The notes beneath the pieces are model-generated. The model was given only the letters and a program-made list of their open reading frames with translations. It was not told the DNA's origin and ran no database searches. From NCBI GenBank assembly GCA_002840435.1, contig PHAT01000004.1:124001-188000 (forward strand): DNA of 64,000 nucleotides, read 5' to 3'. Origin of the DNA: Deltaproteobacteria bacterium HGW-Deltaproteobacteria-6. Its GTDB lineage: Bacteria; Desulfobacterota; Syntrophia; Syntrophales; Smithellaceae. A program made the position numbers and the translations under genes. Shown piece after piece: positions 1-64,000 of this stretch; position 1 is the stretch's first letter; every line of letters begins with the position of its first letter.

Positions 1-54
1 GATGGCACAAGCATTGCTGTTATGGACATCATGAACCAAACGATCATTTCGTAG
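1..54 (+). CDS. C-terminal end of an upstream gene (partial)
   Basis: Frame 1 is open from the window edge to a TAG at 52-54 and reads DGTSIAVMDIMNQTIIS. The peptide has a protein-like composition, and the next gene on the same strand begins about 180 bases later. That fits the tail of a truncated upstream gene, possibly a repeat or propeller-type protein. Only 17 residues are visible, so the family cannot be named and chance openness cannot be excluded. Confidence 0.35.
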   Translation, partial: DGTSIAVMDIMNQTIIS

Positions 55-238
55 GATCCGTCAAAGGGAATGTCACGCAAAGAAAAAAAGGAGATTCCAA
101 ACCGGTTAAGAAATTGCCAATCATAGCAGTTCTCGCCATTTGCGAGAAAGAAAGGAGTTTCAAGAGAAGAGGAAACATATGAGAGGATTGTCCGTCTTGC
201 CAAATAGAAAAAAAATAAAAATCGAAACAGGAGATTGC

Positions 239-2596
239 ATGATAAAGAAAATTTCATTAAAAATTTGCATTGTGATGTTGGTCGTCGGCGCCTTCAGTGT
301 TGCCTATGGTTTGAGTTCCTACCTGACATCTTTCAACGCCACCTATGGGACTTCGGGTACGGCTCTTAGCACGTGCTCATTATGTCATCCGGGCGGTGAT
401 ACGTCGCAGTTCAACCCCTATGGGCTGGATTACGCGAACGCTGGCAGTTTTGCGGCTATTGAATCCCTCGACTCGGATGGCGACGGATTCACGAACATCG
501 ATGAGATCAGGGCCGGAACCTTTCCCGGGGATGCCACAAGCCATCCTACCGCTGCTGACACAACCCGCCCGGTTGTTTCGGCATTTGTTATTCCGGCAAG
601 CGCAAGTTCACTGGTCATTTCCGTTACAACTTTTACCGCCACAGATAATGTTGCCGTGACGGGTTATCTGCTCACGGAGACATCGGCAACGCCATTGGCC
701 TCGGCTGCGGGATGGACCGCCACAGCCCTGGCAAGCTACACGTTCAGCTCGGCGGGAAACAAAACCCTTTATGCCTGGGCAAAGGATGGCACGGGTAACA
801 TTTCTGCGCCTTTAAGCAGAACGACGTCCATCACACTGCCTGATACGACAGCCCCGGTGATTACCGGATTTACCATCCCGGCAAGCAGCAGTTCCACCAC
901 CGTTTCCATTACGACGTTTACCGCTACAGACAATGTCGGTGTCACAGGCTATCTGATCACCGAAACCGCAACTACCCCCTTAGCCTCGGCTGTGGGATGG
1001 TCCGCGACGGCACCGGCAAGCTATACGGTCAGCTCTGCTGGTAACAAGACCCTTTACGCCTGGACGAAAGACGCGGCAGGGAATATCTCGGTGCCCATAA
1101 GCAGAACGACGGCAATCACCCTTCCCGATACGAGCGCTCCCGTGATTACAGGCTTTGCTATCCCGGCAACCTCGACATCCCTTGCCGTTGGAATCACATC
1201 ATTTACCGCCACGGATAATACCGGCGTGACGGGCTATCTGATCAAGGAGACCTCTGCGACGCCTTTGGCTCAGGCGACGGGATGGACCACTCAGGCTCCC
1301 ACAGGGTATACGTTCAGCTCTGCGGGCAGCAAAACCCTTTATGCCTGGGCAAAAGATGGAGCTGGTAATATCTCCGCACCTATGAGCGCGATGATAACCA
1401 TCACGCTGCCCGATGCGGCACCGCCTGTTGTCGGAAGCTTTGCCATACCTTCAAGTTCCGGCTCGCTGACGGTGTCCATTTCTGCTTTTACCGCAACCGA
1501 CAATGTGGGTGTCACGGGCTATCTTGTCAAAGAGACTTCGACCATTCCTTTGGCCTCAGCGACGGGATGGAGCGCAACACCGCCGGCAAGCTACACGTTC
1601 GGTTCGGCGGGCTCCAAGGTTCTCTATGCCTGGGCGAAGGACGCCGCAGGCAATGTCTCCGTACCACTGAGCGCCATAACGAGCATTACTCTTCCTGATA
1701 CGGTTCCGCCTTCTGTAACGGGGTTTGTCATTCCGTCAAATTCAAACACGCTGACGATCCCGATTACAACCTTCACGGCAACCGACAACATGGGTGTTAC
1801 AGGCTATCTGGTGACGGAAGTCTCCACGGCACCTTTGGCCTCGGCTGCTGGATGGACCGCCACGGCACCGTCGGGTTATACCTTCAGTTCAGTGGGTTCC
1901 AAGGTCCTCTATGCCTGGGCAAAAGATGGGGCGGGCAATATCTCCACATCCTTCAGCGCATCGACAACCGTAGCCGTTTCCGACGCCACGCCGCCGGTGA
2001 TTGTCGGCTTTACGATTCCTTCCACGTCCAACTCGCTCACCGTAAGCATTACGACCTTTGCCGCAACGGATAACGTTGCCGTGACGGGTTATCGGGTTTC
2101 TGAGAGTTCCGCGGTTCCTACGGCAGGCACCACGGGGTGGAGCGCAACCCCGCCTGCGGGCTATACGTTCAGTTCGGCGGGTTCCAAGATCCTCTATGCC
2201 TGGGCAAAGGACGGGGCAGGCAACATCTCGGCCGTAGCAAGCGACAATGTTGTCATTTCGACGTCGGATGCAACACCCCCGACCATCACCAAGTTTGTTA
2301 TCCCGTCCAGGTCGTCGTCGCTTACCGTTCCCGTTACTCTGACGGCAACGGATAATGTAGGCGTCACCGGGTATCTGCTGACGGAGTCATCACAACGTCC
2401 GAACGCCGCCGACTCCAAATGGAGATCAACGCCGCCGACGAGTTATACCTTCCGCGCTTCGCGCACCAGGATCCTCTATGCCTGGGCAAAAGACGGGGCG
2501 GGAAATATATCGAAGAGTGTCAGACGGTCTGTTGAGATCAGTTACCGGGGCACAATTCCTGGTCATAACGATGATGATGAGGAGGAAGACGATTAA
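239..2596 (+). CDS. Secreted CxxCH protein with seven tandem ~90-residue repeats and acidic tail
   Basis: A 785-residue exported protein. The start at 239 is chosen because it follows an AGGAGA site and opens directly into a signal peptide (Lys-rich start, hydrophobic core to about residue 24). An in-frame ATG at 179 with a GAGGAAA site is the alternative. A single heme-c motif CSLCH lies at residues 46-50. A calcium-loop-like DSDGDGFTNIDE follows at 78-89, as in thrombospondin type-3 or EF-hand-like linkers. From residue 107 there are seven repeats, each opening D-T/A-x-x-P-x-V and carrying FTATDN, VTGYL and LYAWAKDGAGNIS blocks. The protein ends in a DDDEEEDD tail. The repeats look like Ig-like or bacterial surface beta-sandwich units. 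A surface or periplasmic redox or adhesion role is inference; no enzyme domain is visible. A small hairpin (arms 130-136 and 142-148) lies in the leader. Confidence 0.85.
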   Translation: MIKKISLKICIVMLVVGAFSVAYGLSSYLTSFNATYGTSGTALSTCSLCHPGGDTSQFNPYGLDYANAGSFAAIESLDSDGDGFTNIDEIRAGTFPGDATSHPTAADTTRPVVSAFVIPASASSLVISVTTFTATDNVAVTGYLLTETSATPLASAAGWTATALASYTFSSAGNKTLYAWAKDGTGNISAPLSRTTSITLPDTTAPVITGFTIPASSSSTTVSITTFTATDNVGVTGYLITETATTPLASAVGWSATAPASYTVSSAGNKTLYAWTKDAAGNISVPISRTTAITLPDTSAPVITGFAIPATSTSLAVGITSFTATDNTGVTGYLIKETSATPLAQATGWTTQAPTGYTFSSAGSKTLYAWAKDGAGNISAPMSAMITITLPDAAPPVVGSFAIPSSSGSLTVSISAFTATDNVGVTGYLVKETSTIPLASATGWSATPPASYTFGSAGSKVLYAWAKDAAGNVSVPLSAITSITLPDTVPPSVTGFVIPSNSNTLTIPITTFTATDNMGVTGYLVTEVSTAPLASAAGWTATAPSGYTFSSVGSKVLYAWAKDGAGNISTSFSASTTVAVSDATPPVIVGFTIPSTSNSLTVSITTFAATDNVAVTGYRVSESSAVPTAGTTGWSATPPAGYTFSSAGSKILYAWAKDGAGNISAVASDNVVISTSDATPPTITKFVIPSRSSSLTVPVTLTATDNVGVTGYLLTESSQRPNAADSKWRSTPPTSYTFRASRTRILYAWAKDGAGNISKSVRRSVEISYRGTIPGHNDDDEEEDD

Positions 2597-2694
2597 CCTT
2601 TTCAAATAGGTTCGGGGCATCATTCCTTGCGGAAGAACCCCATCACGGCGGATCGGTGCTTGCCTTGCGCAAGCATCACCGCGAGATGCACCTG

Positions 2695-2736
2695 GGCGCC
2701 TTTGGCAGTAACACCGTCAAAGGCGCCTGCTTTTTT
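2695..2736 (+). terminator. Rho-independent terminator after the repeat protein
   Basis: Perfect 10-bp arms GGCGCCTTTG (2695-2704) and CAAAGGCGCC (2718-2727) are followed by TGC and six T residues. It lies about 100 bases after the stop of the repeat protein and closes that transcript. Confidence 0.8.
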
Positions 2737-2810
2737 CTGCATCGTGGAGCACAGGGGCAGAGACATTCTTTCCTTATTAACTTACCCCTTGCAGGCTACT
2801 TCAATTTTCT

Positions 2811-3048
2811 TCAATTGAAACGCAAAAGAAGGGAAATGGGAACATTTTCTATTTGCAGCAAAAGATGAAAGTGGTTGGGATTAACGCGCATGCAAGCAGG
2901 AGGTCCTGGTTTCAATCAACAAATCCGCAAGACCTTTCAGAAATAATAAATAATCATCTTGATCTGTGAAGATTTTCTGGCGGTCAATTCCTCTGTCTAT
3001 CACGCGATGCAGGGCCCCGGATGTATCTATGCGCGATTGTCTTGGCAT
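2811..3048 (-). pseudogene. Decayed REP-associated-type (Y1/HUH) transposase fragment
   Basis: From an ATG at 3048 the minus strand reads MPRQSRIDTSGALHRVIDRG, followed by a DDYLLFLKGLADLLIETRTSC block. This is the N-terminus of IS200-like/RAYT transposases (Y1_Tnp). The frame then stops at 2881. After one-base shifts the expected continuation ACALIP and then NHFHLLL (the HUH metal-binding motif, codons at 2856-2876) is found in other frames, so at least two indels have occurred. The remaining gene (catalytic Tyr helix) is absent. It is a dead fragment of the family that mobilises REP palindromes; possible dispersed palindromes are listed separately. Confidence 0.8.
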
Positions 3049-3163
3049 GAACATCTCATGAAATTCGATTTCAAAACATATCAATTGATATTTTGAAGTA
3101 CGTTCCTATCGTTACCTCTCCCACAGCCCATGGTGCCATTGGCACATGTCCGCAAAGAAGATT

Positions 3164-4291
3164 CTAAAAATATTTTTTGATTAATTCTGCAACATATTCG
3201 GCAATGGCAGGTGATGCGGTCAAGCCGGGCGATTCGATTCCAATCAGATTGATCAGTCCGGGGAAGCCCTTGGCTGATTCATCAGCAATAACGAAATCCC
3301 TTATAATTTTATCATCAGGTGTTTGTATCGATGACATGATGCCCGACATATCAGGCTGCAAGTCGTCATACTCAATAAAAGGCAGGTAACTTCTGACATC
3401 TTCAAAGAAAAACTGATGCAATGAATCATCGACGGAATAATCGATGCTGTCCGACCAGAAAAAGTGGGGCCCCAACCGCATCCCGCCATTCATGTCCGGG
3501 GTTGTATGAATCCCAACGCTTCCTACGTCCGGCGGAACAGGATAAATAAGCAATTTGGGATATTTTTCAAGTTGTCTGACGGCGCGGAAGTAAATTCCCT
3601 TGTGGTAATTGATTCTGTAGCCTTGTGCAGCAGAGTCTATTCCAACCATTTCCGATACTTTGTCACTGTAAAGTCCGGCTGAATTGATTAACACGCTGGT
3701 TGTTATTTCATATACATCATTACGCGCGGTTCGAACCTTGACCACATATCCCGCATGATGCTTTTTTATTGAAACAGCCTCGTGGTTGTATAAGTATATG
3801 GCTCCATGATGAATGGAATCACTTTCAAAAAACGACATCAGCTTTTCTGAATCGACATAACCCGAAGTTGGAAAGTATATGGCCTTTGCAGCTTTCACAT
3901 TGGGTTCAATCTGCCTGATTTCAGCTTCATCGACCATTCTGCAATTCTTTGCTCTGTTGCCAATGGCCTTCCGGTATAGATTATCCAGCTTATGGATGCT
4001 TTTTTCTTCCTTGGCGATCAGAAGCTTGCCTGAATTATTATACGGTATCGAATGATCTTCACAGATTTTATAGAGCAGTTCATTCCCGCGAAAGCACAGG
4101 CGGCTCTTTAAAGAACCCGGTTCGTAGTATATTCCGGCATGAATCACTTCACTGCTGCGCGATGACGTTTCCTGTCCAAATTTGCCGTGGCGTTCCACGA
4201 CAACAATACCGCTGTATGTTTTAGACAGCTCGGAAGCAATCGCCAGCCCAACAACGCCTGCGCCGATAATCAGAATATTTACATCATTCAT
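3164..4291 (-). CDS. FAD-dependent oxidoreductase, L-2-hydroxyglutarate oxidase (LhgO)-like
   Basis: 375 residues, full length for the DAO-type LhgO/YgaF family. The Rossmann FAD motif GAGVVGLAIASELS is at residues 10-23. The block SSRSSEVIHAGIYYEPGSLK (44-63) is the family's flavin/substrate segment, and a C-terminal GIESPGLTASPAIAEYVAEL helix is typical. Known members oxidise L-2-hydroxyglutarate to 2-oxoglutarate and pass electrons to the quinone pool; the substrate here is inferred from family resemblance only. It lies about 50 bases downstream of a diheme lipoprotein gene on the same strand, which could serve as an electron partner (inference). The translation start follows AAAGAAAG. Confidence 0.85.
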   Translation of the reverse strand: MNDVNILIIGAGVVGLAIASELSKTYSGIVVVERHGKFGQETSSRSSEVIHAGIYYEPGSLKSRLCFRGNELLYKICEDHSIPYNNSGKLLIAKEEKSIHKLDNLYRKAIGNRAKNCRMVDEAEIRQIEPNVKAAKAIYFPTSGYVDSEKLMSFFESDSIHHGAIYLYNHEAVSIKKHHAGYVVKVRTARNDVYEITTSVLINSAGLYSDKVSEMVGIDSAAQGYRINYHKGIYFRAVRQLEKYPKLLIYPVPPDVGSVGIHTTPDMNGGMRLGPHFFWSDSIDYSVDDSLHQFFFEDVRSYLPFIEYDDLQPDMSGIMSSIQTPDDKIIRDFVIADESAKGFPGLINLIGIESPGLTASPAIAEYVAELIKKYF

Positions 4292-4341
4292 AATGCTTTC
4301 TTTTGTCTGTTCCGGGGATGTCCCCTGCCTGGAAAAGCTTG

Positions 4342-4833
4342 TTAATGTCCGAACATCGGCCCTTCAGGACCCATGTGGCAGGAGTAACATCCGAACCCCC
4401 TGCGGGTGATGATGCTGAAACTTTTCAGGCCCAGGGCTTCGCTCATCATCGGCACCAGACGGTCCAACTTCAGCCGGGTGGTATCGGGATATTTCGCGAA
4501 TTCCGGCCTGAGCAGTGCATCTCCGCTCAAACGCGGCAGGTGGGCGGAGGGCATGTGGTAGTTGTCGGAGACCGCTCCCGTACCGTGGCATAGTGTGCAG
4601 TCCACCTGAGAGAATCTTTCCGGCCGCCAGGTGCCGAACAACAAAGCGGCGCGGGGCAGGACCGCCTCAGTCATGCGCGCCTTCTTCTGTTCTACGCTCA
4701 TCTCCGGCCAGGTGAGGCGATCTCCGGACGGCCCCATGGGACCGACACGCTTGGGGTAGCAGCTCACCAAAGCGACTGCAGCCAGAACCAGTCCGATCAG
4801 CAGAAGCCAGGTTCGACGATTGGTTGTTGCCAT
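4342..4833 (-). CDS. Diheme c-type cytochrome-like lipoprotein
   Basis: 163 residues with a lipoprotein signal peptide: N-terminal TNRR, a hydrophobic core, then lipobox LVSC with Cys about residue 25. Two heme-c motifs are seen, CTLCH in the middle and CYSCH near the C-terminus. Met and His residues that could be distal ligands lie nearby. It is probably anchored on the periplasmic side of a membrane and carries electrons. The gene is directly upstream of, and co-directional with, the LhgO-like flavoprotein, so the two may be co-transcribed. No family name could be assigned. Confidence 0.8.
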   Translation of the reverse strand: MATTNRRTWLLLIGLVLAAVALVSCYPKRVGPMGPSGDRLTWPEMSVEQKKARMTEAVLPRAALLFGTWRPERFSQVDCTLCHGTGAVSDNYHMPSAHLPRLSGDALLRPEFAKYPDTTRLKLDRLVPMMSEALGLKSFSIITRRGFGCYSCHMGPEGPMFGH

Positions 4834-4881
4834 AGATCCTCCTTTGATTTTTATAAGACCTCATTTTTCACGTTATTCATA

Positions 4882-5022
4882 TTAATTTATCGGCGCAGCC
4901 GTCGACATACTGTCATTCGATGACCGCCGTCTTCTGGCCTGCTCTTCCAGAGTCCAGCCGATATACTTGCCGGCCTCTCCACAACCCAGGACGATATTTG
5001 GGTAATGATTGTTTTCAGACAT
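4882..5022 (-). pseudogene. N-terminal remnant of a pyridine-nucleotide disulfide oxidoreductase
   Basis: A 46-codon frame preceded by an AAGGTG ribosome site opens MSENNHYPNIVLGCGEAGKY, then IGWTLEEQ. This is the FAD-binding start of the mercuric reductase/dihydrolipoamide dehydrogenase class. After a one-base shift the expected continuation GQKTAVIE is read, then a TGA, then QYVDGCAD in place of the usual YVGGSCPN redox-disulfide region. The start is intact but the body carries a frameshift, a stop and then loss of homology. Confidence 0.7.
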
Positions 5023-5358
5023 GCGGATCACCTTAAATTATGAGGTATGTGATTAATAATTATCGAGTAATATACAACACGAACCTGTCGGACGCAAAAA
5101 CTTTTCTCGGGAACATGAAGGAAGATTTCTCAACAGGTGAACAATCGCTCTACCTTCTCACGTTTACCAATATATATTAATGATTGTAATGTTGAAATAA
5201 CAGGTTGAATCTGAAAAAACAGTTCAGGAAGAAATGGTCAGGCGTCGAAGTTCGAAAATCATTTTGCATGAGTACAGCAGTCTTTTTTGATTAAAAAAAG
5301 GGGCTTACTTCTGAGGAATCCTTTTTGAAGTATGGCCCTCTTTGTTTCCCCTTGGAGA
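5023..5358. other. AT-rich stretch without a supported gene
   Basis: No convincing coding frame was found. The sequence is visibly AT-rich to about 5290. A hairpin with arms 5301-5311 and 5327-5338 lies beside an A7 run at 5293-5299. Read on the minus strand this is a terminator-like structure, but no intact minus-strand gene lies upstream of it, so it may be left over from the decayed insertion sequence next door. Confidence 0.5.
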
Positions 5359-5383
5359 AACTTACTATTTTAGGGACATCCCC
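5359..5383 (-). repeat. Dispersed palindrome-containing repeat, copy 1
   Basis: On the minus strand this reads GGGGATGTCCC followed by TAAAATAGTAAGTT. A diverged copy (21 of 25 positions) lies at 8826-8850 on the plus strand. The core is palindromic. Such short repeats near RAYT remnants resemble REP-type elements; the link is inference. Confidence 0.5.
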
Positions 5384-5498
5384 CTCTGTGCCCCACTCTT
5401 GCCGCTTCTTCCTAGCTTAATCTCCCTTCCTGCCAACCCGAATACATCTGTTCAAATCGCATCCTCCGGATCTCCTGTAGCATCTCCGTCCGTCTCAT
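5370..5498 (-). pseudogene. N-terminal remnant of an ISNCY-like transposase
   Basis: From ATG 5498 the minus strand reads MRRTEMLQEIRRMRFEQMYS, then GWQEGRLS, an in-frame TAG, then EEAARVG. This matches the usual N-terminus of ISNCY/integrase-core transposases, where GRLTQEEAA(R/Q)LLGV leads into the HTH; the TAG replaces the Gln codon. The frame is lost soon after and no DDE core is present. Assignment is from recalled family motifs, so the IS family is tentative. Confidence 0.6.
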
Positions 5499-5529
5499 CC
5501 GTCACCTCCATCGAGGTAACTTCTTAACC

Positions 5530-5569
5530 GGACAGTTTATGTGCTACAAGACAGGACATATTATGTGCT
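5530..5569 (+). repeat. Tandem 16-bp repeats at the probable IS end
   Basis: GGACAGTTTATGTGCT (5530-5545) and GGACATATTATGTGCT (5554-5569) match at 14 of 16 positions and are offset by 24 bp. They lie just upstream of the start of the transposase remnant, where the transposase-binding end repeats of an insertion sequence would be expected. Confidence 0.5.
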
Positions 5570-5592
5570 TCTTACACCGCCCAAATCCTTCT

Positions 5593-5621
5593 TTGACATG
5601 AGTCCTCATTTTGCCTATACT
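5593..5621 (+). promoter_or_regulatory. Sigma-70 promoter of the DUF819 operon
   Basis: TTGACA (5593-5598), a 17-bp spacer and TATACT (5616-5621). The gene starts 97 bases after the -10 box. The promoter begins 24 bp beyond the last IS-end repeat, so it may be chromosomal or may have been supplied or juxtaposed by the decayed element. Confidence 0.7.
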
Positions 5622-5717
5622 CTCCGCGGCCAAATTTTTTCCTGCGGGCAGCCGCGCAAGCGTTCGCGCTGAAAACCGACGGAAGCGCCAGACTGATCTT
5701 CGTTTTGGAGGAATACT

Positions 5718-6863
5718 GTGGCACTTGTGGCTCTGATTCTTTTTTATCTCCTTTTTCCGGCGGCCGCCGTTTATCTGGCCGCCAGATACACCGTCTTCAA
5801 CAGACTGGGCGCGGTCGTTGTCTGTTACATCGCCGGGATTCTCGTCGGCAACGTCGGTTTGATTCCGGCTCACCCGACCGCACTTCAAAATCCGCTGATG
5901 CTGGTCACGATCGGTCTGGCGCTTCCGCTGATGTTTTTTTCCATCGACATGCGCCGCTGGAGCAGGCTGGCGGGTAAATCACTCCTCTCCTTCGGACTGC
6001 AAATCCTGGCCATTGTTGTCATTGCGTTCGCGGGGTTTTTTCTCTTCCGCGTGGGCGTCGGCGAAGAAACCTGGAAAATCGCCGGCATGTTCGTGGGCGT
6101 TTATACCGGCGGCACCGTCAACCTGGGCGCCATCGCCACGGCGCTGCGCACCGACCAGACGCTTTATCTTGCAGCACATACCTCCGACGTTCTGGTCTCC
6201 AGCGTCTACCTGCTTTTCCTGATGACGGTCGGACAGCGGGTTTTCGGGCTGATCCTGCCCGCTTTTGCAGCCGATGCCGGCACTGCGGCGGATCGGGAGC
6301 CGGACTTCGATTCTTACGCCGGCATATTTTCCGCCCGGACGGCCGCTGGTCTTGCCAAAGCCCTCGGTCTGGCCGTGCTGATTTTTGCGGCAGGCGGGCT
6401 CGCGTTTCTGGCCTTTTCGGAAAATGTGGCCTTTGTCGTCGCGATCCTCGCCATTTCCACGCTGGGCATTTTATTTTCATTTATCCCCGCCGTCCGCGGC
6501 ATCCGCATGACCTACCAGCTCGGCAATTACTTCATCCTGATCTTCTGCCTGGTCGTGAGCTCCATGGCGGATTTCAACCGTCTGGTCTCCACAGCGCCGG
6601 TCATGCTCATGTACGTAGCTTTCACGGTCTTCGCGTGTCTGCTTCTGCATGTCGCCCTGGCGCGGATCTTCAGGATCGACACCGACACGGTCATCATTAC
6701 TTCCGTAGCGGGGATCTGCTCGCCGCCGCTGGTGCCGATGGTCGCTTCCGCGTTAAGAAATAAAGAGATTGTGATTTCGGGTGTGATCACCGGAATTATC
6801 GGCTGGGTTGTGGGAACGTATCTGGGAATCGCTGTGGCGTATGTTCTGCGCGCAGTCGCATGA
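5718..6863 (+). CDS. DUF819-family inner-membrane protein
   Basis: 381 residues, almost entirely hydrophobic helices (about ten). The pattern PLMLVTIGLALPLMFFSIDM near residue 55-75 and GVYTGGTVNLGAIATAL near 133-150 are hallmarks of DUF819 (YjcL-like) proteins. Glycine-rich re-entrant segments recur in both halves, and the overall look is transporter-like. Function of the family is not established. The start is a GTG at 5718 with GGAGGA seven bases upstream. It is first in an operon with an aminotransferase (22 bp gap) and a VOC protein, so carriage of an amino acid or keto acid used by them is a reasonable inference. Confidence 0.8.
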   Translation: MALVALILFYLLFPAAAVYLAARYTVFNRLGAVVVCYIAGILVGNVGLIPAHPTALQNPLMLVTIGLALPLMFFSIDMRRWSRLAGKSLLSFGLQILAIVVIAFAGFFLFRVGVGEETWKIAGMFVGVYTGGTVNLGAIATALRTDQTLYLAAHTSDVLVSSVYLLFLMTVGQRVFGLILPAFAADAGTAADREPDFDSYAGIFSARTAAGLAKALGLAVLIFAAGGLAFLAFSENVAFVVAILAISTLGILFSFIPAVRGIRMTYQLGNYFILIFCLVVSSMADFNRLVSTAPVMLMYVAFTVFACLLLHVALARIFRIDTDTVIITSVAGICSPPLVPMVASALRNKEIVISGVITGIIGWVVGTYLGIAVAYVLRAVA

Positions 6864-6885
6864 AAAAACATTAAGGAGGACACTG

Positions 6886-8124
6886 ATGAAGCTCTATGAA
6901 TTTACAAAATCGTACCAGCTTTTTGAGGAAGCGCAGAAGTACCTGCCCAACGGCATTTATGGGCCCCGTACACCCGCCTTCCTCACTTTCGGATCTTATC
7001 CGGCTTTTATCAAGCGCGGCTGCGGCTGCCGGATCTGGGATGTGGACGGGAATGAATACATCGATTACATGTGCTCTTTCGGAACAAACCTGCTGGGGCT
7101 GAAGAATCCGCAAGTGGATGCGGCGGCGAAGCAGCAATGGGAAAACGCCGACTGCTTCACGCTGCCTTCGGATTTGTGGCTGCCGCTCGCCAAAAAGATG
7201 GTGGAGACGATTGACGGCCTCGACTGGTGCGTCTTCGGAAAAAACGGCTCCGACGTGACCTCCTACGCGATCACATTGGCCCGGGTTTACACCGGGAAGA
7301 TGGACATCCTGCTGGCCAGGGGCTCTTATCACGGATCTCATTTCTGGTGCCAGCCGCACGGACAGGGAGTGCCCGAAGAGTGGAAAACCCACGTTCACTA
7401 TTTTGAGTACAACGATGCGGAGGACTTCCGGCGCGTGTGGGCCGAGCATCAGGGCACCGTCGCGGGCGTGGTGCTCACCCCCCACCGGCACGACGCCATG
7501 AGGGATCAGGAACTGCCAAAGCCCGAGTTTGTGGAGGCGGTCAACAGCCTGGCCCGAAAAGACGGTTTCATGGTCATCATCGACGACGTCCGCTGCGGAT
7601 TCCGCCTGGACATCGCGGGAAGCTCGAAGCATTACGGCTGGAAGGCAGATATCCAGTGCTTCGGTAAGGCCATGGCCAACGGCTACGCCATTTCCGTCGC
7701 CGGAGCGCGCCGGGAGCTGATGGAGGCGGCCAAGACCATCTTTTTCACCGGCACCCACTTCTTCTCCGGCGTTCCCTTTGCCGCCGCTCTGGCCTGCATC
7801 GACGAAATCCGGGCAAGCTCTGCGATTGAGCACATTCGCCGGATGGGAACGATGTTCATGAACGGGCTTGCCGACGCGGCCGCGGCGGCAGGTGTGAAAG
7901 TGAGCGTCACCGGGCCGCCGGCCATGCCTTACATGACGTTTGCCGACGATCCGCTCTTTGAAACCAACCGGTTCTTCTGTGGAGAGGCGGCCCGGCGGGG
8001 CATCTTCCTCCATCCGCACCACAACTGGTTTGTTTGCGCGGCCATGCAGGAAGCCGATATTCAAAAGACGCTGGATGTCGCGTCCGTTTGCTTCAAACTC
8101 ACCCGGGAAAAGATCGGAGGCTGA
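6886..8124 (+). CDS. Class-III PLP aminotransferase (glutamate-1-semialdehyde aminotransferase-like)
   Basis: 412 residues counted from ATG 6886, which follows AAGGAGGACACTG; upstream in-frame starts overlap the DUF819 gene and were rejected. Fold type I features are in order: substrate-entry GCGCRIWDVDGNEYIDY, phosphate-binding GKNGSDV, SYHGSHFW, PLP-ring Asp in VIIDDVRCGFRLD, and the Schiff-base Lys261 in CFGKAMANG. All catalytic positions are present. GSA aminomutases normally have FDEVMTGFR and a GGGxPVGA loop; the different loop here argues against heme biosynthesis and for an amine or amino-acid transaminase of unknown substrate. The VOC gene starts 1 base after its stop codon, so the two are almost certainly co-translated. 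Confidence 0.85.
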   Translation: MKLYEFTKSYQLFEEAQKYLPNGIYGPRTPAFLTFGSYPAFIKRGCGCRIWDVDGNEYIDYMCSFGTNLLGLKNPQVDAAAKQQWENADCFTLPSDLWLPLAKKMVETIDGLDWCVFGKNGSDVTSYAITLARVYTGKMDILLARGSYHGSHFWCQPHGQGVPEEWKTHVHYFEYNDAEDFRRVWAEHQGTVAGVVLTPHRHDAMRDQELPKPEFVEAVNSLARKDGFMVIIDDVRCGFRLDIAGSSKHYGWKADIQCFGKAMANGYAISVAGARRELMEAAKTIFFTGTHFFSGVPFAAALACIDEIRASSAIEHIRRMGTMFMNGLADAAAAAGVKVSVTGPPAMPYMTFADDPLFETNRFFCGEAARRGIFLHPHHNWFVCAAMQEADIQKTLDVASVCFKLTREKIGG

Positions 8125-8125
8125 G

Positions 8126-8515
8126 ATGAAATGGTATCATGTGGGCATCAAGGCGAAAGACCGCCCGGCGTCCATCCGGTTTTACGGCGACGTTCTGGGG
8201 CTGGCCGTCGTGGATGAGGTGGAGATCTGGGGAAAGGTCTTCACCTTCGTCGGCAATGACGCTTTTCAGATTGAAATCGAACAGGCCAATCCCCATGAGA
8301 CACAGACGGACCCGTCCGCCATGACGGGGCTCAATCACATCAGTGTGGTCGTGGATGATATTCAGGCGCTGGTGAAGAACGCGCGCGCCCGGGGGGCCGA
8401 GGTGCTCATGGAGCCGTTTGCCTCCCGGCCGGACCGGCTCACCACCTTCATCCGCGATCCGGACGGCGTCCTGATCCAGATTATCGAGTACGTGAAAAAA
8501 GAGGCGGAAGGCTGA
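8126..8515 (+). CDS. VOC (glyoxalase/dioxygenase-fold) metalloprotein
   Basis: 129 residues from ATG 8126, using GGAGG inside the end of the aminotransferase gene. Two beta-alpha-beta-beta-beta modules are visible: the first opens WYHVGIKAKDRPASIRFYGD, the second LNHISVVVDDI and ends RDPDGVLIQIIEY. Candidate metal ligands are His5 in WYHVG, His in LNHIS and the Glu of IIEY. This is like methylmalonyl-CoA epimerase, glyoxalase I and related enzymes. The operon partner is an aminotransferase, so it may act on a keto-acid or lactaldehyde-type intermediate; substrate unknown. Confidence 0.8.
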   Translation: MKWYHVGIKAKDRPASIRFYGDVLGLAVVDEVEIWGKVFTFVGNDAFQIEIEQANPHETQTDPSAMTGLNHISVVVDDIQALVKNARARGAEVLMEPFASRPDRLTTFIRDPDGVLIQIIEYVKKEAEG

Positions 8516-8529
8516 TCCGCGGCCTTGAT

Positions 8530-8560
8530 GCCGCAGCGCCGCATTCAACGGCGCTGCGGC
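8530..8560 (+). terminator. Strong GC hairpin after the VOC gene
   Basis: Perfect 12-bp arms GCCGCAGCGCCG (8530-8541) and CGGCGCTGCGGC (8549-8560) lie 15 bases after the VOC stop. There is no T-run, so it may be an RNA-stabilising or weak terminator hairpin. Confidence 0.5.
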
Positions 8561-8624
8561 TATCAATTATCATGGTCCTCCCGACTTCAGGAAAACAGCG
8601 TCGCATCGTTATTCCTGATCGCGT

Positions 8625-8845
8625 TTATTTCACTCTTACATTCAAATCATTTAACTCTGCTCTCAGCGTAGCGATACTTTTCTGTTGCTCCTGAATGAGC
8701 CCCTGCTGTTCCTGGACGACCCGGGTGAGTACTGACACGATGTCCATCGAGCTCAACCCCTTGCGGTCTTTCGCGGCGACCAGCTCCGGAACATCCTCCG
8801 CGATAAACCCGACATGAGCTATTGCGGGGACGCCCCTAAAATTGT
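8625..8845 (-). pseudogene. Truncated S74-type tail-fibre chaperone domain
   Basis: The minus strand encodes HVGFIAEDVPELVAAKDRKG, then LSSMDIVSVLTRVVQEQQ and a coiled coil ending at 8625. This is the C-terminal end of the peptidase S74 intramolecular chaperone found on phage tail fibres and bacterial surface proteins. The upstream sequence in this frame (8850-8984) overlaps the polymerase gene in another frame and shows no S74 features, so the N-terminal part is missing. A copy of the dispersed palindromic repeat marks the truncation point at 8826-8850. Confidence 0.65.
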
Positions 8846-8850
8846 AAATT
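8826..8850 (+). repeat. Dispersed palindrome-containing repeat, copy 2
   Basis: Reads GGGGACGCCCC followed by TAAAATTGTAAATT, matching copy 1 (5359-5383, opposite strand) at 21 of 25 positions. It sits at the junction between the polymerase gene and the truncated S74 fragment. Confidence 0.5.
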
Positions 8851-8889
8851 ACTATTAACTCATGCAGGGAGATTGTATCGGTCCAATAA

Positions 8890-10203
8890 TCAGCTTTTGG
8901 TGCTGATATGCAATAACGGCAGACCCAGGTGACGGCGGCGCGTTTCGCCTTTGAGCTGCGTCTGTTCACGGGTTGTCGGTTCACCCCTGCGGCCCTTGCC
9001 TAATTTATCAATCAGATGTGAGCTTCCCAGATGCAAGGTATGTTTGCCGAATTTTTGCCCCAGCTCATCGGCCGCCTTGTAAATGTCTTTTATCTTTTCC
9101 GCCTGAAGTGGATCATCAAACAGCGTGTATTGCGTATTGGCGTCCGGCTTCAGATCAAGTAAAATAACGCCGGTCGCGCGGTAAATATCCTGTGGCCGGT
9201 AACAGGCATCGAAGAGCTCGCGAACAATGCCGCAAAATTCCGCCGGACAGGCACAGGGACGCGAGAGCTTCGCCTCGCTGCCGCTGGACTCAAAGTTGTT
9301 TTTTTTCAGATAGACAACGATTTTGTGCGGCGCCAGGCTGTAACGACGCGCTTTAATGCAGGCCGATTCCATATTGCGCATCAGATGCGCGAAAAGATAT
9401 TCGGCATTGGATGTCGGCGGCGCAAAAGTCTTTGTTTTGCTGATCGAAGCATAAGAACTCTTTTCTTCCGCCGTTACCGGATAGACGGATTCCCCGCGCA
9501 ATTCCCGCCAGATTTCAACGCCCGGCTTGGTAAATTTATTCAGCACGGTCTCTTCCGGCAATTTTGCAAACTCCAGCGCATGGTGAACACCCAATTTAGC
9601 CAGATAGCTGGTTGTGGCGTTGCCGATGCCCCAGATTTTCCCCACCGGCAGATTGCGGAGGTAGAAAGCGATGTCCCTTCCTTTGATCACGGTCATGCCG
9701 GCGGGCTTCTGATGCTTGGAGGCCACTTTCGCCAGCACCTTGGTGATACTCAGGCCCACGGACACGGTGATGCCCAGATCCCTTTCAATGGTCTTCTTCA
9801 TATTCAGGGCGATTTCCTCATAGGTTGAACGCAGGGCGCGGCGCATTCCGGTAAGATCGGAAAAGGCTTCGTCAATGGAATATTCTTCCACATCGGGGGT
9901 AAACCGGCGCATGATGTCGAACATCCGCCGGGAAAACAGGCTGTATGTTTCATAATCGGAAGGAAGAATGATCAATTTTGGACAGATTTTTCGCGCCTCA
10001 TGGAGAGGCACACCGCGCTTGACCCCCATTCTTTTGGCCGCGTAGCTGGCACAGGCGACAATGCCGCGTTCACCACCGGTAATCAGAGGCTTGCCCCGAA
10101 GCTCGGGATGAATCGCCTCCTCGCAGGACGTAAAAAACGCGTCGCCGTCAATATGGGCAATAGCGCGCGGCCAGGAATGAAGACTGAAAATCTGTTCAGA
10201 CAT
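8890..10203 (-). CDS. Y-family translesion DNA polymerase (DinB/UmuC class)
   Basis: 437 residues. Catalytic carboxylates are present in AHIDGDAFF (Asp19, Asp21) and SIDEAF (Asp111, Glu112). Fingers and palm blocks SYAAKRMGVKRGVPLHEARK and VSVGLSITKVLAKVASKHQK are followed by the helix-hairpin-helix WGIGNATTSYLAKLG and a little-finger domain. The protein ends with a basic C-terminal tail GETRRRHLGLP. It lies 25 bases downstream of a LexA/UmuD-like gene, forming a two-gene SOS mutagenesis cassette like umuDC or the lexA2-imuB layouts. No clear beta-clamp QLxLF box was noted. It should copy damaged DNA at the cost of errors. Confidence 0.9.
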   Translation of the reverse strand: MSEQIFSLHSWPRAIAHIDGDAFFTSCEEAIHPELRGKPLITGGERGIVACASYAAKRMGVKRGVPLHEARKICPKLIILPSDYETYSLFSRRMFDIMRRFTPDVEEYSIDEAFSDLTGMRRALRSTYEEIALNMKKTIERDLGITVSVGLSITKVLAKVASKHQKPAGMTVIKGRDIAFYLRNLPVGKIWGIGNATTSYLAKLGVHHALEFAKLPEETVLNKFTKPGVEIWRELRGESVYPVTAEEKSSYASISKTKTFAPPTSNAEYLFAHLMRNMESACIKARRYSLAPHKIVVYLKKNNFESSGSEAKLSRPCACPAEFCGIVRELFDACYRPQDIYRATGVILLDLKPDANTQYTLFDDPLQAEKIKDIYKAADELGQKFGKHTLHLGSSHLIDKLGKGRRGEPTTREQTQLKGETRRRHLGLPLLHISTKS

Positions 10204-10228
10204 AATCGTTCAACTGATCAGAGATGTG

Positions 10229-10816
10229 TTACAGGTGATATTTCCTGACGACTGCCGTGACCACACCATTAAGACGCATTTCGGCTGCCGGCTTAATTCT
10301 GGGATATTTCGGGTTGGCCGCTTCCAGGTAAACTTCTTTGCCTTTTTTATAAAAATACTTCATGGTCCAGGCGCCATCCACTTCCGCAATGACGATGTCC
10401 CCTGATTTTGGTTCTCTGCCACGTTCAACAAGCACCAGATCATCTTTCATGATTCCGGCACCGGTCATGGAATCACCGTCAACCTTGAGCAGAAACAATC
10501 CGGACGACTTATTGATCAGGTATTCATCAAAGGACACGATATTGCGTAATTCTTCTTCCGCAGGCGAGGGGAAACCGGCGGATACGGTTCCGGCCAGAGG
10601 AACGCCGACCTGCGGTTTGATAAACGTCAGGCGCCCCTTTGCGTCCTTTTCAAGAATCTCTTTTTCCAGGAGTTTATTCACCCAGAAATTGACGACGCTC
10701 TTGGAGCGAACCGCCAATAAGGTAAGCATCTCCTCATAAGTCGGCATGCGATGCCGGTCATGATAAAAATCGGCTATCTTGCGGGCTACTGAGTTTATGG
10801 TGCGTTTCGTTTCCAT
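10229..10816 (-). CDS. LexA-like self-cleaving repressor (S24 peptidase)
   Basis: 195 residues. N-terminal winged-helix region (residues 1-65), then a LexA/UmuD-type S24 domain. The autocleavage bond is probably Ala80-Gly81 in TVSAGFP, with catalytic Ser116 in GDSM and Lys153 in WTMKYF. Both catalytic residues are intact. Unlike UmuD it keeps a DNA-binding domain, so it can act as a repressor that RecA filaments trigger to cleave itself. An 18-bp palindrome fills the spacer of its own promoter, which implies autoregulation and SOS induction of the downstream polymerase. It could be the main LexA or a second, cassette-specific one; a search of the rest of the genome would decide. Confidence 0.9.
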   Translation of the reverse strand: METKRTINSVARKIADFYHDRHRMPTYEEMLTLLAVRSKSVVNFWVNKLLEKEILEKDAKGRLTFIKPQVGVPLAGTVSAGFPSPAEEELRNIVSFDEYLINKSSGLFLLKVDGDSMTGAGIMKDDLVLVERGREPKSGDIVIAEVDGAWTMKYFYKKGKEVYLEAANPKYPRIKPAAEMRLNGVVTAVVRKYHL

Positions 10817-10823
10817 GGGCCGG

Positions 10824-10853
10824 ACTATAATAGAACAAATGTTCTATTGTCAA
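10824..10853 (-). promoter_or_regulatory. SOS promoter with LexA operator in the spacer
   Basis: On the minus strand TTGACA (10853-10848) and TATAGT (10829-10824) are separated by 18 bp. That spacer (10830-10847) is exactly a perfect palindrome ATAGAACA-AA-TGTTCTAT. The core GAACAAATGTTC fits the Gram-positive-type LexA box GAACRNRYGTTC, not the E. coli CTGT-N8-ACAG box. Repressor binding there would block polymerase directly. Confidence 0.9.
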
Positions 10854-11097
10854 GAAGGTATTTCTATTATTCAGATAAAAAACAAATACCATGTATTATC
10901 AGCTATCTGGAAAATGCTGATTCGGGAAGTGACTTCCCTAAGTCAGCAGGCGCACCGGGGCATGGCCCCAAGCGTTGGGCAGGTTCATTTCATAGCTGTC
11001 TAAAAGGGTTATTCATGTTCTTGCGGCGCGCAATGTGTTAGATTGGCAAAGAAAGACCGGGCGGCGGATCAATTAATCGGGAACAGGAGATTCATTC

Positions 11098-11391
11098 ATG
11101 AAATATTTCAAATACATTTTTCTTATCATTTGCCTCACTTATTCCGGTACGGCCTTTGCCGATATGACGTGCCACCAGTGCCAGCAGTATGCGACCATAT
11201 CACTTGATTTGTCTGATGCGTATGGTTGTGATGCGGCCTGCGGCCTGACACCGCCGGCTACCAGAAATGCGTGCAACAAGTATTGCGCTCAATATCAATC
11301 CGGTAAAAGCCAGCCAAAGCCCGGAGAATGCAAGTCAAAAGCCGAATGCGCGCTTTGGATGTGCCGGGAAATGAACCACTGTCCGAAATAA
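11098..11391 (+). CDS. Small secreted cysteine-rich protein
   Basis: 97 residues with AGGAG upstream. A signal peptide ends near TAFA (about residue 21). The roughly 76-residue mature part has ten cysteines, including CHQC at its start, GCDAAC and two EC/MC pairs near the end, so up to five disulfides are possible. CHQC is not CxxCH and no heme motif is present. The family was not recognised. A strong terminator follows at 11409-11450, so it is probably a single-gene transcript. It lies between an SOS cassette and fatty-acid genes with no obvious functional link. Confidence 0.75.
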   Translation: MKYFKYIFLIICLTYSGTAFADMTCHQCQQYATISLDLSDAYGCDAACGLTPPATRNACNKYCAQYQSGKSQPKPGECKSKAECALWMCREMNHCPK

Positions 11392-11408
11392 AGGAAGTAA
11401 GCAATACC

Positions 11409-11450
11409 AACGCCTGCAAACCATCTATTGGCTTGCAGGCGTTAATTTTT
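11409..11450 (+). terminator. Rho-independent terminator of the Cys-rich gene
   Basis: Perfect 11-bp arms AACGCCTGCAA (11409-11419) and TTGCAGGCGTT (11433-11443) are followed by AATTTTT. Confidence 0.8.
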
Positions 11451-11490
11451 GCCTGAGATCAGGTGTCCGTCAACCGGCCGCTCGCGCCCC

Positions 11491-13089
11491 CTAACTAAGG
11501 GGGTCCACTTCTTTTAACGCCAGATCCTGATAGGCGTGGAAGAATTTGTGGCAGAATGCATCCCAGCGCCCGCAGATGTCAATGGTCGCATCGTCCATTT
11601 GAAACAGATGCGGATGCGCGACAATTAACTTGATTTCCGCCGCAAGCTCATCAATCAGCTTTTGATCCAGCCCCTGAAGAACATTGGCGACAAATTCCGC
11701 GGGCCCGTACCAGGCGGCCGCCTCACGCAGGTCGCGATGGATCTGGGTGAGCAGCACATTGCGGGGGCCTTCCCACAGTTCGTTGATGGCCGAATCCCGG
11801 TACAGGCGCGGCAGAGAGGAGAAATCCTCCATCACGCCGTGGCCGCCGAAAATCGACATGGCTTCCCGGATCACGTCGGTGCAATCCCAGGAGGCGGCAA
11901 TCTTCTGCAGCATAATCAGCTCCCGGATGTTGAAGCGATTCCGGCGCGCAGGCAGCGGCTCATCCCCGACATTACTTCCTTTCAGACCGCCATCGAGGGC
12001 CAGAAAGTCGCGGTACAGTTTGAAGGCGCCGGCGATCGTCCTCTGTGTGGTCTTCTTGATTCTTTGCAGTTGGACGGCCACTAGGGGAAACCGGCCGATC
12101 GGCAAGTCAAAGGCTGTCCGGAAAGACGCGTATTTTTCAGCTTCCCGCACGGCCCGGGTCATGAACGCGGCGGCGGAAAGCCCCACCGTCAGGCGGGAAT
12201 AGGTCAGCACGATGCCGACAACGTTGGCGACGCCTTTGTCCAGGGGCCCCACCGGATAGGCAACCGCGCCGTTGAATGTGAGCTCGCCCGTGGTCAGTTC
12301 GCTGGTGCCCAGCTTCCACTTGATCCGGTCGATGGTATAGCCGTTGCGGATTTCTTTTTCTTTATTGCCCGAAAGCCAGGACGGCACGACAAACAGGGCC
12401 ACCTTCTCCGATCCCGCGGGCTTGGCGGTCACAACGGAATATTCGGCGTGCGTGGCGGAGCAGAAAAATTTGGCGCCGTAAAGTTTCCAGACGCCGTTTT
12501 CATTCACCGCTTCCAGAACATTGGACGGCACATCCGATCCCCCCTGGATCTCGGACAGATACTGCGCGCCGATGGCGTACACACCGTCGATGCCTTCCTT
12601 GCAGTGTCTGAGAATCTGCTTTGTTTCCGGCGTATCGGCATATTTTTCGAGCAGCATCACCAGGCCTTCCGTGCAGGTGATGGGACAGGCCACGCAGGCC
12701 TCGCCGTTCTGGTAGATCACGAACATCTTGATGAGCTTCACCCAGGGCGACGTCTTATCCGCGAAGAACGCTTCTGAAAAAATTTCCCGCTCCATGATTT
12801 CCGTATCCAGCGGGCGGCAGATCCGGTCAATGCGGTTATGGTGGCCGTCATAGTGCAGCAGGAAGGGGCGCTCCTCCGGACGGGCAATCCGGTCGGCCAT
12901 GTCCCGCCAGCGGAAAGAGGCTTTTTGAGAAACCGCGCGCCCCTCCGCATCCACTTCTTTCCAATTTTCGCCGGTAAAATGACGCACCACTTTTTGAATG
13001 AACGGATCATCGGCATAGTAATCGACAGCCTGACGCCAGGCAAGGAATTCATTGAAGTCATAAGGATTGTTTCTATCCGCAAACGACAT
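11491..13089 (-). CDS. Acyl-CoA dehydrogenase, AidB-like
   Basis: 532 residues, longer than the usual 380-residue ACAD, as in the AidB/FadE-like branch. FAD-site blocks are seen: the AQYLSEIQGGSDV segment, KFFCSATHAEYSVVTAKP, and in the C-terminal half IFGGHGVMEDFSSLPRLYRD. INELWEGPRNVLLTQ carries the position that is catalytic Glu or structural in this branch. It probably oxidises an acyl-CoA or acts as a related flavoprotein; the substrate is not deducible. GGAGG precedes the start. The gene follows the PAC2-family gene by about 70 bases on the same strand. Confidence 0.85.
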   Translation of the reverse strand: MSFADRNNPYDFNEFLAWRQAVDYYADDPFIQKVVRHFTGENWKEVDAEGRAVSQKASFRWRDMADRIARPEERPFLLHYDGHHNRIDRICRPLDTEIMEREIFSEAFFADKTSPWVKLIKMFVIYQNGEACVACPITCTEGLVMLLEKYADTPETKQILRHCKEGIDGVYAIGAQYLSEIQGGSDVPSNVLEAVNENGVWKLYGAKFFCSATHAEYSVVTAKPAGSEKVALFVVPSWLSGNKEKEIRNGYTIDRIKWKLGTSELTTGELTFNGAVAYPVGPLDKGVANVVGIVLTYSRLTVGLSAAAFMTRAVREAEKYASFRTAFDLPIGRFPLVAVQLQRIKKTTQRTIAGAFKLYRDFLALDGGLKGSNVGDEPLPARRNRFNIRELIMLQKIAASWDCTDVIREAMSIFGGHGVMEDFSSLPRLYRDSAINELWEGPRNVLLTQIHRDLREAAAWYGPAEFVANVLQGLDQKLIDELAAEIKLIVAHPHLFQMDDATIDICGRWDAFCHKFFHAYQDLALKEVDPLS

Positions 13090-13158
13090 AAGAACCTCCT
13101 TCGGTAAATGATAAAACGCCGTTCTTTTCAGAGCCTTTTCCGGCCTGAAAATTTCAGA

Positions 13159-14052
13159 TCAGTGCGGCTTCCGGCCGTCTTTTTTTGTATTCATCATTTC
13201 CTGCATCAGCTCATCGACGGTCACTTCCTTATAGCCGTGGTCCTGAAAAAGCGTCGTATCGTGCGCTTCTTCCAGTTTCCGGAGCTGCTCCCGGGCGGTT
13301 TTATTTTGCCTGAAGTCATTGTCCATCAGTTTGGCTATGGCATCTCCGGCTCTTTTAAGATCACTTAAATCGATATCCAGGGACATCAGGCCAAGAACCT
13401 TTTTCAAATATTCGTAGCCTGCCTTTGCATTAAAAGTCGCAATATACGGCGGGACCCTGCCCACGATGCTGGCCGCCTCAAACCCTTCCCTGCGGGCATG
13501 ATCCACAAGCAGCGTGGAGAAGCTGCACGGCCCCGTGTAATTCAGGAGCGGAAACGATTGAAATTCGGCTTTCATCTCCGGATGGCTCAGCACGGCATAG
13601 ACGCTTGTTTCCCGGGTATGGGGAACCTGGTCATGAACACCGCCCAGAACATAGATCCGGCAAGCCTTGTAGCGTCTGGCCATGCTCAAAACGGCCGCTG
13701 TGTATTCGGGCCAGGCAACATTCGGTTCAAAGCCCGTAAAAAGGATCAGGTCGTTTTTGGCGCCGCTCTTCCAGTAAAAGAAGTCATTGGCGGGTTCGTG
13801 GAGTGACTTGATCAGGCCCCCTTCAACAACCGCGTGGGGCCGCATGATCTGCGCCTGATCAAAGCCCGGCACCTGCCAGATATAAAAATGCCGGGAATCG
13901 ATGGCAGCAAACTTCCGGGCACCCAGCTTGCGGCGCAGAAAGTCGATGCATCCGGTCGCCATTTCACCGGCATTCAGCCACCCGCGGTAGCCGATCAGAA
14001 TATAGGGATTGACAAGGTCCGGCGTATCCTGAAGAATGAGATTGTCGTTCAT
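13159..14052 (-). CDS. PAC2 (proteasome assembly chaperone 2)-like protein
   Basis: 297 residues from ATG 14052, preferred because AGGAGAG lies just upstream; a 14-residue longer form lacks a good site. Features of the bacterial PAC2 family are PYILIGYRGWLNAGEMATGC near the N-terminus, a central FTGFEPNVAWPEYTA, and IYVLGGVHDQVPHTRE. Bacterial members are soluble proteins of unknown biochemical role, often with a purine-nucleoside-phosphorylase-like fold. It probably shares a transcript with the AidB-like dehydrogenase downstream; the link is not understood. Confidence 0.8.
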   Translation of the reverse strand: MNDNLILQDTPDLVNPYILIGYRGWLNAGEMATGCIDFLRRKLGARKFAAIDSRHFYIWQVPGFDQAQIMRPHAVVEGGLIKSLHEPANDFFYWKSGAKNDLILFTGFEPNVAWPEYTAAVLSMARRYKACRIYVLGGVHDQVPHTRETSVYAVLSHPEMKAEFQSFPLLNYTGPCSFSTLLVDHARREGFEAASIVGRVPPYIATFNAKAGYEYLKKVLGLMSLDIDLSDLKRAGDAIAKLMDNDFRQNKTAREQLRKLEEAHDTTLFQDHGYKEVTVDELMQEMMNTKKDGRKPH

Positions 14053-14525
14053 GATCTCTCCTGTAATGTAATTTGTATTGGCGATCCGTATCACACACCG
14101 ATTAAATTATCTTCCGATAAAATAACCAAACTACGGGGTGATTATGGTTTGTCCATTCTTTGCCGTCAAGTATTATGTTGTTCCGATAGACGAAGGAAAC
14201 AAATGATCGGGGGAGCAATCCATGTTCCTGACCTTTCGGGAGCACAGGCATGTGCCGGAGCCCAAGCCAAGATTATGATTGCCTTATCCACAGGAAGATG
14301 ATAAAAAATTCAAACATTTGGAGATCTGTCGTGCGGGGCCGCAAAAATCCCCTGCACAAATCGGCAGGCTTCAATAAAATGCCGGGATAAAAAATCAAAC
14401 CCGGCAATGGTCATAGAGGAACAGAAAACGGCCGCATACTGAACAGGGAAACACCAAGAAAAATTGCAATCGTTGGCAGCTGAAATTTCTTCAACATCAA
14501 TTTATCAAATGTTTGCCGGGACCCT
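14053..14525. other. Intergenic region, no supported gene
   Basis: A 470-bp divergent region between the PAC2 gene and the CBS-HTH gene. A short plus-strand frame (14203-14301) has poor context and was not accepted. A hairpin TGCCGGG...CCCGGCA lies near 14380-14406. No riboswitch or consensus promoter was recognised. Confidence 0.4.
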
Positions 14526-15308
14526 ATGTTCACTTTGAAAACATTTCTGCTGGAAAAGAAAAAAAAAGTGTGGACGGTATCGCCCGATACTTCCATCTAT
14601 GACACCCTGAAAATCATGAATGAAAAGAATATCGGAGCGGTGCCCGTAACCCGTGAAGGAAAGTTAATCGGCATCTTTTCGGAACGGGATTTCGCACGGA
14701 AAGCCACATCCGTAAAACAACTTTCCATGGACCTTCCCGTAAAGAAATTCATGACAACAAAAGTACGTTATGTCACCTCCCAAAACACGATGGAAGACTG
14801 CATGTCCATTATGACCACCTACCGCGTAAGGCATCTTCCCCTTCTCGACAAAAATAAAATCATCGGAATCGTCACGATCGGAGACGTCGTCAAACATATC
14901 ATTCAGGAGCAGAAGTTCATCCTGAGAAATGTTCTTGACTCCATTGAGGAAGGCAAGAACAATCTCCGGATGAATATCCGATTCAACGTTGAGCAGAATA
15001 TCCTGCCCATCGTCAATCTTCTGGCAAAAAAATATTCAAGTGATTCTTCTTTCCGCCTGCTTGAAGAGCATCTCGATCAGATCGCTTCGGAATATTACCG
15101 GAAGCTTGGCACGTCCAAATTCAATTTCACGCCCACTGAAATTTCCATCATCAAGCTCATCAAGGCGAACTACCGGGAAAAGGAAATCTCCGAAACCCTG
15201 AACATCTCCCTCTCGACGGTCAAGAAGCACAAGTACGCCATCCGCGGCAAACTGGGCATCAGAAACCAATCCGGAAACATTACCACCCATCTGGACCTTA
15301 TTGACTAG
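14526..15308 (+). CDS. CBS-domain regulator fused to a LuxR-type HTH
   Basis: 260 residues. Two CBS motifs occupy residues 1-130: SPDTSIYDTLKIMNEKNIGA, GIFSERDFARK, then YVTSQNTMEDCMSIMTTYRV, RHLPLLD and GIVTIGDVVKHI. A helical linker (130-200) follows. The C-terminus (205-255) is a LuxR/FixJ-like HTH: TPTEISIIKLIKANYREKEI, SETLNISLSTVKKHKYAIRG and KLGI. CBS pairs usually bind AMP, ATP or SAM, so the protein looks like a transcription factor gated by nucleotide status. The linker resembles that of PAS-LuxR regulators, as if CBS replaced PAS as the sensor. No strong ribosome site is seen. Two further CBS genes follow on the same strand. Confidence 0.85.
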   Translation: MFTLKTFLLEKKKKVWTVSPDTSIYDTLKIMNEKNIGAVPVTREGKLIGIFSERDFARKATSVKQLSMDLPVKKFMTTKVRYVTSQNTMEDCMSIMTTYRVRHLPLLDKNKIIGIVTIGDVVKHIIQEQKFILRNVLDSIEEGKNNLRMNIRFNVEQNILPIVNLLAKKYSSDSSFRLLEEHLDQIASEYYRKLGTSKFNFTPTEISIIKLIKANYREKEISETLNISLSTVKKHKYAIRGKLGIRNQSGNITTHLDLID

Positions 15309-15409
15309 GTTCTATTTTATATAGAACTTTATCCCCTCCTTTATTCACCTTATCGTTTTGCAATATTCGGCTATAGTGGACTCAACGTTATAGATTAGGA
15401 GGAAACCAT

Positions 15410-15865
15410 ATGCTGACCGTAAGAGATTTGTTGTCCAGAAAAGGAAGTGAAACGTTCTCCATTCAACCCGACAAAACCATTTATGAGGCCCTGCAGATGA
15501 TGGCAGCTCATAATGTAGGCGCCCTGCTGGTCATCAAGAGCAAAAAACTGCTGGGTATTATTTCCGAGCGCGACTACGCCCGCAAATTAGTATTAAAAGG
15601 AAAAAATTCGCGCGACACGCTTGTGCGGGACGTCATGGTCAGGCAGTTAACGTCGGTAACCCCTGACGTTAAAGTGGAAGACTGCATGAAGTTCATGACG
15701 GATCAGCATATCCGTCATCTGCCGGTGTTGGAGAACGATAAATTAGCCGGGATCATTTCCATTGGCGATGTGGTTAAAGGAATGATCGACCAGCAGAAAA
15801 CAACGATTAATCATCTGGAGCGATATATTTCAGGCGGTTATCTCGAGCAGGATACGTTGCAGTAA
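15410..15865 (+). CDS. CBS-domain pair protein
   Basis: 151 residues, essentially one Bateman module. The first CBS contains QPDKTIYEALQMMAAHNVGA and GIISERDYARKLV; the second VTPDVKVEDCMKFMTDQHIR, HLPVLENDKLAGIISIGDVV. No effector domain is attached. AGGAGG precedes ATG 15410. It is similar in length and sequence to the CBS part of the preceding gene, which suggests duplication. Adenine-nucleotide sensing is the family's usual role; its target is unknown. Confidence 0.85.
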   Translation: MLTVRDLLSRKGSETFSIQPDKTIYEALQMMAAHNVGALLVIKSKKLLGIISERDYARKLVLKGKNSRDTLVRDVMVRQLTSVTPDVKVEDCMKFMTDQHIRHLPVLENDKLAGIISIGDVVKGMIDQQKTTINHLERYISGGYLEQDTLQ

Positions 15866-15944
15866 ATTTGCGGCGCGCGCGGGCCGGAATCCGGAAAAGC
15901 GCTGACAAGTCAACTTAACCAGACAAAAGGAGGGGGGGGACATT

Positions 15945-16412
15945 ATGAACGTAAAAGATATGTTAAAGGTCACAGGATTCAAACCTCACGCTTTAATCAC
16001 AGTTACTCCGGATGAATCGGCCTCGGCGGCGATTAAGAAAATGGCGGAACATAACAAGGGCGCGCTTCCCGTCTGTAATGAAGCGGGCGATTTGATCGGA
16101 ATCGTGACGGAAAGGGATATCATCAGAAAGTGCTTCGCGCACGAAGGCGGTTTTGAAAATAAAACTATCAAGGATATCATGACCGAAAAAGTCGCCATAG
16201 CGGGGCTGAACGACGATTTGGATTACGCCATCAAAACCATGAAGAAGGAAAAGATAAGACATCTTCCGATAGCCGACGGCAAAAGGGTTGTCGGTATTCT
16301 TTCCATGAGAGATATCATGGGATTTCAATATCAGGAAGCCAGCATAAAAATTAAGTATATGCAAATGCTGCCCAAGAGGTCGGCTTCAGCTGAGCTGTCA
16401 ACCGTTCTCTGA
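15945..16412 (+). CDS. CBS-domain pair protein
   Basis: 155 residues with AGGAGGGG upstream. CBS motifs: TVTPDESASAAIKKMAEHNK, GIVTERDIIRKCF, then AIKTMKKEKIRHLPIADGKR and VVGILSMRDIMGFQ. It is a stand-alone Bateman module 79 bases after the previous CBS gene and followed by a clear terminator, so the three CBS genes probably form one unit or two adjacent ones. It is more diverged than the middle copy. Confidence 0.85.
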   Translation: MNVKDMLKVTGFKPHALITVTPDESASAAIKKMAEHNKGALPVCNEAGDLIGIVTERDIIRKCFAHEGGFENKTIKDIMTEKVAIAGLNDDLDYAIKTMKKEKIRHLPIADGKRVVGILSMRDIMGFQYQEASIKIKYMQMLPKRSASAELSTVL

Positions 16413-16465
16413 GCCGATGCGATCGGAACGTCGCAAAGAAAAGCTGTTAATTTATTTCTGTCAGG

Positions 16466-16500
16466 AAGGGGCTTCGCGCTGCAACGCGCAGCCCCTTTTC
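16466..16500 (+). terminator. Terminator of the CBS gene cluster
   Basis: AAGGGGCT (16466-16473) pairs with AGCCCCTT (16490-16497), with an inner GCGC/GCGC stem, followed by TTTTC. It separates the CBS genes from rpoH. Confidence 0.8.
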
Positions 16501-16553
16501 AGTTTAATGAGATGACCAGAGGCGCAAGAACGTCTTTTCTCCCGTAAATGTTA

Positions 16554-16572
16554 TGGTAGTATTATACTACCA
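16554..16572 (+). promoter_or_regulatory. Perfect 19-bp palindrome upstream of rpoH
   Basis: TGGTAGTAT-T-ATACTACCA, with nine-base arms that are exact reverse complements, centred 112 bp before the rpoH start. A TATACT at 16563-16568 could be a -10 box inside it. It is not CIRCE (TTAGCACTC-N9-GAGTGCTAA). It looks like the operator of an unidentified dimeric regulator. Confidence 0.6.
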
Positions 16573-16674
16573 GGATGACCTCATTTAAACACCATTGTTT
16601 ACTCTCCAACATCCGTTTAAAGTACCCTCACGGACAACACCGTATCTCTGTTGATTAACTATGGAGGGCTTAAC

Positions 16675-17520
16675 ATGAAAGTACCAGTCGTAACAGGCAG
16701 CCTTGATTTATACATCTCCGGGATAAACAATTTTCCCCTGCTGACTCCCGATGAGGAATTCAAGCTGGCCATTAAATTGAAAGAATTCAACGACACGGAA
16801 GCGGCGGAAAAGCTGATCGTTTCCAATCTGCGATTTGTCGTCAAGATCGCCCATGAATACCGCAACTACGGCTACAAACTGGCCGACCTGATCCAGGAAG
16901 GAAATATCGGCCTGATCCACGCGGTCACGAAATTCGATCCCCACCGGGGCTATCGTTTGATCTCTTATGCCGTCTGGTGGATCCGGGCATACATTCAGAA
17001 CTATCTGGTCAAGTCCTGGAGCCTTGTGAAAATCGGCACGACGCAGGCGCAAAGAAAACTTTTTTTCAAATTGAGCCAGGCAAAAAAACAACTGGAAATG
17101 TTGTCCAGTAAAAATCCCGAGTTCAGCGAAATCGCCGAATCTCTGGGCGTCAAGGACTCAGAAGTGGCGGAGATGGATTTGCGAATGGGAACCCGCGACC
17201 TGTCGCTCAATGAATTCATCAACGACGACGTGGATGCCTCCCATCTTGATTTTCTCATGCATGATGGAGACAGTCAGGAAACCCAGCTCATCAAACACGA
17301 ACAGAGAAGACTTGTCAAACGTGATATCTCCGGCGCGCTGGCCAAACTGAACGAAAGGGAAAGTTACATCATCAGACACCGGGTCATGGCGGATCATCCG
17401 CTGACGCTTCAGGAGATCGGCAATAAATACAAGATCACCCGTGAACGCAGCCGCCAGATTGAAAAGCAGGCATTGAGGAAAGTGCAGCAGCATCTTCCAT
17501 ATTTGAGTGCGGGCGTTTGA
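16675..17520 (+). CDS. rpoH: RNA polymerase sigma-32 (heat-shock) factor
   Basis: 281 residues from ATG 16675, with GGAGGG at good spacing. Sigma-70 family regions: 2.1-2.4 with VSNLRFVVKIAHEY, LADLIQEGNIGLIHAVTKFD and YAVWWIRAYIQNYL; the RpoH box TTQAQRKLFFKLSQAKKQ; and region 4 with TLQEIGNKYKITRERSRQIE. It should direct transcription of chaperone and protease genes. The neighbours fit a stress role: YtxH, DoxX and a J-domain protein follow on the same strand, and CBS sensors precede. A 19-bp palindrome upstream suggests an added layer of control. Confidence 0.92.
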   Translation: MKVPVVTGSLDLYISGINNFPLLTPDEEFKLAIKLKEFNDTEAAEKLIVSNLRFVVKIAHEYRNYGYKLADLIQEGNIGLIHAVTKFDPHRGYRLISYAVWWIRAYIQNYLVKSWSLVKIGTTQAQRKLFFKLSQAKKQLEMLSSKNPEFSEIAESLGVKDSEVAEMDLRMGTRDLSLNEFINDDVDASHLDFLMHDGDSQETQLIKHEQRRLVKRDISGALAKLNERESYIIRHRVMADHPLTLQEIGNKYKITRERSRQIEKQALRKVQQHLPYLSAGV

Positions 17521-17590
17521 GGCCGTGCCCAACGGCGCAGGATGTTAATGATTCAATATCTTAACCAGACCAGAACATAAGGAGAATATT

Positions 17591-17932
17591 ATGAATAACG
17601 ATGCGACAAAGATCGGCGGCGCCTTGTTAATCGGCGGTTTGATCGGCGCGGGCATTGCGCTTCTGTTTGCGCCCATGTCAGGCCGCAGGACGCGGTTGGA
17701 AATTATCAGGACGGCGCGCCGCACAAGAAATAAAGCGGTTGCCTTAATCGAGGACAGCATTGAAGATGTCAGTGAACTTATCGGGGATCTCAAGGCAAAA
17801 GCCGCGGACATTGCCGATCAGGGAAGCGATCTGACGGACAAAGCCAAAAAAGAGATCAGGGCGACACTTGAGCAGGGGCAGCAGATATTGGAAAAACAGA
17901 AGCAAAAATTCTCGGAAGTCCTCAAACCATGA
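17591..17932 (+). CDS. YtxH-domain small membrane/stress protein
   Basis: 113 residues with AAGGAG upstream. A glycine-rich single membrane helix (GALLIGGLIGAGIALLFAPM, residues 9-28) is followed by SGRRTR and a long amphipathic coiled region to the C-terminus, the YtxH pattern. Members are general-stress proteins of unknown biochemistry. It lies 70 bases after rpoH and may be in its transcript. Confidence 0.8.
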   Translation: MNNDATKIGGALLIGGLIGAGIALLFAPMSGRRTRLEIIRTARRTRNKAVALIEDSIEDVSELIGDLKAKAADIADQGSDLTDKAKKEIRATLEQGQQILEKQKQKFSEVLKP

Positions 17933-18098
17933 GGTTTTAAAAAGCAAGGCGAGGATTCCCGATGATTCGTCCTGAACTTCTTTCGGATTCGGGGACAGGT
18001 TGTGCGAAAGCGAAGGCGCCGTCCGGGATGAAAAAAATCTAAAATAATCTTTACGAATGGAAGAAATCCGCAAATTTCAATGATTGGAGAGTGCAATT

Positions 18099-18488
18099 AT
18101 GAAATTTCTTGGAAAGTACGCAGACTTTTCGTATGCCCTTTTGCGCATTGTAACCGGATTCCTTTTTTTGTTTCATGGCTGCCAGAAAATCCTGGGGGTG
18201 TTTGCTGCATCCCAGCCGCCGGTTTGGTCCCAACTCTGGATCGGCGGAATCATCGAACTGGTCGGCGGGCTGATGGTGATGATCGGGTTTAAAACGCGTG
18301 AGGCGGCTTTTATCTGCAGCGGCATGATGGCCGTGGCTTATTTCCAATACCACTGGAAGTTCCAAATCGGACCCCAGATCTTTCCGGCAATTAATAAGGG
18401 TGAATTGGCCGTTCTCTTCTGTTTGGTTTTTCTCTACATTGCCTGCCGGGGCGGGGTAAAGTGGTGTCTGGATAAAAACGACCGGTAA
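18099..18488 (+). CDS. DoxX-family membrane protein
   Basis: 129 residues from ATG 18099 (GGAGAG upstream); a start five codons earlier is less well placed. Four hydrophobic helices are seen: LRIVTGFLFLFHGCQKILG is the DoxX signature in helix 1, then IGGIIELVGGLMVMIGF, a third helix, and LFCLVFLYIACRG. DoxX proteins act in membrane redox or thiol stress in several bacteria; the partner here is unknown. It fits the stress block rpoH-ytxH-doxX-dnaJ. Confidence 0.85.
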   Translation: MKFLGKYADFSYALLRIVTGFLFLFHGCQKILGVFAASQPPVWSQLWIGGIIELVGGLMVMIGFKTREAAFICSGMMAVAYFQYHWKFQIGPQIFPAINKGELAVLFCLVFLYIACRGGVKWCLDKNDR

Positions 18489-18569
18489 GTGATCAAAAGA
18501 ACCGTTGCGATCAGGGGCCGCGGTCGTGGCCGGTCATGAAAAACCACCGCAAGCCCAAGGAGGATGAGC

Positions 18570-19256
18570 ATGGCCAAAAATTACTATGCGATTCTCGGCA
18601 TTTCGTCCCGCGCGCCGGGCGGCGATATTAAAACCGCATACCGTCGCCTCATCAAAGAATATCACCCGGACAGTTATTCGGGCGGCAGGGACATTTTTCA
18701 GCAAATTCAGGAAGCCTACGCGGTCATAGGCAACGATCAGGCGCGGCGGCAATACGATCAAAATTTAATCTCTGCAAAAACAACAGTCCTCTCCGGGCGC
18801 AAGGTTTCTGAAGCGCCGGGCCTTTCCGGGAAGCCGTCGCCTGATCCAGATGATCTCTCGCTCATGAGGTCGTTTCAGACCTTTACGCCATCCTTCGATG
18901 AGATATTTGACTGGCTGTGGAATAATTTTTCCACGTTCAGCTATCCCAAATCCGGACACGTGCAGAATCTGACCCTGGAGGTTCCGCTATCCAGTGAACA
19001 GGCGCAATCCGGCGGCAATGTCCGGATCATGGTTCCCGCAAAAGCCGTCTGCGGCGCGTGCCGGGGTTACGGCAGTATCGGGCCTTATGAGTGCGCTCAC
19101 TGCGCCGGTGAAGGCGCTATCGTCGGAGAGGTGCCTGTCCTGGTATCCTTTCGGCCCGGTCTGAAAGAAAATCAGGCCGTCATCATCCCCCTGGATCGAT
19201 ATGGCATCAGGAATCTTTACCTGACCGTCCTTTTTTGCCTGACCGACGCTTGCTGA
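18570..19256 (+). CDS. J-domain protein with partial zinc-binding region
   Basis: 228 residues. ATG 18570 is preferred over ATG 18564, because AAGGAGG ends directly at the latter. The J domain (residues 1-65) carries His-Pro-Asp at 32-34 in IKEYHPDSY. The central part lacks the Gly/Phe region of DnaJ. Only two CxxCxGxG-type motifs are seen, CGACRGYG and CAHCAGEG, one zinc centre instead of two, and the substrate-binding barrel is short. It should stimulate an Hsp70 ATPase. The frame stays open for 45 codons past the TGA stop (see the next entry). Confidence 0.85.
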   Translation: MAKNYYAILGISSRAPGGDIKTAYRRLIKEYHPDSYSGGRDIFQQIQEAYAVIGNDQARRQYDQNLISAKTTVLSGRKVSEAPGLSGKPSPDPDDLSLMRSFQTFTPSFDEIFDWLWNNFSTFSYPKSGHVQNLTLEVPLSSEQAQSGGNVRIMVPAKAVCGACRGYGSIGPYECAHCAGEGAIVGEVPVLVSFRPGLKENQAVIIPLDRYGIRNLYLTVLFCLTDAC

Positions 19257-19394
19257 CACCCCGCAGGCGTGCGCGGTGATTTTGAAGGTAGGCTGTCGTT
19301 CCCGGCCAAAGAGCAAATCGATTTAAAAATGCCGTCATCACCATTCAATAAAAATGAACTCTTTCTTGAGGATGCCCGTCTGCCCTGCCCCTGA
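19257..19394 (+). other. Open in-frame extension beyond the J-protein stop
   Basis: After the TGA at 19254-19256 the same frame reads HPAGVRGDFEGRLSFPAKEQ and continues for 45 codons to a TGA at 19392-19394. A hairpin begins right after the first TGA (CACCCCGC, loop AGGCGT, GCGCGGTG; 7 of 8 pairs). This could be a recently truncated C-terminus, readthrough or, less likely, a selenocysteine codon. Openness of this length is not rare by chance. Confidence 0.3.
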
Positions 19395-19530
19395 CGATGC
19401 GGACATATCTGCGCGCCTTCCGGACATCCGATAAAAATCAGCGGACCGTCCCTGCTATTTTTATTATTTTCTCAAGAGCATCCCTTCACACCGGAAACAA
19501 AAGCGGAAAAGCGGCCGCTGAAAATAATGC

Positions 19531-19574
19531 TTGCAGAATGCAACTATTCCAAGTATGTTAGTTGCAAATTGCAA
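19531..19574 (+). promoter_or_regulatory. marR promoter with twin palindromic operators
   Basis: TTGCAG (19531-19536), a 17-bp spacer and TATGTT (19554-19559) form the promoter. Two 13-bp perfect palindromes overlap it: TTGCA-GAA-TGCAA (19531-19543, on the -35) and TTGCAA-A-TTGCAA (19562-19574, at +1). Their centres are 31 bp apart, three helical turns. MarR autoregulation is the natural reading. Confidence 0.75.
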
Positions 19575-19588
19575 GTATTGGTGAGCTT

Positions 19589-20014
19589 ATGATGAAAAAA
19601 GAAGATTTATCGGCATTGCTCCATGAGTTTCTGGAGGTTATTTATCTTTTTCAAAAGCGGGAGGAAGGCCTGTTTGGCGCGGGCTGGCAGGATATCTACC
19701 TCCTGAAGAAACTTGATGATGCCGGGATGATGTCCGTAGGGATGATTGCCCAGTATCTGCGCCTTCCCTTATTCGGAGCCAGCCGTATGGTGACAAGGCT
19801 TCAGAACGCCGGGTGGGTCAAAAAGACGCAGGTGAAAGACAACAAACGCTTGGTCAACGTCGGGATCACCGGTGCGGGAAAAAAACTGCTCACCGCCGTG
19901 GATAATTATCAATTTAAAATCATTTCAAAAAATATCACGGTCCTTAAACCGGCTGAAATTGAATCCATGATCTCCGGTTTAGCCAAGCTCCGGTTGCTGC
20001 TCGACATCAAATAG
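19589..20014 (+). CDS. MarR-family transcriptional regulator
   Basis: 141 residues from ATG 19589; an upstream ATG at 19562 would lie before the probable transcription start. The winged helix (residues about 30-95) contains DIYLLKKLDDAGMMSVGMIA, QYLRLPLFGASRMVTRLQNA and the wing VKKTQVKDNKRLVNVGIT, flanked by dimerisation helices. It probably represses itself and the two downstream genes (SDR 26 bp later, decarboxylase-like overlapping the SDR). The ligand is likely a small lipophilic or aromatic molecule, by analogy to the family. Confidence 0.88.
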   Translation: MMKKEDLSALLHEFLEVIYLFQKREEGLFGAGWQDIYLLKKLDDAGMMSVGMIAQYLRLPLFGASRMVTRLQNAGWVKKTQVKDNKRLVNVGITGAGKKLLTAVDNYQFKIISKNITVLKPAEIESMISGLAKLRLLLDIK

Positions 20015-20040
20015 AGAGCAGGCCTGAAAGGAAAGTCATC

Positions 20041-20811
20041 ATGAACGTTAAAAACAAATGCTGTATTGTAACCGGCGCCTCATCCGGAATCGGGTTTGAA
20101 CTGGCCAAAATGCTCGCTCGGAGAGGCGCCAGGGTCCTGGCGGTGGCGCGCAATATCGGCCCCGTCAGGGATTCCGGCATAGCAGGCCTCTTTTCTTTTT
20201 CGGCGGACCTTTCTCAAAAGGACGGCGTTGATGCGATGTTTGCTGAGGCCCTGAAGGTGATGGGTGATGTCGATATTTTTATTGCCAACGCAGGTTTTGC
20301 CTATTGTGAGAGAACCGACAGCTCCGATTGGAATCATATCTCGGGGATATTTAATTTGAATGTCGTATCTCCCGCCTATTGTCTGGGAAAGCTTCGTGTC
20401 TTGAAAAAAGATAAACCCTTTCTTTTTGTCAGCACCGCCAGCGCCATGAGCTTCATGGCGCTTCCCGGTTATGCGCTTTATGGCGCAACCAAGGCGGCGG
20501 TGCGCATGTTCAACCGGACAGCCGCTTATGAATTATGCGCGGGCCAGAGAATTGCCACTGTTTATCCGGTGGCCACACGGACGAATTTTTTTGACCGGGC
20601 ATCCACGGAATACCTGCCCTGGCCTTCTCAGCAGCCCGGGAAGGTTGCCGTCTCGATCATCCGGGGCATTCAATCGAACAAGACCAGTATTTATCCGCTG
20701 CCCGTTTTTAGATTGATCAATGCTGTATTTACAGTGTTGCCTTTTGCCAGGCAGGCTTATTTAAAAAAAGAGTGGATGAAAACCGGACTTCAAAAAGGAC
20801 AGGCAGTATGA
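20041..20811 (+). CDS. Short-chain dehydrogenase/reductase (SDR)
   Basis: 256 residues, classical SDR. Cofactor motif TGASSGIG at residues 12-19, NAGFA about residue 87, catalytic Ser in FVSTASAMSF and YGATK supplying Tyr and Lys. The residues after beta-2 (AVARN) suit NADP(H). The start follows AAGGAAAG. It should oxidise an alcohol or reduce a carbonyl. The next gene overlaps its stop (ATGA), so translation is coupled. Substrate unknown. Confidence 0.88.
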   Translation: MNVKNKCCIVTGASSGIGFELAKMLARRGARVLAVARNIGPVRDSGIAGLFSFSADLSQKDGVDAMFAEALKVMGDVDIFIANAGFAYCERTDSSDWNHISGIFNLNVVSPAYCLGKLRVLKKDKPFLFVSTASAMSFMALPGYALYGATKAAVRMFNRTAAYELCAGQRIATVYPVATRTNFFDRASTEYLPWPSQQPGKVAVSIIRGIQSNKTSIYPLPVFRLINAVFTVLPFARQAYLKKEWMKTGLQKGQAV

Positions 20812-21515
20812 ATACTCATTATCGGACCTGCGGGCAATATCTGATGGACGCCAATAACGATTCCGTTCGTGTTCCCGCAGTGCCCGCGCCCTGGAATCTG
20901 GAGGGCAGAGGGCTGATGGTTCTGTATAAATTCAATAAGGAATTTCTTAAAGACAGGGCGTTCCTTCCCCCGGATGAGGGAATTATGCCCGCCGGCGGTC
21001 TGGGAGCTTTGATGATCGTTGATTATACGGCATCCGATGCCGGTCCCTATTCGGAGATGCTCTTTATCCCCGGAAAAGTTCATATCAACGGCGGGCGATG
21101 GCACCGAATCACTAAAATTTACGTCTCCACAATGGACAGCGTTTTGAATGGCCGGAAAAACTGGGCGATTCCCAAAGAACCGGCCGCATTTCATTTTTTA
21201 AAAAGGCACAACCTGGAGAGCATAGAAGTCGCAAACGCCGGCGGGACTTTTTTTCAAACGGACATTAAAGTCCGGGGGCCGCGCTTTCCCGTCAGCACAA
21301 AACTTCTGCCCTTTCCGCTGATGCAGGGCCGGCAGGGTTCCTATCTGCAAACCAGTTTCAGCGGCCGGGGCTGCGGGCGTTTTGCGTCCATCCGGTCGAT
21401 GAAGGTCAATCAGCAATACTTTCCGGATCTCACTTGCGCGAGGCCGCTTATGTCTATCTTTATTGAACCATTCAAAATCACCTTTCCTCCGGCAAAGGTG
21501 ATAAAGGCTCAGTAG
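20808..21515 (+). CDS. Acetoacetate decarboxylase-superfamily protein
   Basis: 235 residues from ATG 20808, overlapping the SDR stop by four bases. ADC-superfamily blocks are seen: EMLFIPGKVHINGGRWHRIT, KIYVSTMDSVLNGRKNWAIP and KEPAAF, equivalent to the family's KIYVDxxxSxxxGRExWGFPKK. In true acetoacetate decarboxylases a Lys forms a Schiff base with a neighbouring Lys lowering its pKa; the IPKEPA region has only one Lys, so decarboxylase activity is uncertain. Co-translation with an SDR suggests a reductase/decarboxylase or hydratase pair acting on a beta-keto compound. Confidence 0.8.
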   Translation: MNTHYRTCGQYLMDANNDSVRVPAVPAPWNLEGRGLMVLYKFNKEFLKDRAFLPPDEGIMPAGGLGALMIVDYTASDAGPYSEMLFIPGKVHINGGRWHRITKIYVSTMDSVLNGRKNWAIPKEPAAFHFLKRHNLESIEVANAGGTFFQTDIKVRGPRFPVSTKLLPFPLMQGRQGSYLQTSFSGRGCGRFASIRSMKVNQQYFPDLTCARPLMSIFIEPFKITFPPAKVIKAQ

Positions 21516-21605
21516 CAAAAGAGCCCCCCCGATTGCCTGACGGGGCAAAAGGAAAGCCGGTAGAAAAGTAAATAGAACTTAGCGGGTCAGCATGCTGTCT
21601 GGCAA

Positions 21606-22874
21606 TTACCCCATCCAGTTGGGCCGCTCGGCCATCCGGACTTTCACGATTTCCCCAAGCCATTCCTCAATTTCGCGCACCATATAGAAAGTCGGCGCGA
21701 GAAGCCGATCATCGGGCCTGATCCGTCCCTCATCGACGGCTATTTTCGCGAGCGTTGTATAAGGATAAATGCGGATCCCCTGCGATACTTTCATGGTATC
21801 CAGGGGAAGCGAATCGGCAAAAGCAAGGCTCTCGAGAACCGAGTCCCTGGTTTCGCCGGGACCGCCCAGCATCAAAAACCCCATCTGCCGGATGCCGTGT
21901 CTGGCCAGCATCAGGGATGTTTCTCGAACTTCCGCCGGGGTGTAGCGCTTATTCATGTTCGCGAGTATCCGCTCGCAACCGCTTTCAAACCCCAGGCTGA
22001 CTTCCCGGCAGCCCGCTTCCGCCATCAGCTTGATCAGGTCTTCATCAACACGGCCCGGATAAAAGATGCACCGCCAATCGATAGGAATGCCCTGATCAAT
22101 GATCAGGCGGCAAATCTCCCTGGCGTAGGACTGAGGCAGATTGAAGGTATTATCGACGAAATAGAACTGGCGGAATCCCGCCGCCACACAGTTTTTCAGC
22201 TCTTCTGCGGCCGCCGCGGGAGATCGTTTTCTGATGGTGCGCCCTTCGATCGTGGCCGTTGAACAATAGCTGCAATTCATGGGGCATCCACGCCTTGTCT
22301 GAAAAGGCATCCATAAATTCCGGTCATAGGCGGACAAAAAGCGATGGACGCCGGAAACAGGCAATCCACCAAGACCCCGGATAAAGGACCGCTCGCCCTG
22401 CAATCCCCGGCTTTTCAAAAACAGGCCGGGCAACCCCGCCGGATCAGCGCGCCGCTCCAGCCGTTCCAGCAATTTGGGAAAAACCATTTCCCCTTCTCCC
22501 TGGATGCCCATATCCGCATCCAGATAGGCCAGGACGGCCTGGGGGAAAATGCTATAGCCCGCACCGCCCAGAACGATGGGGACGGTCGATTCGCTTCGGC
22601 AACACTGAATAACGCTTTTAACATCGTCCAGCAGAAATCTGGCGCCATGCATGACCTGATCATCGATATTTCTGATGGAGATGCCGATCACGCCGGGGCG
22701 GAAAGATTTAATCGTTTCGGTAATCGTCAGCCGGAAATCATCGTGGGTCATTAAATCCAGCATCAATACCTTATGGCCACTGTCTTCGGTTGCCGCAGCC
22801 ACGTAATGCAATCCCAGCGGCAGGGGAACGATATTGATTTTTTCCGTATTCGCGGCGATTAAAAGGACCCGCAT
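21606..22874 (-). CDS. B12-binding-domain radical SAM protein
   Basis: 422 residues from ATG 22874 with GGAGGT. The N-terminal 130 residues have the cobalamin-binding Rossmann look (VLLIAANTEKINIVPLPLGL, LMLDLM, IVLGGAGYSIFP). The radical SAM core follows with the cluster motif CPMNCSYC (CxxxCxxC), YFVDNTFNLPQ, and LGFESGCERILANMNKRYTP. The C-terminus reads GFLMLGGPGETRDSV. The architecture matches the BchE/HopR-type group, whose members methylate or rearrange lipids, tetrapyrroles or natural products. There is no associated pathway gene nearby. It is convergent with the ADC-like gene. Confidence 0.87.
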   Translation of the reverse strand: MRVLLIAANTEKINIVPLPLGLHYVAAATEDSGHKVLMLDLMTHDDFRLTITETIKSFRPGVIGISIRNIDDQVMHGARFLLDDVKSVIQCCRSESTVPIVLGGAGYSIFPQAVLAYLDADMGIQGEGEMVFPKLLERLERRADPAGLPGLFLKSRGLQGERSFIRGLGGLPVSGVHRFLSAYDRNLWMPFQTRRGCPMNCSYCSTATIEGRTIRKRSPAAAAEELKNCVAAGFRQFYFVDNTFNLPQSYAREICRLIIDQGIPIDWRCIFYPGRVDEDLIKLMAEAGCREVSLGFESGCERILANMNKRYTPAEVRETSLMLARHGIRQMGFLMLGGPGETRDSVLESLAFADSLPLDTMKVSQGIRIYPYTTLAKIAVDEGRIRPDDRLLAPTFYMVREIEEWLGEIVKVRMAERPNWMG

Positions 22875-23202
22875 GCGGCAATGACCTCCGATTTGCCCCC
22901 GATTATACCACAATTGTTACCCGTAACTATTTGTGAAAATTCAGGGAATATTTAATGCTGAACCGGGAATCATTTCATATTTGTTCTTGCATTGTTTTCA
23001 AGAAGTTGTATTATTCGAAACACATCACGCACCATTAAATAATTCTGAACTGCCACCCGGGGAGCTGAAAACTGATATTTCAAGACCTGACCCCGGACTT
23101 CATATATATATCAAACTATAAAATTGTATGATCAAAAAAACAACTTTAATAGTCAGGGGAAATTATCAATGTAAAAAAAATCAGGAGATAAGGAGTTATA
23201 AA
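22875..23202. other. AT-rich intergenic region
   Basis: A divergent 330-bp spacer. A short in-frame ATG at 23128 precedes the lipoprotein but lacks a ribosome site. The GC content falls noticeably here and stays low through the following gene. No clear promoter hexamers or hairpin were found. Confidence 0.4.
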
Positions 23203-25251
23203 ATGATTAAAAAGGCAAATCATAAAATAAGATCCCTTTCCTTAATTCTTACACTCACCCTGCTCCCGTTAATCGGATGTTCAGTCAATAAAGAAGTGAT
23301 CCCGAAGAATCAAAGTGAGGCCGGTTCTTTTCACATAGCCGTTTTATCAGTTGCCGAATGGGACAAATATCGTGACGACTTAATGCCGAAATTTAATATA
23401 GATTCTCAAAAAGCTCTTGAACTTGTTATGCCGACTACAGGCACATGGGAGGACAAAACGATCGATTCAATGAGCGGAGGGCTGAGAATTGCTCTGCCAA
23501 CCGGAGAAAAATCAGGCACCGAATCAAAAAACACGTCAACAGAAAACAGCAAGGATAATGGAAAAATAATTGAAGCATCTATTCCTAAAACACTGACCGA
23601 AAACCAGTTGGCCGTCGATCCAATGCTGCGTTATTTATCCGCCACTGCACTTTACCAGGAAGTCAAGTTGCTGAACAGATATCTTGAGGATTCGACCTGT
23701 GAATCGGATTTCATCCCTTATATAGTTCGTTTGCAGATCAGTATCATGCCGCATTTGAGAAACTTGCCATATGATTCTTACATAAATCTTTCATTTTTTA
23801 CTTCTGAAACAAAATTACAAAAAAATGCGCGAAATATTAATAATACTCCACTGGTGCTTCCGTTATTGGTCACCGACAATTTGGAAAATATTCTTCACAT
23901 GAAAAGTTCAGATAAACTACGCCAGATAGCGGCTTATCTGGCATTAGCATATCAAGGGGTAGGTCTTGGCGCCGAGTTTCAGAAGAAATATGAAAACATC
24001 CAGAATATTCTCGGCAAGGATTTTAACAGCATTTTAACGGTAGGCCGTGTTTCAGATAATACCATGCGCGCAAGAATTGGAGCCTTAAAACAAATTGACA
24101 GTGGCTACGCCATGATCCCGAGAACACACAACATTACATTTCTATTGCTGGCACATAAGAATGCGAAGTATGTGGAAATTAGTTCCAAAGCCACTATGGT
24201 CAATGTCAAAGACGGCAAAGAACTGCCCGGAAGGTCGGGATTAAATCTTTTATTTGATGAACTTATTGATGCGTACGTCGAGTCAAAACAAATTAAGGAG
24301 TGTCATCTCGATGACTTCGCCGCCAAAGCTGATATCAAGGAACTCATGATGAATGTACAAATAGCCCATAATAATTGCAGCAATAAAGAAGACCTGCAAA
24401 AGTGTTTACAGGATCATGGCTGGAATAAAAATTTATATAAATTGCTTCAAGAAATGAGTGATGACATTGAAGCAAACGACTGGAGGGAATTTAATAAACT
24501 TGCCAGGTGCTTAACACCCTATCCGGATCAACTCTGGACGGATTTCGTATCTAAAGTTTATGCCGGAACCCAGTGGGATGTTACCCGTTTCAGTTTGCCG
24601 GAAAAGAAGGCGCAGGAGCTGTATGATCAAGTTGCTGTCTTGCAGGATGATGGAGTCAATACGTCCACCATTCTCCTTCGTGGCAAGAATCTCAACGTTA
24701 GTGAATTGGATCCGACACTCCATATACAAAAAAATAACACCAGTCCTTATCTTTTAGCACCCCAGAATATTGAAATATTGTCTCATGGAACGGTTGCAAA
24801 GCTGGCTTTTCCCTCTTTAAAGATATGGGGACTTGGTGACGCCGGCAATTACATTCTTAAATTGCAAACGCCGTCAAAGCCTCTGGATGTCATATACCTT
24901 ATTAAACCTGCGCCCCCAAAAAGACTCGGATACAAAGTCACTGTTCCTGCCTCCATAATAACCGCCGATAATTCGGGAAAAGGAACGCTTCAACTGATTA
25001 TCAATAAAGATAATGAAAACCCCGCCGAAAAAATATTTCTGGAAATCATGGGTGCGCAAATCGAAAAGATCGTCTCAACCCCCGATAAAATTATCGGGAA
25101 ACAAGGAGAGACACAATGGTTTGTATCGAAAAACGGCATATTAAATTTATCACTCGCCAACCTTAACGATAATGCTGAAGTTATCATTAACTTTTACAAT
25201 GAGAAAAAGGAAAAACACGAACAAATTGTAAGGCCTGTTTCTAAAAGATAA
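23203..25251 (+). CDS. Large orphan lipoprotein of unknown family
   Basis: 682 residues from ATG 23203, which follows AAGGAG and opens into a lipoprotein signal (MIKKANHK, hydrophobic core, lipobox LIGC with Cys near residue 25). The body is mixed alpha/beta with a low-complexity linker (GTESKNTSTENSKDNGK). A central region reads VGRVSDNTMRARIGALKQ and MIPRTHNITFLLL. The C-terminal third is beta-rich with Ig-like spacing (STILLRGKNLNVSE, PKRLGYKVTVPASIITADNS). No catalytic motif was seen and the family was not recognised. Codon use is AT-rich compared with both neighbours, which suggests transfer. Location: inner leaflet of the outer membrane or periplasmic face, by inference. Confidence 0.8.
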   Translation: MIKKANHKIRSLSLILTLTLLPLIGCSVNKEVIPKNQSEAGSFHIAVLSVAEWDKYRDDLMPKFNIDSQKALELVMPTTGTWEDKTIDSMSGGLRIALPTGEKSGTESKNTSTENSKDNGKIIEASIPKTLTENQLAVDPMLRYLSATALYQEVKLLNRYLEDSTCESDFIPYIVRLQISIMPHLRNLPYDSYINLSFFTSETKLQKNARNINNTPLVLPLLVTDNLENILHMKSSDKLRQIAAYLALAYQGVGLGAEFQKKYENIQNILGKDFNSILTVGRVSDNTMRARIGALKQIDSGYAMIPRTHNITFLLLAHKNAKYVEISSKATMVNVKDGKELPGRSGLNLLFDELIDAYVESKQIKECHLDDFAAKADIKELMMNVQIAHNNCSNKEDLQKCLQDHGWNKNLYKLLQEMSDDIEANDWREFNKLARCLTPYPDQLWTDFVSKVYAGTQWDVTRFSLPEKKAQELYDQVAVLQDDGVNTSTILLRGKNLNVSELDPTLHIQKNNTSPYLLAPQNIEILSHGTVAKLAFPSLKIWGLGDAGNYILKLQTPSKPLDVIYLIKPAPPKRLGYKVTVPASIITADNSGKGTLQLIINKDNENPAEKIFLEIMGAQIEKIVSTPDKIIGKQGETQWFVSKNGILNLSLANLNDNAEVIINFYNEKKEKHEQIVRPVSKR

Positions 25252-25339
25252 TCGGCAGGAGCAGGAAACTTTCTTAATATTTTGATTGATCTTGTGCTAA
25301 AATCCAATCAAATTTATCTTGTCATGAAGGAGACATGCC

Positions 25340-25777
25340 ATGCGCAAAGATATTCAAGCACTGATTCAGGCAAATAACATCTGTGTTCTGGCCACCGTAT
25401 CGGAAGGTGATCCGCATTGTTCATTAATGTCGTATGCGACGGATGATGACTGCCGGGAAATTTACATGGCAACTCATAAGGAAACAAAAAAATACCGGAA
25501 TTTAACCGCGAATCCTTCCGTCAGCCTTCTGGTGGATTCAAGGCAGGACGCCGGGGTGGACCCTGTGGCGCAAACGAAAGCCCTGACGATATCGGGCACG
25601 CTTCAAAGAAACCTTGATGAAAAGAAAATCGCGGCGGCACGGAGGAGATTATTCGAGAAACACGCCGGACTGAAAAAAATTTTTAATGATCCCGATACGG
25701 AAATCATCATCGTGAAAATCCGGACCGTTCAACTGCTGGACGGAATAACCGATGCGTATTATGAAGATGTATCATAA
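25340..25777 (+). CDS. Pyridoxamine 5'-phosphate oxidase-like (split-barrel flavin) protein
   Basis: 145 residues, GGAG before the start. FMN split-barrel blocks: NNICVLATVSEGDPHCSLMS, YMATHKETKKYRNLTANPSV and SLLVDSR. The length fits small flavin- or F420-dependent reductases and FMN-binding proteins rather than true PNPOx (about 215 residues). Role unknown. Stand-alone gene. Confidence 0.8.
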   Translation: MRKDIQALIQANNICVLATVSEGDPHCSLMSYATDDDCREIYMATHKETKKYRNLTANPSVSLLVDSRQDAGVDPVAQTKALTISGTLQRNLDEKKIAAARRRLFEKHAGLKKIFNDPDTEIIIVKIRTVQLLDGITDAYYEDVS

Positions 25778-25914
25778 TGGCGGGAAATCCGGTCGCTTCC
25801 CGGACAATGTCAGGACTCCGGGCCGTCCCGTTAATTTGCAGCCACGTTTTGTTAAACTCTTTGCTTTTTCCGGCAGATTTTCCTAAGAAGAGGAAAATCA
25901 TTCAGGACTGATCC

Positions 25915-26742
25915 ATGAACTTCAATTTCAATTATCATTTCCAGAAAAATATTCCCCCGGGGGAGAATGCCTACTGGTTTATCTTCAGAAATGAAAAAGT
26001 GCTGACCAGGACTGATGGAAATACCACAAAGCCTTTGCTAATCAGGGCTCAGGATATACCGCAACTGGATATTAATAAAGCACTGCACACAGGCCTTCTG
26101 AATGACATCCATTGTTATGCAATTTTTGATCAGAAGGAAAACGGCATTGAAATACCCGACACCGAATGGGTTTCAGTTCGCTGGGGCTACGATAAATTTG
26201 ATGATGCAATGTTTCATATTTACGGCAGGGCAAGGCACCTGCTCTTATGGGCGGATAACAACCGGTTTTGCGGCCGCTGTGGAAACCAAACCGTCCTGAA
26301 AGCGGATGAAAGATGTTTTCTCTGTCCTTCCTGCGGATTTACCAGTTATCCCAGGATTTCACCGGCGGTTATCGTCTCCATCGAAAAAGACGGGAAGCTG
26401 CTGCTGGCCAGGGGCACACGGTTCCAGATTGAAATGTACAGCGTGCTGGCCGGTTTTGTCGAACCCGGCGAGTCGCTGGAAGAATGCATCAAACGCGAGA
26501 TCAGAGAGGAAGTCGGCATTGAAATAAAAAACATCAAGTATTTTAAAAGCCAGCCCTGGCCTTTCCCCGATTCTCTGATGATCGCTTTTACCGCTGAATA
26601 CGCGGGCGGCGAATTATCCATTGATCACCATGAAATATCGAAGGCAGACTGGTACAGCCCGGAGGAATTCCCGCCCATACCGAAAAAATTCAGCGTTGCC
26701 CGGATGTTAATCGATCATTTTGTTGAACAAAAATTAAGGTGA
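25915..26742 (+). CDS. nudC: NADH pyrophosphatase (NudC)-like Nudix hydrolase
   Basis: 275 residues. A zinc ribbon has two Cys pairs, FCGRCGNQ and FLCPSCGF. The Nudix box is complete: GFVEPGESLEECIKREIREE, then VGI. The NudC array SQPWPFPDSLM directly follows. Known NudC cleaves NAD(H) to NMN and AMP and removes NAD caps from RNA. All catalytic Glu residues of the box are present. Single gene; the ribosome site is weak (AGGA). Confidence 0.9.
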   Translation: MNFNFNYHFQKNIPPGENAYWFIFRNEKVLTRTDGNTTKPLLIRAQDIPQLDINKALHTGLLNDIHCYAIFDQKENGIEIPDTEWVSVRWGYDKFDDAMFHIYGRARHLLLWADNNRFCGRCGNQTVLKADERCFLCPSCGFTSYPRISPAVIVSIEKDGKLLLARGTRFQIEMYSVLAGFVEPGESLEECIKREIREEVGIEIKNIKYFKSQPWPFPDSLMIAFTAEYAGGELSIDHHEISKADWYSPEEFPPIPKKFSVARMLIDHFVEQKLR

Positions 26743-26984
26743 TACCAGGTTGCATTCAAAGGATCAGCTTCGGTAAGGAGGAGACTCCGGATGCGTATTA
26801 TTGACGGTGACCTTTAAGTTATACGTCGAGGCAGCCGCCCCCCACGTCTGGGGGCATGCAACGCAGCCAACAAAGTCAGCCAAAGACCGGAAGCGCATCC
26901 CGCAGGGGAGCGCATAACAAATAAATTCTTCCTTGCCGGCAATTGCCACCGGCCAGGTGGTAACTTACATGCGGATTGGTATCG
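26743..26984. other. Intergenic region without a supported gene
   Basis: A convergent 240-bp spacer between nudC and the HesB-like gene. A 61-codon minus-strand frame is open but has no ribosome site or recognisable domain. A segment around 26838-26870 is GC-rich and partly self-complementary. Confidence 0.35.
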
Positions 26985-27308
26985 TTAGTCTTTCAGGGTG
27001 CAAACCCCAAAGCCATCCCATTCACTGACCGGCCTTGCCGACGTCAGGACAAAACCCGTCCGCTGCTTTTCTTCCACATAATCGATCGCAATATTCCCCG
27101 TCAGCTGATCCAGTTCCGGACTGACGACAAAGACAATGCCCTGAACCTTAAAAGTCAGGTCATCCGCCCGAGCGTTATCCACCGTCAAACCGAGAGACGC
27201 GTCGCAGCATCCTGTGGACCTGAGATGAATGCGGATGGATTTTGGACTTTCCTTTCCGGCAAGAAACGTTTGCATCGCGCCAACGGCTTCCGGTGTAAGT
27301 GTAATCAT
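26985..27308 (-). CDS. HesB/IscA-like protein
   Basis: 107 residues. The A-type carrier outline is visible: ITLTPEAVGAMQTFLAGKES, IRIHLRSTGCCDASLGLTVD, then GIVFVVSPELDQLTGNIAID and a C-terminal GFGVCTLKD. True IscA/ErpA proteins use one Cys plus a CGC pair. Here the first site is GCC and the last has a single Cys, so cluster binding may differ. It could be a HesB-like protein outside the Isc pathway. A divergent enoyl-CoA hydratase gene follows. Confidence 0.75.
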   Translation of the reverse strand: MITLTPEAVGAMQTFLAGKESPKSIRIHLRSTGCCDASLGLTVDNARADDLTFKVQGIVFVVSPELDQLTGNIAIDYVEEKQRTGFVLTSARPVSEWDGFGVCTLKD

Positions 27309-27425
27309 GGGCTTCGGCCTTTCCTTTGTGATGCGGGCATATCTTCCAGTAAAACATAAAACACGCCGTCAATAGTGTCAATGACGTATTTCCATCAGAG
27401 AAACGGCAAGGATCCCACAAATACA

Positions 27426-27454
27426 TTGACACAGGAAATCGATCTTCCTATAAT
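27426..27454 (+). promoter_or_regulatory. Consensus sigma-70 promoter of the enoyl-CoA hydratase gene
   Basis: TTGACA (27426-27431), 17-bp spacer, TATAAT (27449-27454): a perfect match to consensus, about 100 bp before the gene start. No operator palindrome was seen over it, which suggests strong constitutive expression. Confidence 0.85.
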
Positions 27455-27553
27455 CCTGGCCGCGTCCAGACAGGGATTTCCCGGAATAGTCAAATCATGC
27501 CGGATGAAGAAGTAAAAGCTTCTGAAAAAAATAAAACAAAAGAGGTGTGCAAG

Positions 27554-28321
27554 ATGAGTGATACGGTTTTAAAGGAATTAAAAGACGGTGTCCTGTTATT
27601 GACATTAAACCGCCCCAGCTCCAAGAACTCGTTCAATATGGAATTGTGGACGGCTTTTGCCGCAGAACTGGATGCCGCCCGCACAAATGATGATGTTACG
27701 GTGGTTGTCGTCACGGGTGCGGGCAATGATTTCTCGGCAGGCCAGGATTTGAAGGATTACGGCGTTTCCGGCGCGGCGCACAGTTATAGAATTACAGAGC
27801 GTGCCGTCGTCGACTTTGATAAACCGCTGATCGGCGCAGCCAAAGGGGTTGCCGTCGGAGGAGGCGCAACCATTCTGTTCCATACCGACGTGCTTTACGT
27901 CGGCGAGAGTCTGCGCATGCGACTTCCCTTCAACAGCCTGGGCATGGCGCCGGAATTCGCCAGCAGTTATATGCTGCAGATGCTCATAGGGCCAAAGCGC
28001 GCAGCCGAGCTCCTGTTCACCACGGAATGGATTGACGCCGACAAGGCTCTGGAAACCGGAATCGCCTCCCGCAAGTTCAAGGATGATGAGCTTTTGCAAA
28101 ACGCGATGGCGAAAGCCTCGGAGATTGCGCAACTGCCTTTAGTATCGCTTATGGAAACAAAAAAATGCCTCAAGGTGGCGCATAAGGCGGGTATTGAAGC
28201 TGCGCTGAACGTTGAAAAGGGGGCCATGGACAGACTGGCCGGCGGCCCGGCCAGCATCGAGGCGATGATGGCCTTCATGGAAAAGCGAAAACCCAATTTC
28301 CGCAACCTGAAGAAGAAATAG
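27554..28321 (+). CDS. Enoyl-CoA hydratase/isomerase-family protein
   Basis: 255 residues from ATG 27554 (GAGGTG upstream); an in-frame ATG at 27497 would add 19 charged residues. Crotonase-fold blocks: LLLTLNRPSSKNSFNMELW, VVVTGAGNDFSAGQDLKDYG (first oxyanion-hole strand), AAKGVAVGGGATILFHTDV and FNSLGMAPEFASSYMLQMLI. The second catalytic region differs from fatty-acid ECH2 (GAGGTQRL absent), so an isomerase or other crotonase activity is possible. The gene stands alone behind a consensus promoter. Confidence 0.85.
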   Translation: MSDTVLKELKDGVLLLTLNRPSSKNSFNMELWTAFAAELDAARTNDDVTVVVVTGAGNDFSAGQDLKDYGVSGAAHSYRITERAVVDFDKPLIGAAKGVAVGGGATILFHTDVLYVGESLRMRLPFNSLGMAPEFASSYMLQMLIGPKRAAELLFTTEWIDADKALETGIASRKFKDDELLQNAMAKASEIAQLPLVSLMETKKCLKVAHKAGIEAALNVEKGAMDRLAGGPASIEAMMAFMEKRKPNFRNLKKK

Positions 28322-28385
28322 TTTTAATTATTCTCCCGCCTGCACCGGCAAAGAAAACAATCAGGCGGGCTGCATCGGATCATGG

Positions 28386-28411
28386 ATGGGGCAAGTCTCT
28401 TCTTGCCCCAT
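28386..28411 (+). terminator. Hairpin downstream of the hydratase gene
   Basis: Perfect 10-bp arms ATGGGGCAAG (28386-28395) and CTTGCCCCAT (28402-28411) with a 6-base loop. No T-run follows. Probably an RNA 3'-end structure or weak terminator. Confidence 0.4.
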
Positions 28412-28544
28412 CTCCCGTTGGGGAACCACAAGTATAGCTGTGCTTAAGCCTTTTAATATTCTTTATTTCTTGCTTTCGGTAGTCGTTAAAACTGAATTAT
28501 GGAAATGAATGCATGATCAGAATGGTTATCATTGAAACGCTAAT

Positions 28545-28575
28545 AAAAAAGGCAGAGCCAACTGACCCTGCCTTT
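28545..28575 (-). terminator. Terminator of the CoA-transferase/acyl-CoA dehydrogenase operon
   Basis: On the minus strand AAGGCAG (28574-28568) pairs with CTGCCTT (28555-28549) and is followed by a T-run (A-run 28545-28550 on the plus strand). It lies about 40 bases after the dehydrogenase stop. Confidence 0.75.
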
Positions 28576-28612
28576 CAATGAGAAAGTTCTGAATCTTATT
28601 TACTACCAGGCA

Positions 28613-30337
28613 CTATACTTTCCGATCCGTCATCTCATATTCGCCGTTCAGAGCAAAGACGTAAGTCTGCCAGATCTTTTCATATTGTGCGGGATCGGGG
28701 ACGGACATGATCAGCATGATCTCTTTGCAATATCCACGTTGAGTTTCATTCGTCGTGAACTTCCCGTAGATCTGGAGGCCAAAGGCGGAGAAGTCCCTCA
28801 CCATGAAGTCGAAGATCTGGTTGATGACATCCTTATCCAAATTGTCGATTTTCGCCTGCTCTAAAATGAGCTGGCCATAGACAACGATAGAGAACATCTC
28901 ACCCACGGTCAGGGAGAAGGATGGATCCATTTCCTGGACCTTGTCCGGGAAGGATTTTTCCAGCATCTCCCGGAAGAGGCCGATTTGCTTTATGAACACA
29001 GCAACATTCGGAAGATCCTTGAATTCATTGAAGACAGGCCGGTAGTCCTGGAACTGGACCTTGCCCAAGCCACTAGCTGTACCCTGATTGAAGAGGAACA
29101 GGTCGTCGGTCTGTTCGAAAACCGGTCCGACGGGGGTGTAGTCTTTGGGATTGAAGAAGTAGCTCTTGATGAACTTGCGGATCAACTGGACATTGACATG
29201 GACTGTCCCTTCGAGCTTGGACGGTCCCGTGATGTCGCAGGCGGCCGTGGAGAAATAGGTGTCGCGCTCAAAGCCCTTGGCAGCGATAACATCCCACAGC
29301 ATGGCAATAACCTCTTCGGACTGGGTGGTGACCTTCATCTTGCTTGTGGGGTTGAAGAGGAGATAGCGGCGGTCATCGGCCGTGGCTGCCCGAAAGTAGT
29401 CGGTGGCACGGCGCTGATAAAGCTTCATGCCGATGAGGCGCAACCACGCCTCCATGAAGTTTCCCTTCACGTGGGGCATGTCCGTGACGCGCAGGCCATA
29501 AAGAATGCGATTAGCGGCATGGTTGAGGGCCTCGTAGAAGGCATGCTCGCAGGCGCCGATGGAGGCAGGGCCGATGTTAAATTTGCCGACGTTGACCGTA
29601 TTCAAGGCCGAATCCCAGGCCGACGGACCCCTGCTGAGGATGTCCTCTTCCAGAACAGGGTAGTCGTTCAGGGCGAACTGGGCGACGTATTGTTGATGGG
29701 AGATGACGTTGCGCTTTAGTTCAAAGGCCTTGTTGTGGAAGTTGGTGACAAAGAAGCAATAGTCGTCGGAGCCGTCCCGTACCTTGCCCAGAGTGGAGAC
29801 CATTTCCGCCTCATTGCCGTTGCCGATGTAGTATTTCTCGCCCCGGGCCAGCCAGTTGCCCTTGTTATCAGGTAAGAGGCTTGTCTCCGTGGAGTAGATG
29901 TCGGCGCCGTGGGTCCGCTCGGAGAGTCCGAATGCAAAGATAGCCCCTTCCTTGAGGAAGGCGGCGGCCTTCTTTTTGGCTTTTTCATTGCCACTCATCC
30001 AGATAGGGCCCAGCCCCAGGATCGTCACCTGGAAGCAGTACCAGTAACCAAAGCCATAGAATGCAAGCAGTTCACTAAATTCGCTGTTGCGGGCCGTGTC
30101 CCAACGGCAGTCGGAATCATCGGCGTATTGTTTCGGGGTGAGCAGCTTGTAGAAGATTTTTTCTTTTTTTATGAAATCGATGAACTCCCTGTACCAGATG
30201 CGGCTCCAGTAGTCTTCTGTTAACTTGGTCTTCCCCATCCGGTTTTCAAAAAAATCGACCGTTTTTTCCATGATGGCCTTCGACCCTTCGTCGGACATCA
30301 AACTCTTATACTTTTTGGGTTGCAATAGATGATTCAA
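28613..30337 (-). CDS. Acyl-CoA dehydrogenase, long form
   Basis: 574 residues from a TTG at 30337 that lies eight bases after AAAGGAG. ACAD blocks: AFGLSERTHGADIYSTETSL (FAD/acyl site), YYIGNGNEAEMV, ITGPSKLEGTVHVNVQLIRK, and a C-terminal extension of about 150 residues that also occurs in large anaerobic ACADs. The usual catalytic Glu near the YRD motif is not obvious, so the substrate class is open. It shares an operon with the CoA-transferase upstream (67-bp gap) under TetR-type operators. Together they would activate an acid by CoA transfer and oxidise the acyl-CoA. Confidence 0.82.
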   Translation of the reverse strand: MNHLLQPKKYKSLMSDEGSKAIMEKTVDFFENRMGKTKLTEDYWSRIWYREFIDFIKKEKIFYKLLTPKQYADDSDCRWDTARNSEFSELLAFYGFGYWYCFQVTILGLGPIWMSGNEKAKKKAAAFLKEGAIFAFGLSERTHGADIYSTETSLLPDNKGNWLARGEKYYIGNGNEAEMVSTLGKVRDGSDDYCFFVTNFHNKAFELKRNVISHQQYVAQFALNDYPVLEEDILSRGPSAWDSALNTVNVGKFNIGPASIGACEHAFYEALNHAANRILYGLRVTDMPHVKGNFMEAWLRLIGMKLYQRRATDYFRAATADDRRYLLFNPTSKMKVTTQSEEVIAMLWDVIAAKGFERDTYFSTAACDITGPSKLEGTVHVNVQLIRKFIKSYFFNPKDYTPVGPVFEQTDDLFLFNQGTASGLGKVQFQDYRPVFNEFKDLPNVAVFIKQIGLFREMLEKSFPDKVQEMDPSFSLTVGEMFSIVVYGQLILEQAKIDNLDKDVINQIFDFMVRDFSAFGLQIYGKFTTNETQRGYCKEIMLIMSVPDPAQYEKIWQTYVFALNGEYEMTDRKV

Positions 30338-30404
30338 GTTTACACTCCTTTCGTTCTTGGGTGTCTTTCAGGAGACGTTATGATGAACGTCATCCTGTTT
30401 TAAA

Positions 30405-31751
30405 TTAGAGGTTCTCTGGGTTGCAGGCAGGGATCAACAGTTTTGCCTCGTAGGCCTGCCTTTCGAGCTCTTCACGGAAGTCGGGGTGGGCAATGGAAAT
30501 CATCGCTTTGACCCGTTCGGGAACCGATCGCATGTAGAGGTCGGCCACGCCGTACTCCGTGACGATATACATCACGTCGGATCGGGGCGTCGTAACCACT
30601 GTGCCCGGCGTCATATTGAGTACGATTCTGGAGGTGAGTGTACCATCTTTTTTCACTGATGTGGATTTCAAGGCAATGAATGATTTTCCACCCTTCGACG
30701 CGGCAGCACCTCTCACGAAGTCGAGCTGGCCACCGGTGGCACTATAGGGGGTGTGGCCTATTGTCTCCGAGGCCACCTGACCGGTGAGGTCCACGGTGAG
30801 CCCTGCATTGATAGAGCACAGGTTGTCGTTCTGTTTAATGACATCAAGATGATTCGCTATGGCAATAGGCATGGTCATGATGGTTGGGTTGTTGTCTACA
30901 AAATCAAGGAGCCGCTTCGTGCCGATGATGAGACCACCCACGACAATTTTGCCCGGATACAGGGTCTTTTTCCTTCCGGTGATCACGCCCAGTTCGGCAA
31001 GCTCTGCCACGGAGTCGCTGAGGATCTCCGCATGAACGCCCAGGTCCTTCTTGTTGTGAAGGAAATAAGCCACGGCATTTGGAATGCCGCCGATACCCAA
31101 CTGAATGGTAGCACCATCCGGGATATGCTCGGCAATGTTCTCACCAATCTTTTTTTCCACGTCCGTAATCGTGATCTCAGGCACGGGGACAAGATCGTGA
31201 TCGGCTTCTACGATGTAATCCACCTCATCCACATGGACCAAGTTATCGATGCCGTGGATCCACGGCGTCTTGGTGTTGACCTGAACGATAACCTTCTTGC
31301 ACTTGTCGATTGCATATCGTCCGTATACGGCACCACATGGTCCCAGGTTCATGTACCCCCGGCTGTCCGGTGGCGTGACTTCGAGCAAGGCGACATCGGA
31401 ATAGCCGGCGCGATCCAGAGCGATGGAACTCTTCGAGAGGTGCATTGGGAAGGGAACGATATTCCCCTGGGCGTGGAACATTCTCTCCAAAGGCCCAAAG
31501 TATCCACTGTAGTAAGTAATGTGACCGGCGTAATCACCCTGCACAAAGGCAAAGGGATAGGTCATAAGGTTACTTGCGATCTTCACCTTGTGAAGCTCTT
31601 CCTTGCGCGCGGCAAGTGCGTTCAGGATGTCAATGGGCATGCTGTTGACGGGGAGCAGAATAATCTTATCCCCTGATTGGATAACCGCTGCTGCTTGCTG
31701 TGCTGTGACGCATTTTTTTGAGTAATTTTCTTTCCAGTTCGTGATGCTCAT
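30405..31751 (-). CDS. Acetyl-CoA hydrolase/4-hydroxybutyrate CoA-transferase-family enzyme
   Basis: 448 residues, complete, with AGGAG before the start. Family blocks: EVTPPDSRGYMNLGP, VNTKTPWIHG, DGATIQLGIGGIPNAVAYFL and GVHAEILSDSVAEL. Glu242 in the last block aligns with the Glu that forms the glutamyl-CoA thioester in AbfT-type transferases. The C-terminus has GGQLDFVRGAAASKGGKSFI. It should move CoA from acetyl-CoA or another donor to a short-chain acid. First gene of the TetR-controlled operon. Confidence 0.88.
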   Translation of the reverse strand: MSITNWKENYSKKCVTAQQAAAVIQSGDKIILLPVNSMPIDILNALAARKEELHKVKIASNLMTYPFAFVQGDYAGHITYYSGYFGPLERMFHAQGNIVPFPMHLSKSSIALDRAGYSDVALLEVTPPDSRGYMNLGPCGAVYGRYAIDKCKKVIVQVNTKTPWIHGIDNLVHVDEVDYIVEADHDLVPVPEITITDVEKKIGENIAEHIPDGATIQLGIGGIPNAVAYFLHNKKDLGVHAEILSDSVAELAELGVITGRKKTLYPGKIVVGGLIIGTKRLLDFVDNNPTIMTMPIAIANHLDVIKQNDNLCSINAGLTVDLTGQVASETIGHTPYSATGGQLDFVRGAAASKGGKSFIALKSTSVKKDGTLTSRIVLNMTPGTVVTTPRSDVMYIVTEYGVADLYMRSVPERVKAMISIAHPDFREELERQAYEAKLLIPACNPENL

Positions 31752-31773
31752 ACTACTTCTCCTATCTTGTATT

Positions 31774-31799
31774 TTAAGTCGGTCGGCCAGCCGGCTTAA
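31774..31799 (+). promoter_or_regulatory. TetR-type operator, imperfect copy
   Basis: A 26-bp inverted repeat with outer arms TTAAGTCGG and CCGGCTTAA, matching its own complement at 20 of 26 positions. It lies 23 bp upstream of the CoA-transferase start, and its centre is 40 bp from that of the perfect copy. Confidence 0.7.
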
Positions 31800-31812
31800 T
31801 TATGAGGCAAAA

Positions 31813-31840
31813 TATAAGTCGGCCAGCTGGCCGACTTATA
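31813..31840 (+). promoter_or_regulatory. Perfect 28-bp palindromic operator
   Basis: Left arm TATAAGTCGGCCAG, right arm its exact reverse complement CTGGCCGACTTATA. It is upstream of the CoA-transferase gene and downstream of the tetR stop. It shares AAGTCGG/GGCCAG with the imperfect copy at 31774-31799. The likely ligand is the adjacent TetR protein. Confidence 0.8.
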
Positions 31841-31958
31841 CCGCTTTCAAACACTTTTTCATTTTGCTTGTCAAGGGAATTGTTTTACATGTGCCATAAT
31901 ATATTGATTTTTATATTAAATTTCCTAGGAGATGAGACGCGAGACAGCTAGACGGTCA

Positions 31959-32570
31959 TTATTTGCCATTCAACAGTAATTTCATGGTCTCTCTCTTTTC
32001 ACTGTTGCTAAAAATGGCTTCCATGATTTTTACGGCATCTTTCTTTGGTACCGCATTGACTTCCAAGAGGTCCTGTATGCACCATCCATCCATTGTAGAT
32101 ATGAAAAAGAAGGCGAGGAGCCTGGTCCATGCGGAATTCTCGACATCAAAGGCAATAGAAAACCCTTCGGAGATGTCATTGACCCAGTCGTCATACTTTG
32201 CTTTATAGCTGGCCATCAACTCCTGGTTGCCCAGCATTGCCTCATAGGCTAGATATAAATGAAGGCGATTTTTATTCTTTTTCTCCAGACGCTCCTTGAA
32301 TCCTGCAATGATCGCTTCCCGCAACTGTTGTTTGCTTAGTTCTCCCGCCCTGTACTTTTGCATAATCCTTCTGGATATGCGAAAATCTTCATCAACAACA
32401 CTGTAAAGAATAGAATCCTTGGTTTTAAAATAGTAATATAGAGAACCTTTGCTGATGCCGGCGCCATCGGCGATAATCTGTAGCGTGGTGTTGGACACAC
32501 CATACTCGGCAATAGCTTTAAGAGCGGAAGCAATAATCTTCTCTCTGATTTCAGATTGTGAGTCGTTCAT
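31959..32570 (-). CDS. TetR-family transcriptional regulator
   Basis: 203 residues from ATG 32570, which follows GGAAATTC; a 10-residue longer form is less likely. N-terminal TetR HTH: IIASALKAIAEYGVSNTTLQ, IIADGAGISKGSLYYYFKTK, DSI. The C-terminal ligand domain is helical (residues 60-200). It lies just upstream of the CoA-transferase/dehydrogenase operon, with two palindromes in the gap. Regulation of that operon by an acyl-CoA or acid is inferred, as for FadR/PsrA-type TetR proteins. Confidence 0.88.
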   Translation of the reverse strand: MNDSQSEIREKIIASALKAIAEYGVSNTTLQIIADGAGISKGSLYYYFKTKDSILYSVVDEDFRISRRIMQKYRAGELSKQQLREAIIAGFKERLEKKNKNRLHLYLAYEAMLGNQELMASYKAKYDDWVNDISEGFSIAFDVENSAWTRLLAFFFISTMDGWCIQDLLEVNAVPKKDAVKIMEAIFSNSEKRETMKLLLNGK

Positions 32571-33079
32571 AATTGAATTTCCTTTCACCACAATTCTCAA
32601 TTGTCACTTGTCGCCGATATCTGTATCACATGTTAGTATAGAGTTCAGCTTATTTTCAAATCAGTTAAGCCTCCGGTGCATTTTGGACTCTTACCCATAC
32701 CCTACTCATCCTTATTCTGCATACCATACAATCCAGAAAACCTCACAGCCGGCAAAATCAATATTACACATTTCGTTTGGTAATGATTAATGTCCTGAGG
32801 ATAGAGCGATGTGAATAGTTGCAGCTGAAGTCTTTGCAGGAAATTCAATCATGCTCATGGTAAAATATATCTTCTTTATACTGCTCACTACCCTCTTTTC
32901 GAGCAAACAGAATGCAGACTGAACCCGACCGTTAAAATCCTGTCTCCGGCATCAGGTCTGCAAAATTATTATAATAACCGTTCCGGCCATTTTTAAACAA
33001 AAGAGAGCCATGACTTTACCGTCGCATCACCACTAAAATGCTTAAAATCTTTATGAATATTTCATCCCCTGATTACACC
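32571..33079. other. AT-rich intergenic region
   Basis: A divergent 500-bp stretch between tetR and the acyl-CoA synthetase promoter. No coding frame with a ribosome site was found and no repeat or hairpin stands out. Confidence 0.4.
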
Positions 33080-33108
33080 TTGACACACCTGCCCGGTTGT
33101 CTTATAAA
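33080..33108 (+). promoter_or_regulatory. Sigma-70 promoter of the acyl-CoA synthetase gene
   Basis: TTGACA (33080-33085), 17-bp spacer, TATAAA (33103-33108). The gene begins 160 bp downstream. A small inverted repeat ACCGG...CCGGT follows within the leader. Confidence 0.8.
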
Positions 33109-33267
33109 AACCGGCGTCCGGTAACCGGAATTAAAGTTCGTTTTCCTGCGGTTCTTTCTGGCGTTGCGCACTGACGGTAAGAGAAAAGGCGGTTAAACTT
33201 ACGCTCATGCAGGCTCATCAAACGCAATATCAAATCAGTGTTGCCGGGCGAAAGGAGTAACCTGATC

Positions 33268-35370
33268 ATGGAAAAATTCTTCACCCCCCGCAGTATCGTT
33301 GTCTTCGGCGCATCCGCCACCAAGATGAATCTGGGACAAATCGTTTTACTCAACAACAAACAAGTCGGCTATGAGGGAAATCTTTACGGCGTCGGTTCTC
33401 AGGAAGGCGACGTGGGCGGCGTCCATATTTACACCAAGGTTGCCGATCTGCCCGAAACGCCGGACGTGGCCATCTTTCTTACCCCCGCTAAAGTGGTGCC
33501 CGGTCTGATGAGGGAATGCGGTGAAAAAGGCATCACGCATATCGTCATCGAATCCGGCGGATTCAGCGAATATTCACACGGCGACCATACCCTGGAAGAT
33601 GATGTCCTGGCGGTTGCCGATCAATACAATATGAAGGTCATCGGGCCGAACTGTGTGGGAACCGTTAATTTTGACTGGAAAATGATGATGCCGTTTGCCT
33701 TCTTCAAGGATCTTCCCGTGGGCGGCAGGCTGGCCCTCATTGCGCAAAGCGGCGGCGTAGGCGGTTCCTATATGCGCGGGGTGGGAGGCTACGGCATCAA
33801 GCCCGGCAAGTTTGCGGCCACCGGCAACAAACTTCAGATCGATGAAGTCGACTTTCTGGATTATTTTATCAAAGATCCCAAGATGGACGTCATCGCTTTG
33901 TATCTGGAAGGTTTCAAAAGAGGACGGGCGTTTTTTGATCTGGCCCGCGCCTGCGATAAACCGATCATCATTCAAAAATCAAACCGCTCCGAGGTGAGCG
34001 CCAAGATCGCGCAGTCGCACACCACGGCGCTTTCCACCGACGACTCCGTGGTGGACGGCGCGCTTGCGCAAGCCGCGGCGATCCGCGTGGATGATGAACT
34101 GGAACTCATCAACGCGATCAGGGTCGTCCGTATGCCGCTGATGAAAGGCAGCCGCGTGGCGGTATTGTCCCGCTCCGGCGGCCACGCGGTGCTGTCCGCC
34201 GACGCCTGCGCGAAATACGGTTTTGAGATGGTCCCCTTTCCGCCCGCTTTTATTGAAAAGCTCAAAACAATTTATAACACGCGCGTCATCGCGCATCAGA
34301 ACCCGCTGGACCTGGGCGAAATCTTCGACTACACCATCTTCATTGATATTCTGGAAGAAGCCCTCCAGCTTGAAACTTACGACGGCGTCCTGTTCAACCA
34401 TCTGTATTCTTCTGATTTTGAGGGCGCAATGTCGCGGACATTTCTGGCCGGCGTGGAAAAACTGGTCAACAAATACCAAAAACCGGTTTGCCTGACCATG
34501 ATTTCCGACCGTGAAGAAATTCTTAAAGTGCAACAGAGTCAGCCCTTCCCCGTTTTCACGTCCCCGCTGGAAGGGGCCACGGCGCTCTTTGTGTCCCGGA
34601 CGTATTATGAACAAAAAACCGCCCGCGACAACCGCGGCAATCTTGCCGATTACGCGCTGGATCTGGAAACCGTGAAGAGTATCCGTGAGCGCTGCCTGGG
34701 CCAGCAGCGCATCGCCCTGACGGATGAAGCCCTGAAGATTGCGGCTGCGGCAGGGTTGCAGCCCGTCCGCGACATGCTCCTGAAAGATGAAATCGCCCCC
34801 GGGAAGATCCCCCTCCATTATCCTCTGGCCGTCAAACTCATCTCGCGCGACGCCTCGCATAAATCCGACGTGGGCGGTGTTGCGATAAACATCCGCAATA
34901 AAAAACAACTGTCGGAAACCCTTGCCGGGATGAAAGACAAAATGCAGAAGCTGAAGCAGCCGCCGGTCATCGACGGGTATCTGATTCAGGAAATGGCGCC
35001 CGCCGGCATTGAATGTTTTGTCGGGGGACGGCGCGATCCTGCTTTCGGGCCCATTATCATGGTCGGTCTGGGGGGAATCTTTATTGAAATTTTTAAAGAT
35101 ACGTCTATCCGTCTGGCGCCGGTAACCCAAAATGAAGCGGCGGCGATGCTCCGGGAGCTGAAAGCTTACCCCCTGCTTACAGGCGCCAGAGGCAAAGCCC
35201 CCGCGGACCGTCAGGCTCTGATAGACGTGGTTTGCCGGGTATCCGCGCTGCTTGACGCCTGCCCGGATATTGCTGAAATTGATCTCAATCCGGTTATTGT
35301 TCATCCGGAAGGGCAAGGGATAAGCATTGTGGACGCGCGTGTTTTTTTCTCGAAAGCATCAAAGGAATGA
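33268..35370 (+). CDS. NDP-forming acyl-CoA synthetase (fused alpha-beta, acetyl-CoA synthetase family)
   Basis: 700 residues from ATG 33268 (AAAGGAG upstream). Order: CoA-binding Rossmann domain (FTPRSIVVFGASATKMNLGQ), succinyl-CoA-ligase-like domains with QSGGVGGSYMRG and the SHTTALS segment that aligns with the family's SHTGxLxG loop, then a C-terminal ATP-grasp domain (HYPLAVKLISRDASHKSDVG, FGPIIMVGLGG, IAEIDLNPVIVHPEG). Such enzymes make acyl-CoA from acid with ATP or, run backwards, conserve energy as ATP from acyl-CoA. Pat-type acetyltransferases share the first domains but end in a GNAT domain, which is absent here. A terminator follows. Confidence 0.88.
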   Translation: MEKFFTPRSIVVFGASATKMNLGQIVLLNNKQVGYEGNLYGVGSQEGDVGGVHIYTKVADLPETPDVAIFLTPAKVVPGLMRECGEKGITHIVIESGGFSEYSHGDHTLEDDVLAVADQYNMKVIGPNCVGTVNFDWKMMMPFAFFKDLPVGGRLALIAQSGGVGGSYMRGVGGYGIKPGKFAATGNKLQIDEVDFLDYFIKDPKMDVIALYLEGFKRGRAFFDLARACDKPIIIQKSNRSEVSAKIAQSHTTALSTDDSVVDGALAQAAAIRVDDELELINAIRVVRMPLMKGSRVAVLSRSGGHAVLSADACAKYGFEMVPFPPAFIEKLKTIYNTRVIAHQNPLDLGEIFDYTIFIDILEEALQLETYDGVLFNHLYSSDFEGAMSRTFLAGVEKLVNKYQKPVCLTMISDREEILKVQQSQPFPVFTSPLEGATALFVSRTYYEQKTARDNRGNLADYALDLETVKSIRERCLGQQRIALTDEALKIAAAAGLQPVRDMLLKDEIAPGKIPLHYPLAVKLISRDASHKSDVGGVAINIRNKKQLSETLAGMKDKMQKLKQPPVIDGYLIQEMAPAGIECFVGGRRDPAFGPIIMVGLGGIFIEIFKDTSIRLAPVTQNEAAAMLRELKAYPLLTGARGKAPADRQALIDVVCRVSALLDACPDIAEIDLNPVIVHPEGQGISIVDARVFFSKASKE

Positions 35371-35496
35371 ATCCCGCTTTGCCGGATACCCCCGATAACC
35401 TTCGGCTGCGGATTATTTCGATTTACCAGTACAATGGCGCTGCGCCTGTTCTGTTGGAGTCTCATCAGCAAAATCAAAACAGGGGCGAGGAAGTAT

Positions 35497-35567
35497 AAAG
35501 CGGGGTGTTCCCGCAAGATAGAAGGAAGGAAGAACTATCTGAATACTTCCCGCACCCCCGCTTTTCT
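35497..35567 (+). terminator. Compound terminator hairpin
   Basis: AAAGCGGGGTG (from 35497) pairs with CACCCCCGCTTT (bulge of one C) ending before TTCTT. An inner stem AGATAG/CTATCT closes the loop. It lies 125 bases after the synthetase gene. Confidence 0.65.
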
Positions 35568-35653
35568 TATGTCGCAGAGCCGCGCAATCATCATGGCCAT
35601 CAATTTACGCCGTGCCCCGTCAATCACGTCAATTGATCAAAGGCCGGTCCATC

Positions 35654-36979
35654 TCAATGATTCCCCTGCACGTCCCGGCGCGAAACGGGCAGATAAATGG
35701 TGAATGTTGCGCCGCAGCCGATTCTGCTCGTCATATCGATAAATCCGTTGTGGTCCTTGATCACTTCCCGGGCAACGGACAACTCCAGACCTGTAACACC
35801 TTTTTTCATCACTCGACTGATGTAGAAAGGTTCAAAAATCTGACTGACGTCTTCGTCGGAAATGCCCTCGCCGTTATGGGTGATGGATAAAACGACATAT
35901 TCGCCTTCACGCAGGTTATCGCAGCCATTGATCGGACGGCCAAGATAAACCGTTCTGGTGGCAATCGAAACTGCGCCTATCGGACCGGCCTGCTCACAAG
36001 CCATGGCAAGCAGGTTCATTATCGATCTGTCCAGCTGCGGCAAAGACCCGTTTATATAGTGCAAGGAAGGCTCCAAATCCACATGGAGCGCCATATCCGG
36101 ATACCGTTCCGACCATTTTTGAAATTCGTTTTTTTTGAGACAGGCGGGCACCAGCTTATTCAAATTGACGGGTTTGCGGCTGGCGCCGTCTCTCCCGGAC
36201 ATAATCAGAAGATCCTGGACAAGTGCTGCGGCCCTCACTCCCGAATCCATGATATTCCCGACATGTTTGTGAAGAACACCGTCGAGGTTGTGTTCCGCCA
36301 GCAAAAGTTCGGAATAACCGAGAATACCGGCCATGGCATTATTCAGTTCGTGGGCGACATCGCCTGCCATCTTTCCCACAACGGCCATCTTTTCCGCCTC
36401 GATCAATAAATCTTCAAGCTTCCTGCGCTCCACCTCACATTCTTTATAAGCGCCGATGTCCCGGATTATACCGCGGTAACCAATTACGTCACCCTCCTGA
36501 TTGCGGCAAGGGGTGGAACTGATGCCGGCCCAGAAATACGTTCCATTTTTGCGCCTCATTTGCAGCTCATAAAAAACAATATCCGTCTTAATTCCCCGGG
36601 CTTCATTTTTCAGGCGTAAATCATTGACCCGCCACATCTGCTCAATGCCTTCCGGGGTAAGAAACTCCAGGAGAGATTTGCCGATAAAATCTTCATTTTC
36701 AAATCCGCCGGATATTTTTCTGCAGGCGGCGTTAGTAAAAATGATTTTCAAATCTTTGTCCGTCCGCCAGAAGGCTTCCGGTGAATGATCAAGCAGGTAT
36801 TGAATATCGTCATCTTTTTTCCGGCTGTTTCCGGGCGGGTAATCAGTTTCCGCCGGATGATGTTCCATGGCCTCTTTCTGACAGGCGGGGCAAACGTCGC
36901 TTTCCTTAACCATCACATCACCGGCAAATGATCTTCTCTGCGCTTTCACCTTCTGTTCTCCAATTCCCTCAATCATCAT
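35654..36979 (-). CDS. PAS-histidine kinase with degenerate ATP-binding motifs
   Basis: 441 residues, no membrane segment. A PAS domain lies at 56-178 (IQYLLDHSPEAFWRTDKDLK, YRGIIRDIGAYK), then the dimerisation helix with H-box VAHELNNAMAGILGY (His210) and an HATPase-like region. The ATPase motifs are altered. The G1 box reads THNGEGIS, with His where DxGxG needs Asp. The G2 box reads VTGLELS instead of GTGLGLS. The N-box LDRSIMNLLAMACE lacks the usual Asn pair. ATP binding is therefore doubtful, so it may be a pseudokinase or a scaffold/phosphotransfer partner. Two Cys (CPAC) lie in the N-terminus. Its stop is close to the adjacent terminator region. Confidence 0.8.
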   Translation of the reverse strand: MMIEGIGEQKVKAQRRSFAGDVMVKESDVCPACQKEAMEHHPAETDYPPGNSRKKDDDIQYLLDHSPEAFWRTDKDLKIIFTNAACRKISGGFENEDFIGKSLLEFLTPEGIEQMWRVNDLRLKNEARGIKTDIVFYELQMRRKNGTYFWAGISSTPCRNQEGDVIGYRGIIRDIGAYKECEVERRKLEDLLIEAEKMAVVGKMAGDVAHELNNAMAGILGYSELLLAEHNLDGVLHKHVGNIMDSGVRAAALVQDLLIMSGRDGASRKPVNLNKLVPACLKKNEFQKWSERYPDMALHVDLEPSLHYINGSLPQLDRSIMNLLAMACEQAGPIGAVSIATRTVYLGRPINGCDNLREGEYVVLSITHNGEGISDEDVSQIFEPFYISRVMKKGVTGLELSVAREVIKDHNGFIDMTSRIGCGATFTIYLPVSRRDVQGNH

Positions 36980-37474
36980 GATCCTTAACCTCTCAAAATT
37001 TAGTTATGATCCGGCAACTGCATAATCCTCAGACCAGCAGCAGCCTCGTGCCTCCAGCGCCCCGGCGACATCCTGCCTGCATCCGTGTACTTTTTTGATT
37101 GATTCCCGGCGTAAAATGAACTATTAAATTCATAAGATTCCCCGCTTTTGGGCAAAGGCGGCTGACGGATAATTGATCATCAATTTCATTGGAGAAGGCG
37201 TCAATTTGCCTTTCGGTTAACAAATATTTCATGCGTATTTTTTGTATTCGACAAACAAATGTCTGTCAATACGCGAAGACCTGATGAAATAAAATAGCGT
37301 TTCATGGTGAAATGGAAATTTTATTTCATTAAAAACTTCTTCAACAAACTGACTTGAACAGCGGATAACGGCTATTAGTGAGATTTTTAACGGCCGGGCA
37401 ACATTTTCGATGCGCCATCTGGCATGAAATGAATTTTTCATTTCATTGAAATAGAGCTTTTTCAGTGGAAAAAG
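36980..37474. other. Intergenic region with AT-rich inverted repeats
   Basis: No convincing gene; two minus-strand frames (37029-37232, 37229-37543) lack domains and ribosome sites. The stretch 37280-37450 is full of ATGAAA/TTTCAT pairs, including a perfect hairpin with 9-base arms ATGAAATGA (37424-37432) and TCATTTCAT (37438-37446). Confidence 0.4.
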
Positions 37475-37609
37475 ATGAAATGGCCGCAAAAACCTGAACC
37501 GGAGAAAATGCCGCAAAAAAGTCTTACGGGATCCATTGAACAACTAAACAGCCTCATCAGAGAATTTGTCGCCCAAGGCAATTTGAAAAAGGAGACCGGT
37601 TCCCAATAA
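37475..37609 (+). CDS. Possible 44-residue small protein
   Basis: ATG 37475 to TAA 37607-37609 reads MKWPQKPEPEKMPQKSLTGS, then IEQLNSLIREFVAQGNLKKE. It has a proline/lysine-rich start and an amphipathic helix. The ribosome site is weak (GTGGAAAAAG). It lies 88 bases upstream of the DUF748 gene on the same strand. The composition looks protein-like, but no homology could be tested. Confidence 0.35.
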   Translation: MKWPQKPEPEKMPQKSLTGSIEQLNSLIREFVAQGNLKKETGSQ

Positions 37610-37697
37610 AACAGCCTGAATAATGGAAAATGTCCGGAATAAACGTCATATCCAACAGTGGACCGCCACGAAAAGCTTTTAAAAGGAGTTGACCGAC

Positions 37698-40646
37698 ATG
37701 AATTTATTCAAAAAAATACTTATCGTCATGATCGCTTTGGCGGTCTTTACCGGCATTGCCGGATTCTTTGTTCTCCCTGCCGTACTCAAACCTGTTCTGA
37801 CTAAGAAAATTTCCGAAACTTTGCACCGGGAAACAACAATTGATCAGATTAAGATCAACCCGTTTGACCTTTCCGCAACGATCAGGGGATTTAAGCTGGC
37901 CGATCCCGGGAATAAAACGCCGTTTGTCGCCTTTAATGAATTGCATGTGAATGTCGATGTCCTGACATCAATCTTCAGGCGGGCCTTAATCCTGGAAGAA
38001 GCACGTCTTGATAAACCTTTCATCGGCGTCACACGAAAGACGGACGGGACCTATAATTTCTCCGACCTGATTCCGAAGGAAGAAACCAAAAAAGAAGAAC
38101 CTTCCCAACCTTTTCTTTTTTCAGTCAATAATATTCAGATCGCCGGTGGAAACATTGATTTTCACGACATGCCCAATAAAACCGATCACACCATCCGGGA
38201 ACTCAATGTATCGGTTCCTTTTGTTTCCAATATCGATTACTACATGAAAAATTTTGTTGAACCCAAATTTTCAGCCGTCGTGAATGGCCATACCGTTGCC
38301 ATCGCCGGGAAAACCCAGCCCTTTCTGACCTCGCGGGAAAGCCTCATTGATATTGACCTGAAGGATATTGATGTCCCCTTTTATTTACAGTATGTGCCGG
38401 TAAAAATGAACTTCAAGCTCACTGAGGCGCATCTGGACACGAAGCTTCAACTGCGCTACATCATGCACAAGGATAAATCGCCGGAGTTGAAGCTGACAGG
38501 TCTTGCCGTCTTGAGAAAAGTGACGCTGGACGACTTGCAGGGGAATAAAATCCTGCGGCTTCCCGCTCTAACCGTGATGTTTTCCGCAGTCGAACCATTT
38601 GTTCCCAGAGTTCATCTGGCGCAAATTACGCTCGACACCCCTCAGCTGGTCATCCGGCGGGACAAAGAGGGTAATATCAACCTGCAAAATCTTGTCGGGT
38701 CGAACAAAAAAGAGGAGACAGCCAAGTCGAGTACCGATCAAGTCAAGCCCGATGATCGAGCCGCAAAGAAGAAGGAGCTGAGCTTGCTTATCGACTCTTT
38801 TCTGATCGATAAAGCCGATATCACCTTTATCGACGCAAAACCGGCAAAGCCTCTGAAAATTCAGATCAATCCCCTGCGCCTCTCCGTATCCAAAATTTCT
38901 CTGAAGAAGGGAGACATCGCCGATGTTGATCTGGCTCTGATGATTGATAAAACAAGCGTCATCACCGCGAAAGGACCGGTCGGCATCGATCCGCTTTCCG
39001 CCCATCTGGCCCTGGCGGTGAAGAACCTGAACATCCGTCCGTTCCAGCCTTATTTTACCGAGTCCATTCAAATTGATGTCACGCGCGGTTCCCTCTCCAC
39101 GGCGGGAATTTTCTCTCTGACTGCGGACGCAAAAAGCAAACCAAGCGTCAAATACCAGGGTAATCTTTCCGTGGACAATCTGGCAACCATTGACAAGGCT
39201 CAATCGCATGATTTTCTGAAATGGCAGCAACTGAATTTTCAATCGCTCGCGGCGGGCTACAATCCACTCTTTGTGAACATCAGGGAAATCACACTTAAAA
39301 ATTTCTTCGCCAAAATCGTCATCAACCAGGGAGGCAGCACCAATATCCAGGATATCACCGGGGCGCCGAAAACAGAAGCAGACACGTCAAAAATGCCTCA
39401 GGAGAAACCGCCTGCCCAACCGGTTCAGAGCGCGAAAACGGGCGAGAAGCCGCCGGATATTAAAATCGGTAAAATCAGTTTTCAGGATGGCACCGTTAAT
39501 TTTGCCGACCGCAACATCAAACCGAACTATGCGGTAACCATGCTCAATCTCAAAGGCAATATCACAGGGCTGTCCTCTCAGGAAATTTCCCGCGCCAGAG
39601 TGGATTTGAAGGGAAATATCGGCTATGGATCGCCCCTCGAAATCGCAGGCGCCATCAACCCGCTGAAAAAAGACCTGTTCGCCGATATTAAAATCAGTTT
39701 TAAAGACCTTGAGATGAATCAGGCCACGCCTTATACCATCAAGTTTTTGGGCTATCCCATCCTCAAAGGCAAGCTCAATTTTGATGTATCCTACCTGATC
39801 GACCAGCGAAAACTAACCGCTGAAAACAAAGTTTTCTTCGACCAGCTGACTTTCGGCGATAAAGTGGAAAGCCCCGACGCCGTCAAAGCGCCGGTGACCC
39901 TGGCGGTCTCCCTGTTAACCGACCGCAGGGGTCAGATCAATCTGGACATCCCGTTGTCCGGAAGCCTCGACGACCCGAAATTTAAAATCTGGCCGATTAT
40001 CTGGCAGGTTCTGGTAAACCTGATTACCAAGGCCGTCACGGCCCCCTTCTCGCTTTTGTCGTCTCTGATCGGCGGCGGAGAAGAAATGAGCTTTGTCGAA
40101 TTTGACTACGGCAGCGCCGTGCTTACGGATGCGGGGCTTAAAAAAATCGATGCCCTGACCAAGGCGCTTTATGACCGGCCCAATATAAAGCTGGAGATTG
40201 AAGCTTATGTTGATCCCGTGCAGGATAAGGAAGCTCTGAAAAAAGCGGAGTTCAACCGTATGATGAAAACGCAAAAGCTCAAGGAAATGATCAACAAGGG
40301 GCAGGCCCCTGTGCCGCTTAAGAATATTTCGATTGAAGAAACCGAATATGTAAAATATCTGACCCTGGCCTATCAAGCGGCTGATATTAAGAAACCGCGC
40401 ACGGCGCTGGGCATCGCCAAAACCCTGCCGCCGCCGGAAATGGAAAAGCTGATTCAGGATAACATAACCATTACGGACGGCGATCTGGCTGCGCTTTCGA
40501 CCGGACGCGCCCAGTCCGTCCGCGAGCAGTTGCTGAAAACCGGCAAGGTCGAACCGGCACGGATATTTTTAGTGAAAGCCCCGTCTCTTGCCCCGGAGAA
40601 AAAAGAAAAGGTAAAGAACAGCCGGGCGGCTTTTAAATTAAAGTAA
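37698..40646 (+). CDS. Large DUF748 (AsmA-like) envelope protein
   Basis: 982 residues from ATG 37698 with AAGGAG nine bases upstream. One N-terminal membrane anchor (IVMIALAVFTGIAGFFVLPA), then repeated AsmA/DUF748 modules: INPFDLSATIRGFKLADP, IQIAGGNIDFHDMPNKTDHT, INPLRLSVSKISLKKGDIAD and ISFQDGTVNFADRNIKPNYA. The C-terminal part MSFVEFDYGSAVLTDAGLKK resembles the OmpA-like end of DUF748 proteins. Such periplasmic beta-groove proteins are linked to lipid transport between membranes. A DUF4185 lipoprotein gene follows by 42 bases. Confidence 0.85.
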   Translation: MNLFKKILIVMIALAVFTGIAGFFVLPAVLKPVLTKKISETLHRETTIDQIKINPFDLSATIRGFKLADPGNKTPFVAFNELHVNVDVLTSIFRRALILEEARLDKPFIGVTRKTDGTYNFSDLIPKEETKKEEPSQPFLFSVNNIQIAGGNIDFHDMPNKTDHTIRELNVSVPFVSNIDYYMKNFVEPKFSAVVNGHTVAIAGKTQPFLTSRESLIDIDLKDIDVPFYLQYVPVKMNFKLTEAHLDTKLQLRYIMHKDKSPELKLTGLAVLRKVTLDDLQGNKILRLPALTVMFSAVEPFVPRVHLAQITLDTPQLVIRRDKEGNINLQNLVGSNKKEETAKSSTDQVKPDDRAAKKKELSLLIDSFLIDKADITFIDAKPAKPLKIQINPLRLSVSKISLKKGDIADVDLALMIDKTSVITAKGPVGIDPLSAHLALAVKNLNIRPFQPYFTESIQIDVTRGSLSTAGIFSLTADAKSKPSVKYQGNLSVDNLATIDKAQSHDFLKWQQLNFQSLAAGYNPLFVNIREITLKNFFAKIVINQGGSTNIQDITGAPKTEADTSKMPQEKPPAQPVQSAKTGEKPPDIKIGKISFQDGTVNFADRNIKPNYAVTMLNLKGNITGLSSQEISRARVDLKGNIGYGSPLEIAGAINPLKKDLFADIKISFKDLEMNQATPYTIKFLGYPILKGKLNFDVSYLIDQRKLTAENKVFFDQLTFGDKVESPDAVKAPVTLAVSLLTDRRGQINLDIPLSGSLDDPKFKIWPIIWQVLVNLITKAVTAPFSLLSSLIGGGEEMSFVEFDYGSAVLTDAGLKKIDALTKALYDRPNIKLEIEAYVDPVQDKEALKKAEFNRMMKTQKLKEMINKGQAPVPLKNISIEETEYVKYLTLAYQAADIKKPRTALGIAKTLPPPEMEKLIQDNITITDGDLAALSTGRAQSVREQLLKTGKVEPARIFLVKAPSLAPEKKEKVKNSRAAFKLK

Positions 40647-40688
40647 CCTGTCTGCTTGCAGCCCTTCACAATCAGAAATGTGGTGATC

Positions 40689-41822
40689 ATGAAAATAATT
40701 CGATCAACATGCATTCTGCTGTGCCTGAGCTTTGTTTTAGTCTCCTGCTCAGCGCTCGCGCCGCTCAAACATCCCGGGCCATGCCTTCCTGATTTCCCCT
40801 ATCAGGACGGCTGGTATGGGGCGGACAGCGCCTATTCCATCGCGCTGGACAATCAGCGCACCCTCTGGCTGTTCGGCGATACGTTTGTGTCAGAAGACAA
40901 AACCCGGAAAGACCGCATCGGCATGGATGTCGTGCTGGGAACAACGCTGGCTGTTTCCACTTGTTCCGAAAATGCCGCCTTTAAGATTCGGTATCATCTG
41001 AAAAAGAAAAACGGCAAATTTGTTTCATCCTTCGGCGAAAACGAATGGCTCTGGCCGCAGGACCCGTTTATCGCGCAAGGCGTCCTGTATATTCCCCTGC
41101 TTGTTATTCAGGGACTGCCGGACGCCCAGCCGCCCTTCAATTTCAAAATTGCCGGGCTCAGGATCGCCCGGATAAAAGATTTCCAGGCAGTTGATCCCCA
41201 TCTGTGGCCGGTGGATTATCTGGATTGGACTCGCGCAATCGCCGCGGGCGTTGAAGCGCTGGCGACAACATCCGTCTTTCATGAAAATTACCTCTATGTC
41301 TATCCCCTCTACAGGCATAAAGAAGGCAACACCCTCATCTCCGGCAACATTCTGGCGCGGATTGCCATTGATCATTTAGACAAACCGGAAAACTATCTGG
41401 AATATTGGACTGGGCGGGGATGGCAGAAGGAATTGAAATCAACAGAAGTAAAAATTATTTTCCCCGGTGTTTCCGAACTGAGCGTCCGTTATCACGCCGA
41501 AGACGGACAATGGCTGGCTGTTTATCTGTCACCGGAAAACAAGGGACATCAGCTCTTATATCAAACCGCCCCAAGTCCCGAAGGCCCCTGGAACCGTCCT
41601 GCGGCTCTGATCAAAACCATCGCTGAAGTGGACCCCGCAAGCCCCCTGTATCATCCTCAGACTTTTTGCTACGCCGGCAAGGAACATCGCCAGTTCACAA
41701 ACAGCAGGAACCTTGTCGTCACCTATGTATGCAATTCTTCCGAGGACATGGGCAGTCAGGAAAGCTTTCTGCGCAAAAATCTTTTCCTCTATCGCCCGCA
41801 GGTTAAGAACATTCAGCGCTGA
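40689..41822 (+). CDS. DUF4185-type lipoprotein
   Basis: 377 residues from ATG 40689 (GGTGAT upstream). Lipoprotein signal: MKIIRSTCILLCLSFVLVSC. The body looks like a five-bladed propeller of the DUF4185/glycosidase type: YGADSAYSIALDNQRTLWLF, GDTFVSEDKTRKDR, ENEWLWPQDPFIAQGVLYIP and YQTAPSPEGPW. No catalytic residues are claimed. It may share a transcript with the DUF748 gene and sit on the same envelope face. Confidence 0.75.
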   Translation: MKIIRSTCILLCLSFVLVSCSALAPLKHPGPCLPDFPYQDGWYGADSAYSIALDNQRTLWLFGDTFVSEDKTRKDRIGMDVVLGTTLAVSTCSENAAFKIRYHLKKKNGKFVSSFGENEWLWPQDPFIAQGVLYIPLLVIQGLPDAQPPFNFKIAGLRIARIKDFQAVDPHLWPVDYLDWTRAIAAGVEALATTSVFHENYLYVYPLYRHKEGNTLISGNILARIAIDHLDKPENYLEYWTGRGWQKELKSTEVKIIFPGVSELSVRYHAEDGQWLAVYLSPENKGHQLLYQTAPSPEGPWNRPAALIKTIAEVDPASPLYHPQTFCYAGKEHRQFTNSRNLVVTYVCNSSEDMGSQESFLRKNLFLYRPQVKNIQR

Positions 41823-41830
41823 CACCTATT

Positions 41831-43870
41831 TTAATTATCCAGCACTTCACGAACTTTTTTCAGAATATTTGAAGGCAGAACAGGTTTTTGCAGAAAATGA
41901 ACATCCTTGAATTTTGTTGCTTCAAGGTCGATCATGTTTTCCGAATATCCGCTCATGAAGATCACCTTCACCTCCGGATTGAGAGCTTTAATTTCGATAT
42001 AAGCCTCTTTGCCGTTTTTCTTAGGCATGATGCCGTCCAGCATGACCAGCGCCACCTTTTCTTTATTTTCACTGAAGCGGTCTATGGCTTCTTCGCCATC
42101 CGCGGAACCGATGACCTCATAGCCGTGATCCGTTAATATGGTTGTAACCAGATCCCGGATACCCGCATCATCTTCGGCAATCAGAATGGTTTCCGTTCCC
42201 CTGGGAACCGCCATTCCTTCAGTCTTTTTCTTTTCAGTCGGTTCAGCAGCGCGAACGATCGGCAAAAGGATTTTGTATCGGGTGCCTTTCCCCAACTCAC
42301 TGTCCACGGTAATAAAACCGTTATGCTTCTTGACGATACCGTAAACAATAGCCATACCCAGACCGGTGCCTTTGCCCTGTTCTTTGGTTGTGAAAAAAGG
42401 ATCGAATATTTTTTCCTGAGTTTCCTGATCCATCCCGATTCCCGTATCCGCCACCGTTATTTCCGCATAGGAACCGGCTTTCCCGTAGCCATGGGTTTTA
42501 ATGAATTCGTCATGGAGTTCAACCTGACTGGTTGTAATGATGAAGCTGCCTCCCTGAGGCATGGCATCCCGCGCGTTGGTGGCCAGATTCATGATAACCT
42601 GTTCGATCTGCACCTGGTCAACCAGAACAGATAAAATCCCGTCTGCGCACTTTGTCTGTATTTCAATATTTTCCCGCAATAAATGTCTTAGTAATTTCTG
42701 AAAATTAGAGACCAGATCGTTTAAGTTAAAATGAGCCGGGTGCGTTGTCTGCTGACGGCTGAAGGCCAGCAGACTTTTAGTAATGGTTGCGGCCTTTTCG
42801 GAATAATCCAGAATATGCTTGATGTGTTCTTTGAGTGGATCATCCTTTTGCATGTTCAGATAGGCCAAATACGCGTAACCGATAATAGCGGTCAGGATGT
42901 TATTAAAATCATGCGCTACGCCTCCCGCCAGCTGGCCGATGCCCTCCAGCTTTTGAGATTGTCTCAACTGCGCCTCAAGCTGCCTCCGTTCCGTTGTATC
43001 CTCCATGATCGCCATAAACTTGGTGATAACCCCGTCGGCGTTTTTAAGCGGCGACATCGTCAGGTGCACCCAGAACATTTCGCCGTCTTTCCTCTTGTTG
43101 CATAATTCACCCCGCCAGACGTTATCGGACTTGATCGCCGCCCACATATCGTTATAAACATCAAAGTGCGTTTCGGGCGTCTTCAGGAAGCTCACATTTT
43201 TACCCATCAATTCCTGATCGGAATATCCGCTCACCTGCAAAAACTTTGGATTGACGTATTCTATGACCCCGTTGAGATCGGTTAAAATAATGGCCGCCGG
43301 GCCCTCTTCAACGGCCTGCGTGAGACTGAGCAATTTCTCTTCAGCCCGCTTGCGCTCATCGATTTCCTGATTCAGGCGCTGATTGACCTGTTCCAGTTCG
43401 GCAACTTTCTTCTCCAGTTTATTGAAGAGAATTGCATTGTACTGTCTGAAATATTCCATCTCCGAACCCAGGGGCTGCTTGTTTTCAGATGGGTGGTTAA
43501 ACTCTTCAGTGATAAACTCTTTCAGCAATTCAACAAAAACCTTTGGTTCCTGCGGTTTAATAATGAAACGGTCCGCGCCAAGTTTTATCGCAAACGCTTC
43601 ATCCCTGGGACCCGTGTAAGTTGCCGTATAAAAGATAAAGGGAATATGCTTTAAACGCTCATCCGCTTTCCAGGTTTTGCATAAGGCGTATCCATCCATG
43701 ACGGGCATGAGAATATCACTAATCACCAGATCCGGCGGATCAGCATAGGCCGCATCCAGAGCCGCTTTACCATTTTCGGCGGATGTGACTTTTAATTGCT
43801 GCGCTTCCAGCATTTTTTCCAGGACGTAACGATTTTCAGCAATATCATCGACAATCAGTATGTTCTTCAT
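41831..43870 (-). CDS. Hybrid sensor kinase: REC-PAS-HisKA-HATPase-REC
   Basis: 679 residues, soluble. REC1 at 1-120 (Asp52 in VISDILMPVMDG), a coiled linker, PAS at about 185-300 (GVIEYVNPKFLQVSGYSDQE), H-box GGVAHDFNNILTAIIGYAYL, ATPase motifs intact (NLATNARDAM, VADTGIGM, GKGTGLGMAIVYG), and REC2 at 560-679 (LVMLDGIMPKKNGKE). It is a cytoplasmic phosphorelay protein that takes signal from an upstream phosphodonor via REC1. The next gene upstream on this strand is a single-REC regulator, so the two may form a relay. Signal unknown. Confidence 0.9.
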   Translation of the reverse strand: MKNILIVDDIAENRYVLEKMLEAQQLKVTSAENGKAALDAAYADPPDLVISDILMPVMDGYALCKTWKADERLKHIPFIFYTATYTGPRDEAFAIKLGADRFIIKPQEPKVFVELLKEFITEEFNHPSENKQPLGSEMEYFRQYNAILFNKLEKKVAELEQVNQRLNQEIDERKRAEEKLLSLTQAVEEGPAAIILTDLNGVIEYVNPKFLQVSGYSDQELMGKNVSFLKTPETHFDVYNDMWAAIKSDNVWRGELCNKRKDGEMFWVHLTMSPLKNADGVITKFMAIMEDTTERRQLEAQLRQSQKLEGIGQLAGGVAHDFNNILTAIIGYAYLAYLNMQKDDPLKEHIKHILDYSEKAATITKSLLAFSRQQTTHPAHFNLNDLVSNFQKLLRHLLRENIEIQTKCADGILSVLVDQVQIEQVIMNLATNARDAMPQGGSFIITTSQVELHDEFIKTHGYGKAGSYAEITVADTGIGMDQETQEKIFDPFFTTKEQGKGTGLGMAIVYGIVKKHNGFITVDSELGKGTRYKILLPIVRAAEPTEKKKTEGMAVPRGTETILIAEDDAGIRDLVTTILTDHGYEVIGSADGEEAIDRFSENKEKVALVMLDGIMPKKNGKEAYIEIKALNPEVKVIFMSGYSENMIDLEATKFKDVHFLQKPVLPSNILKKVREVLDN

Positions 43871-43893
43871 TTTTCAAGCACCCAGTTGGATTA

Positions 43894-44262
43894 TTACTTT
43901 ATCAGATGAAGTTCGACTTCCGCCATAAAAGTATCCGGATTAATCGGTTTCTCTATATAACCATTGCACCCTACCTGCATGGCTTTCTCGCGGTCGCCGA
44001 CCATGGCATGAGACGTCACGGCAACAATGGGCGTGCCCGAAAGCTGAGGATTGGCGCGCAGGTTCTGGGCAACGGCGTAACCGTCCATGACCGGAAGCTG
44101 AATATCCAGCAGGATCAAGTCCGGCTTTAACTGATTCGCCATGTCAATCCCTGCCTCGCCGTCCATGGCGGCATGAACCTGATAGCCGTTCTTTTCCAGA
44201 ATGAACCTCACCAGATAAAGGTTTTGTTCATTATCTTCAATAACCAGAATATTCCTTTTCAT
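43894..44262 (-). CDS. Single-domain response regulator
   Basis: 122 residues, only a receiver domain. Acidic pair ED at 9-10, phospho-acceptor Asp53 in LLDIQLPVMDG, Thr/Ser in VAVTSHAM and Lys in YIEKPINPDTF, all conserved. AAGGAGAA precedes the start. It resembles the CheY/DivK-like receivers (YxIEKPI) of phosphorelays. It lies between two histidine kinase genes on the same strand and probably relays phosphate between them. Confidence 0.88.
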   Translation of the reverse strand: MKRNILVIEDNEQNLYLVRFILEKNGYQVHAAMDGEAGIDMANQLKPDLILLDIQLPVMDGYAVAQNLRANPQLSGTPIVAVTSHAMVGDREKAMQVGCNGYIEKPINPDTFMAEVELHLIK

Positions 44263-44287
44263 ACCGTTTCTCCTTCAGCGGGCAATA

Positions 44288-44653
44288 TCAGTCTGAAGAT
44301 GCCGCCCTTGCCCTAAACGCTTTCCACATCAACTTCACCGCCCGGCGGATTCGCCGGTCTCCCGCTGATAAACAGGCCCCGTCATATTTTCGGGTCATGC
44401 CGGATTCCATCTGCTGAATGTGCGCAGGAATGCCCAGAACATGTTTTTTTAACTTCTGCCGTTCATTTTCGTTTTTGAGGTTATCAGCGACTGTCTGCGC
44501 AAGGGCATAAGACGCCTCAGCATGATTGATTCGCGGCGTCGAACATATAAAAAGGACGAATATCAAGGCCGGCCCGGTCAGAAAGAATGTTTTTTCAGAT
44601 AGATGGGTTGTCACGTCCTTTATGAAAAGCGAGCGTCTCATCATGCCGGCCAT
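44288..44653 (-). pseudogene. Chimeric ORF containing a duplicated, broken kinase C-terminus
   Basis: The 121-codon frame joins a membrane-like N-terminus (FFLTGPALIFVLFICS) to a segment IQQMESGMTRKYDG. That segment matches the HATPase end of the kinase gene just upstream (IESGITRKYDGTGLGLAIS). The DNA at about 44292-44425 is a diverged copy of about 44774-44905, with a 10-base deletion that throws the rest (ACLSAGDRRIRR) out of frame. It is a remnant of a tandem duplication; the N-terminal 70 residues may derive from another gene. Confidence 0.65.
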
Positions 44654-44747
44654 TACCTCTTGGGGCGGGGGAAATACAACTTACAAATCAGAAAACTTCT
44701 TCATTATCGTTTGATCTATTAGCATATTTTAAAATTATGGAAAATAT

Positions 44748-46442
44748 TTATTCTTCGCCGCGCAAAATTAAACGGAAGGTGCTGCCTTTTCCCCAAACGC
44801 TTTCCACCTCGATTTCACCGCCCAGCAGATTCGCCAGCTTCTTGCTGATAGCCAGCCCCAATCCCGTGCCGTCATATTTTCGGGTGATGCCGGATTCGAT
44901 CTGCCGAAAGGCATTGAAAAGAATGTCCATATCTTCCGTTTTGATGCCGATCCCCGAATCCTGAACAGCGATGATGATTTTGTTTTCTTGGACGGTGCAA
45001 TTCAGCCGGACAAATCCCCGCTCCGTAAACTTGACGGCATTGCTGATTAAGTTCAACAGAATCTGCTCCACGCGGCGCCGGTCGCTTTTGATCAGGCCGA
45101 TGTCAGGCGCAATTGTCGCGGAAAGCTCAATCCCTTTCTTGTCGGCCAGGGGCTGTGAACTTTTCACAACTTTTTGCACACAATCGCTCAGGTTGAAACT
45201 TTCGCTGGTAACGTTGAGTTGCTGGGCTTCTATCTTGGAAATGTCCAGAACGTCATTGATGAGATCCAGCAGATGTTTGGCGCTGTTATAAACCATATGG
45301 AGCTGTTTATCCTGTTCCTCATTTAACGGCCCTCCCAGGCGTTGAATAAGGATACCGGTAAAACCAATGATGGAATTAAGCGGCGTGCGCAGCTCGTGGG
45401 ACATTGTCGCCAGAAATGCGGATTTGATCCGGTCGGCTGCCTGCGCTTTTTCCATAGCGGCGGCCAGCTGGGCCGTTCGCTCGATAATGCGTTGTTCCAT
45501 TTCCTGATTGATTCTTTTCAATTCCAGCGTTCGCACGTTGACTTGATGCTTTAAAACAACACTTCCCGCCAGACTCATGAGCAGGACAACACCGGCAATG
45601 AGGGCAAGGATTTGCAGCCATGCCGGAATTTTGAAACGGACCTCTTCGGATGTCCATCGTCTCAGGGACGCATAATATGCCGACTGCGTGTCTTTCTTCA
45701 GAACGGAAAGATGTTTGTCAACTGCATCCAGCAACTGCCGGGAAGCGTTTTTGGGCGCCGCGAAAAAGAGGTCGGAGGGTTCGAAAATGACCGCCGTATT
45801 CTCCAGTCCGAATTGCTTGGCGTGTCTCATCCCGTAAAAACGGTTGGTGATCGCCGCATGAGCGCCACCCCGGGCAACCGTCTCAAACATGGTTTTGTAA
45901 TCCGGCACCGCAACGAGGGTGACGTTCAAGCCAAATCCCTTGCTCAGCCGGGCAAATGCCTGCTGCTGAACCGAGCGATCCAGAACAAGAATTCGCTTTT
46001 CGTTCAAATCCAATATGGAATGGATATTGCTGCCCTTCGGAGCATATACCAGATACCAGGAGGAAAGAATCGGCACTTTATGAAAGGAATATGTCTCCTC
46101 CCGTTCCGCCGTATAGGCCACATCCGGCATCAAGTCAATCTCGCCTCCGGCCAGACGATCCAATCCCGCAACCCATGTACCGGATACATATTCCAGCGTC
46201 CAGCCTTCTTTTTTGGCAATATATTCGATAACATCAACAAAGATACCGGCCGGCTTGCCGGATTCGTCTGTGAAAATCTTTGGCGCATTTTCATAGACGC
46301 CGACTTTCACAACACGGTTTTCGGCCTGGGCCAGGGGAACGCCAAGAAATAAAATAAGCAACAGGATGAAAAACCGTCGCAACCACAGCACAAAGCGGGC
46401 CGCTCTGCGCTGTCTGTCAATGCTTTTCTGATATGCCGGCAT
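44748..46442 (-). CDS. Sensor histidine kinase with periplasmic solute-binding domain
   Basis: 564 residues. Signal/anchor helix RFFILLLILFLGVPLAQA, a periplasmic SBP-bac-3 domain at 40-260 (VVKVGVYENAPKIFTDESGK, GIFVDVIEYIAKKEGW, LAGGEIDLMPDVAYTAERE), a second membrane helix (ILALIAGVVLLMSLAGSVVL), a coiled coil and a kinase core: MSHELRTPLNSIIGF, NAVKFTERG, DSGIGI and KYDGTGLGLAISKKL. All motifs are intact. It should sense a small amino-acid-like ligand, as EvgS/BvgS-type sensors do. GGAGA precedes the start. Confidence 0.9.
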   Translation of the reverse strand: MPAYQKSIDRQRRAARFVLWLRRFFILLLILFLGVPLAQAENRVVKVGVYENAPKIFTDESGKPAGIFVDVIEYIAKKEGWTLEYVSGTWVAGLDRLAGGEIDLMPDVAYTAEREETYSFHKVPILSSWYLVYAPKGSNIHSILDLNEKRILVLDRSVQQQAFARLSKGFGLNVTLVAVPDYKTMFETVARGGAHAAITNRFYGMRHAKQFGLENTAVIFEPSDLFFAAPKNASRQLLDAVDKHLSVLKKDTQSAYYASLRRWTSEEVRFKIPAWLQILALIAGVVLLMSLAGSVVLKHQVNVRTLELKRINQEMEQRIIERTAQLAAAMEKAQAADRIKSAFLATMSHELRTPLNSIIGFTGILIQRLGGPLNEEQDKQLHMVYNSAKHLLDLINDVLDISKIEAQQLNVTSESFNLSDCVQKVVKSSQPLADKKGIELSATIAPDIGLIKSDRRRVEQILLNLISNAVKFTERGFVRLNCTVQENKIIIAVQDSGIGIKTEDMDILFNAFRQIESGITRKYDGTGLGLAISKKLANLLGGEIEVESVWGKGSTFRLILRGEE

Positions 46443-46455
46443 AGGGTCTCCATTC

Positions 46456-47121
46456 CTAATAGTTCAGGTTAACCTGAAATCCGATGAGCTGCCTGGTCCA
46501 TTCCCATTGGTGGTTGATGTTTGAGAAATCAACTCGAAAATAAGGGCCAAGGGAAATGTTTTTGTCGATATTCTTGACAATGCCAAATTTTATTCTGTTG
46601 AGCATAACAGCCTTGTCACTGTTTTCGTAGTAAAGCTCCCATCCGATATAGGGCTGAAGAAAAATATCGGGACGGGAAATTCCCATGGTATTCTTTATTC
46701 TGTAATCATTCCAACCCGGTGAAAATCTGTGCTCATAGCGGATCTGATTGGATATTTTGAAACGGTGGAAAGTAGCCGAAGTGTTCATGTTGATGCTGGG
46801 TCTCTGCTCCAGCGACCAGTTGTCAGGATCAATCTTTGAATACCCCTGCTGATAGGAAAGAAGAAACGAAAGCCAGGCAACAGGCGTCTGATAAAGCAGA
46901 CCGGTCGCCCATTCAAAATAATCATAATTAGAGATATCTTTATCGGCCTGGAGAAACACATAGGATACGGTTCGAAATTGATCGTTAATCGTGTAGTTAA
47001 AATTCAGATCCGTGCGCAACGACGTGTCATGGTCTGCGTAAAGGAACGGCGCATTAAGGCAGACCGACAACCCCAGCAAAATTATAATACCGCACGGTAA
47101 AAAGCACTTTTTGGGATCCAC
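46456..47121 (-). CDS. DUF2490-like outer-membrane barrel protein
   Basis: 221 residues from a GTG at 47121 with GGGGAAA upstream. Signal peptide (IIILLGLSVCLNAPFLYA), then alternating strands typical of an 8-12 strand barrel: TDLNFNYTINDQFRTVSYVF, ISNQIRYEHRFSPGWNDYRI and the final GFQVNLNY with terminal aromatic residue for BAM insertion. DUF2490 membership is from overall pattern. It lies 13 bases upstream of the SBP-kinase, so an envelope-sensing link is possible. Confidence 0.75.
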   Translation of the reverse strand: MDPKKCFLPCGIIILLGLSVCLNAPFLYADHDTSLRTDLNFNYTINDQFRTVSYVFLQADKDISNYDYFEWATGLLYQTPVAWLSFLLSYQQGYSKIDPDNWSLEQRPSINMNTSATFHRFKISNQIRYEHRFSPGWNDYRIKNTMGISRPDIFLQPYIGWELYYENSDKAVMLNRIKFGIVKNIDKNISLGPYFRVDFSNINHQWEWTRQLIGFQVNLNY

Positions 47122-47413
47122 AGTTTCCCCATTACATAACTGATTTACAAATTCGCTGCAGGATTAAGATGATGTTATTCATAACCGGCTCTTACTTTGT
47201 GGATGCAACTAATTTTCAGAGACTCTGTTTCTATTTACTGAGTCTTCCTATCATATTTTATTAATAATATCTTGTCTTATCGAGGTCCTCCGCGGTAAGC
47301 CGCAAAAACCGGCGATTTTCGAGAAACAAGATTCATTCCATTACCCGCTCTTCTTCTTTATTGATCTTTTAACCCTGATAACGGCTGACAACACTGAGCG
47401 GCACAGGTGCAAT
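47122..47413. other. Intergenic region before the tRNA-fragment repeat
   Basis: A 290-bp stretch with no coding frame. It precedes the terminator and 54-bp repeat that mark the distal end of the inserted unit. Confidence 0.4.
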
Positions 47414-47446
47414 AAAAAAAGGAGTTAACCACAAATGGCTAACTCC
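47414..47446 (-). terminator. Terminator beside the distal repeat (likely original tRNA-Phe terminator)
   Basis: On the minus strand GGAGTTA (47446-47440) pairs with TAACTCC (47427-47421) and runs into seven T residues (A-run 47414-47420). It sits 4 bp from the tRNA-fragment repeat, in the same relation as the terminator next to the intact tRNA, so it probably terminated tRNA-Phe before insertion. Confidence 0.8.
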
Positions 47447-47450
47447 CTTA

Positions 47451-47504
47451 TATCCATGGTGGGCCAGGGCAGAATTGAACTGCCGACACTCGGATTTTCA
47501 GTCC
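47451..47504 (-). repeat. Distal att-like repeat (tRNA-Phe 3' fragment)
   Basis: A perfect 54-bp copy of 49300-49353. It contains the last 48 bases of tRNA-Phe including the CCA end and the anticodon loop, then diverges (TGACATATAG) where the tRNA continues GATGCTC. It cannot fold as a tRNA, so it is an attachment-site scar. Confidence 0.92.
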
Positions 47505-47544
47505 TGACATATAGCAGTATTCATCGGGCTTTGCGCGTTTTTGC

Positions 47545-47587
47545 GTAGACAAAGCCTTACACGTCCTATATGTTCGTAGACACGTCC
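47545..47587 (+). repeat. Arm-type direct repeats near the distal end
   Basis: GTAGACAAA (47545-47553) and GTAGACA (47576-47582) are repeated, and ACACGTCC occurs at 47559-47566 and 47580-47587, a 21-bp period. The inverted form TTTGTCTAC lies at the other end (49238-49246). They resemble integrase arm-binding sites. Confidence 0.5.
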
Positions 47588-47773
47588 ATTTATATTTATA
47601 TTTGTATGCCTATCGGAATTCTTTACTTTGAGCAATTTGTTCTGAATAGGATATATTTCCATTTGTTTATTTCACCTACAAGTAATCAGAACGGATGAAA
47701 GAAAAACATGGAACATTACCCGTTGAACAGGTGCACTTTAATTCTTCCTCGCACTCATCTCACGCTTAACGAG

Positions 47774-48781
47774 CTATGCTTTCTTACCCTCCAGTTCGGC
47801 AATCCGTGCCTTGAGTTCAATCATTCTCAACTCCCTACCCACGAATACTTTGTTCAGTTCTTCGAGATTGGCTATTCGTAAGTTTATATCATTTTTCAAA
47901 TCTTCATTGAGTTTGAGAATACTTTCTTTTGCCCGCTTGCGGTCGGTGACGTTTCGAATATTACATTGTGCCAAAATTACCCTGTCTGAGAGATATATAT
48001 CTGCATCGATATATTGCCCGGACTTGGTTTTTATTTGAATTTCATTATAGTTCATAAGACTACTATTGACCAAAGCCCGCATGGTCACTTGGACATTACC
48101 CATGTCGAGCAAAACACCGACATTCTGAAGCAGCTTACCCATGCTCTCCTCTTTGGTATAGCCCAACATCTTTTCGGCGGCCGGATTAATGTGGACAATC
48201 TTCCCTTCGAGTTTTTCGATGAGCACGATTGCGTCGCTTGCCGTCTCAAAAAGACGCCTGTAGCGTTCTTCAGACAATATTAACAAATCTTCCAGTTTCT
48301 TACGCTCTGTGATGTCCTCGAAGGCTAGAAGGATCAGTTTGCTATTGATGTCTTTCCGATATATCTGGCGGGCATTGAGCAGCATGATTTTAAGCCCGAT
48401 GTTTTCGAAATTATGAGTAACCTCGAAGTCGTTGAATACTTCTTTTTCAGGCAGGATGTTTTCCAGCAAATGCCGAAGTATGGGGAGATTCCATTGTCCG
48501 TTTCCAAGGTCATAGATAAAATTCCCGATTGTCTTATTAGTATCTTCTTTAAAGGTAGAGTAAAAGCTGTGGTTAGCTGAGATTATCTTCATATCCGCGT
48601 TCAGGACCAACAGGGGATCTCGAACCGTTTCCACAATGCTTTCGGCAAAGCGACGGGCTTCCTTAATCAAAAGCTCAGCAGGTATTTTATTGGCTATTGT
48701 TTTTTTCAGCGCGGCAATTTCCGAGTGCAATTCCGCCAGTTCATGAACCAGTTGCTCTCTCGTTTTCTCATCATCTTTCAT
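47774..48781 (-). CDS. PAS-PAS sensor protein without kinase domain
   Basis: 335 residues from ATG 48781 (AAGGTGAG upstream). An N-terminal coiled coil, PAS1 about 50-165 (VETVRDPLLVLNADMKIISA, LILLAFEDITERKKLE), PAS2 about 170-290 (YRRLFETASDAIVLIEKLEG, HINPAAEKMLGYTKEESMGK, RNVTDRKRAKE) and a C-terminal coiled coil VFVGRELRMIELKARIAELE. No HisKA, HATPase, GGDEF or EAL is present, and the stop is natural. Such PAS-only proteins may act by hetero-oligomerising with kinases. It is the only gene in the tRNA-Phe integrative unit and is AT-rich compared with the flanks. Confidence 0.85.
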   Translation of the reverse strand: MKDDEKTREQLVHELAELHSEIAALKKTIANKIPAELLIKEARRFAESIVETVRDPLLVLNADMKIISANHSFYSTFKEDTNKTIGNFIYDLGNGQWNLPILRHLLENILPEKEVFNDFEVTHNFENIGLKIMLLNARQIYRKDINSKLILLAFEDITERKKLEDLLILSEERYRRLFETASDAIVLIEKLEGKIVHINPAAEKMLGYTKEESMGKLLQNVGVLLDMGNVQVTMRALVNSSLMNYNEIQIKTKSGQYIDADIYLSDRVILAQCNIRNVTDRKRAKESILKLNEDLKNDINLRIANLEELNKVFVGRELRMIELKARIAELEGKKA

Positions 48782-49230
48782 AATCTCACCTTCTGAAATC
48801 TGGATGGGAAACACACCGACTTTCCGTATTGATGTATATAATAAAACTTATCTCTGTTAGCATAGCTTTCACATGAATTGAAATTGGCACGCTTTAAATA
48901 TTAAGCGTTTTCAAATAATTTATTCACATAGAATGAAAATACTTTTCATATAAAATGAAAATATACGAACTTTCCTTTTTCCGATTTCTTATATATTATA
49001 ATAACATAAGTTGTTTTTTTCAATAGAGAAATATTGTAAATGATTATCGTTCGAAATCGCGCATTTTAATAGAGGTTGCAGTTATGTTTGCTACAGGAAG
49101 TAAGTGAAGGAGCACCAAGCACATGATGCGTTTGTCGGAGTTGAGTAACAGGCAATCGGATCATTTATCCGATGTTCTCAAATAAATAGTACAATATTTT
49201 ATGAAAGTTAGGATGATCAATATTATTTGT
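48782..49230. other. AT-rich non-coding part of the integrative unit
   Basis: No integrase or other gene was found in either strand. ATGAAAATA/TTTTCAT motifs recur at about 48930-48965, and a small hairpin CGGAT-AAATG-ATCCG lies at about 49157-49172 on the minus strand. This is where an integrase gene would be expected next to the tRNA. Confidence 0.45.
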
Positions 49231-49267
49231 ATCTACATTTGTCTACAATATATGGGCAAATGTAGAT
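49231..49267 (+). repeat. Inverted repeat at the tRNA-proximal end
   Basis: Perfect 11-base arms ATCTACATTTG (49231-49241) and CAAATGTAGAT (49257-49267). TTTGTCTAC (49238-49246) is the complement of the distal GTAGACAAA. Candidate recombinase or excisionase binding region. Confidence 0.55.
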
Positions 49268-49298
49268 AAAATAAAAACGGGCTCCATTGCTGGAGCCC
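49266..49298 (-). terminator. Terminator directly after tRNA-Phe
   Basis: On the minus strand GGGCTCCA (49298-49291) and TGGAGCCC (49286-49279) form the stem, followed by GTTTTTATTTT. It is inside the inserted unit, 8 bp from the tRNA CCA end. Confidence 0.85.
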
Positions 49299-49299
49299 T

Positions 49300-49353
49300 T
49301 ATCCATGGTGGGCCAGGGCAGAATTGAACTGCCGACACTCGGATTTTCAGTCC
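49300..49353 (-). repeat. Proximal att-like repeat within tRNA-Phe
   Basis: Identical to 47451-47504 over 54 bases. Positions 49306-49353 are the 3' 48 bases of the functional tRNA; 49300-49305 are the adjoining flank. Confidence 0.92.
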
Positions 49354-49381
49354 GATGCTCTACCGACTGAGCTACCGGCCC
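49306..49381 (-). tRNA. tRNA-Phe (GAA)
   Basis: 76 bases. Acceptor GGGCCGG pairs with CTGGCCC (one G-T pair); D-arm GCTC/GAGC; anticodon stem TCGGA/TCCGA with loop CTGAAAA giving anticodon GAA; T-arm GGCAG/CTGCC with TTCAATT; discriminator A and encoded CCA. Its 3' end forms the att-like repeat. Confidence 0.96.
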
Positions 49382-49439
49382 GCCTTGTTGATCCAATCGG
49401 TGAAAAGCACGAAACGTCTATAGAATTAGGTTTCTTTTG

Positions 49440-50075
49440 TCAAGGTATTTTTTGGCCGTCGGCTCCCGTCGTATCTCCGCCGGATGGCGTGTCGGGCTTT
49501 TCGGCCTGCACGGGTGGAATACTGCCGGAAACATTACCCGGCGTCATGGCATCGGACCGCAAGGCGTCGTCAGGAATGGAAATTCCGGCAGCGTTTTCCT
49601 GCTGTTCACGAATAATCACGACGGTACCGGCTATTTTGTCATGCCAGCCCTGCTTCTTTTTGTCGAAAGCGATCCAGATGAAACCAAGAGGCACTGTAAA
49701 TAATAAACTGGAGACCAGGTAACCCGCTGATCTTAAAAAAGCGATACCGAAAGAAATCGGACTGCCGTCGGCGGATACAACCTGCAGACCCAGTAAGTTT
49801 TTGCCGGGGGTCCGGCCGTTCAGACCATGAAAATAGGTAAAATAAATCATATAGAGCAAAAGGTAGAATGCCGTAATAAGAATTCCAAATGAACCAAAAC
49901 GTTCGGGGTCGGTCAGTTGGGCAATCCAGACCTGGTTGTCGCCGGACATCGCGCCTGCAAAATAGGCCGTGCCGGCCACAATCGCCAGAATAATAAAAAC
50001 AACACCGATGATGAATCCGTCAATCATATAGGCGACAAAACGCCGCCAGAACCCCGCGAATTGGTAAGTCGCCAT
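49440..50075 (-). CDS. RDD-family membrane protein
   Basis: 211 residues. RDD motif at the start (FAGFWRRFVAYMIDGFIIGV), two further membrane segments (FGILITAFYLLLYMIYFTYF, SAGYLVSSLLFTVPLGFIWI) with GLNGRTPGKNLLGLQVVSAD and DKKKQGWHDKIAGTVV, which complete the family pattern. A proline/glycine-rich cytoplasmic tail of about 55 residues follows. Function of most RDD proteins is unknown; some act as ion antiporters. It begins 6 bases after the rsmE stop, so it is co-transcribed with prmA and rsmE. Confidence 0.85.
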   Translation of the reverse strand: MATYQFAGFWRRFVAYMIDGFIIGVVFIILAIVAGTAYFAGAMSGDNQVWIAQLTDPERFGSFGILITAFYLLLYMIYFTYFHGLNGRTPGKNLLGLQVVSADGSPISFGIAFLRSAGYLVSSLLFTVPLGFIWIAFDKKKQGWHDKIAGTVVIIREQQENAAGISIPDDALRSDAMTPGNVSGSIPPVQAEKPDTPSGGDTTGADGQKIP

Positions 50076-50081
50076 TTTCCT

Positions 50082-50846
50082 TTACCCTCCTGCCCGCTGA
50101 CTGAATATGCCTTTTTCATATTGAATAATGGATAAAATCGCCGCCGCCGCTGTTTCCACTTTTAAAATCCGATTGCCGAGGCTCACCGAAATAAAACCGG
50201 ACTCCCCGGCCCTGGCAACTTCATCACGGGACAACCCGCCTTCGGGACCCACAACAATAAAATAATTCACGGCTCCGTTAAATTGCCCGTCATTTAATAT
50301 ATCTTTTATGTTGCGCTGATCTTCCTCTTCCCAGAAAATCAGTTTCCGGGAACCGGGTGTTGCCCGGGCGAGCATGTCATCAAAAGATAAAACCGGCTCG
50401 ATGACGGCCAATCGGGGACTGCGCGAGCAGCGGGCGGCCTCCTGTACTATTTTTTGCCAGCGGGCAACTTTTGCAGAAGCTTTTTCTCCTTCGATCCGGC
50501 TGACCGAACGCGCAGCTGTAAAAGGAATAATAACGTCCGTTCCCAGTTCCGCGGCGGTTTTGACGATCAAATCCATCTTTCCCGCTTTCGGAATCGCCTG
50601 GGCCAGCGTCGTGCTGATTTTTTTATCCGCCTGCGGAATTGGCGTTCCCAGGGAAACATGGACGCCGGATGCGCCGAAGCCGTCGATGCGCGCCTCGAAC
50701 TCATGTCCAAAGCCGTCGAAAACAATGATCCCGTCTCCGGGCTTGAGACGCAGCACTGTTTTCAAATACCGGAGATTATCCATCCCCAGCTCACAGGCTG
50801 TCGCATTTTGCAGTGTTTCGGAACTGTAGATTCTAGGCAGCGTCAA
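50082..50846 (-). CDS. rsmE: 16S rRNA m3U1498 methyltransferase
   Basis: 254 residues from a TTG start at 50846 with AAGGAAAG nine bases upstream. An N-terminal PUA-like domain (GDGIIVFDGFGHEFEARIDG) is followed by a SPOUT fold with trefoil-knot motifs VGPEGGLSRDEVARAGESGF and VSLGNRILKVETAAAAILSI. AIPKAGKMDLIVKTAAELGT and RWQKIVQEAARCSRSPRLAV are also characteristic. It methylates U1498 of 16S rRNA with SAM. It is downstream of prmA, a very common pairing. Confidence 0.93.
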   Translation of the reverse strand: MTLPRIYSSETLQNATACELGMDNLRYLKTVLRLKPGDGIIVFDGFGHEFEARIDGFGASGVHVSLGTPIPQADKKISTTLAQAIPKAGKMDLIVKTAAELGTDVIIPFTAARSVSRIEGEKASAKVARWQKIVQEAARCSRSPRLAVIEPVLSFDDMLARATPGSRKLIFWEEEDQRNIKDILNDGQFNGAVNYFIVVGPEGGLSRDEVARAGESGFISVSLGNRILKVETAAAAILSIIQYEKGIFSQRAGG

Positions 50847-50889
50847 AGCAGAACACTTTCCTTAAAATATTTTTGTCATCTGGAAACGA

Positions 50890-51843
50890 TCAGGATTTCA
50901 CATCCGCCGGATTTCTTTTCAGCACGTAGCAGACCCATTCCTTTTCGGTCAGGACGCTGTGTTTTACAAGCGGCGCGACGATGAAATGCTCTTCAATCGC
51001 GGGAACATCGGGTTCGATGATTCCGGAAATAATCAGATAGCCGCCGGGCATGAGCAGCCTGACGAGCTGCGTGTGCAGCTTCAGCAGCAATTTTGCCGTG
51101 AGATTGGCTATGACCAGATTGCGGGGCTGACTGATTTGCGCCGCGTCTTCATTTAATATTCGTAAACGGTCGTCCACCTTGTTGATGACAGCGTTCTGGG
51201 CCGCGATTTCCGTCGCCTTGGGATCATTGTCCACGCAAACCACATCCTGCGCGCCCATCTTAGCGGCCGTAATGCCCAGAATTCCCGTGCCGCAGCCGAC
51301 ATCGAGCACGGTCCATTCTTTGACGGAACGATCCTTCAAAATAATATCCTCAATGGCTTCCATGCACATGCGGGTGGACGCGTGCTGACCGGTGCCGAAA
51401 GCCATGCCCGGATCAATTTCCACCACAATATCGCGGCTGGCGGGCGTATATCTTTCCCAAGTCGGTTTGACAACGATATTTTTGCAGACACGAATCGGTT
51501 TGAAATACTTTTTCCACTGCTCGCCCCAGTCCGGATCGGAAATGATCTCGGTCGTGAGCGAGGGCGCGTCAACATCAGGGAAAATCTCCTCAAGACTTTT
51601 TAAATATTTGCGCACGGTGTAAATCCGCTTCTCGCTGCGGACATCAGCGGGGAAAAAAGCTTGAATCACTTCAACGTCTCCCTGCTCCGGAAAATCACTC
51701 GCGCCGGGCGGCAGCAGCGATTCCGAAAAGACGCCCTGCGCGCCTGTTTCCTCCAGAAAATTACTCAGCGCATCAATTAAATTCACAGCCGCCGTTATTT
51801 CAATTTTCAACCATTTTTCCGGTTCTTTTTGAGTCATGTTCAT
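50890..51843 (-). CDS. prmA: Ribosomal protein L11 methyltransferase
   Basis: 317 residues; ATG 51837, two codons in, has better spacing to AAGG than ATG 51843. PrmA features: an N-terminal substrate-binding domain (WLKIEITAAVNLIDALSNFL), a linker, VEIDPGMAFGTGQHASTRMC, SAM motif VLDVGCGTGILGITAAKMGA, VCVDNDPKATEIA and NLVIANLTAKLL. It trimethylates ribosomal protein L11. First of the prmA-rsmE-RDD operon leading into tRNA-Phe. Confidence 0.93.
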   Translation of the reverse strand: MNMTQKEPEKWLKIEITAAVNLIDALSNFLEETGAQGVFSESLLPPGASDFPEQGDVEVIQAFFPADVRSEKRIYTVRKYLKSLEEIFPDVDAPSLTTEIISDPDWGEQWKKYFKPIRVCKNIVVKPTWERYTPASRDIVVEIDPGMAFGTGQHASTRMCMEAIEDIILKDRSVKEWTVLDVGCGTGILGITAAKMGAQDVVCVDNDPKATEIAAQNAVINKVDDRLRILNEDAAQISQPRNLVIANLTAKLLLKLHTQLVRLLMPGGYLIISGIIEPDVPAIEEHFIVAPLVKHSVLTEKEWVCYVLKRNPADVKS

Positions 51844-52075
51844 GCCTTAATGATCCAGGTGGTTTTTAATAATTGTGCATTTATATAGCTTGTTTCTCTT
51901 AATATATCAAGCTGCGTCGCCAATAAACGGATTTCCATCGACGCCATTTATCCCAACCCCGATTTCAAAACAGTTTTCGCCCTCCCCGGCACATATTCAT
52001 ATCTTTAACATAATTAATATTCCCGGCATCGATTCACCGGTTTTGTTTTGTGATATAGGCTCGCCTGTTTACATC

Positions 52076-52120
52076 TTGACAAAATCTCTCCTGAAGTTTA
52101 GTCTGTATCTGGTAATACCA
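52076..52120 (+). promoter_or_regulatory. gntR promoter with FCD-type operator
   Basis: TTGACA (52076-52081), 17-bp spacer, TAGTCT (52099-52104). A perfect palindrome TGGT-AAT-ACCA (52110-52120) lies at about +1 and fits the TGGTNNNACCA sites of FadR/PdhR/FCD-type GntR regulators, which suggests autorepression and control of the glycyl radical operon. Confidence 0.7.
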
Positions 52121-52148
52121 CCAGCCAGGTGAGCAAAAAGGAGAAAAC

Positions 52149-52880
52149 ATGCCCGAATCTTTAATGGAACCCATCCGGACAGACAGCCTCAAAGATATTT
52201 TTGTTCTTCGGTTTGAAGAGCTGATTCTTTCCGGGAAATTTCAAATAGGACAGAAGCTTCCATCGGAGCGGGAGCTTGCCCTTCAACTTGGCGTCAGCCG
52301 TCCGGTGGTGCATGAAGGCTTGGTAGAGCTTGCGTCGCGCGGACTTTGCTCCCTCAAACCGCGCTTTGGCGCTGTCGTGAATGATTACCGCAAGGAAGGC
52401 TCCATTACCCTGCTTGCCTCACTGATCCAGTATCAGAAAGGCAGGCTGGAACCCGAACTTCTGGAAAGCCTGCTGCAGATCAGAATGCTTTTGGAGCCGG
52501 CCTTCGCCAGAATCGCGGCCGAAAATCGGACTGAAGAACAGGTGAGAGATTTTCACAACATTCTCGGAAAGGAAGTGTCCACCGACAAACGGAATGTTCA
52601 AAAGATAACGGATCTCGACTTTGAATTTCACCTTCTGATTGCCGTGGCTTCAGGCAACAGGGTTTATCCGCTTCTTTTAAATTCATTCCGGCAGGTTTAC
52701 ACGAATCTTTCCGGCCAGTTTTTTAAAGATCAGAAAGTAACCGCCACTGTTCACGGATACCACAGGGCGCTGACTGCGGCAATTGATGCCGGAAACGGCG
52801 CCAAGGCAACATCCGTCATGAAAGAAATTCTTCGTCATGGAGAGAAGCATCTTCGCACCATCATCGATCAGGAAGGATAG
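52149..52880 (+). CDS. GntR-family (FCD) transcriptional regulator
   Basis: 243 residues, AAGGAG upstream. N-terminal winged helix: LRFEELILSGKFQIGQKLPS, ERELALQLGVSRPVVHEGLV, ELASRGLCSLKPRFGAVVND. The C-terminal all-helical FCD domain (residues 85-235) has DFEFHLLIAVASGN and a later HGYHRALTAAIDAGN, supplying the Asp/His metal-ligand pattern of FCD sensors. The ligand is probably a carboxylate. It is 37 bp upstream of the glycyl radical enzyme gene and has its own operator. Confidence 0.9.
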   Translation: MPESLMEPIRTDSLKDIFVLRFEELILSGKFQIGQKLPSERELALQLGVSRPVVHEGLVELASRGLCSLKPRFGAVVNDYRKEGSITLLASLIQYQKGRLEPELLESLLQIRMLLEPAFARIAAENRTEEQVRDFHNILGKEVSTDKRNVQKITDLDFEFHLLIAVASGNRVYPLLLNSFRQVYTNLSGQFFKDQKVTATVHGYHRALTAAIDAGNGAKATSVMKEILRHGEKHLRTIIDQEG

Positions 52881-52917
52881 CCGCATGCCGGCGCCTTCCC
52901 CCCCAAGAGAGGTCCCT

Positions 52918-55428
52918 ATGCAAAACATCTCACAACCCGAACATGTCATCAAAGAGCCCTCCGGCCTGTCGAGCCGCATCCAATGGCTGAGGGAATATTA
53001 TTTCCGGGGAACCGAACGGGCCTGGAACAATGAATTCACCTCCTGGACAACCGGAACACCCTGGGACATCATCTACAATGAGCTGACCTTTTACATCGTT
53101 CCGGAAACCTACACCCTGCTTAACACGCTGGGCGCGTCTTATCTTCAGGCCGCCAGACCCGTGGCCCTTCATCCGGATTTCTGGAACTGGTCGCTTGCGG
53201 AAAGGCGCGCGTGGTTTGTCCGGGAAGTGATTGTCAACCATGTGCCGCAGGAAATTCTGCCGGGCGATCTGCTGGCCGGCGCAAGGTTTAATGTTCAGAC
53301 CTCCCTGTGTTTTACAAAAGAGGAAAGCCTGGCCTGGCAAAAACTGGTAAAAGGCAAAAATGGCGCGAGAGCGCAGATGAAATGGTTTCATGATCATGGC
53401 TACGGCAACGCCGGCGCTACCTGCGGCCATTTGATCCCCGGCCATGAGCGGCTGCTGGCCATCGGCTGGAAGGGCGTCCATGCGGAACTGCTGTCCATCT
53501 ATAACGCTCTGGACCGCCGGGAACGAAGCGGACCCAGGGGCAATCAGCTGAAAGCCATGATGACCGCCTCCACCATGGCACGCGATCTGGCCTCCCGATA
53601 CAAAGCCGTCTGTGAAAACCTTGCCGAAAAAACGCAGGACACACAACGTGCCACGGAGCTTCAAACGATGGCCACCAACTTGAGCCGCGTCCCCTGGGAA
53701 CCCGTTTCAACCTTCTGGGAGGCCGTACAGGCGCTCTGGATCAACCACATGCTTGTCATGACGGATGAAAACTACCCCGGCGCGGGCGTTTCTTTCGGCC
53801 GGGTGGATCAGTATCTTTATCCCTATTATGAAAAATCAACCCGCGACGGCATGCCACGGGAATGGGCCAAGGAAATTCTGAAATGCTTCTGGATTCATGC
53901 CAACACGGCTTACGACGCCATGATCCGCAATGGCAACCAGGGAATCACCGCCGGGTTCGGCCAGCTTGTCACCCTGTCCGGCCTCGGAGCAAAAGGCGCC
54001 GACATGACCAACGATCTGACCTATATCATTCTTGAAGTGATTGACGAAATGTCGCCCATCCTGGAACCCAAACCCAACGTGCGGCTGCATCAGAACAGTC
54101 CCGAAGTCCTGCTGGATAAAATCGTGGAGATGATTGAAGTAAGCCAGGGCGCGCCGTTCCTCTTGAATTTTGATGAACGCTCCATGGCCGGCATGATGCT
54201 GGAGGCTGAAAAGGCCGGCCTCACGGACCTGATTAACCGGAACAACGTTCACGACTACGCCCCGGTCGGATGCCTGGAAAACACCATGGTCGGCAATGAC
54301 CGCTCCGGCACGGTGGACAACAACCTCAATCTGCTCAAAGCCGTCGAACTGACCCTGACGGGCGGTAAAGACCTGCTGCCTTTTTACGATCCCATGACGG
54401 GAAAAACGGAAGCCCTTAAACAGGATGGTCCCCGCACCCCCGATGCGTCGTCGTTTAAAACCTGGGAAGACTTCTGGAAGGCTTATGCCGTTCAGACGCG
54501 CTACATTATTCAAAAATGCGTCGATTTATACGAAACATCCGAATCCATCCGCGCCCGTTTTTTCCCCACGCCCTATCTTTCCTGCCTGATTACAGGCTGC
54601 GCAGCGCGAGGAAAGGACATTACACAAGGCGGGGCGCAAATCAGCTTCGTCACCCTGGAAGCCGTGACCTACGCGACCACCGTGGATTCACTCCTGGCCA
54701 TCCAATATCTGGTCTTTGATAAAAAAGCCTGCACGATGACGGAATTGATCGCTGCACTCCAAGACAACTGGCAGGGCCACGAAGTGCTTCAGGCCCTCGC
54801 CAGAAACCGCGCTCCCAAATACGGCCGCGATGACGACAAAGCGGACGCCCTGGCCCGTCTTGTCATGCAATTGTGGTGCGACGAAACGTGGCGGCACAAA
54901 ACAAAAGCCACTTCCCGCCAATTCCGGCCGGGCATGCTGAGCTGGAACTACTGGGCCGGCGACGGCTTTGTCATGGCGGCGAGCGCCAATGGAAGAGAAA
55001 AGGGTCAATTCCTGTCCAATGCCATCTGCCCGTCCAACGGTGCGGATATTTATGGTCCGACGGCCAATACCAACTCCGTGGGAAAAGTGCTGGGCGGAAA
55101 AGCCGCGGACGGCCGGGGAGACTGGCAGGATTACTTCAACATCCTCCCGAACGGCGCCAGTCATACAATCACTTTCAATCCATCCATCCTGCGCGATCCC
55201 GTGCACAAGGAGAAATTCAAGGCGTTTCTGAAAGGCTACACGCAAAACGGCGGCACTGCTTTGCAAATCAACATGCTGGATCCCGGTATGCTGAAAGCCG
55301 CGCAGGCTCACCCGCAGGATTACCGGCACCTGCTTGTCCGGATTACCGGCTATAACGCCTACTTTACAACGGTGGGCCGGGAACTGCAAAACGAAGTGAT
55401 TGAACGCATGAGTCATAATAAATTCTAA
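52918..55428 (+). CDS. Glycyl radical enzyme (PFL/diol-dehydratase superfamily), specificity unknown
   Basis: 836 residues from ATG 52918 (GAGAGGTCC upstream). A PFL-like ten-strand barrel is implied by length and blocks. The thiyl Cys452 lies in APVGCLENTMVGND with Glu454 two residues on (Cys-x-Glu, as in C-C/C-O/C-N-cleaving dehydratases, lyases and arylacetate decarboxylases; PFL has Cys-Cys). The glycyl loop is VRITGYNAYF with radical Gly811. GCLEN differs from GCVEP of choline lyase and glycerol/propanediol dehydratases. No small BssB/BssC-like subunits are adjacent, which argues against classical benzylsuccinate synthase. Decarboxylase of an aryl- or other acetate is one candidate. Oxygen-sensitive, cytoplasmic. 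The activase follows by 12 bases. Confidence 0.9.
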   Translation: MQNISQPEHVIKEPSGLSSRIQWLREYYFRGTERAWNNEFTSWTTGTPWDIIYNELTFYIVPETYTLLNTLGASYLQAARPVALHPDFWNWSLAERRAWFVREVIVNHVPQEILPGDLLAGARFNVQTSLCFTKEESLAWQKLVKGKNGARAQMKWFHDHGYGNAGATCGHLIPGHERLLAIGWKGVHAELLSIYNALDRRERSGPRGNQLKAMMTASTMARDLASRYKAVCENLAEKTQDTQRATELQTMATNLSRVPWEPVSTFWEAVQALWINHMLVMTDENYPGAGVSFGRVDQYLYPYYEKSTRDGMPREWAKEILKCFWIHANTAYDAMIRNGNQGITAGFGQLVTLSGLGAKGADMTNDLTYIILEVIDEMSPILEPKPNVRLHQNSPEVLLDKIVEMIEVSQGAPFLLNFDERSMAGMMLEAEKAGLTDLINRNNVHDYAPVGCLENTMVGNDRSGTVDNNLNLLKAVELTLTGGKDLLPFYDPMTGKTEALKQDGPRTPDASSFKTWEDFWKAYAVQTRYIIQKCVDLYETSESIRARFFPTPYLSCLITGCAARGKDITQGGAQISFVTLEAVTYATTVDSLLAIQYLVFDKKACTMTELIAALQDNWQGHEVLQALARNRAPKYGRDDDKADALARLVMQLWCDETWRHKTKATSRQFRPGMLSWNYWAGDGFVMAASANGREKGQFLSNAICPSNGADIYGPTANTNSVGKVLGGKAADGRGDWQDYFNILPNGASHTITFNPSILRDPVHKEKFKAFLKGYTQNGGTALQINMLDPGMLKAAQAHPQDYRHLLVRITGYNAYFTTVGRELQNEVIERMSHNKF

Positions 55429-55440
55429 GGTGGATGACCG

Positions 55441-56469
55441 ATGACGCAGCACCAGACCCCAACGGGCATTATTCTGGAAATTCTCCGCATGTCCACCGAA
55501 GACGGCCCCGGCATCCGGACAACGGTTTTCTTCAAGGGCTGTTCGCTTGCCTGCGGATGGTGCCACAACCCCGAAAGCATCCGTTCAGAACCGCAGATTC
55601 AGTGGATGAAAACCGGCTGCATCGGATGCGGCATCTGCGTGGAAACCTGTCCGGAAAAAGCGTTGACCAGGACCCCCGGAGGGATCATGATCGACCGTCA
55701 GCTCTGCACCGGCTGCGGTTTATGCACACAGGAATGCCCCACCACCGCCATGGAACTCTTGGGTAAAAAATGGAACGTTCAGGATCTGGTGCGTGAACTC
55801 GTTAAAGACCGTGCTTATTTTGAGAAGTCCGAAGGCGGCGTCACGCTGTCCGGCGGCGAAGCGGCCCTGCAGCACGATTTCTGTCTGGCCCTCTTGAAAG
55901 AGCTCAGGGGCCGGGGCATCCGGACGGCGCTGGATACCTGCGGGCAGGTGCCCCGGAGCGTGCTTGCCGGTTTGTTGCCTTATGTCGATATTCTGCTTTA
56001 TGATCTCAAGGAAATCGATCCGGTAAAGCATAAAAAGCATACCGGCGCAGGCAACGAAAAAATTCTGGCCAATGCGGTGTTTGCGGCACACTTTAAAAAA
56101 TCTCATCCTTATCCCAAAACACTCTGGGTCCGCACGCCGGTTATTCCGGGCGCCACGGATACGGCTGAAAACATCCGGGGCATCGGCGATTTCATCCATG
56201 CCAAGCTTGAAGGCGCCGTTGACCGGTGGGAATTGTGCGCCTTTAACAATCTATGCCGGGACAAGTATCAGCGGCTGGGTATGGACTGGTCTTTCGCCGA
56301 AACGGATCTTCCGGAGGCGTCACGGATGGAGGAACTGACCCGGATCGCCAAAAGCCGGGTGTCGCCATCGATTGTCTGTTGGAGCGGATCGACAAAACTT
56401 ATAAAAAGCACGGATAATAAAACAACGGGAGAAACGCAACCTGAAAGCAATCCGTCATACAATTGCTGA
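55441..56469 (+). CDS. Glycyl radical enzyme activase (radical SAM, two extra 4Fe-4S clusters)
   Basis: 342 residues with AAGGTGGA upstream. The radical SAM cluster is CxxxCxxC (Cys34, 38, 41 in GCSLACGWC). An inserted ferredoxin-like domain carries two cluster motifs, Cys60-63-66-70 and Cys89-92-95-99. TLSGGEAALQHDF and YDLKEIDPVKHKKHTGAGNE are activase landmarks. It generates the Gly811 radical on the preceding enzyme with SAM. The extra ferredoxin domain is usual for dehydratase/decarboxylase-type activases and absent from PflA. Confidence 0.92.
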   Translation: MTQHQTPTGIILEILRMSTEDGPGIRTTVFFKGCSLACGWCHNPESIRSEPQIQWMKTGCIGCGICVETCPEKALTRTPGGIMIDRQLCTGCGLCTQECPTTAMELLGKKWNVQDLVRELVKDRAYFEKSEGGVTLSGGEAALQHDFCLALLKELRGRGIRTALDTCGQVPRSVLAGLLPYVDILLYDLKEIDPVKHKKHTGAGNEKILANAVFAAHFKKSHPYPKTLWVRTPVIPGATDTAENIRGIGDFIHAKLEGAVDRWELCAFNNLCRDKYQRLGMDWSFAETDLPEASRMEELTRIAKSRVSPSIVCWSGSTKLIKSTDNKTTGETQPESNPSYNC

Positions 56470-56492
56470 GCAAAACCGAAAGGGAACGAAAC

Positions 56493-57338
56493 ATGACCAT
56501 CAAAAACAGTTTTTCCGAAGCGGATATCAAGGCCTTCGCGCCGTCGGAAAAAGTCGGCATTATTGCAACGGTAACGCCTGCCGGTTTACCGCACCTGTCT
56601 CTTTTGACATCTGTAATGGCGTCCACGCCGACGCAACTGACCATTGGTGAATTCTGCCAGGGCATGAGTAAAGCCTACATGCGGCAAACAGGGAAAATCG
56701 GTTTTGCCATTCTGACGCTGGATAAAAAACTCTGGCGGGGCAAAGCCCTCTGGACGCATTTAAAGAAAGAAGGCCGGGAATATGAAATCTATAATCAGCA
56801 GCCCATGTTCCGGTACAATACCTACTTCGGCATCAACACCGTGCATTACCTTGATCTCACGGAAACCACAACCGGCGCGCCTCTGCCGCTTGCCTCCATT
56901 ATCCCCTCGGCGCTGCTCACCAAAATGGCGAAAAGTGCCGCCGCAAAAAACCATCCCGAAAGAGTGCTGTCGTTTTTTGGAGAGGCTTTATTCAACCGGC
57001 TCGATTCGCTTTGTTTCCTTTCCTTTATCGGCCGGGACGGTTTTCCGGTTGTCATTCCCGTCATTCAATGCCAGGCGGCGGGCACCAGCCGGCTGGCCTT
57101 TCACCTTGGTGCATTTTCCGCCGAACTGAGCGGGCTTGAACCGGGGATGATGGTGTCCGTTTTTGGTCTGACCATGCAGATGGAGGATGTGCTGGTACGG
57201 GGCGTCTTTAACGGTTATCACCGTTATCGGGGCATCAGGCTGGGCACGCTGGATATTGACTGGGTCTATAATTCCATGCCGCCCAATCATGGACAGATTT
57301 ACCCGCCGGTGCCTCTGGAAGCGGTCGTCAACTTCTAA
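56493..57338 (+). CDS. Split-barrel flavin (pyridoxamine-oxidase-like) protein
   Basis: 281 residues from ATG 56493; a TTG at 56463 inside the activase end is less likely. The first half has FMN-binding-like features: EKVGIIATVTPAGLPHLSLL, TSVMASTPTQLTIGEFCQGM, NTYFGINTVHYLDLTETT. The second half repeats a similar theme (LCFLSFIGRDGFPVVIPVIQ), so it may be a two-domain split barrel. It lies 23 bp after the activase and probably belongs to the same operon. Role with the radical enzyme is unknown; a reductase for the product or a flavin-based electron donor are guesses. Confidence 0.75.
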   Translation: MTIKNSFSEADIKAFAPSEKVGIIATVTPAGLPHLSLLTSVMASTPTQLTIGEFCQGMSKAYMRQTGKIGFAILTLDKKLWRGKALWTHLKKEGREYEIYNQQPMFRYNTYFGINTVHYLDLTETTTGAPLPLASIIPSALLTKMAKSAAAKNHPERVLSFFGEALFNRLDSLCFLSFIGRDGFPVVIPVIQCQAAGTSRLAFHLGAFSAELSGLEPGMMVSVFGLTMQMEDVLVRGVFNGYHRYRGIRLGTLDIDWVYNSMPPNHGQIYPPVPLEAVVNF

Positions 57339-57368
57339 AACCTGAGATGTCGTCTCTGTTTCAACGAG

Positions 57369-58022
57369 TCAGAAATAGAATTGCACGCCCGCCTGGACAG
57401 CATGAGTTTGAACGGGATCCCCTTGGAGAGGCACCCCGCCTGTTTCAAAGTCCGGGCCGTTCATGCCCATAAAGCGGTATCCCAAAAGCAGCCGCCAGGC
57501 GTCTGAAAGGGAGCAGGAAACACCGGCCATGAGTTTGTAGGTAAAAAGTTTATTGCGGCCGGTGGTCGGAGGAAAACCGGCCAGAGTAATATCATGGGCC
57601 TCGAAAAAAACGACGCCCAAACCTGCTCCGACATAGGGTCTGAACCGGAAACCTACGGGGATGTCATAAAATAAATTCATCGTCGCTCCCCACAGATCGT
57701 AGTAACCCGACAGATCGCCGCCTCCCCCGGCGAAACGGATATCTTTCACATCATTGCGGCCGTACATCACCTCTCCTTCCACCCGGAAATCACTGTATCG
57801 ATACCCCAGACTTCCGCCAATTCCAACGCCCCATTTTGTCCTGGTTTCGGCAGGTGAAAGGCCCGGTGAGGTGGTTTCTACTGAAAAAGGAAACTGGGCG
57901 GTCGGGATGATGGAGAGATAAAATCCGGTTGAGGGGACATCCCCCTTTTTCTGACCGGCCCACAGCTCCCCTGCCGTCAATAAGATCAGTAGACCCGACA
58001 TCACCATTATCAGTATTTTCAA
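57369..58022 (-). CDS. Porin-like outer-membrane beta-barrel protein
   Basis: 217 residues with signal peptide (IMVMSGLLILLTAGELWAGQ). Alternating strands of an OmpW/OmpA-like barrel: GVGIGGSLGYRYSDFRVEGE, LWGATMNLFYDIPVGFRFRP, YVGAGLGVVFFEAHDITLAG and the C-terminal VQAGVQFYF with terminal Phe. Probably an eight-stranded small barrel. Function unknown. Confidence 0.8.
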   Translation of the reverse strand: MKILIMVMSGLLILLTAGELWAGQKKGDVPSTGFYLSIIPTAQFPFSVETTSPGLSPAETRTKWGVGIGGSLGYRYSDFRVEGEVMYGRNDVKDIRFAGGGGDLSGYYDLWGATMNLFYDIPVGFRFRPYVGAGLGVVFFEAHDITLAGFPPTTGRNKLFTYKLMAGVSCSLSDAWRLLLGYRFMGMNGPDFETGGVPLQGDPVQTHAVQAGVQFYF

Positions 58023-58119
58023 AATTTTCTTCTCGCTTTCTCTATATAAAAAACGTGTACACTCGCTTCACCAGGGCAGACGCAAGGTGATGCATTACTT
58101 GTCTTCAGAGATGGTGTTC

Positions 58120-58704
58120 CTAAGCTGTCCTGAACTTTCCCTCCATGGCAATTTCCGCAATACTTTTTCTCGCTGAAGGAAATTCCCGCTCCTGCTGATA
58201 GTCGGGCAAATCCTCTTTTTTGCCGTGCTTCCCTATGGCGATCATGGCCTCCACCTGATAATCATCCGGCACCTGCAATTCTTTCTTCGCCCTCTCATAG
58301 TCAAAACCCTGCATGCCGTGAACAACCAGATTTTTCAGCGATCCCTGCAAGGCAAGGCTGATCCAGGCGGCGCCGGTATCATAGGAGTGCGTCCGGGCCG
58401 GTTTGCCGGAATCAAAAGTGGTTTTGGAAATAACAACCATCAGCACGGCGGCGTTTTTTGCCCAGGCTTGATTGGCTTCGTTCATCAGACCGAAGATCGT
58501 ATTCCAGCCGGGTGTGTTACGGCGGGCATAAATAAATCGCCAGGGCTGATTGTTATTGGACGACGGCGCCCAGCGGGCGGCTTCAAACAAAGTCATCAGC
58601 GTCGCTTCATCGATTTCCTCGCCGGACATGGCCCGGGGCGACCAGCGGCTGACAAACAGTTCATGGACATTATTTTCCGGTTTTCTGAAATCATGAATGT
58701 TCAT
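58120..58704 (-). CDS. Nitroreductase-family FMN oxidoreductase
   Basis: 194 residues, AGAGGTGA before the start. Nitroreductase blocks: RWSPRAMSGEEIDEATLMTL, ARWAPSSNNNQPWRFIYARR (FMN phosphate/ring contacts) and WISLALQGSLKNLVVHGMQG, ending with IGKHGKKEDLP. Members reduce nitro groups, quinones or enones with NAD(P)H. It begins 18 bp downstream of the polX stop, on the same strand. Confidence 0.9.
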   Translation of the reverse strand: MNIHDFRKPENNVHELFVSRWSPRAMSGEEIDEATLMTLFEAARWAPSSNNNQPWRFIYARRNTPGWNTIFGLMNEANQAWAKNAAVLMVVISKTTFDSGKPARTHSYDTGAAWISLALQGSLKNLVVHGMQGFDYERAKKELQVPDDYQVEAMIAIGKHGKKEDLPDYQQEREFPSARKSIAEIAMEGKFRTA

Positions 58705-58722
58705 AAATCACCTCTGAGTTTT

Positions 58723-60444
58723 TTATGGATGTCTGTTGGCTAAATATTTTTTCATCGCTGACAGGTCCAGGCAATTCAGGCAATCACCTTTGGTGAGCCA
58801 GCCTTTGCGGGCAATTTTCACACCAAGCTGAATATGACGCAGCCCATCGACGGAATGCGCGTCCGGATTGATGGCGATTTTCACGCCTTTTTTTGCGGCA
58901 TGGATGCAATTGCGCCAGTCCAGATCCAACCGTTGCGGATTGGCATTGAGTTCCAGCGCCTTGCCGTAATCGGCTGCCGCATCGATAAGGTCTCCGATAT
59001 TGACCGCATAAGGTTCGCGCGATAAAAGCAGACGACCCGTCGGATGCGCCAGCATGGTGGTAAAAGGATTGGACAGCGCGGCTTTAACGCGGGCCGTCAT
59101 TTCAGCTTCCGGCAGGTTGAAACCGGAATGCACCGCCGCGATCACAAAGTCAAACTGGGACAGGATTTCCTCGTCATAATCCAGGCGGCCATCCGCAGCA
59201 ACGTCCGATTCAATCCCTTTAAAAATATGAAACGGCGCAAGCTTCCGGTTGAGCACGTCAATTGCGGCATGCTGTCTGGCGATATCTTCCACCTTCAATC
59301 CTCCGGCGTAAAAAGCCGAACGGCTGTGATCGCTGACGCCGATATATTGAAGCCCCATTGCTTTTACCGCGGCTGCCATATTTTCGAGGCTGTCCGCGCC
59401 GTCGCTGTAGTTGGTGTGCAAATGAAAAATACCCCGGATGTCTTTTGCCTCAATCAAATGCGGCAATTCGCCTCTTTCGGCTGCTTCAATCTCGCCCATG
59501 TTTTCACGCAGTTCCGGTTCGATATATTGAAGACCGAGGGCTGCAAATATTTCCGCTTCGTTACGGCAGATCACGTTTTGTTCACCCTGAAAGAGGCCGT
59601 ACTCATTCATTTTTAAGCCCCGGTCTTTAGCCCGGCCGCGCATGGCCGTATTGTGCTCCCTGCTGCCGGTGAAATGATGCAGGGCGTAAGGGAATTCATC
59701 GTGTGACACCATGCGCAAATCCGCGTTGATGCCGGATTGCAGGCGGATGCTGACTTTCGTATCGCCCCGGGCAATGACCGAAGCAGCCTCGCCATATCCC
59801 GCAAAGGCCTCCGCTAACTTTTCGGGTTTGGATGAAGAAGCGAGAATATCAATGTCCTTAATCGTCTCATTGCCGCGGCGCAGCGAACCGGCAATGCTGA
59901 CGGCGGAGACATCCTTGTTCTTTTTCAAATATTCCAGCAGCCGATCGGCATGGCCTGCGACTTCGTCATATAACCGTCTTTCCGAATAGTGTTTGAACCT
60001 TTCGATGCCGGCCAGAATGTTGGCCTGCGATTTCCGGCCAAACCCTTTAAGTTCCGCCAGGCGATTTTCGTGGCAGGCGTATTCCAGTTCGCCGACCGTC
60101 GTGATGCCCAATTCCTTATATAACGCATGAATTTTCTTGGGACCGAGCCCGCTGATTTTGAGCATATCCAGATGGCCGGGGGGAACGGACGCTTTAAGTT
60201 TTTCATAATAATCCAGTTTGCCGGTTGACAGAAGTTCCGTGATTTTCTTGCCGATGGCCAGGCCTACGCCCTCAATTTCATAAAGCTTCCCCTGACCAGC
60301 CAGCCAACCGAGATCCTCCCCGACTTTTTCCAGATTCCGGGCGGCATTGGAATAGGCACGGGATTTAAAGGGATTTTCTCCGGTCAATTCCAGCAAAACG
60401 GCGATGTCTTCAAGAATTTCGATGACTTTTTCTTTAGAAATCAT
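58723..60444 (-). CDS. polX: DNA polymerase/3'-5' exonuclease X
   Basis: 573 residues, full length. N-terminal HhH domains (ENPFKSRAYSNAARNLEKVG, ISGLGPKKIHALYKELGI), nucleotidyltransferase palm with VSIAGSLRRGNETIKDIDIL (metal Asp pair) and Thr/Asp strand INADLRMVSHDEFPYALHHF. The C-terminal PHP exonuclease has HLHTNYSDGADSLENMAAAV, SDHSRS, AAVHSGFNLPE, MLAHPTGRLLL and INPDAHSVDGLRHI. All PHP metal ligands are visible. It fills short gaps in base-excision repair. Confidence 0.94.
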   Translation of the reverse strand: MISKEKVIEILEDIAVLLELTGENPFKSRAYSNAARNLEKVGEDLGWLAGQGKLYEIEGVGLAIGKKITELLSTGKLDYYEKLKASVPPGHLDMLKISGLGPKKIHALYKELGITTVGELEYACHENRLAELKGFGRKSQANILAGIERFKHYSERRLYDEVAGHADRLLEYLKKNKDVSAVSIAGSLRRGNETIKDIDILASSSKPEKLAEAFAGYGEAASVIARGDTKVSIRLQSGINADLRMVSHDEFPYALHHFTGSREHNTAMRGRAKDRGLKMNEYGLFQGEQNVICRNEAEIFAALGLQYIEPELRENMGEIEAAERGELPHLIEAKDIRGIFHLHTNYSDGADSLENMAAAVKAMGLQYIGVSDHSRSAFYAGGLKVEDIARQHAAIDVLNRKLAPFHIFKGIESDVAADGRLDYDEEILSQFDFVIAAVHSGFNLPEAEMTARVKAALSNPFTTMLAHPTGRLLLSREPYAVNIGDLIDAAADYGKALELNANPQRLDLDWRNCIHAAKKGVKIAINPDAHSVDGLRHIQLGVKIARKGWLTKGDCLNCLDLSAMKKYLANRHP

Positions 60445-60472
60445 GATTTTTCAAAAATAATCGAGCCTGTGC

Positions 60473-60501
60473 TTGACATTCTGGTTTGAAAAATATATAA
60501 G
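60473..60501 (+). promoter_or_regulatory. Promoter of tRNA-Glu
   Basis: TTGACA (60473-60478), 17-bp spacer, TATAAG (60496-60501), with GGCGC immediately after, a possible GC-rich discriminator typical of stringently controlled stable-RNA promoters. The tRNA begins 32 bases after the -10. Confidence 0.85.
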
Positions 60502-60532
60502 GCGCAACTTACTTAAACGTTAGGCCAACGAC

Positions 60533-60608
60533 GTCCCCATCGTCTAGAGGCCTAGGACACGGGCCTTTCACGCCTGTAACTGGGGTTCGACTCCCCATGG
60601 GGACGCCA
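60533..60608 (+). tRNA. tRNA-Glu (TTC)
   Basis: 76 bases. Acceptor GTCCCCA pairs with TGGGGAC; anticodon loop CTTTCAC gives TTC; T-arm TGGGG/CTCCC region with GTTCGACT; discriminator G and encoded CCA. A strong promoter precedes and a terminator follows. Confidence 0.96.
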
Positions 60609-60619
60609 AATATAAAAAA

Positions 60620-60656
60620 AATGGTTTAGACTTTACCGGTCTAGACCATTTTTTTT
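60620..60656 (+). terminator. Terminator of tRNA-Glu
   Basis: AATGGTTTAGAC (60620-60631) and GTCTAGACCATT (60639-60650), 12-bp stem with one G-T pair, followed by T6 (T8 including the stem end). A-rich on the other side, so possibly bidirectional. Confidence 0.88.
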
Positions 60657-60896
60657 ACCAGAATCATGGCCAGGACACAAGTCCGGATACAAAATGTCTT
60701 CAAAGATATCACCTCAGGGGTTTTTACAGACATCTGCTTTTTAAGATGTTTCAGGCAGGCAAACAAACATCTGTTCGTTATCCCGGATGGAACATATTTT
60801 GTTGACGCTTTTTCAGGAAATTTTTGATCGATAAGAATGGAATACAAACCTGTTGACTCATTGTAATAAGAATGTTTCAACGATCAAAAGCAGAGA
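60657..60896. other. Convergent intergenic region
   Basis: 240 bp between the tRNA-Glu terminator and the end of the hybrid kinase gene. A 79-codon minus-strand frame crosses the terminator and has no ribosome site or known domain. Nothing else is seen. Confidence 0.4.
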
Positions 60897-62894
60897 TCAT
60901 GGATTCTTTTCCTCCAGTGCTAACTTTACTTTGATGGACAGATCCTTCATCGAAAATGGCTTCTGAATAAAATTCATGTTCTCGTCTAAAACGCCCCGGT
61001 GGGCGATGACGTCGGCTGTATAACCGGACATGAACATAATTTTTATGCCCGGGTAATATGATTGCAGCCGGACGGCAAGTTCCCGGCCATTCATTTCCGG
61101 CATGACAACGTCGGTAATGACAAGGTTTATCTCGTTTGCGTATTTTTCGGCCAGCCTGATGGCTTCCTCCGGTGTGCCGGCGGCCAGCACCCGATATCCT
61201 AATCTGCCCAGCATCATTTTGTCCATACTGAGCAGTGCCGGTTCATCTTCAACCACCAGCACGGTTTCGCCATGGCCAACGGATATTTCCTCCCTTCTGT
61301 TTTGCGGCGCATTAACCACTTCGTCCGAATACCGCGGCAGATAGATTTTAAAGGTTGTTCCTTCCCCCGGCTCACTGTAGACGTTAATGAATCCGTTGTT
61401 TTGCTTGACAATGCCATGGACCATCGACAGGCCCAGACCGGTTCCCCGGCCCACTCCTTTGCTGGTGAAAAACGGCTCGAAAATCTGGTCCAGGGTCTCC
61501 TTGTCCATGCCGCACCCATCATCGCTGATGGCCAGGAGCACATAATCACCCTTCACATACCCGAAATGCTCAGCACAGTAGGTTTCGTCAAAGGCGGCAT
61601 TTCCTGTTTCGATCGTGATCTTGCCGACATCGGTAATTGCATCCCGGGCGTTGACACAAAGATTGGCCAGAATCTGATCGATTTGAACGGGGTCCATTTT
61701 GACCGGACACGGACCCTCCCCGGGCAGCCAAACCAGATTGATGTCCTCGCCGATGAGTCTTCCCAGCATATTGAGCGTGCTTTCCACGGCCTGGTTCAAG
61801 TCCAGCGCCATGGGGATGATCGTCTGTTTGCGGGCAAAGGTCAGCAATTGCCGGGTGATGTCTGAGGAACGTTTCGCGGCCTTGATGATTTCCGCAAGGT
61901 CGTTATAAAGCGGTTGGGATTGGTCCACCTGGCAGAGCGCCAGTTCCGCATAACCGAGAATCACGCTGAGCATATTGTTGTAATCATGTGCCACACCGCC
62001 CGCCAGAAGTCCCACGGCTTCCATTTTCTGGGCTTGCTGAAATTGGGCGGTCAGCCGGAGATGATCCGTGATGTCCCGTTTGACCCCCACGTAGTTGACG
62101 ATCCGGCCCTCCGTATTACGAATCGGTGAAATGGTCGTTTCCTCGGTGTAGAACGTCCCGTCCTTGCGCCGGTTGACCATGCGGCCCGCCCAGCTGCCGC
62201 CGCCGGAAATGGTATCCCAGAGATTCCCATAAAAAAATTCATCCTGCCGGCCGCTTTTGAGGAAACGCGGATTCCGGCCTTCCACCTCTTCCCGGCTGTA
62301 GCCTGTCGTCCGCTCGAAGGCCGGGTTTACATAGAGGATGATCCCTTGCGCATCCGTCATGATAATGACCTCTCCGACCTGCTCGATGGCCGCCATCAAC
62401 CGCTTGCGCTCGGCGTCGGCCTGCTTGCGCTCGGTGATGTCGCGAATGTTGCACTGGATCACCTTGCAATGGTCCACGAGGTAAACGTTACTGACAAACT
62501 CCACGGCTATGGGCCGCCTGTCGAGGGTTTCCAGCGGCAAATCATCATAACGGATGTATTCGTTATCCTGCAGCGTCTGGAAAGCGTCCTTGGATGCGGC
62601 AATGTCTTTAAATACGCCGAGTTCCCAGATATATTGCCCGCAGATCGCGTCGTAAGAATAACCAAGTAATGTAAGCAGGAAGGGATTGACATCCACCACC
62701 TTGCCCGTATCGGCATCAAGAATCAGGATGCCGTCTTTGGCTGATTCAAAGAGCCGTCGATAGCGTTTCTCGGAATCCCGCAGGGCCTCCTGATTATTCG
62801 CCTTTTCCAGCAGCGCTGCTTCCAGCAACTGAATTCGCCGATTCAAGTCGGTGTCATCCGGGCAAAGCCGGTCCTTGATACCTGTGCCGGTCAT
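60897..62894 (-). CDS. Hybrid sensor kinase: PAS-PAS-HisKA-HATPase-REC
   Basis: 665 residues, soluble, with GAGGTTGAGG upstream. A coiled N-terminus, PAS1 about 40-155 ([20 protein letters not shown]), PAS2 about 165-285 ([33 protein letters not shown]), H-box [20 protein letters not shown], ATPase motifs [33 protein letters not shown], all intact. The C-terminal receiver is at 540-665 ([16 protein letters not shown]). It probably autophosphorylates and passes phosphate to its own receiver, then to an unlinked Hpt protein. No cognate regulator is adjacent. Confidence 0.9.
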
Positions 62895-62928
62895 ATCCTC
62901 AACCTCCCTGAGCTCAGCAAAGGCCGGG

Positions 62929-63078
62929 TCAGGCAGCCCCCGGTGTCACAAAGATCGTCCACAGTGCGACAACAATCACGAATATGGCGGCGGGAATGGC
63001 TATAATCGCAAAAAATTTAGCAACAATGTCGGTTACGTCTTCGTCGTCTTCAATCTCACGGAACATGTTTTCAATCAT
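62929..63078 (-). CDS. 49-residue single-span membrane protein
   Basis: ATG 63078 follows GGAGAA by 9 bases and reads MIENMFREIEDDEDVTDIVA, then KFFAIIAIPAAIFVIVVALW and TIFVTPGAA. An acidic cytoplasmic N-terminus is followed by one membrane helix. It lies 34 bp upstream of the hybrid kinase start on the same strand, so it may be co-transcribed. Family not recognised. Confidence 0.65.
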   Translation of the reverse strand: MIENMFREIEDDEDVTDIVAKFFAIIAIPAAIFVIVVALWTIFVTPGAA

Positions 63079-63136
63079 ACAGTATTATTCTCCATTCAGC
63101 ATACGCGACAGCCCTGCGCTGCCAATTGTCACCTAA

Positions 63137-63313
63137 TCATTCCGGAACCGGTTCCTGATCCAGCATCAATCTCACATAATGCTCTCCGGCTCCGGCGGGA
63201 TGATAAACGGGTCCGGTTCCGTTTGACGGATAGACCGGCGTGAATTGGTCAGCTTGTTTATTGTAAAGATAAGGCGTCTTCCCCGCTCCTTGGATAACCA
63301 CAGCCGGATTCAT
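63137..63313 (-). CDS. 58-residue small protein coupled to the gene before it
   Basis: ATG 63313 overlaps the preceding stop (ATGA), so translation is coupled. It reads MNPAVVIQGAGKTPYLYNKQ, then ADQFTPVYPSNGTGPVYHPA and GAGEHYVRLMLDQEPVPE. Rich in Pro, Gly and Tyr, without a membrane helix. Not recognised. Confidence 0.55.
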   Translation of the reverse strand: MNPAVVIQGAGKTPYLYNKQADQFTPVYPSNGTGPVYHPAGAGEHYVRLMLDQEPVPE

Positions 63314-63504
63314 CTGATGTCTGTACAAACCTCTTCCAATACCTGCCGGTAAACATGGGTCGAAGTTGATTGCAGATACAGAAAAGATGTTGCGGTAAGA
63401 AATACAAAAATCAAGAACAGGGATATCATTATTATAATATTGAGGCTCATGGCCGGCAATCCGACGGCAAAGTTCTTATATGTATTTTGTTCCGTCTTTA
63501 CCAT
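63310..63504 (-). CDS. 64-residue membrane-anchored small protein
   Basis: ATG 63504 follows AAGGAAG. It reads MVKTEQNTYKNFAVGLPAMS, then LNIIIMISLFLIFVFLTATS and FLYLQSTSTHVYRQVLEEVC, with one strong membrane helix in the middle and a short polar tail. It overlaps the next small gene by 4 bases. Function unknown. Confidence 0.6.
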   Translation of the reverse strand: MVKTEQNTYKNFAVGLPAMSLNIIIMISLFLIFVFLTATSFLYLQSTSTHVYRQVLEEVCTDIR

Positions 63505-63544
63505 GATCTGCTTCCTTGATATCTTTGAAAAACCGGACAGTGTG

Positions 63545-63694
63545 TTAAACGACTTTCCGCCCCTGAATGACCCTGACCAGCACAACGATGATGGCCACAA
63601 CCAGCAGGATATGAATAAAATTACCTATCGTGTAGCCGGTCACCAGTCCCAACCCCCACAAAATCAGCAGTACAACAGCAATAGTCCACAACAT
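63545..63694 (-). CDS. Lmo0937-family 49-residue membrane protein
   Basis: ATG 63694 follows AAGGAAG. The sequence MLWTIAVVLLILWGLGLVTG, then YTIGNFIHILLVVAIIVVLV and RVIQGRKVV, is the well-known pattern of the lmo0937 family: two helices with a GLVTGYT turn. Such proteins are widespread and often stress-linked; function unknown. Neighbours are other tiny membrane proteins and a BON protein. Confidence 0.88.
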   Translation of the reverse strand: MLWTIAVVLLILWGLGLVTGYTIGNFIHILLVVAIIVVLVRVIQGRKVV

Positions 63695-63787
63695 CGGATC
63701 TTCCTTTCTGACTGTTCATTCCAACCGCCGGTTGCTTCATCACCTTGCCGGCAGTTGGAATGCTGTCCTTTCGGCATTGGGTCCGGA

Positions 63788-64000
63788 CTACTCAATGCTC
63801 ATCTTGTTATTAACGGCCTTCACGCCATTTACATTGCCGGCGAATTTTGCGGCCAAATCTTTTTCAGCTTCGCTTTTTGCTTTACCGGTCAAGGTGACGA
63901 CACCTTTTTTCGTGGCGACCGACGTGCTGATACCACTGGTTGAACGGTGATAGAGCAGCGTCATCTTCACCTGCGCGGTAATGGAAGCGTCATCAATCCT
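63788..64000 (-). CDS. BON-domain protein (partial at window edge)
   Basis: 70 residues are visible, running off the right edge. RIDDASITAQVKMTLLYHRS, TSVATKKGVVTLTGKAKSEA, and FAGNVNGVKAVNNKMSIE form a BON (OsmY-like) domain ending at the stop 63788. BON domains bind phospholipid or large solutes in the periplasm, and OsmY-type proteins are osmotically induced. The N-terminal part and any signal peptide lie outside the window. Confidence 0.88.
   Translation of the reverse strand, partial: RIDDASITAQVKMTLLYHRSTSGISTSVATKKGVVTLTGKAKSEAEKDLAAKFAGNVNGVKAVNNKMSIE

Follow-up and report, generated by a model that had tools for sequence, protein, structure and literature searches.

How did a single sensor gene come to lie between two identical copies of a tRNA 3′ end? 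The segment in question is 1,849 bp long and lies downstream of tRNA-Phe in the window, i.e. the whole 64 kb stretch of DNA that was analysed. An earlier note, made from the DNA sequence, had proposed either the last remnant of a larger island or a tiny satellite that depends on an integrase elsewhere. The unit is real and mobile in origin; what has to be weighed is the kind of mobile element that it represents.

Repeats and gene content

The following features define the unit:

47451-47504, minus strand: attL-type copy of the repeat, the displaced tRNA-Phe 3′ fragment, identical over 54 bp (repeat search)
49300-49353, minus strand: attR-type copy of the 54 bp repeat, the 3′ part of the intact tRNA plus 6 bp (repeat search)
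49306-49381, minus strand: intact tRNA-Phe (GAA), the integration target (ARAGORN)
47774-48781, minus strand: cargo gene, a 335 aa two-PAS sensor with a charged C-terminal tail (Pfam PAS_4, PAS_8, PAS_9, PAS)

The two direct repeats are 54 nt each and 100% identical, lie 1849 nt apart from start to start, and are situated downstream of the intact tRNA-Phe. Forty-eight of the 54 bases (49306-49353) are the 3′ part of this tRNA, through the CCA end, and the remaining 6 bp are beyond it; as read from the sequence, the repeat block starts in the anticodon stem, with its 5′ strand. A 35 nt core of the repeat, with three mismatches or fewer, is confined to these two places in 64 kb, and two or more matches were found in 0/100 shuffles. 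The displaced 3′ fragment is downstream of tRNA-Phe and in the same orientation. The 3′ part of the intact tRNA-Phe is restored by the element-borne copy, and when the flanks are joined in silico, ARAGORN also finds an intact tRNA-Phe.

Between the repeats there is one convincing gene, that of the PAS sensor; the other listed open reading frame is 89 aa and antisense to it. No integrase, relaxase or transfer genes are found inside the 1,849 bp unit by the open reading frame list and Pfam. The identical repeats with their 48 bases of tRNA-Phe 3′ end, which the earlier note had described, are thus confirmed by the repeat search and ARAGORN, and so is its account of the unit's length, single PAS gene and missing integrase, by the reading frame list and Pfam. 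The PAS gene has 42.5% G+C and the right intergenic part 29.4%, whereas the window as a whole has 50% and genes that flank the unit on its tRNA side have 51-52%. The gene in the left flank, outside the unit, is likewise AT-rich (43.2% G+C), and therefore composition is no marker of the unit.

With 0/54 differences between the repeats, their divergence is bounded at about 5.4% or less (95%), which is below the 10-14% divergence from G012 (86 and 90% identity in the two stretches compared). The recent event that the earlier note had suggested holds only as a bound of this kind, since gene conversion is an alternative to recent integration as the source of repeat identity.

tRNA-Phe loci of related genomes

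A DNA query of 46456-50075 was searched against 59 relatives, and the 3′ side of tRNA-Phe was read in 34 of them (35 loci, 0.9 to 19 kb each). The earlier note had considered a mobile origin doubtful should the unit occupy this locus in all relatives; the unit is not found in the stretches read at the tRNA-Phe loci in 34/34 genomes, the relatives compared being other species. Within these stretches, DNA similarity to the inner 1.8 kb is limited to a segment of 27-47 bp adjoining the tRNA, which is seen in G012, G008 and G010. The PAS protein matches no more than generic PAS domains there, at 28-40% identity, in two genomes (G019 and G005).

Eleven of the 34 genomes have a radical-SAM gene (Pfam) downstream of tRNA-Phe (G004, G006, G008, G010, G018, G020, G021, G024, G026, G028, G030). 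A 3-oxoacyl-ACP-synthase-III-like gene then follows in nine of the 11, and the stretch ends first in G018 and G024; the name of this gene comes from Pfam for G010 and from the similarity of translations for the other genomes. The radical-SAM gene downstream of tRNA-Phe is the probable ancestral state. In the genome of the window the best match to the conserved radical-SAM protein is only 28% identical, and therefore the flank of the unit was remodelled too. As a separate observation, a different two-PAS gene is present between tRNA-Phe and the radical-SAM gene in G010:C7 (L038), with a terminator of the type seen in the window.

Displaced tRNA-Phe fragments without the full tRNA-Phe are present in at least six of the 59 relatives (G034, G057, G032, G051, G056, G037). 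A further match, in G013, is at a contig end and is indistinguishable from a cut tRNA. G037:C1 and G056:C6 (L045, L044), which represent two species within a genus, have degenerate tRNA-Phe 3′ fragments ~0.9 kb from tRNA-Gln, and these are probably an old integration scar. The displaced fragment and its terminator were also considered as a conserved element of its own, and this was rejected, as four of the matches (in G016, G017, G024 and G052) are tRNA-Arg genes whose terminator is similar.

Elements with integrases at tRNA-Phe

In G034, which belongs to the same family, a complete tyrosine integrase gene (Pfam 1.3e-40) ends 6 bp from tRNA-Phe, a TrwC relaxase is present, and the displaced tRNA-Phe fragment is 47.5 kb away. 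In G057, from the same order, the displaced fragment is 38.5 kb from tRNA-Phe and is adjoined by a tyrosine integrase (Pfam 5e-27). The G057 element was considered as a prophage and this was rejected, in that three phage-like-looking open reading frames have no PHROGs match; it is called here an integrase element. Integrase tails or fragments are found at tRNA-Phe in five of the 34 genomes (G007, G016, G031, G005 and G056; tblastn E 4e-9 to 4e-4 with a small database). The match in G015 is weaker (0.11) and was left out of the count. With the G034 and G057 elements and the integrase fragments in five other relatives, tRNA-Phe is a recurrent integration site. The tRNA-Phe loci of relatives can be arranged as a series that starts with the conserved neighbour in place, continues with complete integrase elements and ends with integrase fragments.

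Ends of the unit

The two ends of the unit have terminators, candidate arm-type sites and a short open frame:

47411-47450, minus strand: hairpin resembling a terminator, behind the displaced fragment and outside the unit (sequence)
47545-47551: GTAGACA, one of two candidate arm-type sites at the left end (heptamer counts)
47576-47582: GTAGACA, the other of these two candidate sites (heptamer counts)
49236-49299, plus strand: open frame W(A/T)NVDKxKxGSIxGALI over degenerate arm-type repeats (window, G012, G008)
49240-49246: TGTCTAC, which is GTAGACA on the other strand, right end (heptamer counts)
49271-49298, minus strand: terminator-like hairpin, inside the unit, now behind tRNA-Phe (common to G012, G008, G010)

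The outer hairpin resembles terminators behind the tRNA-Arg genes of relatives (97% over 34 bp in L042) as well as the terminator behind the displaced fragment of G034. It was probably the terminator of the tRNA before integration. On the tRNA side, just inside the repeat, the window agrees with G012 at 44/47 positions and with G008 at 40/47. The sequence TTGTCCACATTTGTCCAC is present just inside this end in G012 and G008 and is degenerate in the window.

The open frame at 49236-49299, when read toward the tRNA, might represent the last codons of a lost integrase, a possible reading that is based on ~17 codons. A frame shared by the three genomes would be in keeping with an integrase gene that formerly extended to the att site, the arrangement seen in G034.

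The heptamer GTAGACA occurs four times in 64 kb, and three of these occurrences are within ~80 bp of the ends of the unit. Any shared 7-mer with this count was found in 251/5000 random pairs of 100 bp windows and in 247/5000 shuffles (about 5%), and the same test with 6- and 8-mers was not significant. It should be pointed out that GTAGACA was picked after inspection, and that the heptamers of G034 and G057 were likewise chosen by eye. GTAGACA is therefore a weakly significant candidate for an arm-type site. In G034, TAGCACA has four occurrences in the 50 kb read, as two pairs 11 bp apart with one near each end; the 100 bp test does not single it out because the far sites lie 137-148 bp inside. 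In G057, the two end stretches read contain GACTACA at two places close to the tRNA and at one close to the fragment. Exact 8 bp repeats with a spacing of 10-12 bp are present behind tRNA-Phe in 8/34 relatives, and by this criterion are absent from the window.

The PAS gene

The PAS gene is listed as 47774-48814 on the minus strand, with a GTG start and 346 aa. The ATG at 48781, which gives 335 aa, is the likelier start codon; it is preceded by AGAAGGTGA and agrees with the N-termini of two relatives. Pfam recognises no output domain in the protein. Over residues 1-307, numbered on the 346 aa reading, it has 61% identity with the N-terminal portion of a G037 PAS-HD protein, and the tail matches the tails of further PAS proteins in that genome, with 77% over 31 residues in one of them. 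The protein looks like a predicted sensor that was cut from a larger protein.

In other genomes, relatives of the gene are located away from tRNA-Phe, and the two that were read are parts of larger signalling proteins. A scan of genome contigs gave 37 loci with relatives of the PAS protein, the best having 56% identity in a Syntrophaceae MAG and the other 36 being weaker (E 1e-8 or worse). A pattern-based scan of viral contigs gave six pattern matches, with 0 confirmed.

An integron-type leader upstream of the PAS gene

The region between the PAS gene and the tRNA-side end contains one further feature:

48960-49035, minus strand: promoter and attI-like leader relic (homology to dispersed leaders in relatives)

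The promoter is TTGAAA-N17-TATAAT at 49023-48995, CGGAAAAAGGAAAGTTCGTATATT is at 48983-48960, and the ATG of the PAS gene is ~180 bp downstream of the leader. This region matches seven loci in seven relatives, at 71-79% over 76-93 bp; the weakest of the seven (E 0.001) is in front of a folD-like gene in G027. The labels folD-like, attI and Pc are ones that we assume from resemblance.

A 32 nt leader consensus, with three mismatches or fewer, is found in 32 of the 155 genomes of the order, with up to nine copies per genome, and the reversed control gave 0. It is found in 0/20 genomes of the genus to which the window belongs, and a search of the window's own genome gave no match. The leader in the window differs at 8/32 consensus positions, mostly at the recombination end, and is the only copy found in its own genome with a 24 nt pattern. 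The GTT core is gone: the window reads GTATATTTTCATTTTA, in contrast to GTATATTAATTGTTA in the other leaders.

The dispersed leaders (L063-L068, L120-L149) stand in front of various genes, and their end is also that of the site which precedes integrases in L126, L132, L081 and L082. An integron-type integrase is in front of the leader in L126 and L132 (Pfam for L132); L081 and L082, which are from the genus of the window and were found through the integrase, have more divergent leader copies. The integrase is beside the leader in two of the 37 loci read (L126 and L132; 35 loci are distinct, and 33/37 have at least 500 bp upstream). In addition, an integrase match is near the leader, by coordinates, in G028:C185 and, as fragments, in G052:C2. 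Genomes G026, G030, G072 and G073 have several leader copies and no integron-integrase match over the cut-off. The four bases that follow the leader conform to RRRY at 11/34 distinct loci, a further locus having been skipped because of an N, and at 10/152 other GTT sites. From these resemblances, the dispersed leader is very probably the attI/promoter region of an integron, mostly orphaned. Truncated-attI cassettes are mentioned in the abstract of a published paper (PMC12901181).

The link between the window leader and the attI/Pc leaders adjacent to IntI is indirect, as it runs via the dispersed leaders. The window copy shares the promoter and the CGGAAAAAGNGAAGTTCGTATATT block with the attI/Pc-type leader of the order, but is without the GTT core and IntI, and the gene starts at some distance downstream. 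There is no IntI gene in the unit, and the best integron-integrase match in the window's own genome is 80 bits, with a cut-off of 265.

Four leaders form a group of their own. In L126, L132, L133 and L134, CCAAGTTGG is present where others have CGAAGTTCG, and the other upstream half-site is seen to be altered as well (uncounted). Both halves of a near-palindrome would thus have changed as a pair, as they might after a shift in recombinase specificity.

Origin of the unit

The earlier note had interpreted the repeats as the scar of site-specific integration into a tRNA, and the side and orientation of the fragment, the anticodon-type boundary, the relatives without the unit and the integrase elements at the same tRNA all support this. 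We consider it likely that the unit is a CIME-like remnant, i.e. a larger island that was internally deleted and kept its attL and attR. A larger element, whether a phage, an IME or an ICE, would have been inserted by a tyrosine integrase in the anticodon-loop region of tRNA-Phe. By this insertion the element's own tRNA 3′ part and terminator would have come to lie behind the tRNA 5′ part, with the original 3′ part and terminator displaced to the far end. A later internal deletion would have removed the integrase and nearly everything else, and what was left would be attL, attR, the integron-type promoter leader and one PAS sensor gene. At present any movement of the unit would require an integrase whose specificity matches its att sites, by cis-mobilisation through accretion, which has been proposed for CIMEs.

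The parent element that we infer was not found, and the terminator/arm pattern is present in only two of 155 genomes (G012 and G008); these 155 represent the order, and a class-level search gave the same 155. A phmmer search with the integrase of G034 detected no integrase behind tRNA-Phe of G012 and G008, over stretches of 14.6 and 15.4 kb. An exact 33 nt tRNA 3′ end has 0 matches in viral contigs. Among phage records 39 have a match, and the 20 listed of these 39 match only the tRNA-Phe part.

A more complex history, in which successive integrations and deletions left layered remnants and the two repeats are the ends of different elements, is unlikely. It would fit with an outer terminator that is unlike that at the radical-SAM sites, and with the lack of a close match to the conserved radical-SAM neighbour in the window's own genome (28% identity at best, as above); because of these two properties, the site appears to have been remodelled besides the unit. 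However, the repeat has only two copies in the window, and the 0/54 differences favour a single event or recent homogenisation.

Less likely still, and quite improbable, is that the 1.85 kb unit is a complete mobile form, a minimal non-autonomous satellite that is excised and integrated in trans by the integrase of another tRNA-Phe element. Such a satellite, still usable, would consist of two att sites, an integron-type promoter and a sensor gene, and would be moved by the tRNA-Phe integrases of visiting elements; if it exists, it is a remarkably small natural integrative unit. Both repeats are perfect, the same arm heptamer may be carried at both ends, and tRNA-Phe is occupied by tyrosine-integrase elements both within the family (G034) and within the order (G057). 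On the other hand, a search with the whole unit found no second repeat in its own genome, and neither there nor in the stretches read at tRNA-Phe of the 34 relatives was there a further copy; a search for the same 1.8 kb unit at other loci had been suggested in the earlier note. The note had also suggested a search for a tyrosine integrase with a matching att site in the same genome. Six tyrosine recombinases are over the Pfam cut-off in that genome, and tRNA-Phe is beside 0/6 of them in the 3 kb loci around them; one of these loci has tRNA-Pro ~25 bp from the integrase reading frame and another has tRNA-Ala. In addition, the viral-contig scan gave no confirmed PAS relative, and the frame resembling an integrase tail points to a deletion. 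Of the two possibilities of the earlier note, the remnant of a larger island is therefore favoured, and the satellite is left without positive support.

Integrase-independent duplication of the tRNA 3′ end, by illegitimate recombination that flanked the PAS gene by chance, would agree with the lack of an integrase inside the unit, but is very improbable given a boundary at the anticodon stem, a fragment that is the 3′ part, downstream and in the same orientation, a different terminator on the tRNA side, and integrase-bearing elements at the same tRNA in relatives.

Comparison with known elements

A CIME is described in a passage of PMC5704250 as an element without integration and transfer genes in which attL and attR are kept. 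The unit is alike in that it retains attL and attR, as predicted from the 54 bp perfect repeats, and has no integration or transfer genes; it is situated at the 3′ end of a tRNA gene and is small (1.85 kb). With respect to the origin of CIMEs from an ICE or IME, the window shows a possible relic of an integrase tail, and the search for a parent yielded none. The unit does not resemble an IME, which has its own integrase and mobilisation functions, as it contains no integrase or relaxase gene.

Part of the description of Islander (PMC4383910) states that candidates without an integrase or under 2 kb are rejected, and lists the anticodon loop among the crossover subsites. To the extent of that description, the unit resembles Islander islands in the tRNA and the displaced 3′ fragment in the same orientation, with an anticodon-type site, but it is without an integrase and is 1,849 bp, and would fail two filters. 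The filters that a standard island finder applies to length and integrase content would thus exclude the unit. In Dehalococcoides, a CIME reading is suggested in a section of PMC3146451 for 15 integrase-less ssrA islands. As presented there, these islands are alike in having direct repeats of an RNA-gene 3′ end that bound units without an integration module; they differ in the tmRNA target, the serine recombinase and the tandem arrays.

The closest comparison within the family is the 47.5 kb island of G034, which has the same tRNA, the same type of boundary and repeats near both ends, as in the unit. It differs in its complete integrase, relaxase, large cargo and other arm sequence. The unit represents a small, clean example of how a tRNA-borne island may decay yet keep both att sites, and if these sites still recombine, it offers a handle on how little DNA an integrative unit needs.

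Other repeats in the window

Elsewhere in the window, the end of a histidine-kinase gene seems to be partly duplicated, with direct repeats at 44267-44379/44747-44859 (75%) and 44379-44418/44869-44908 (93%).
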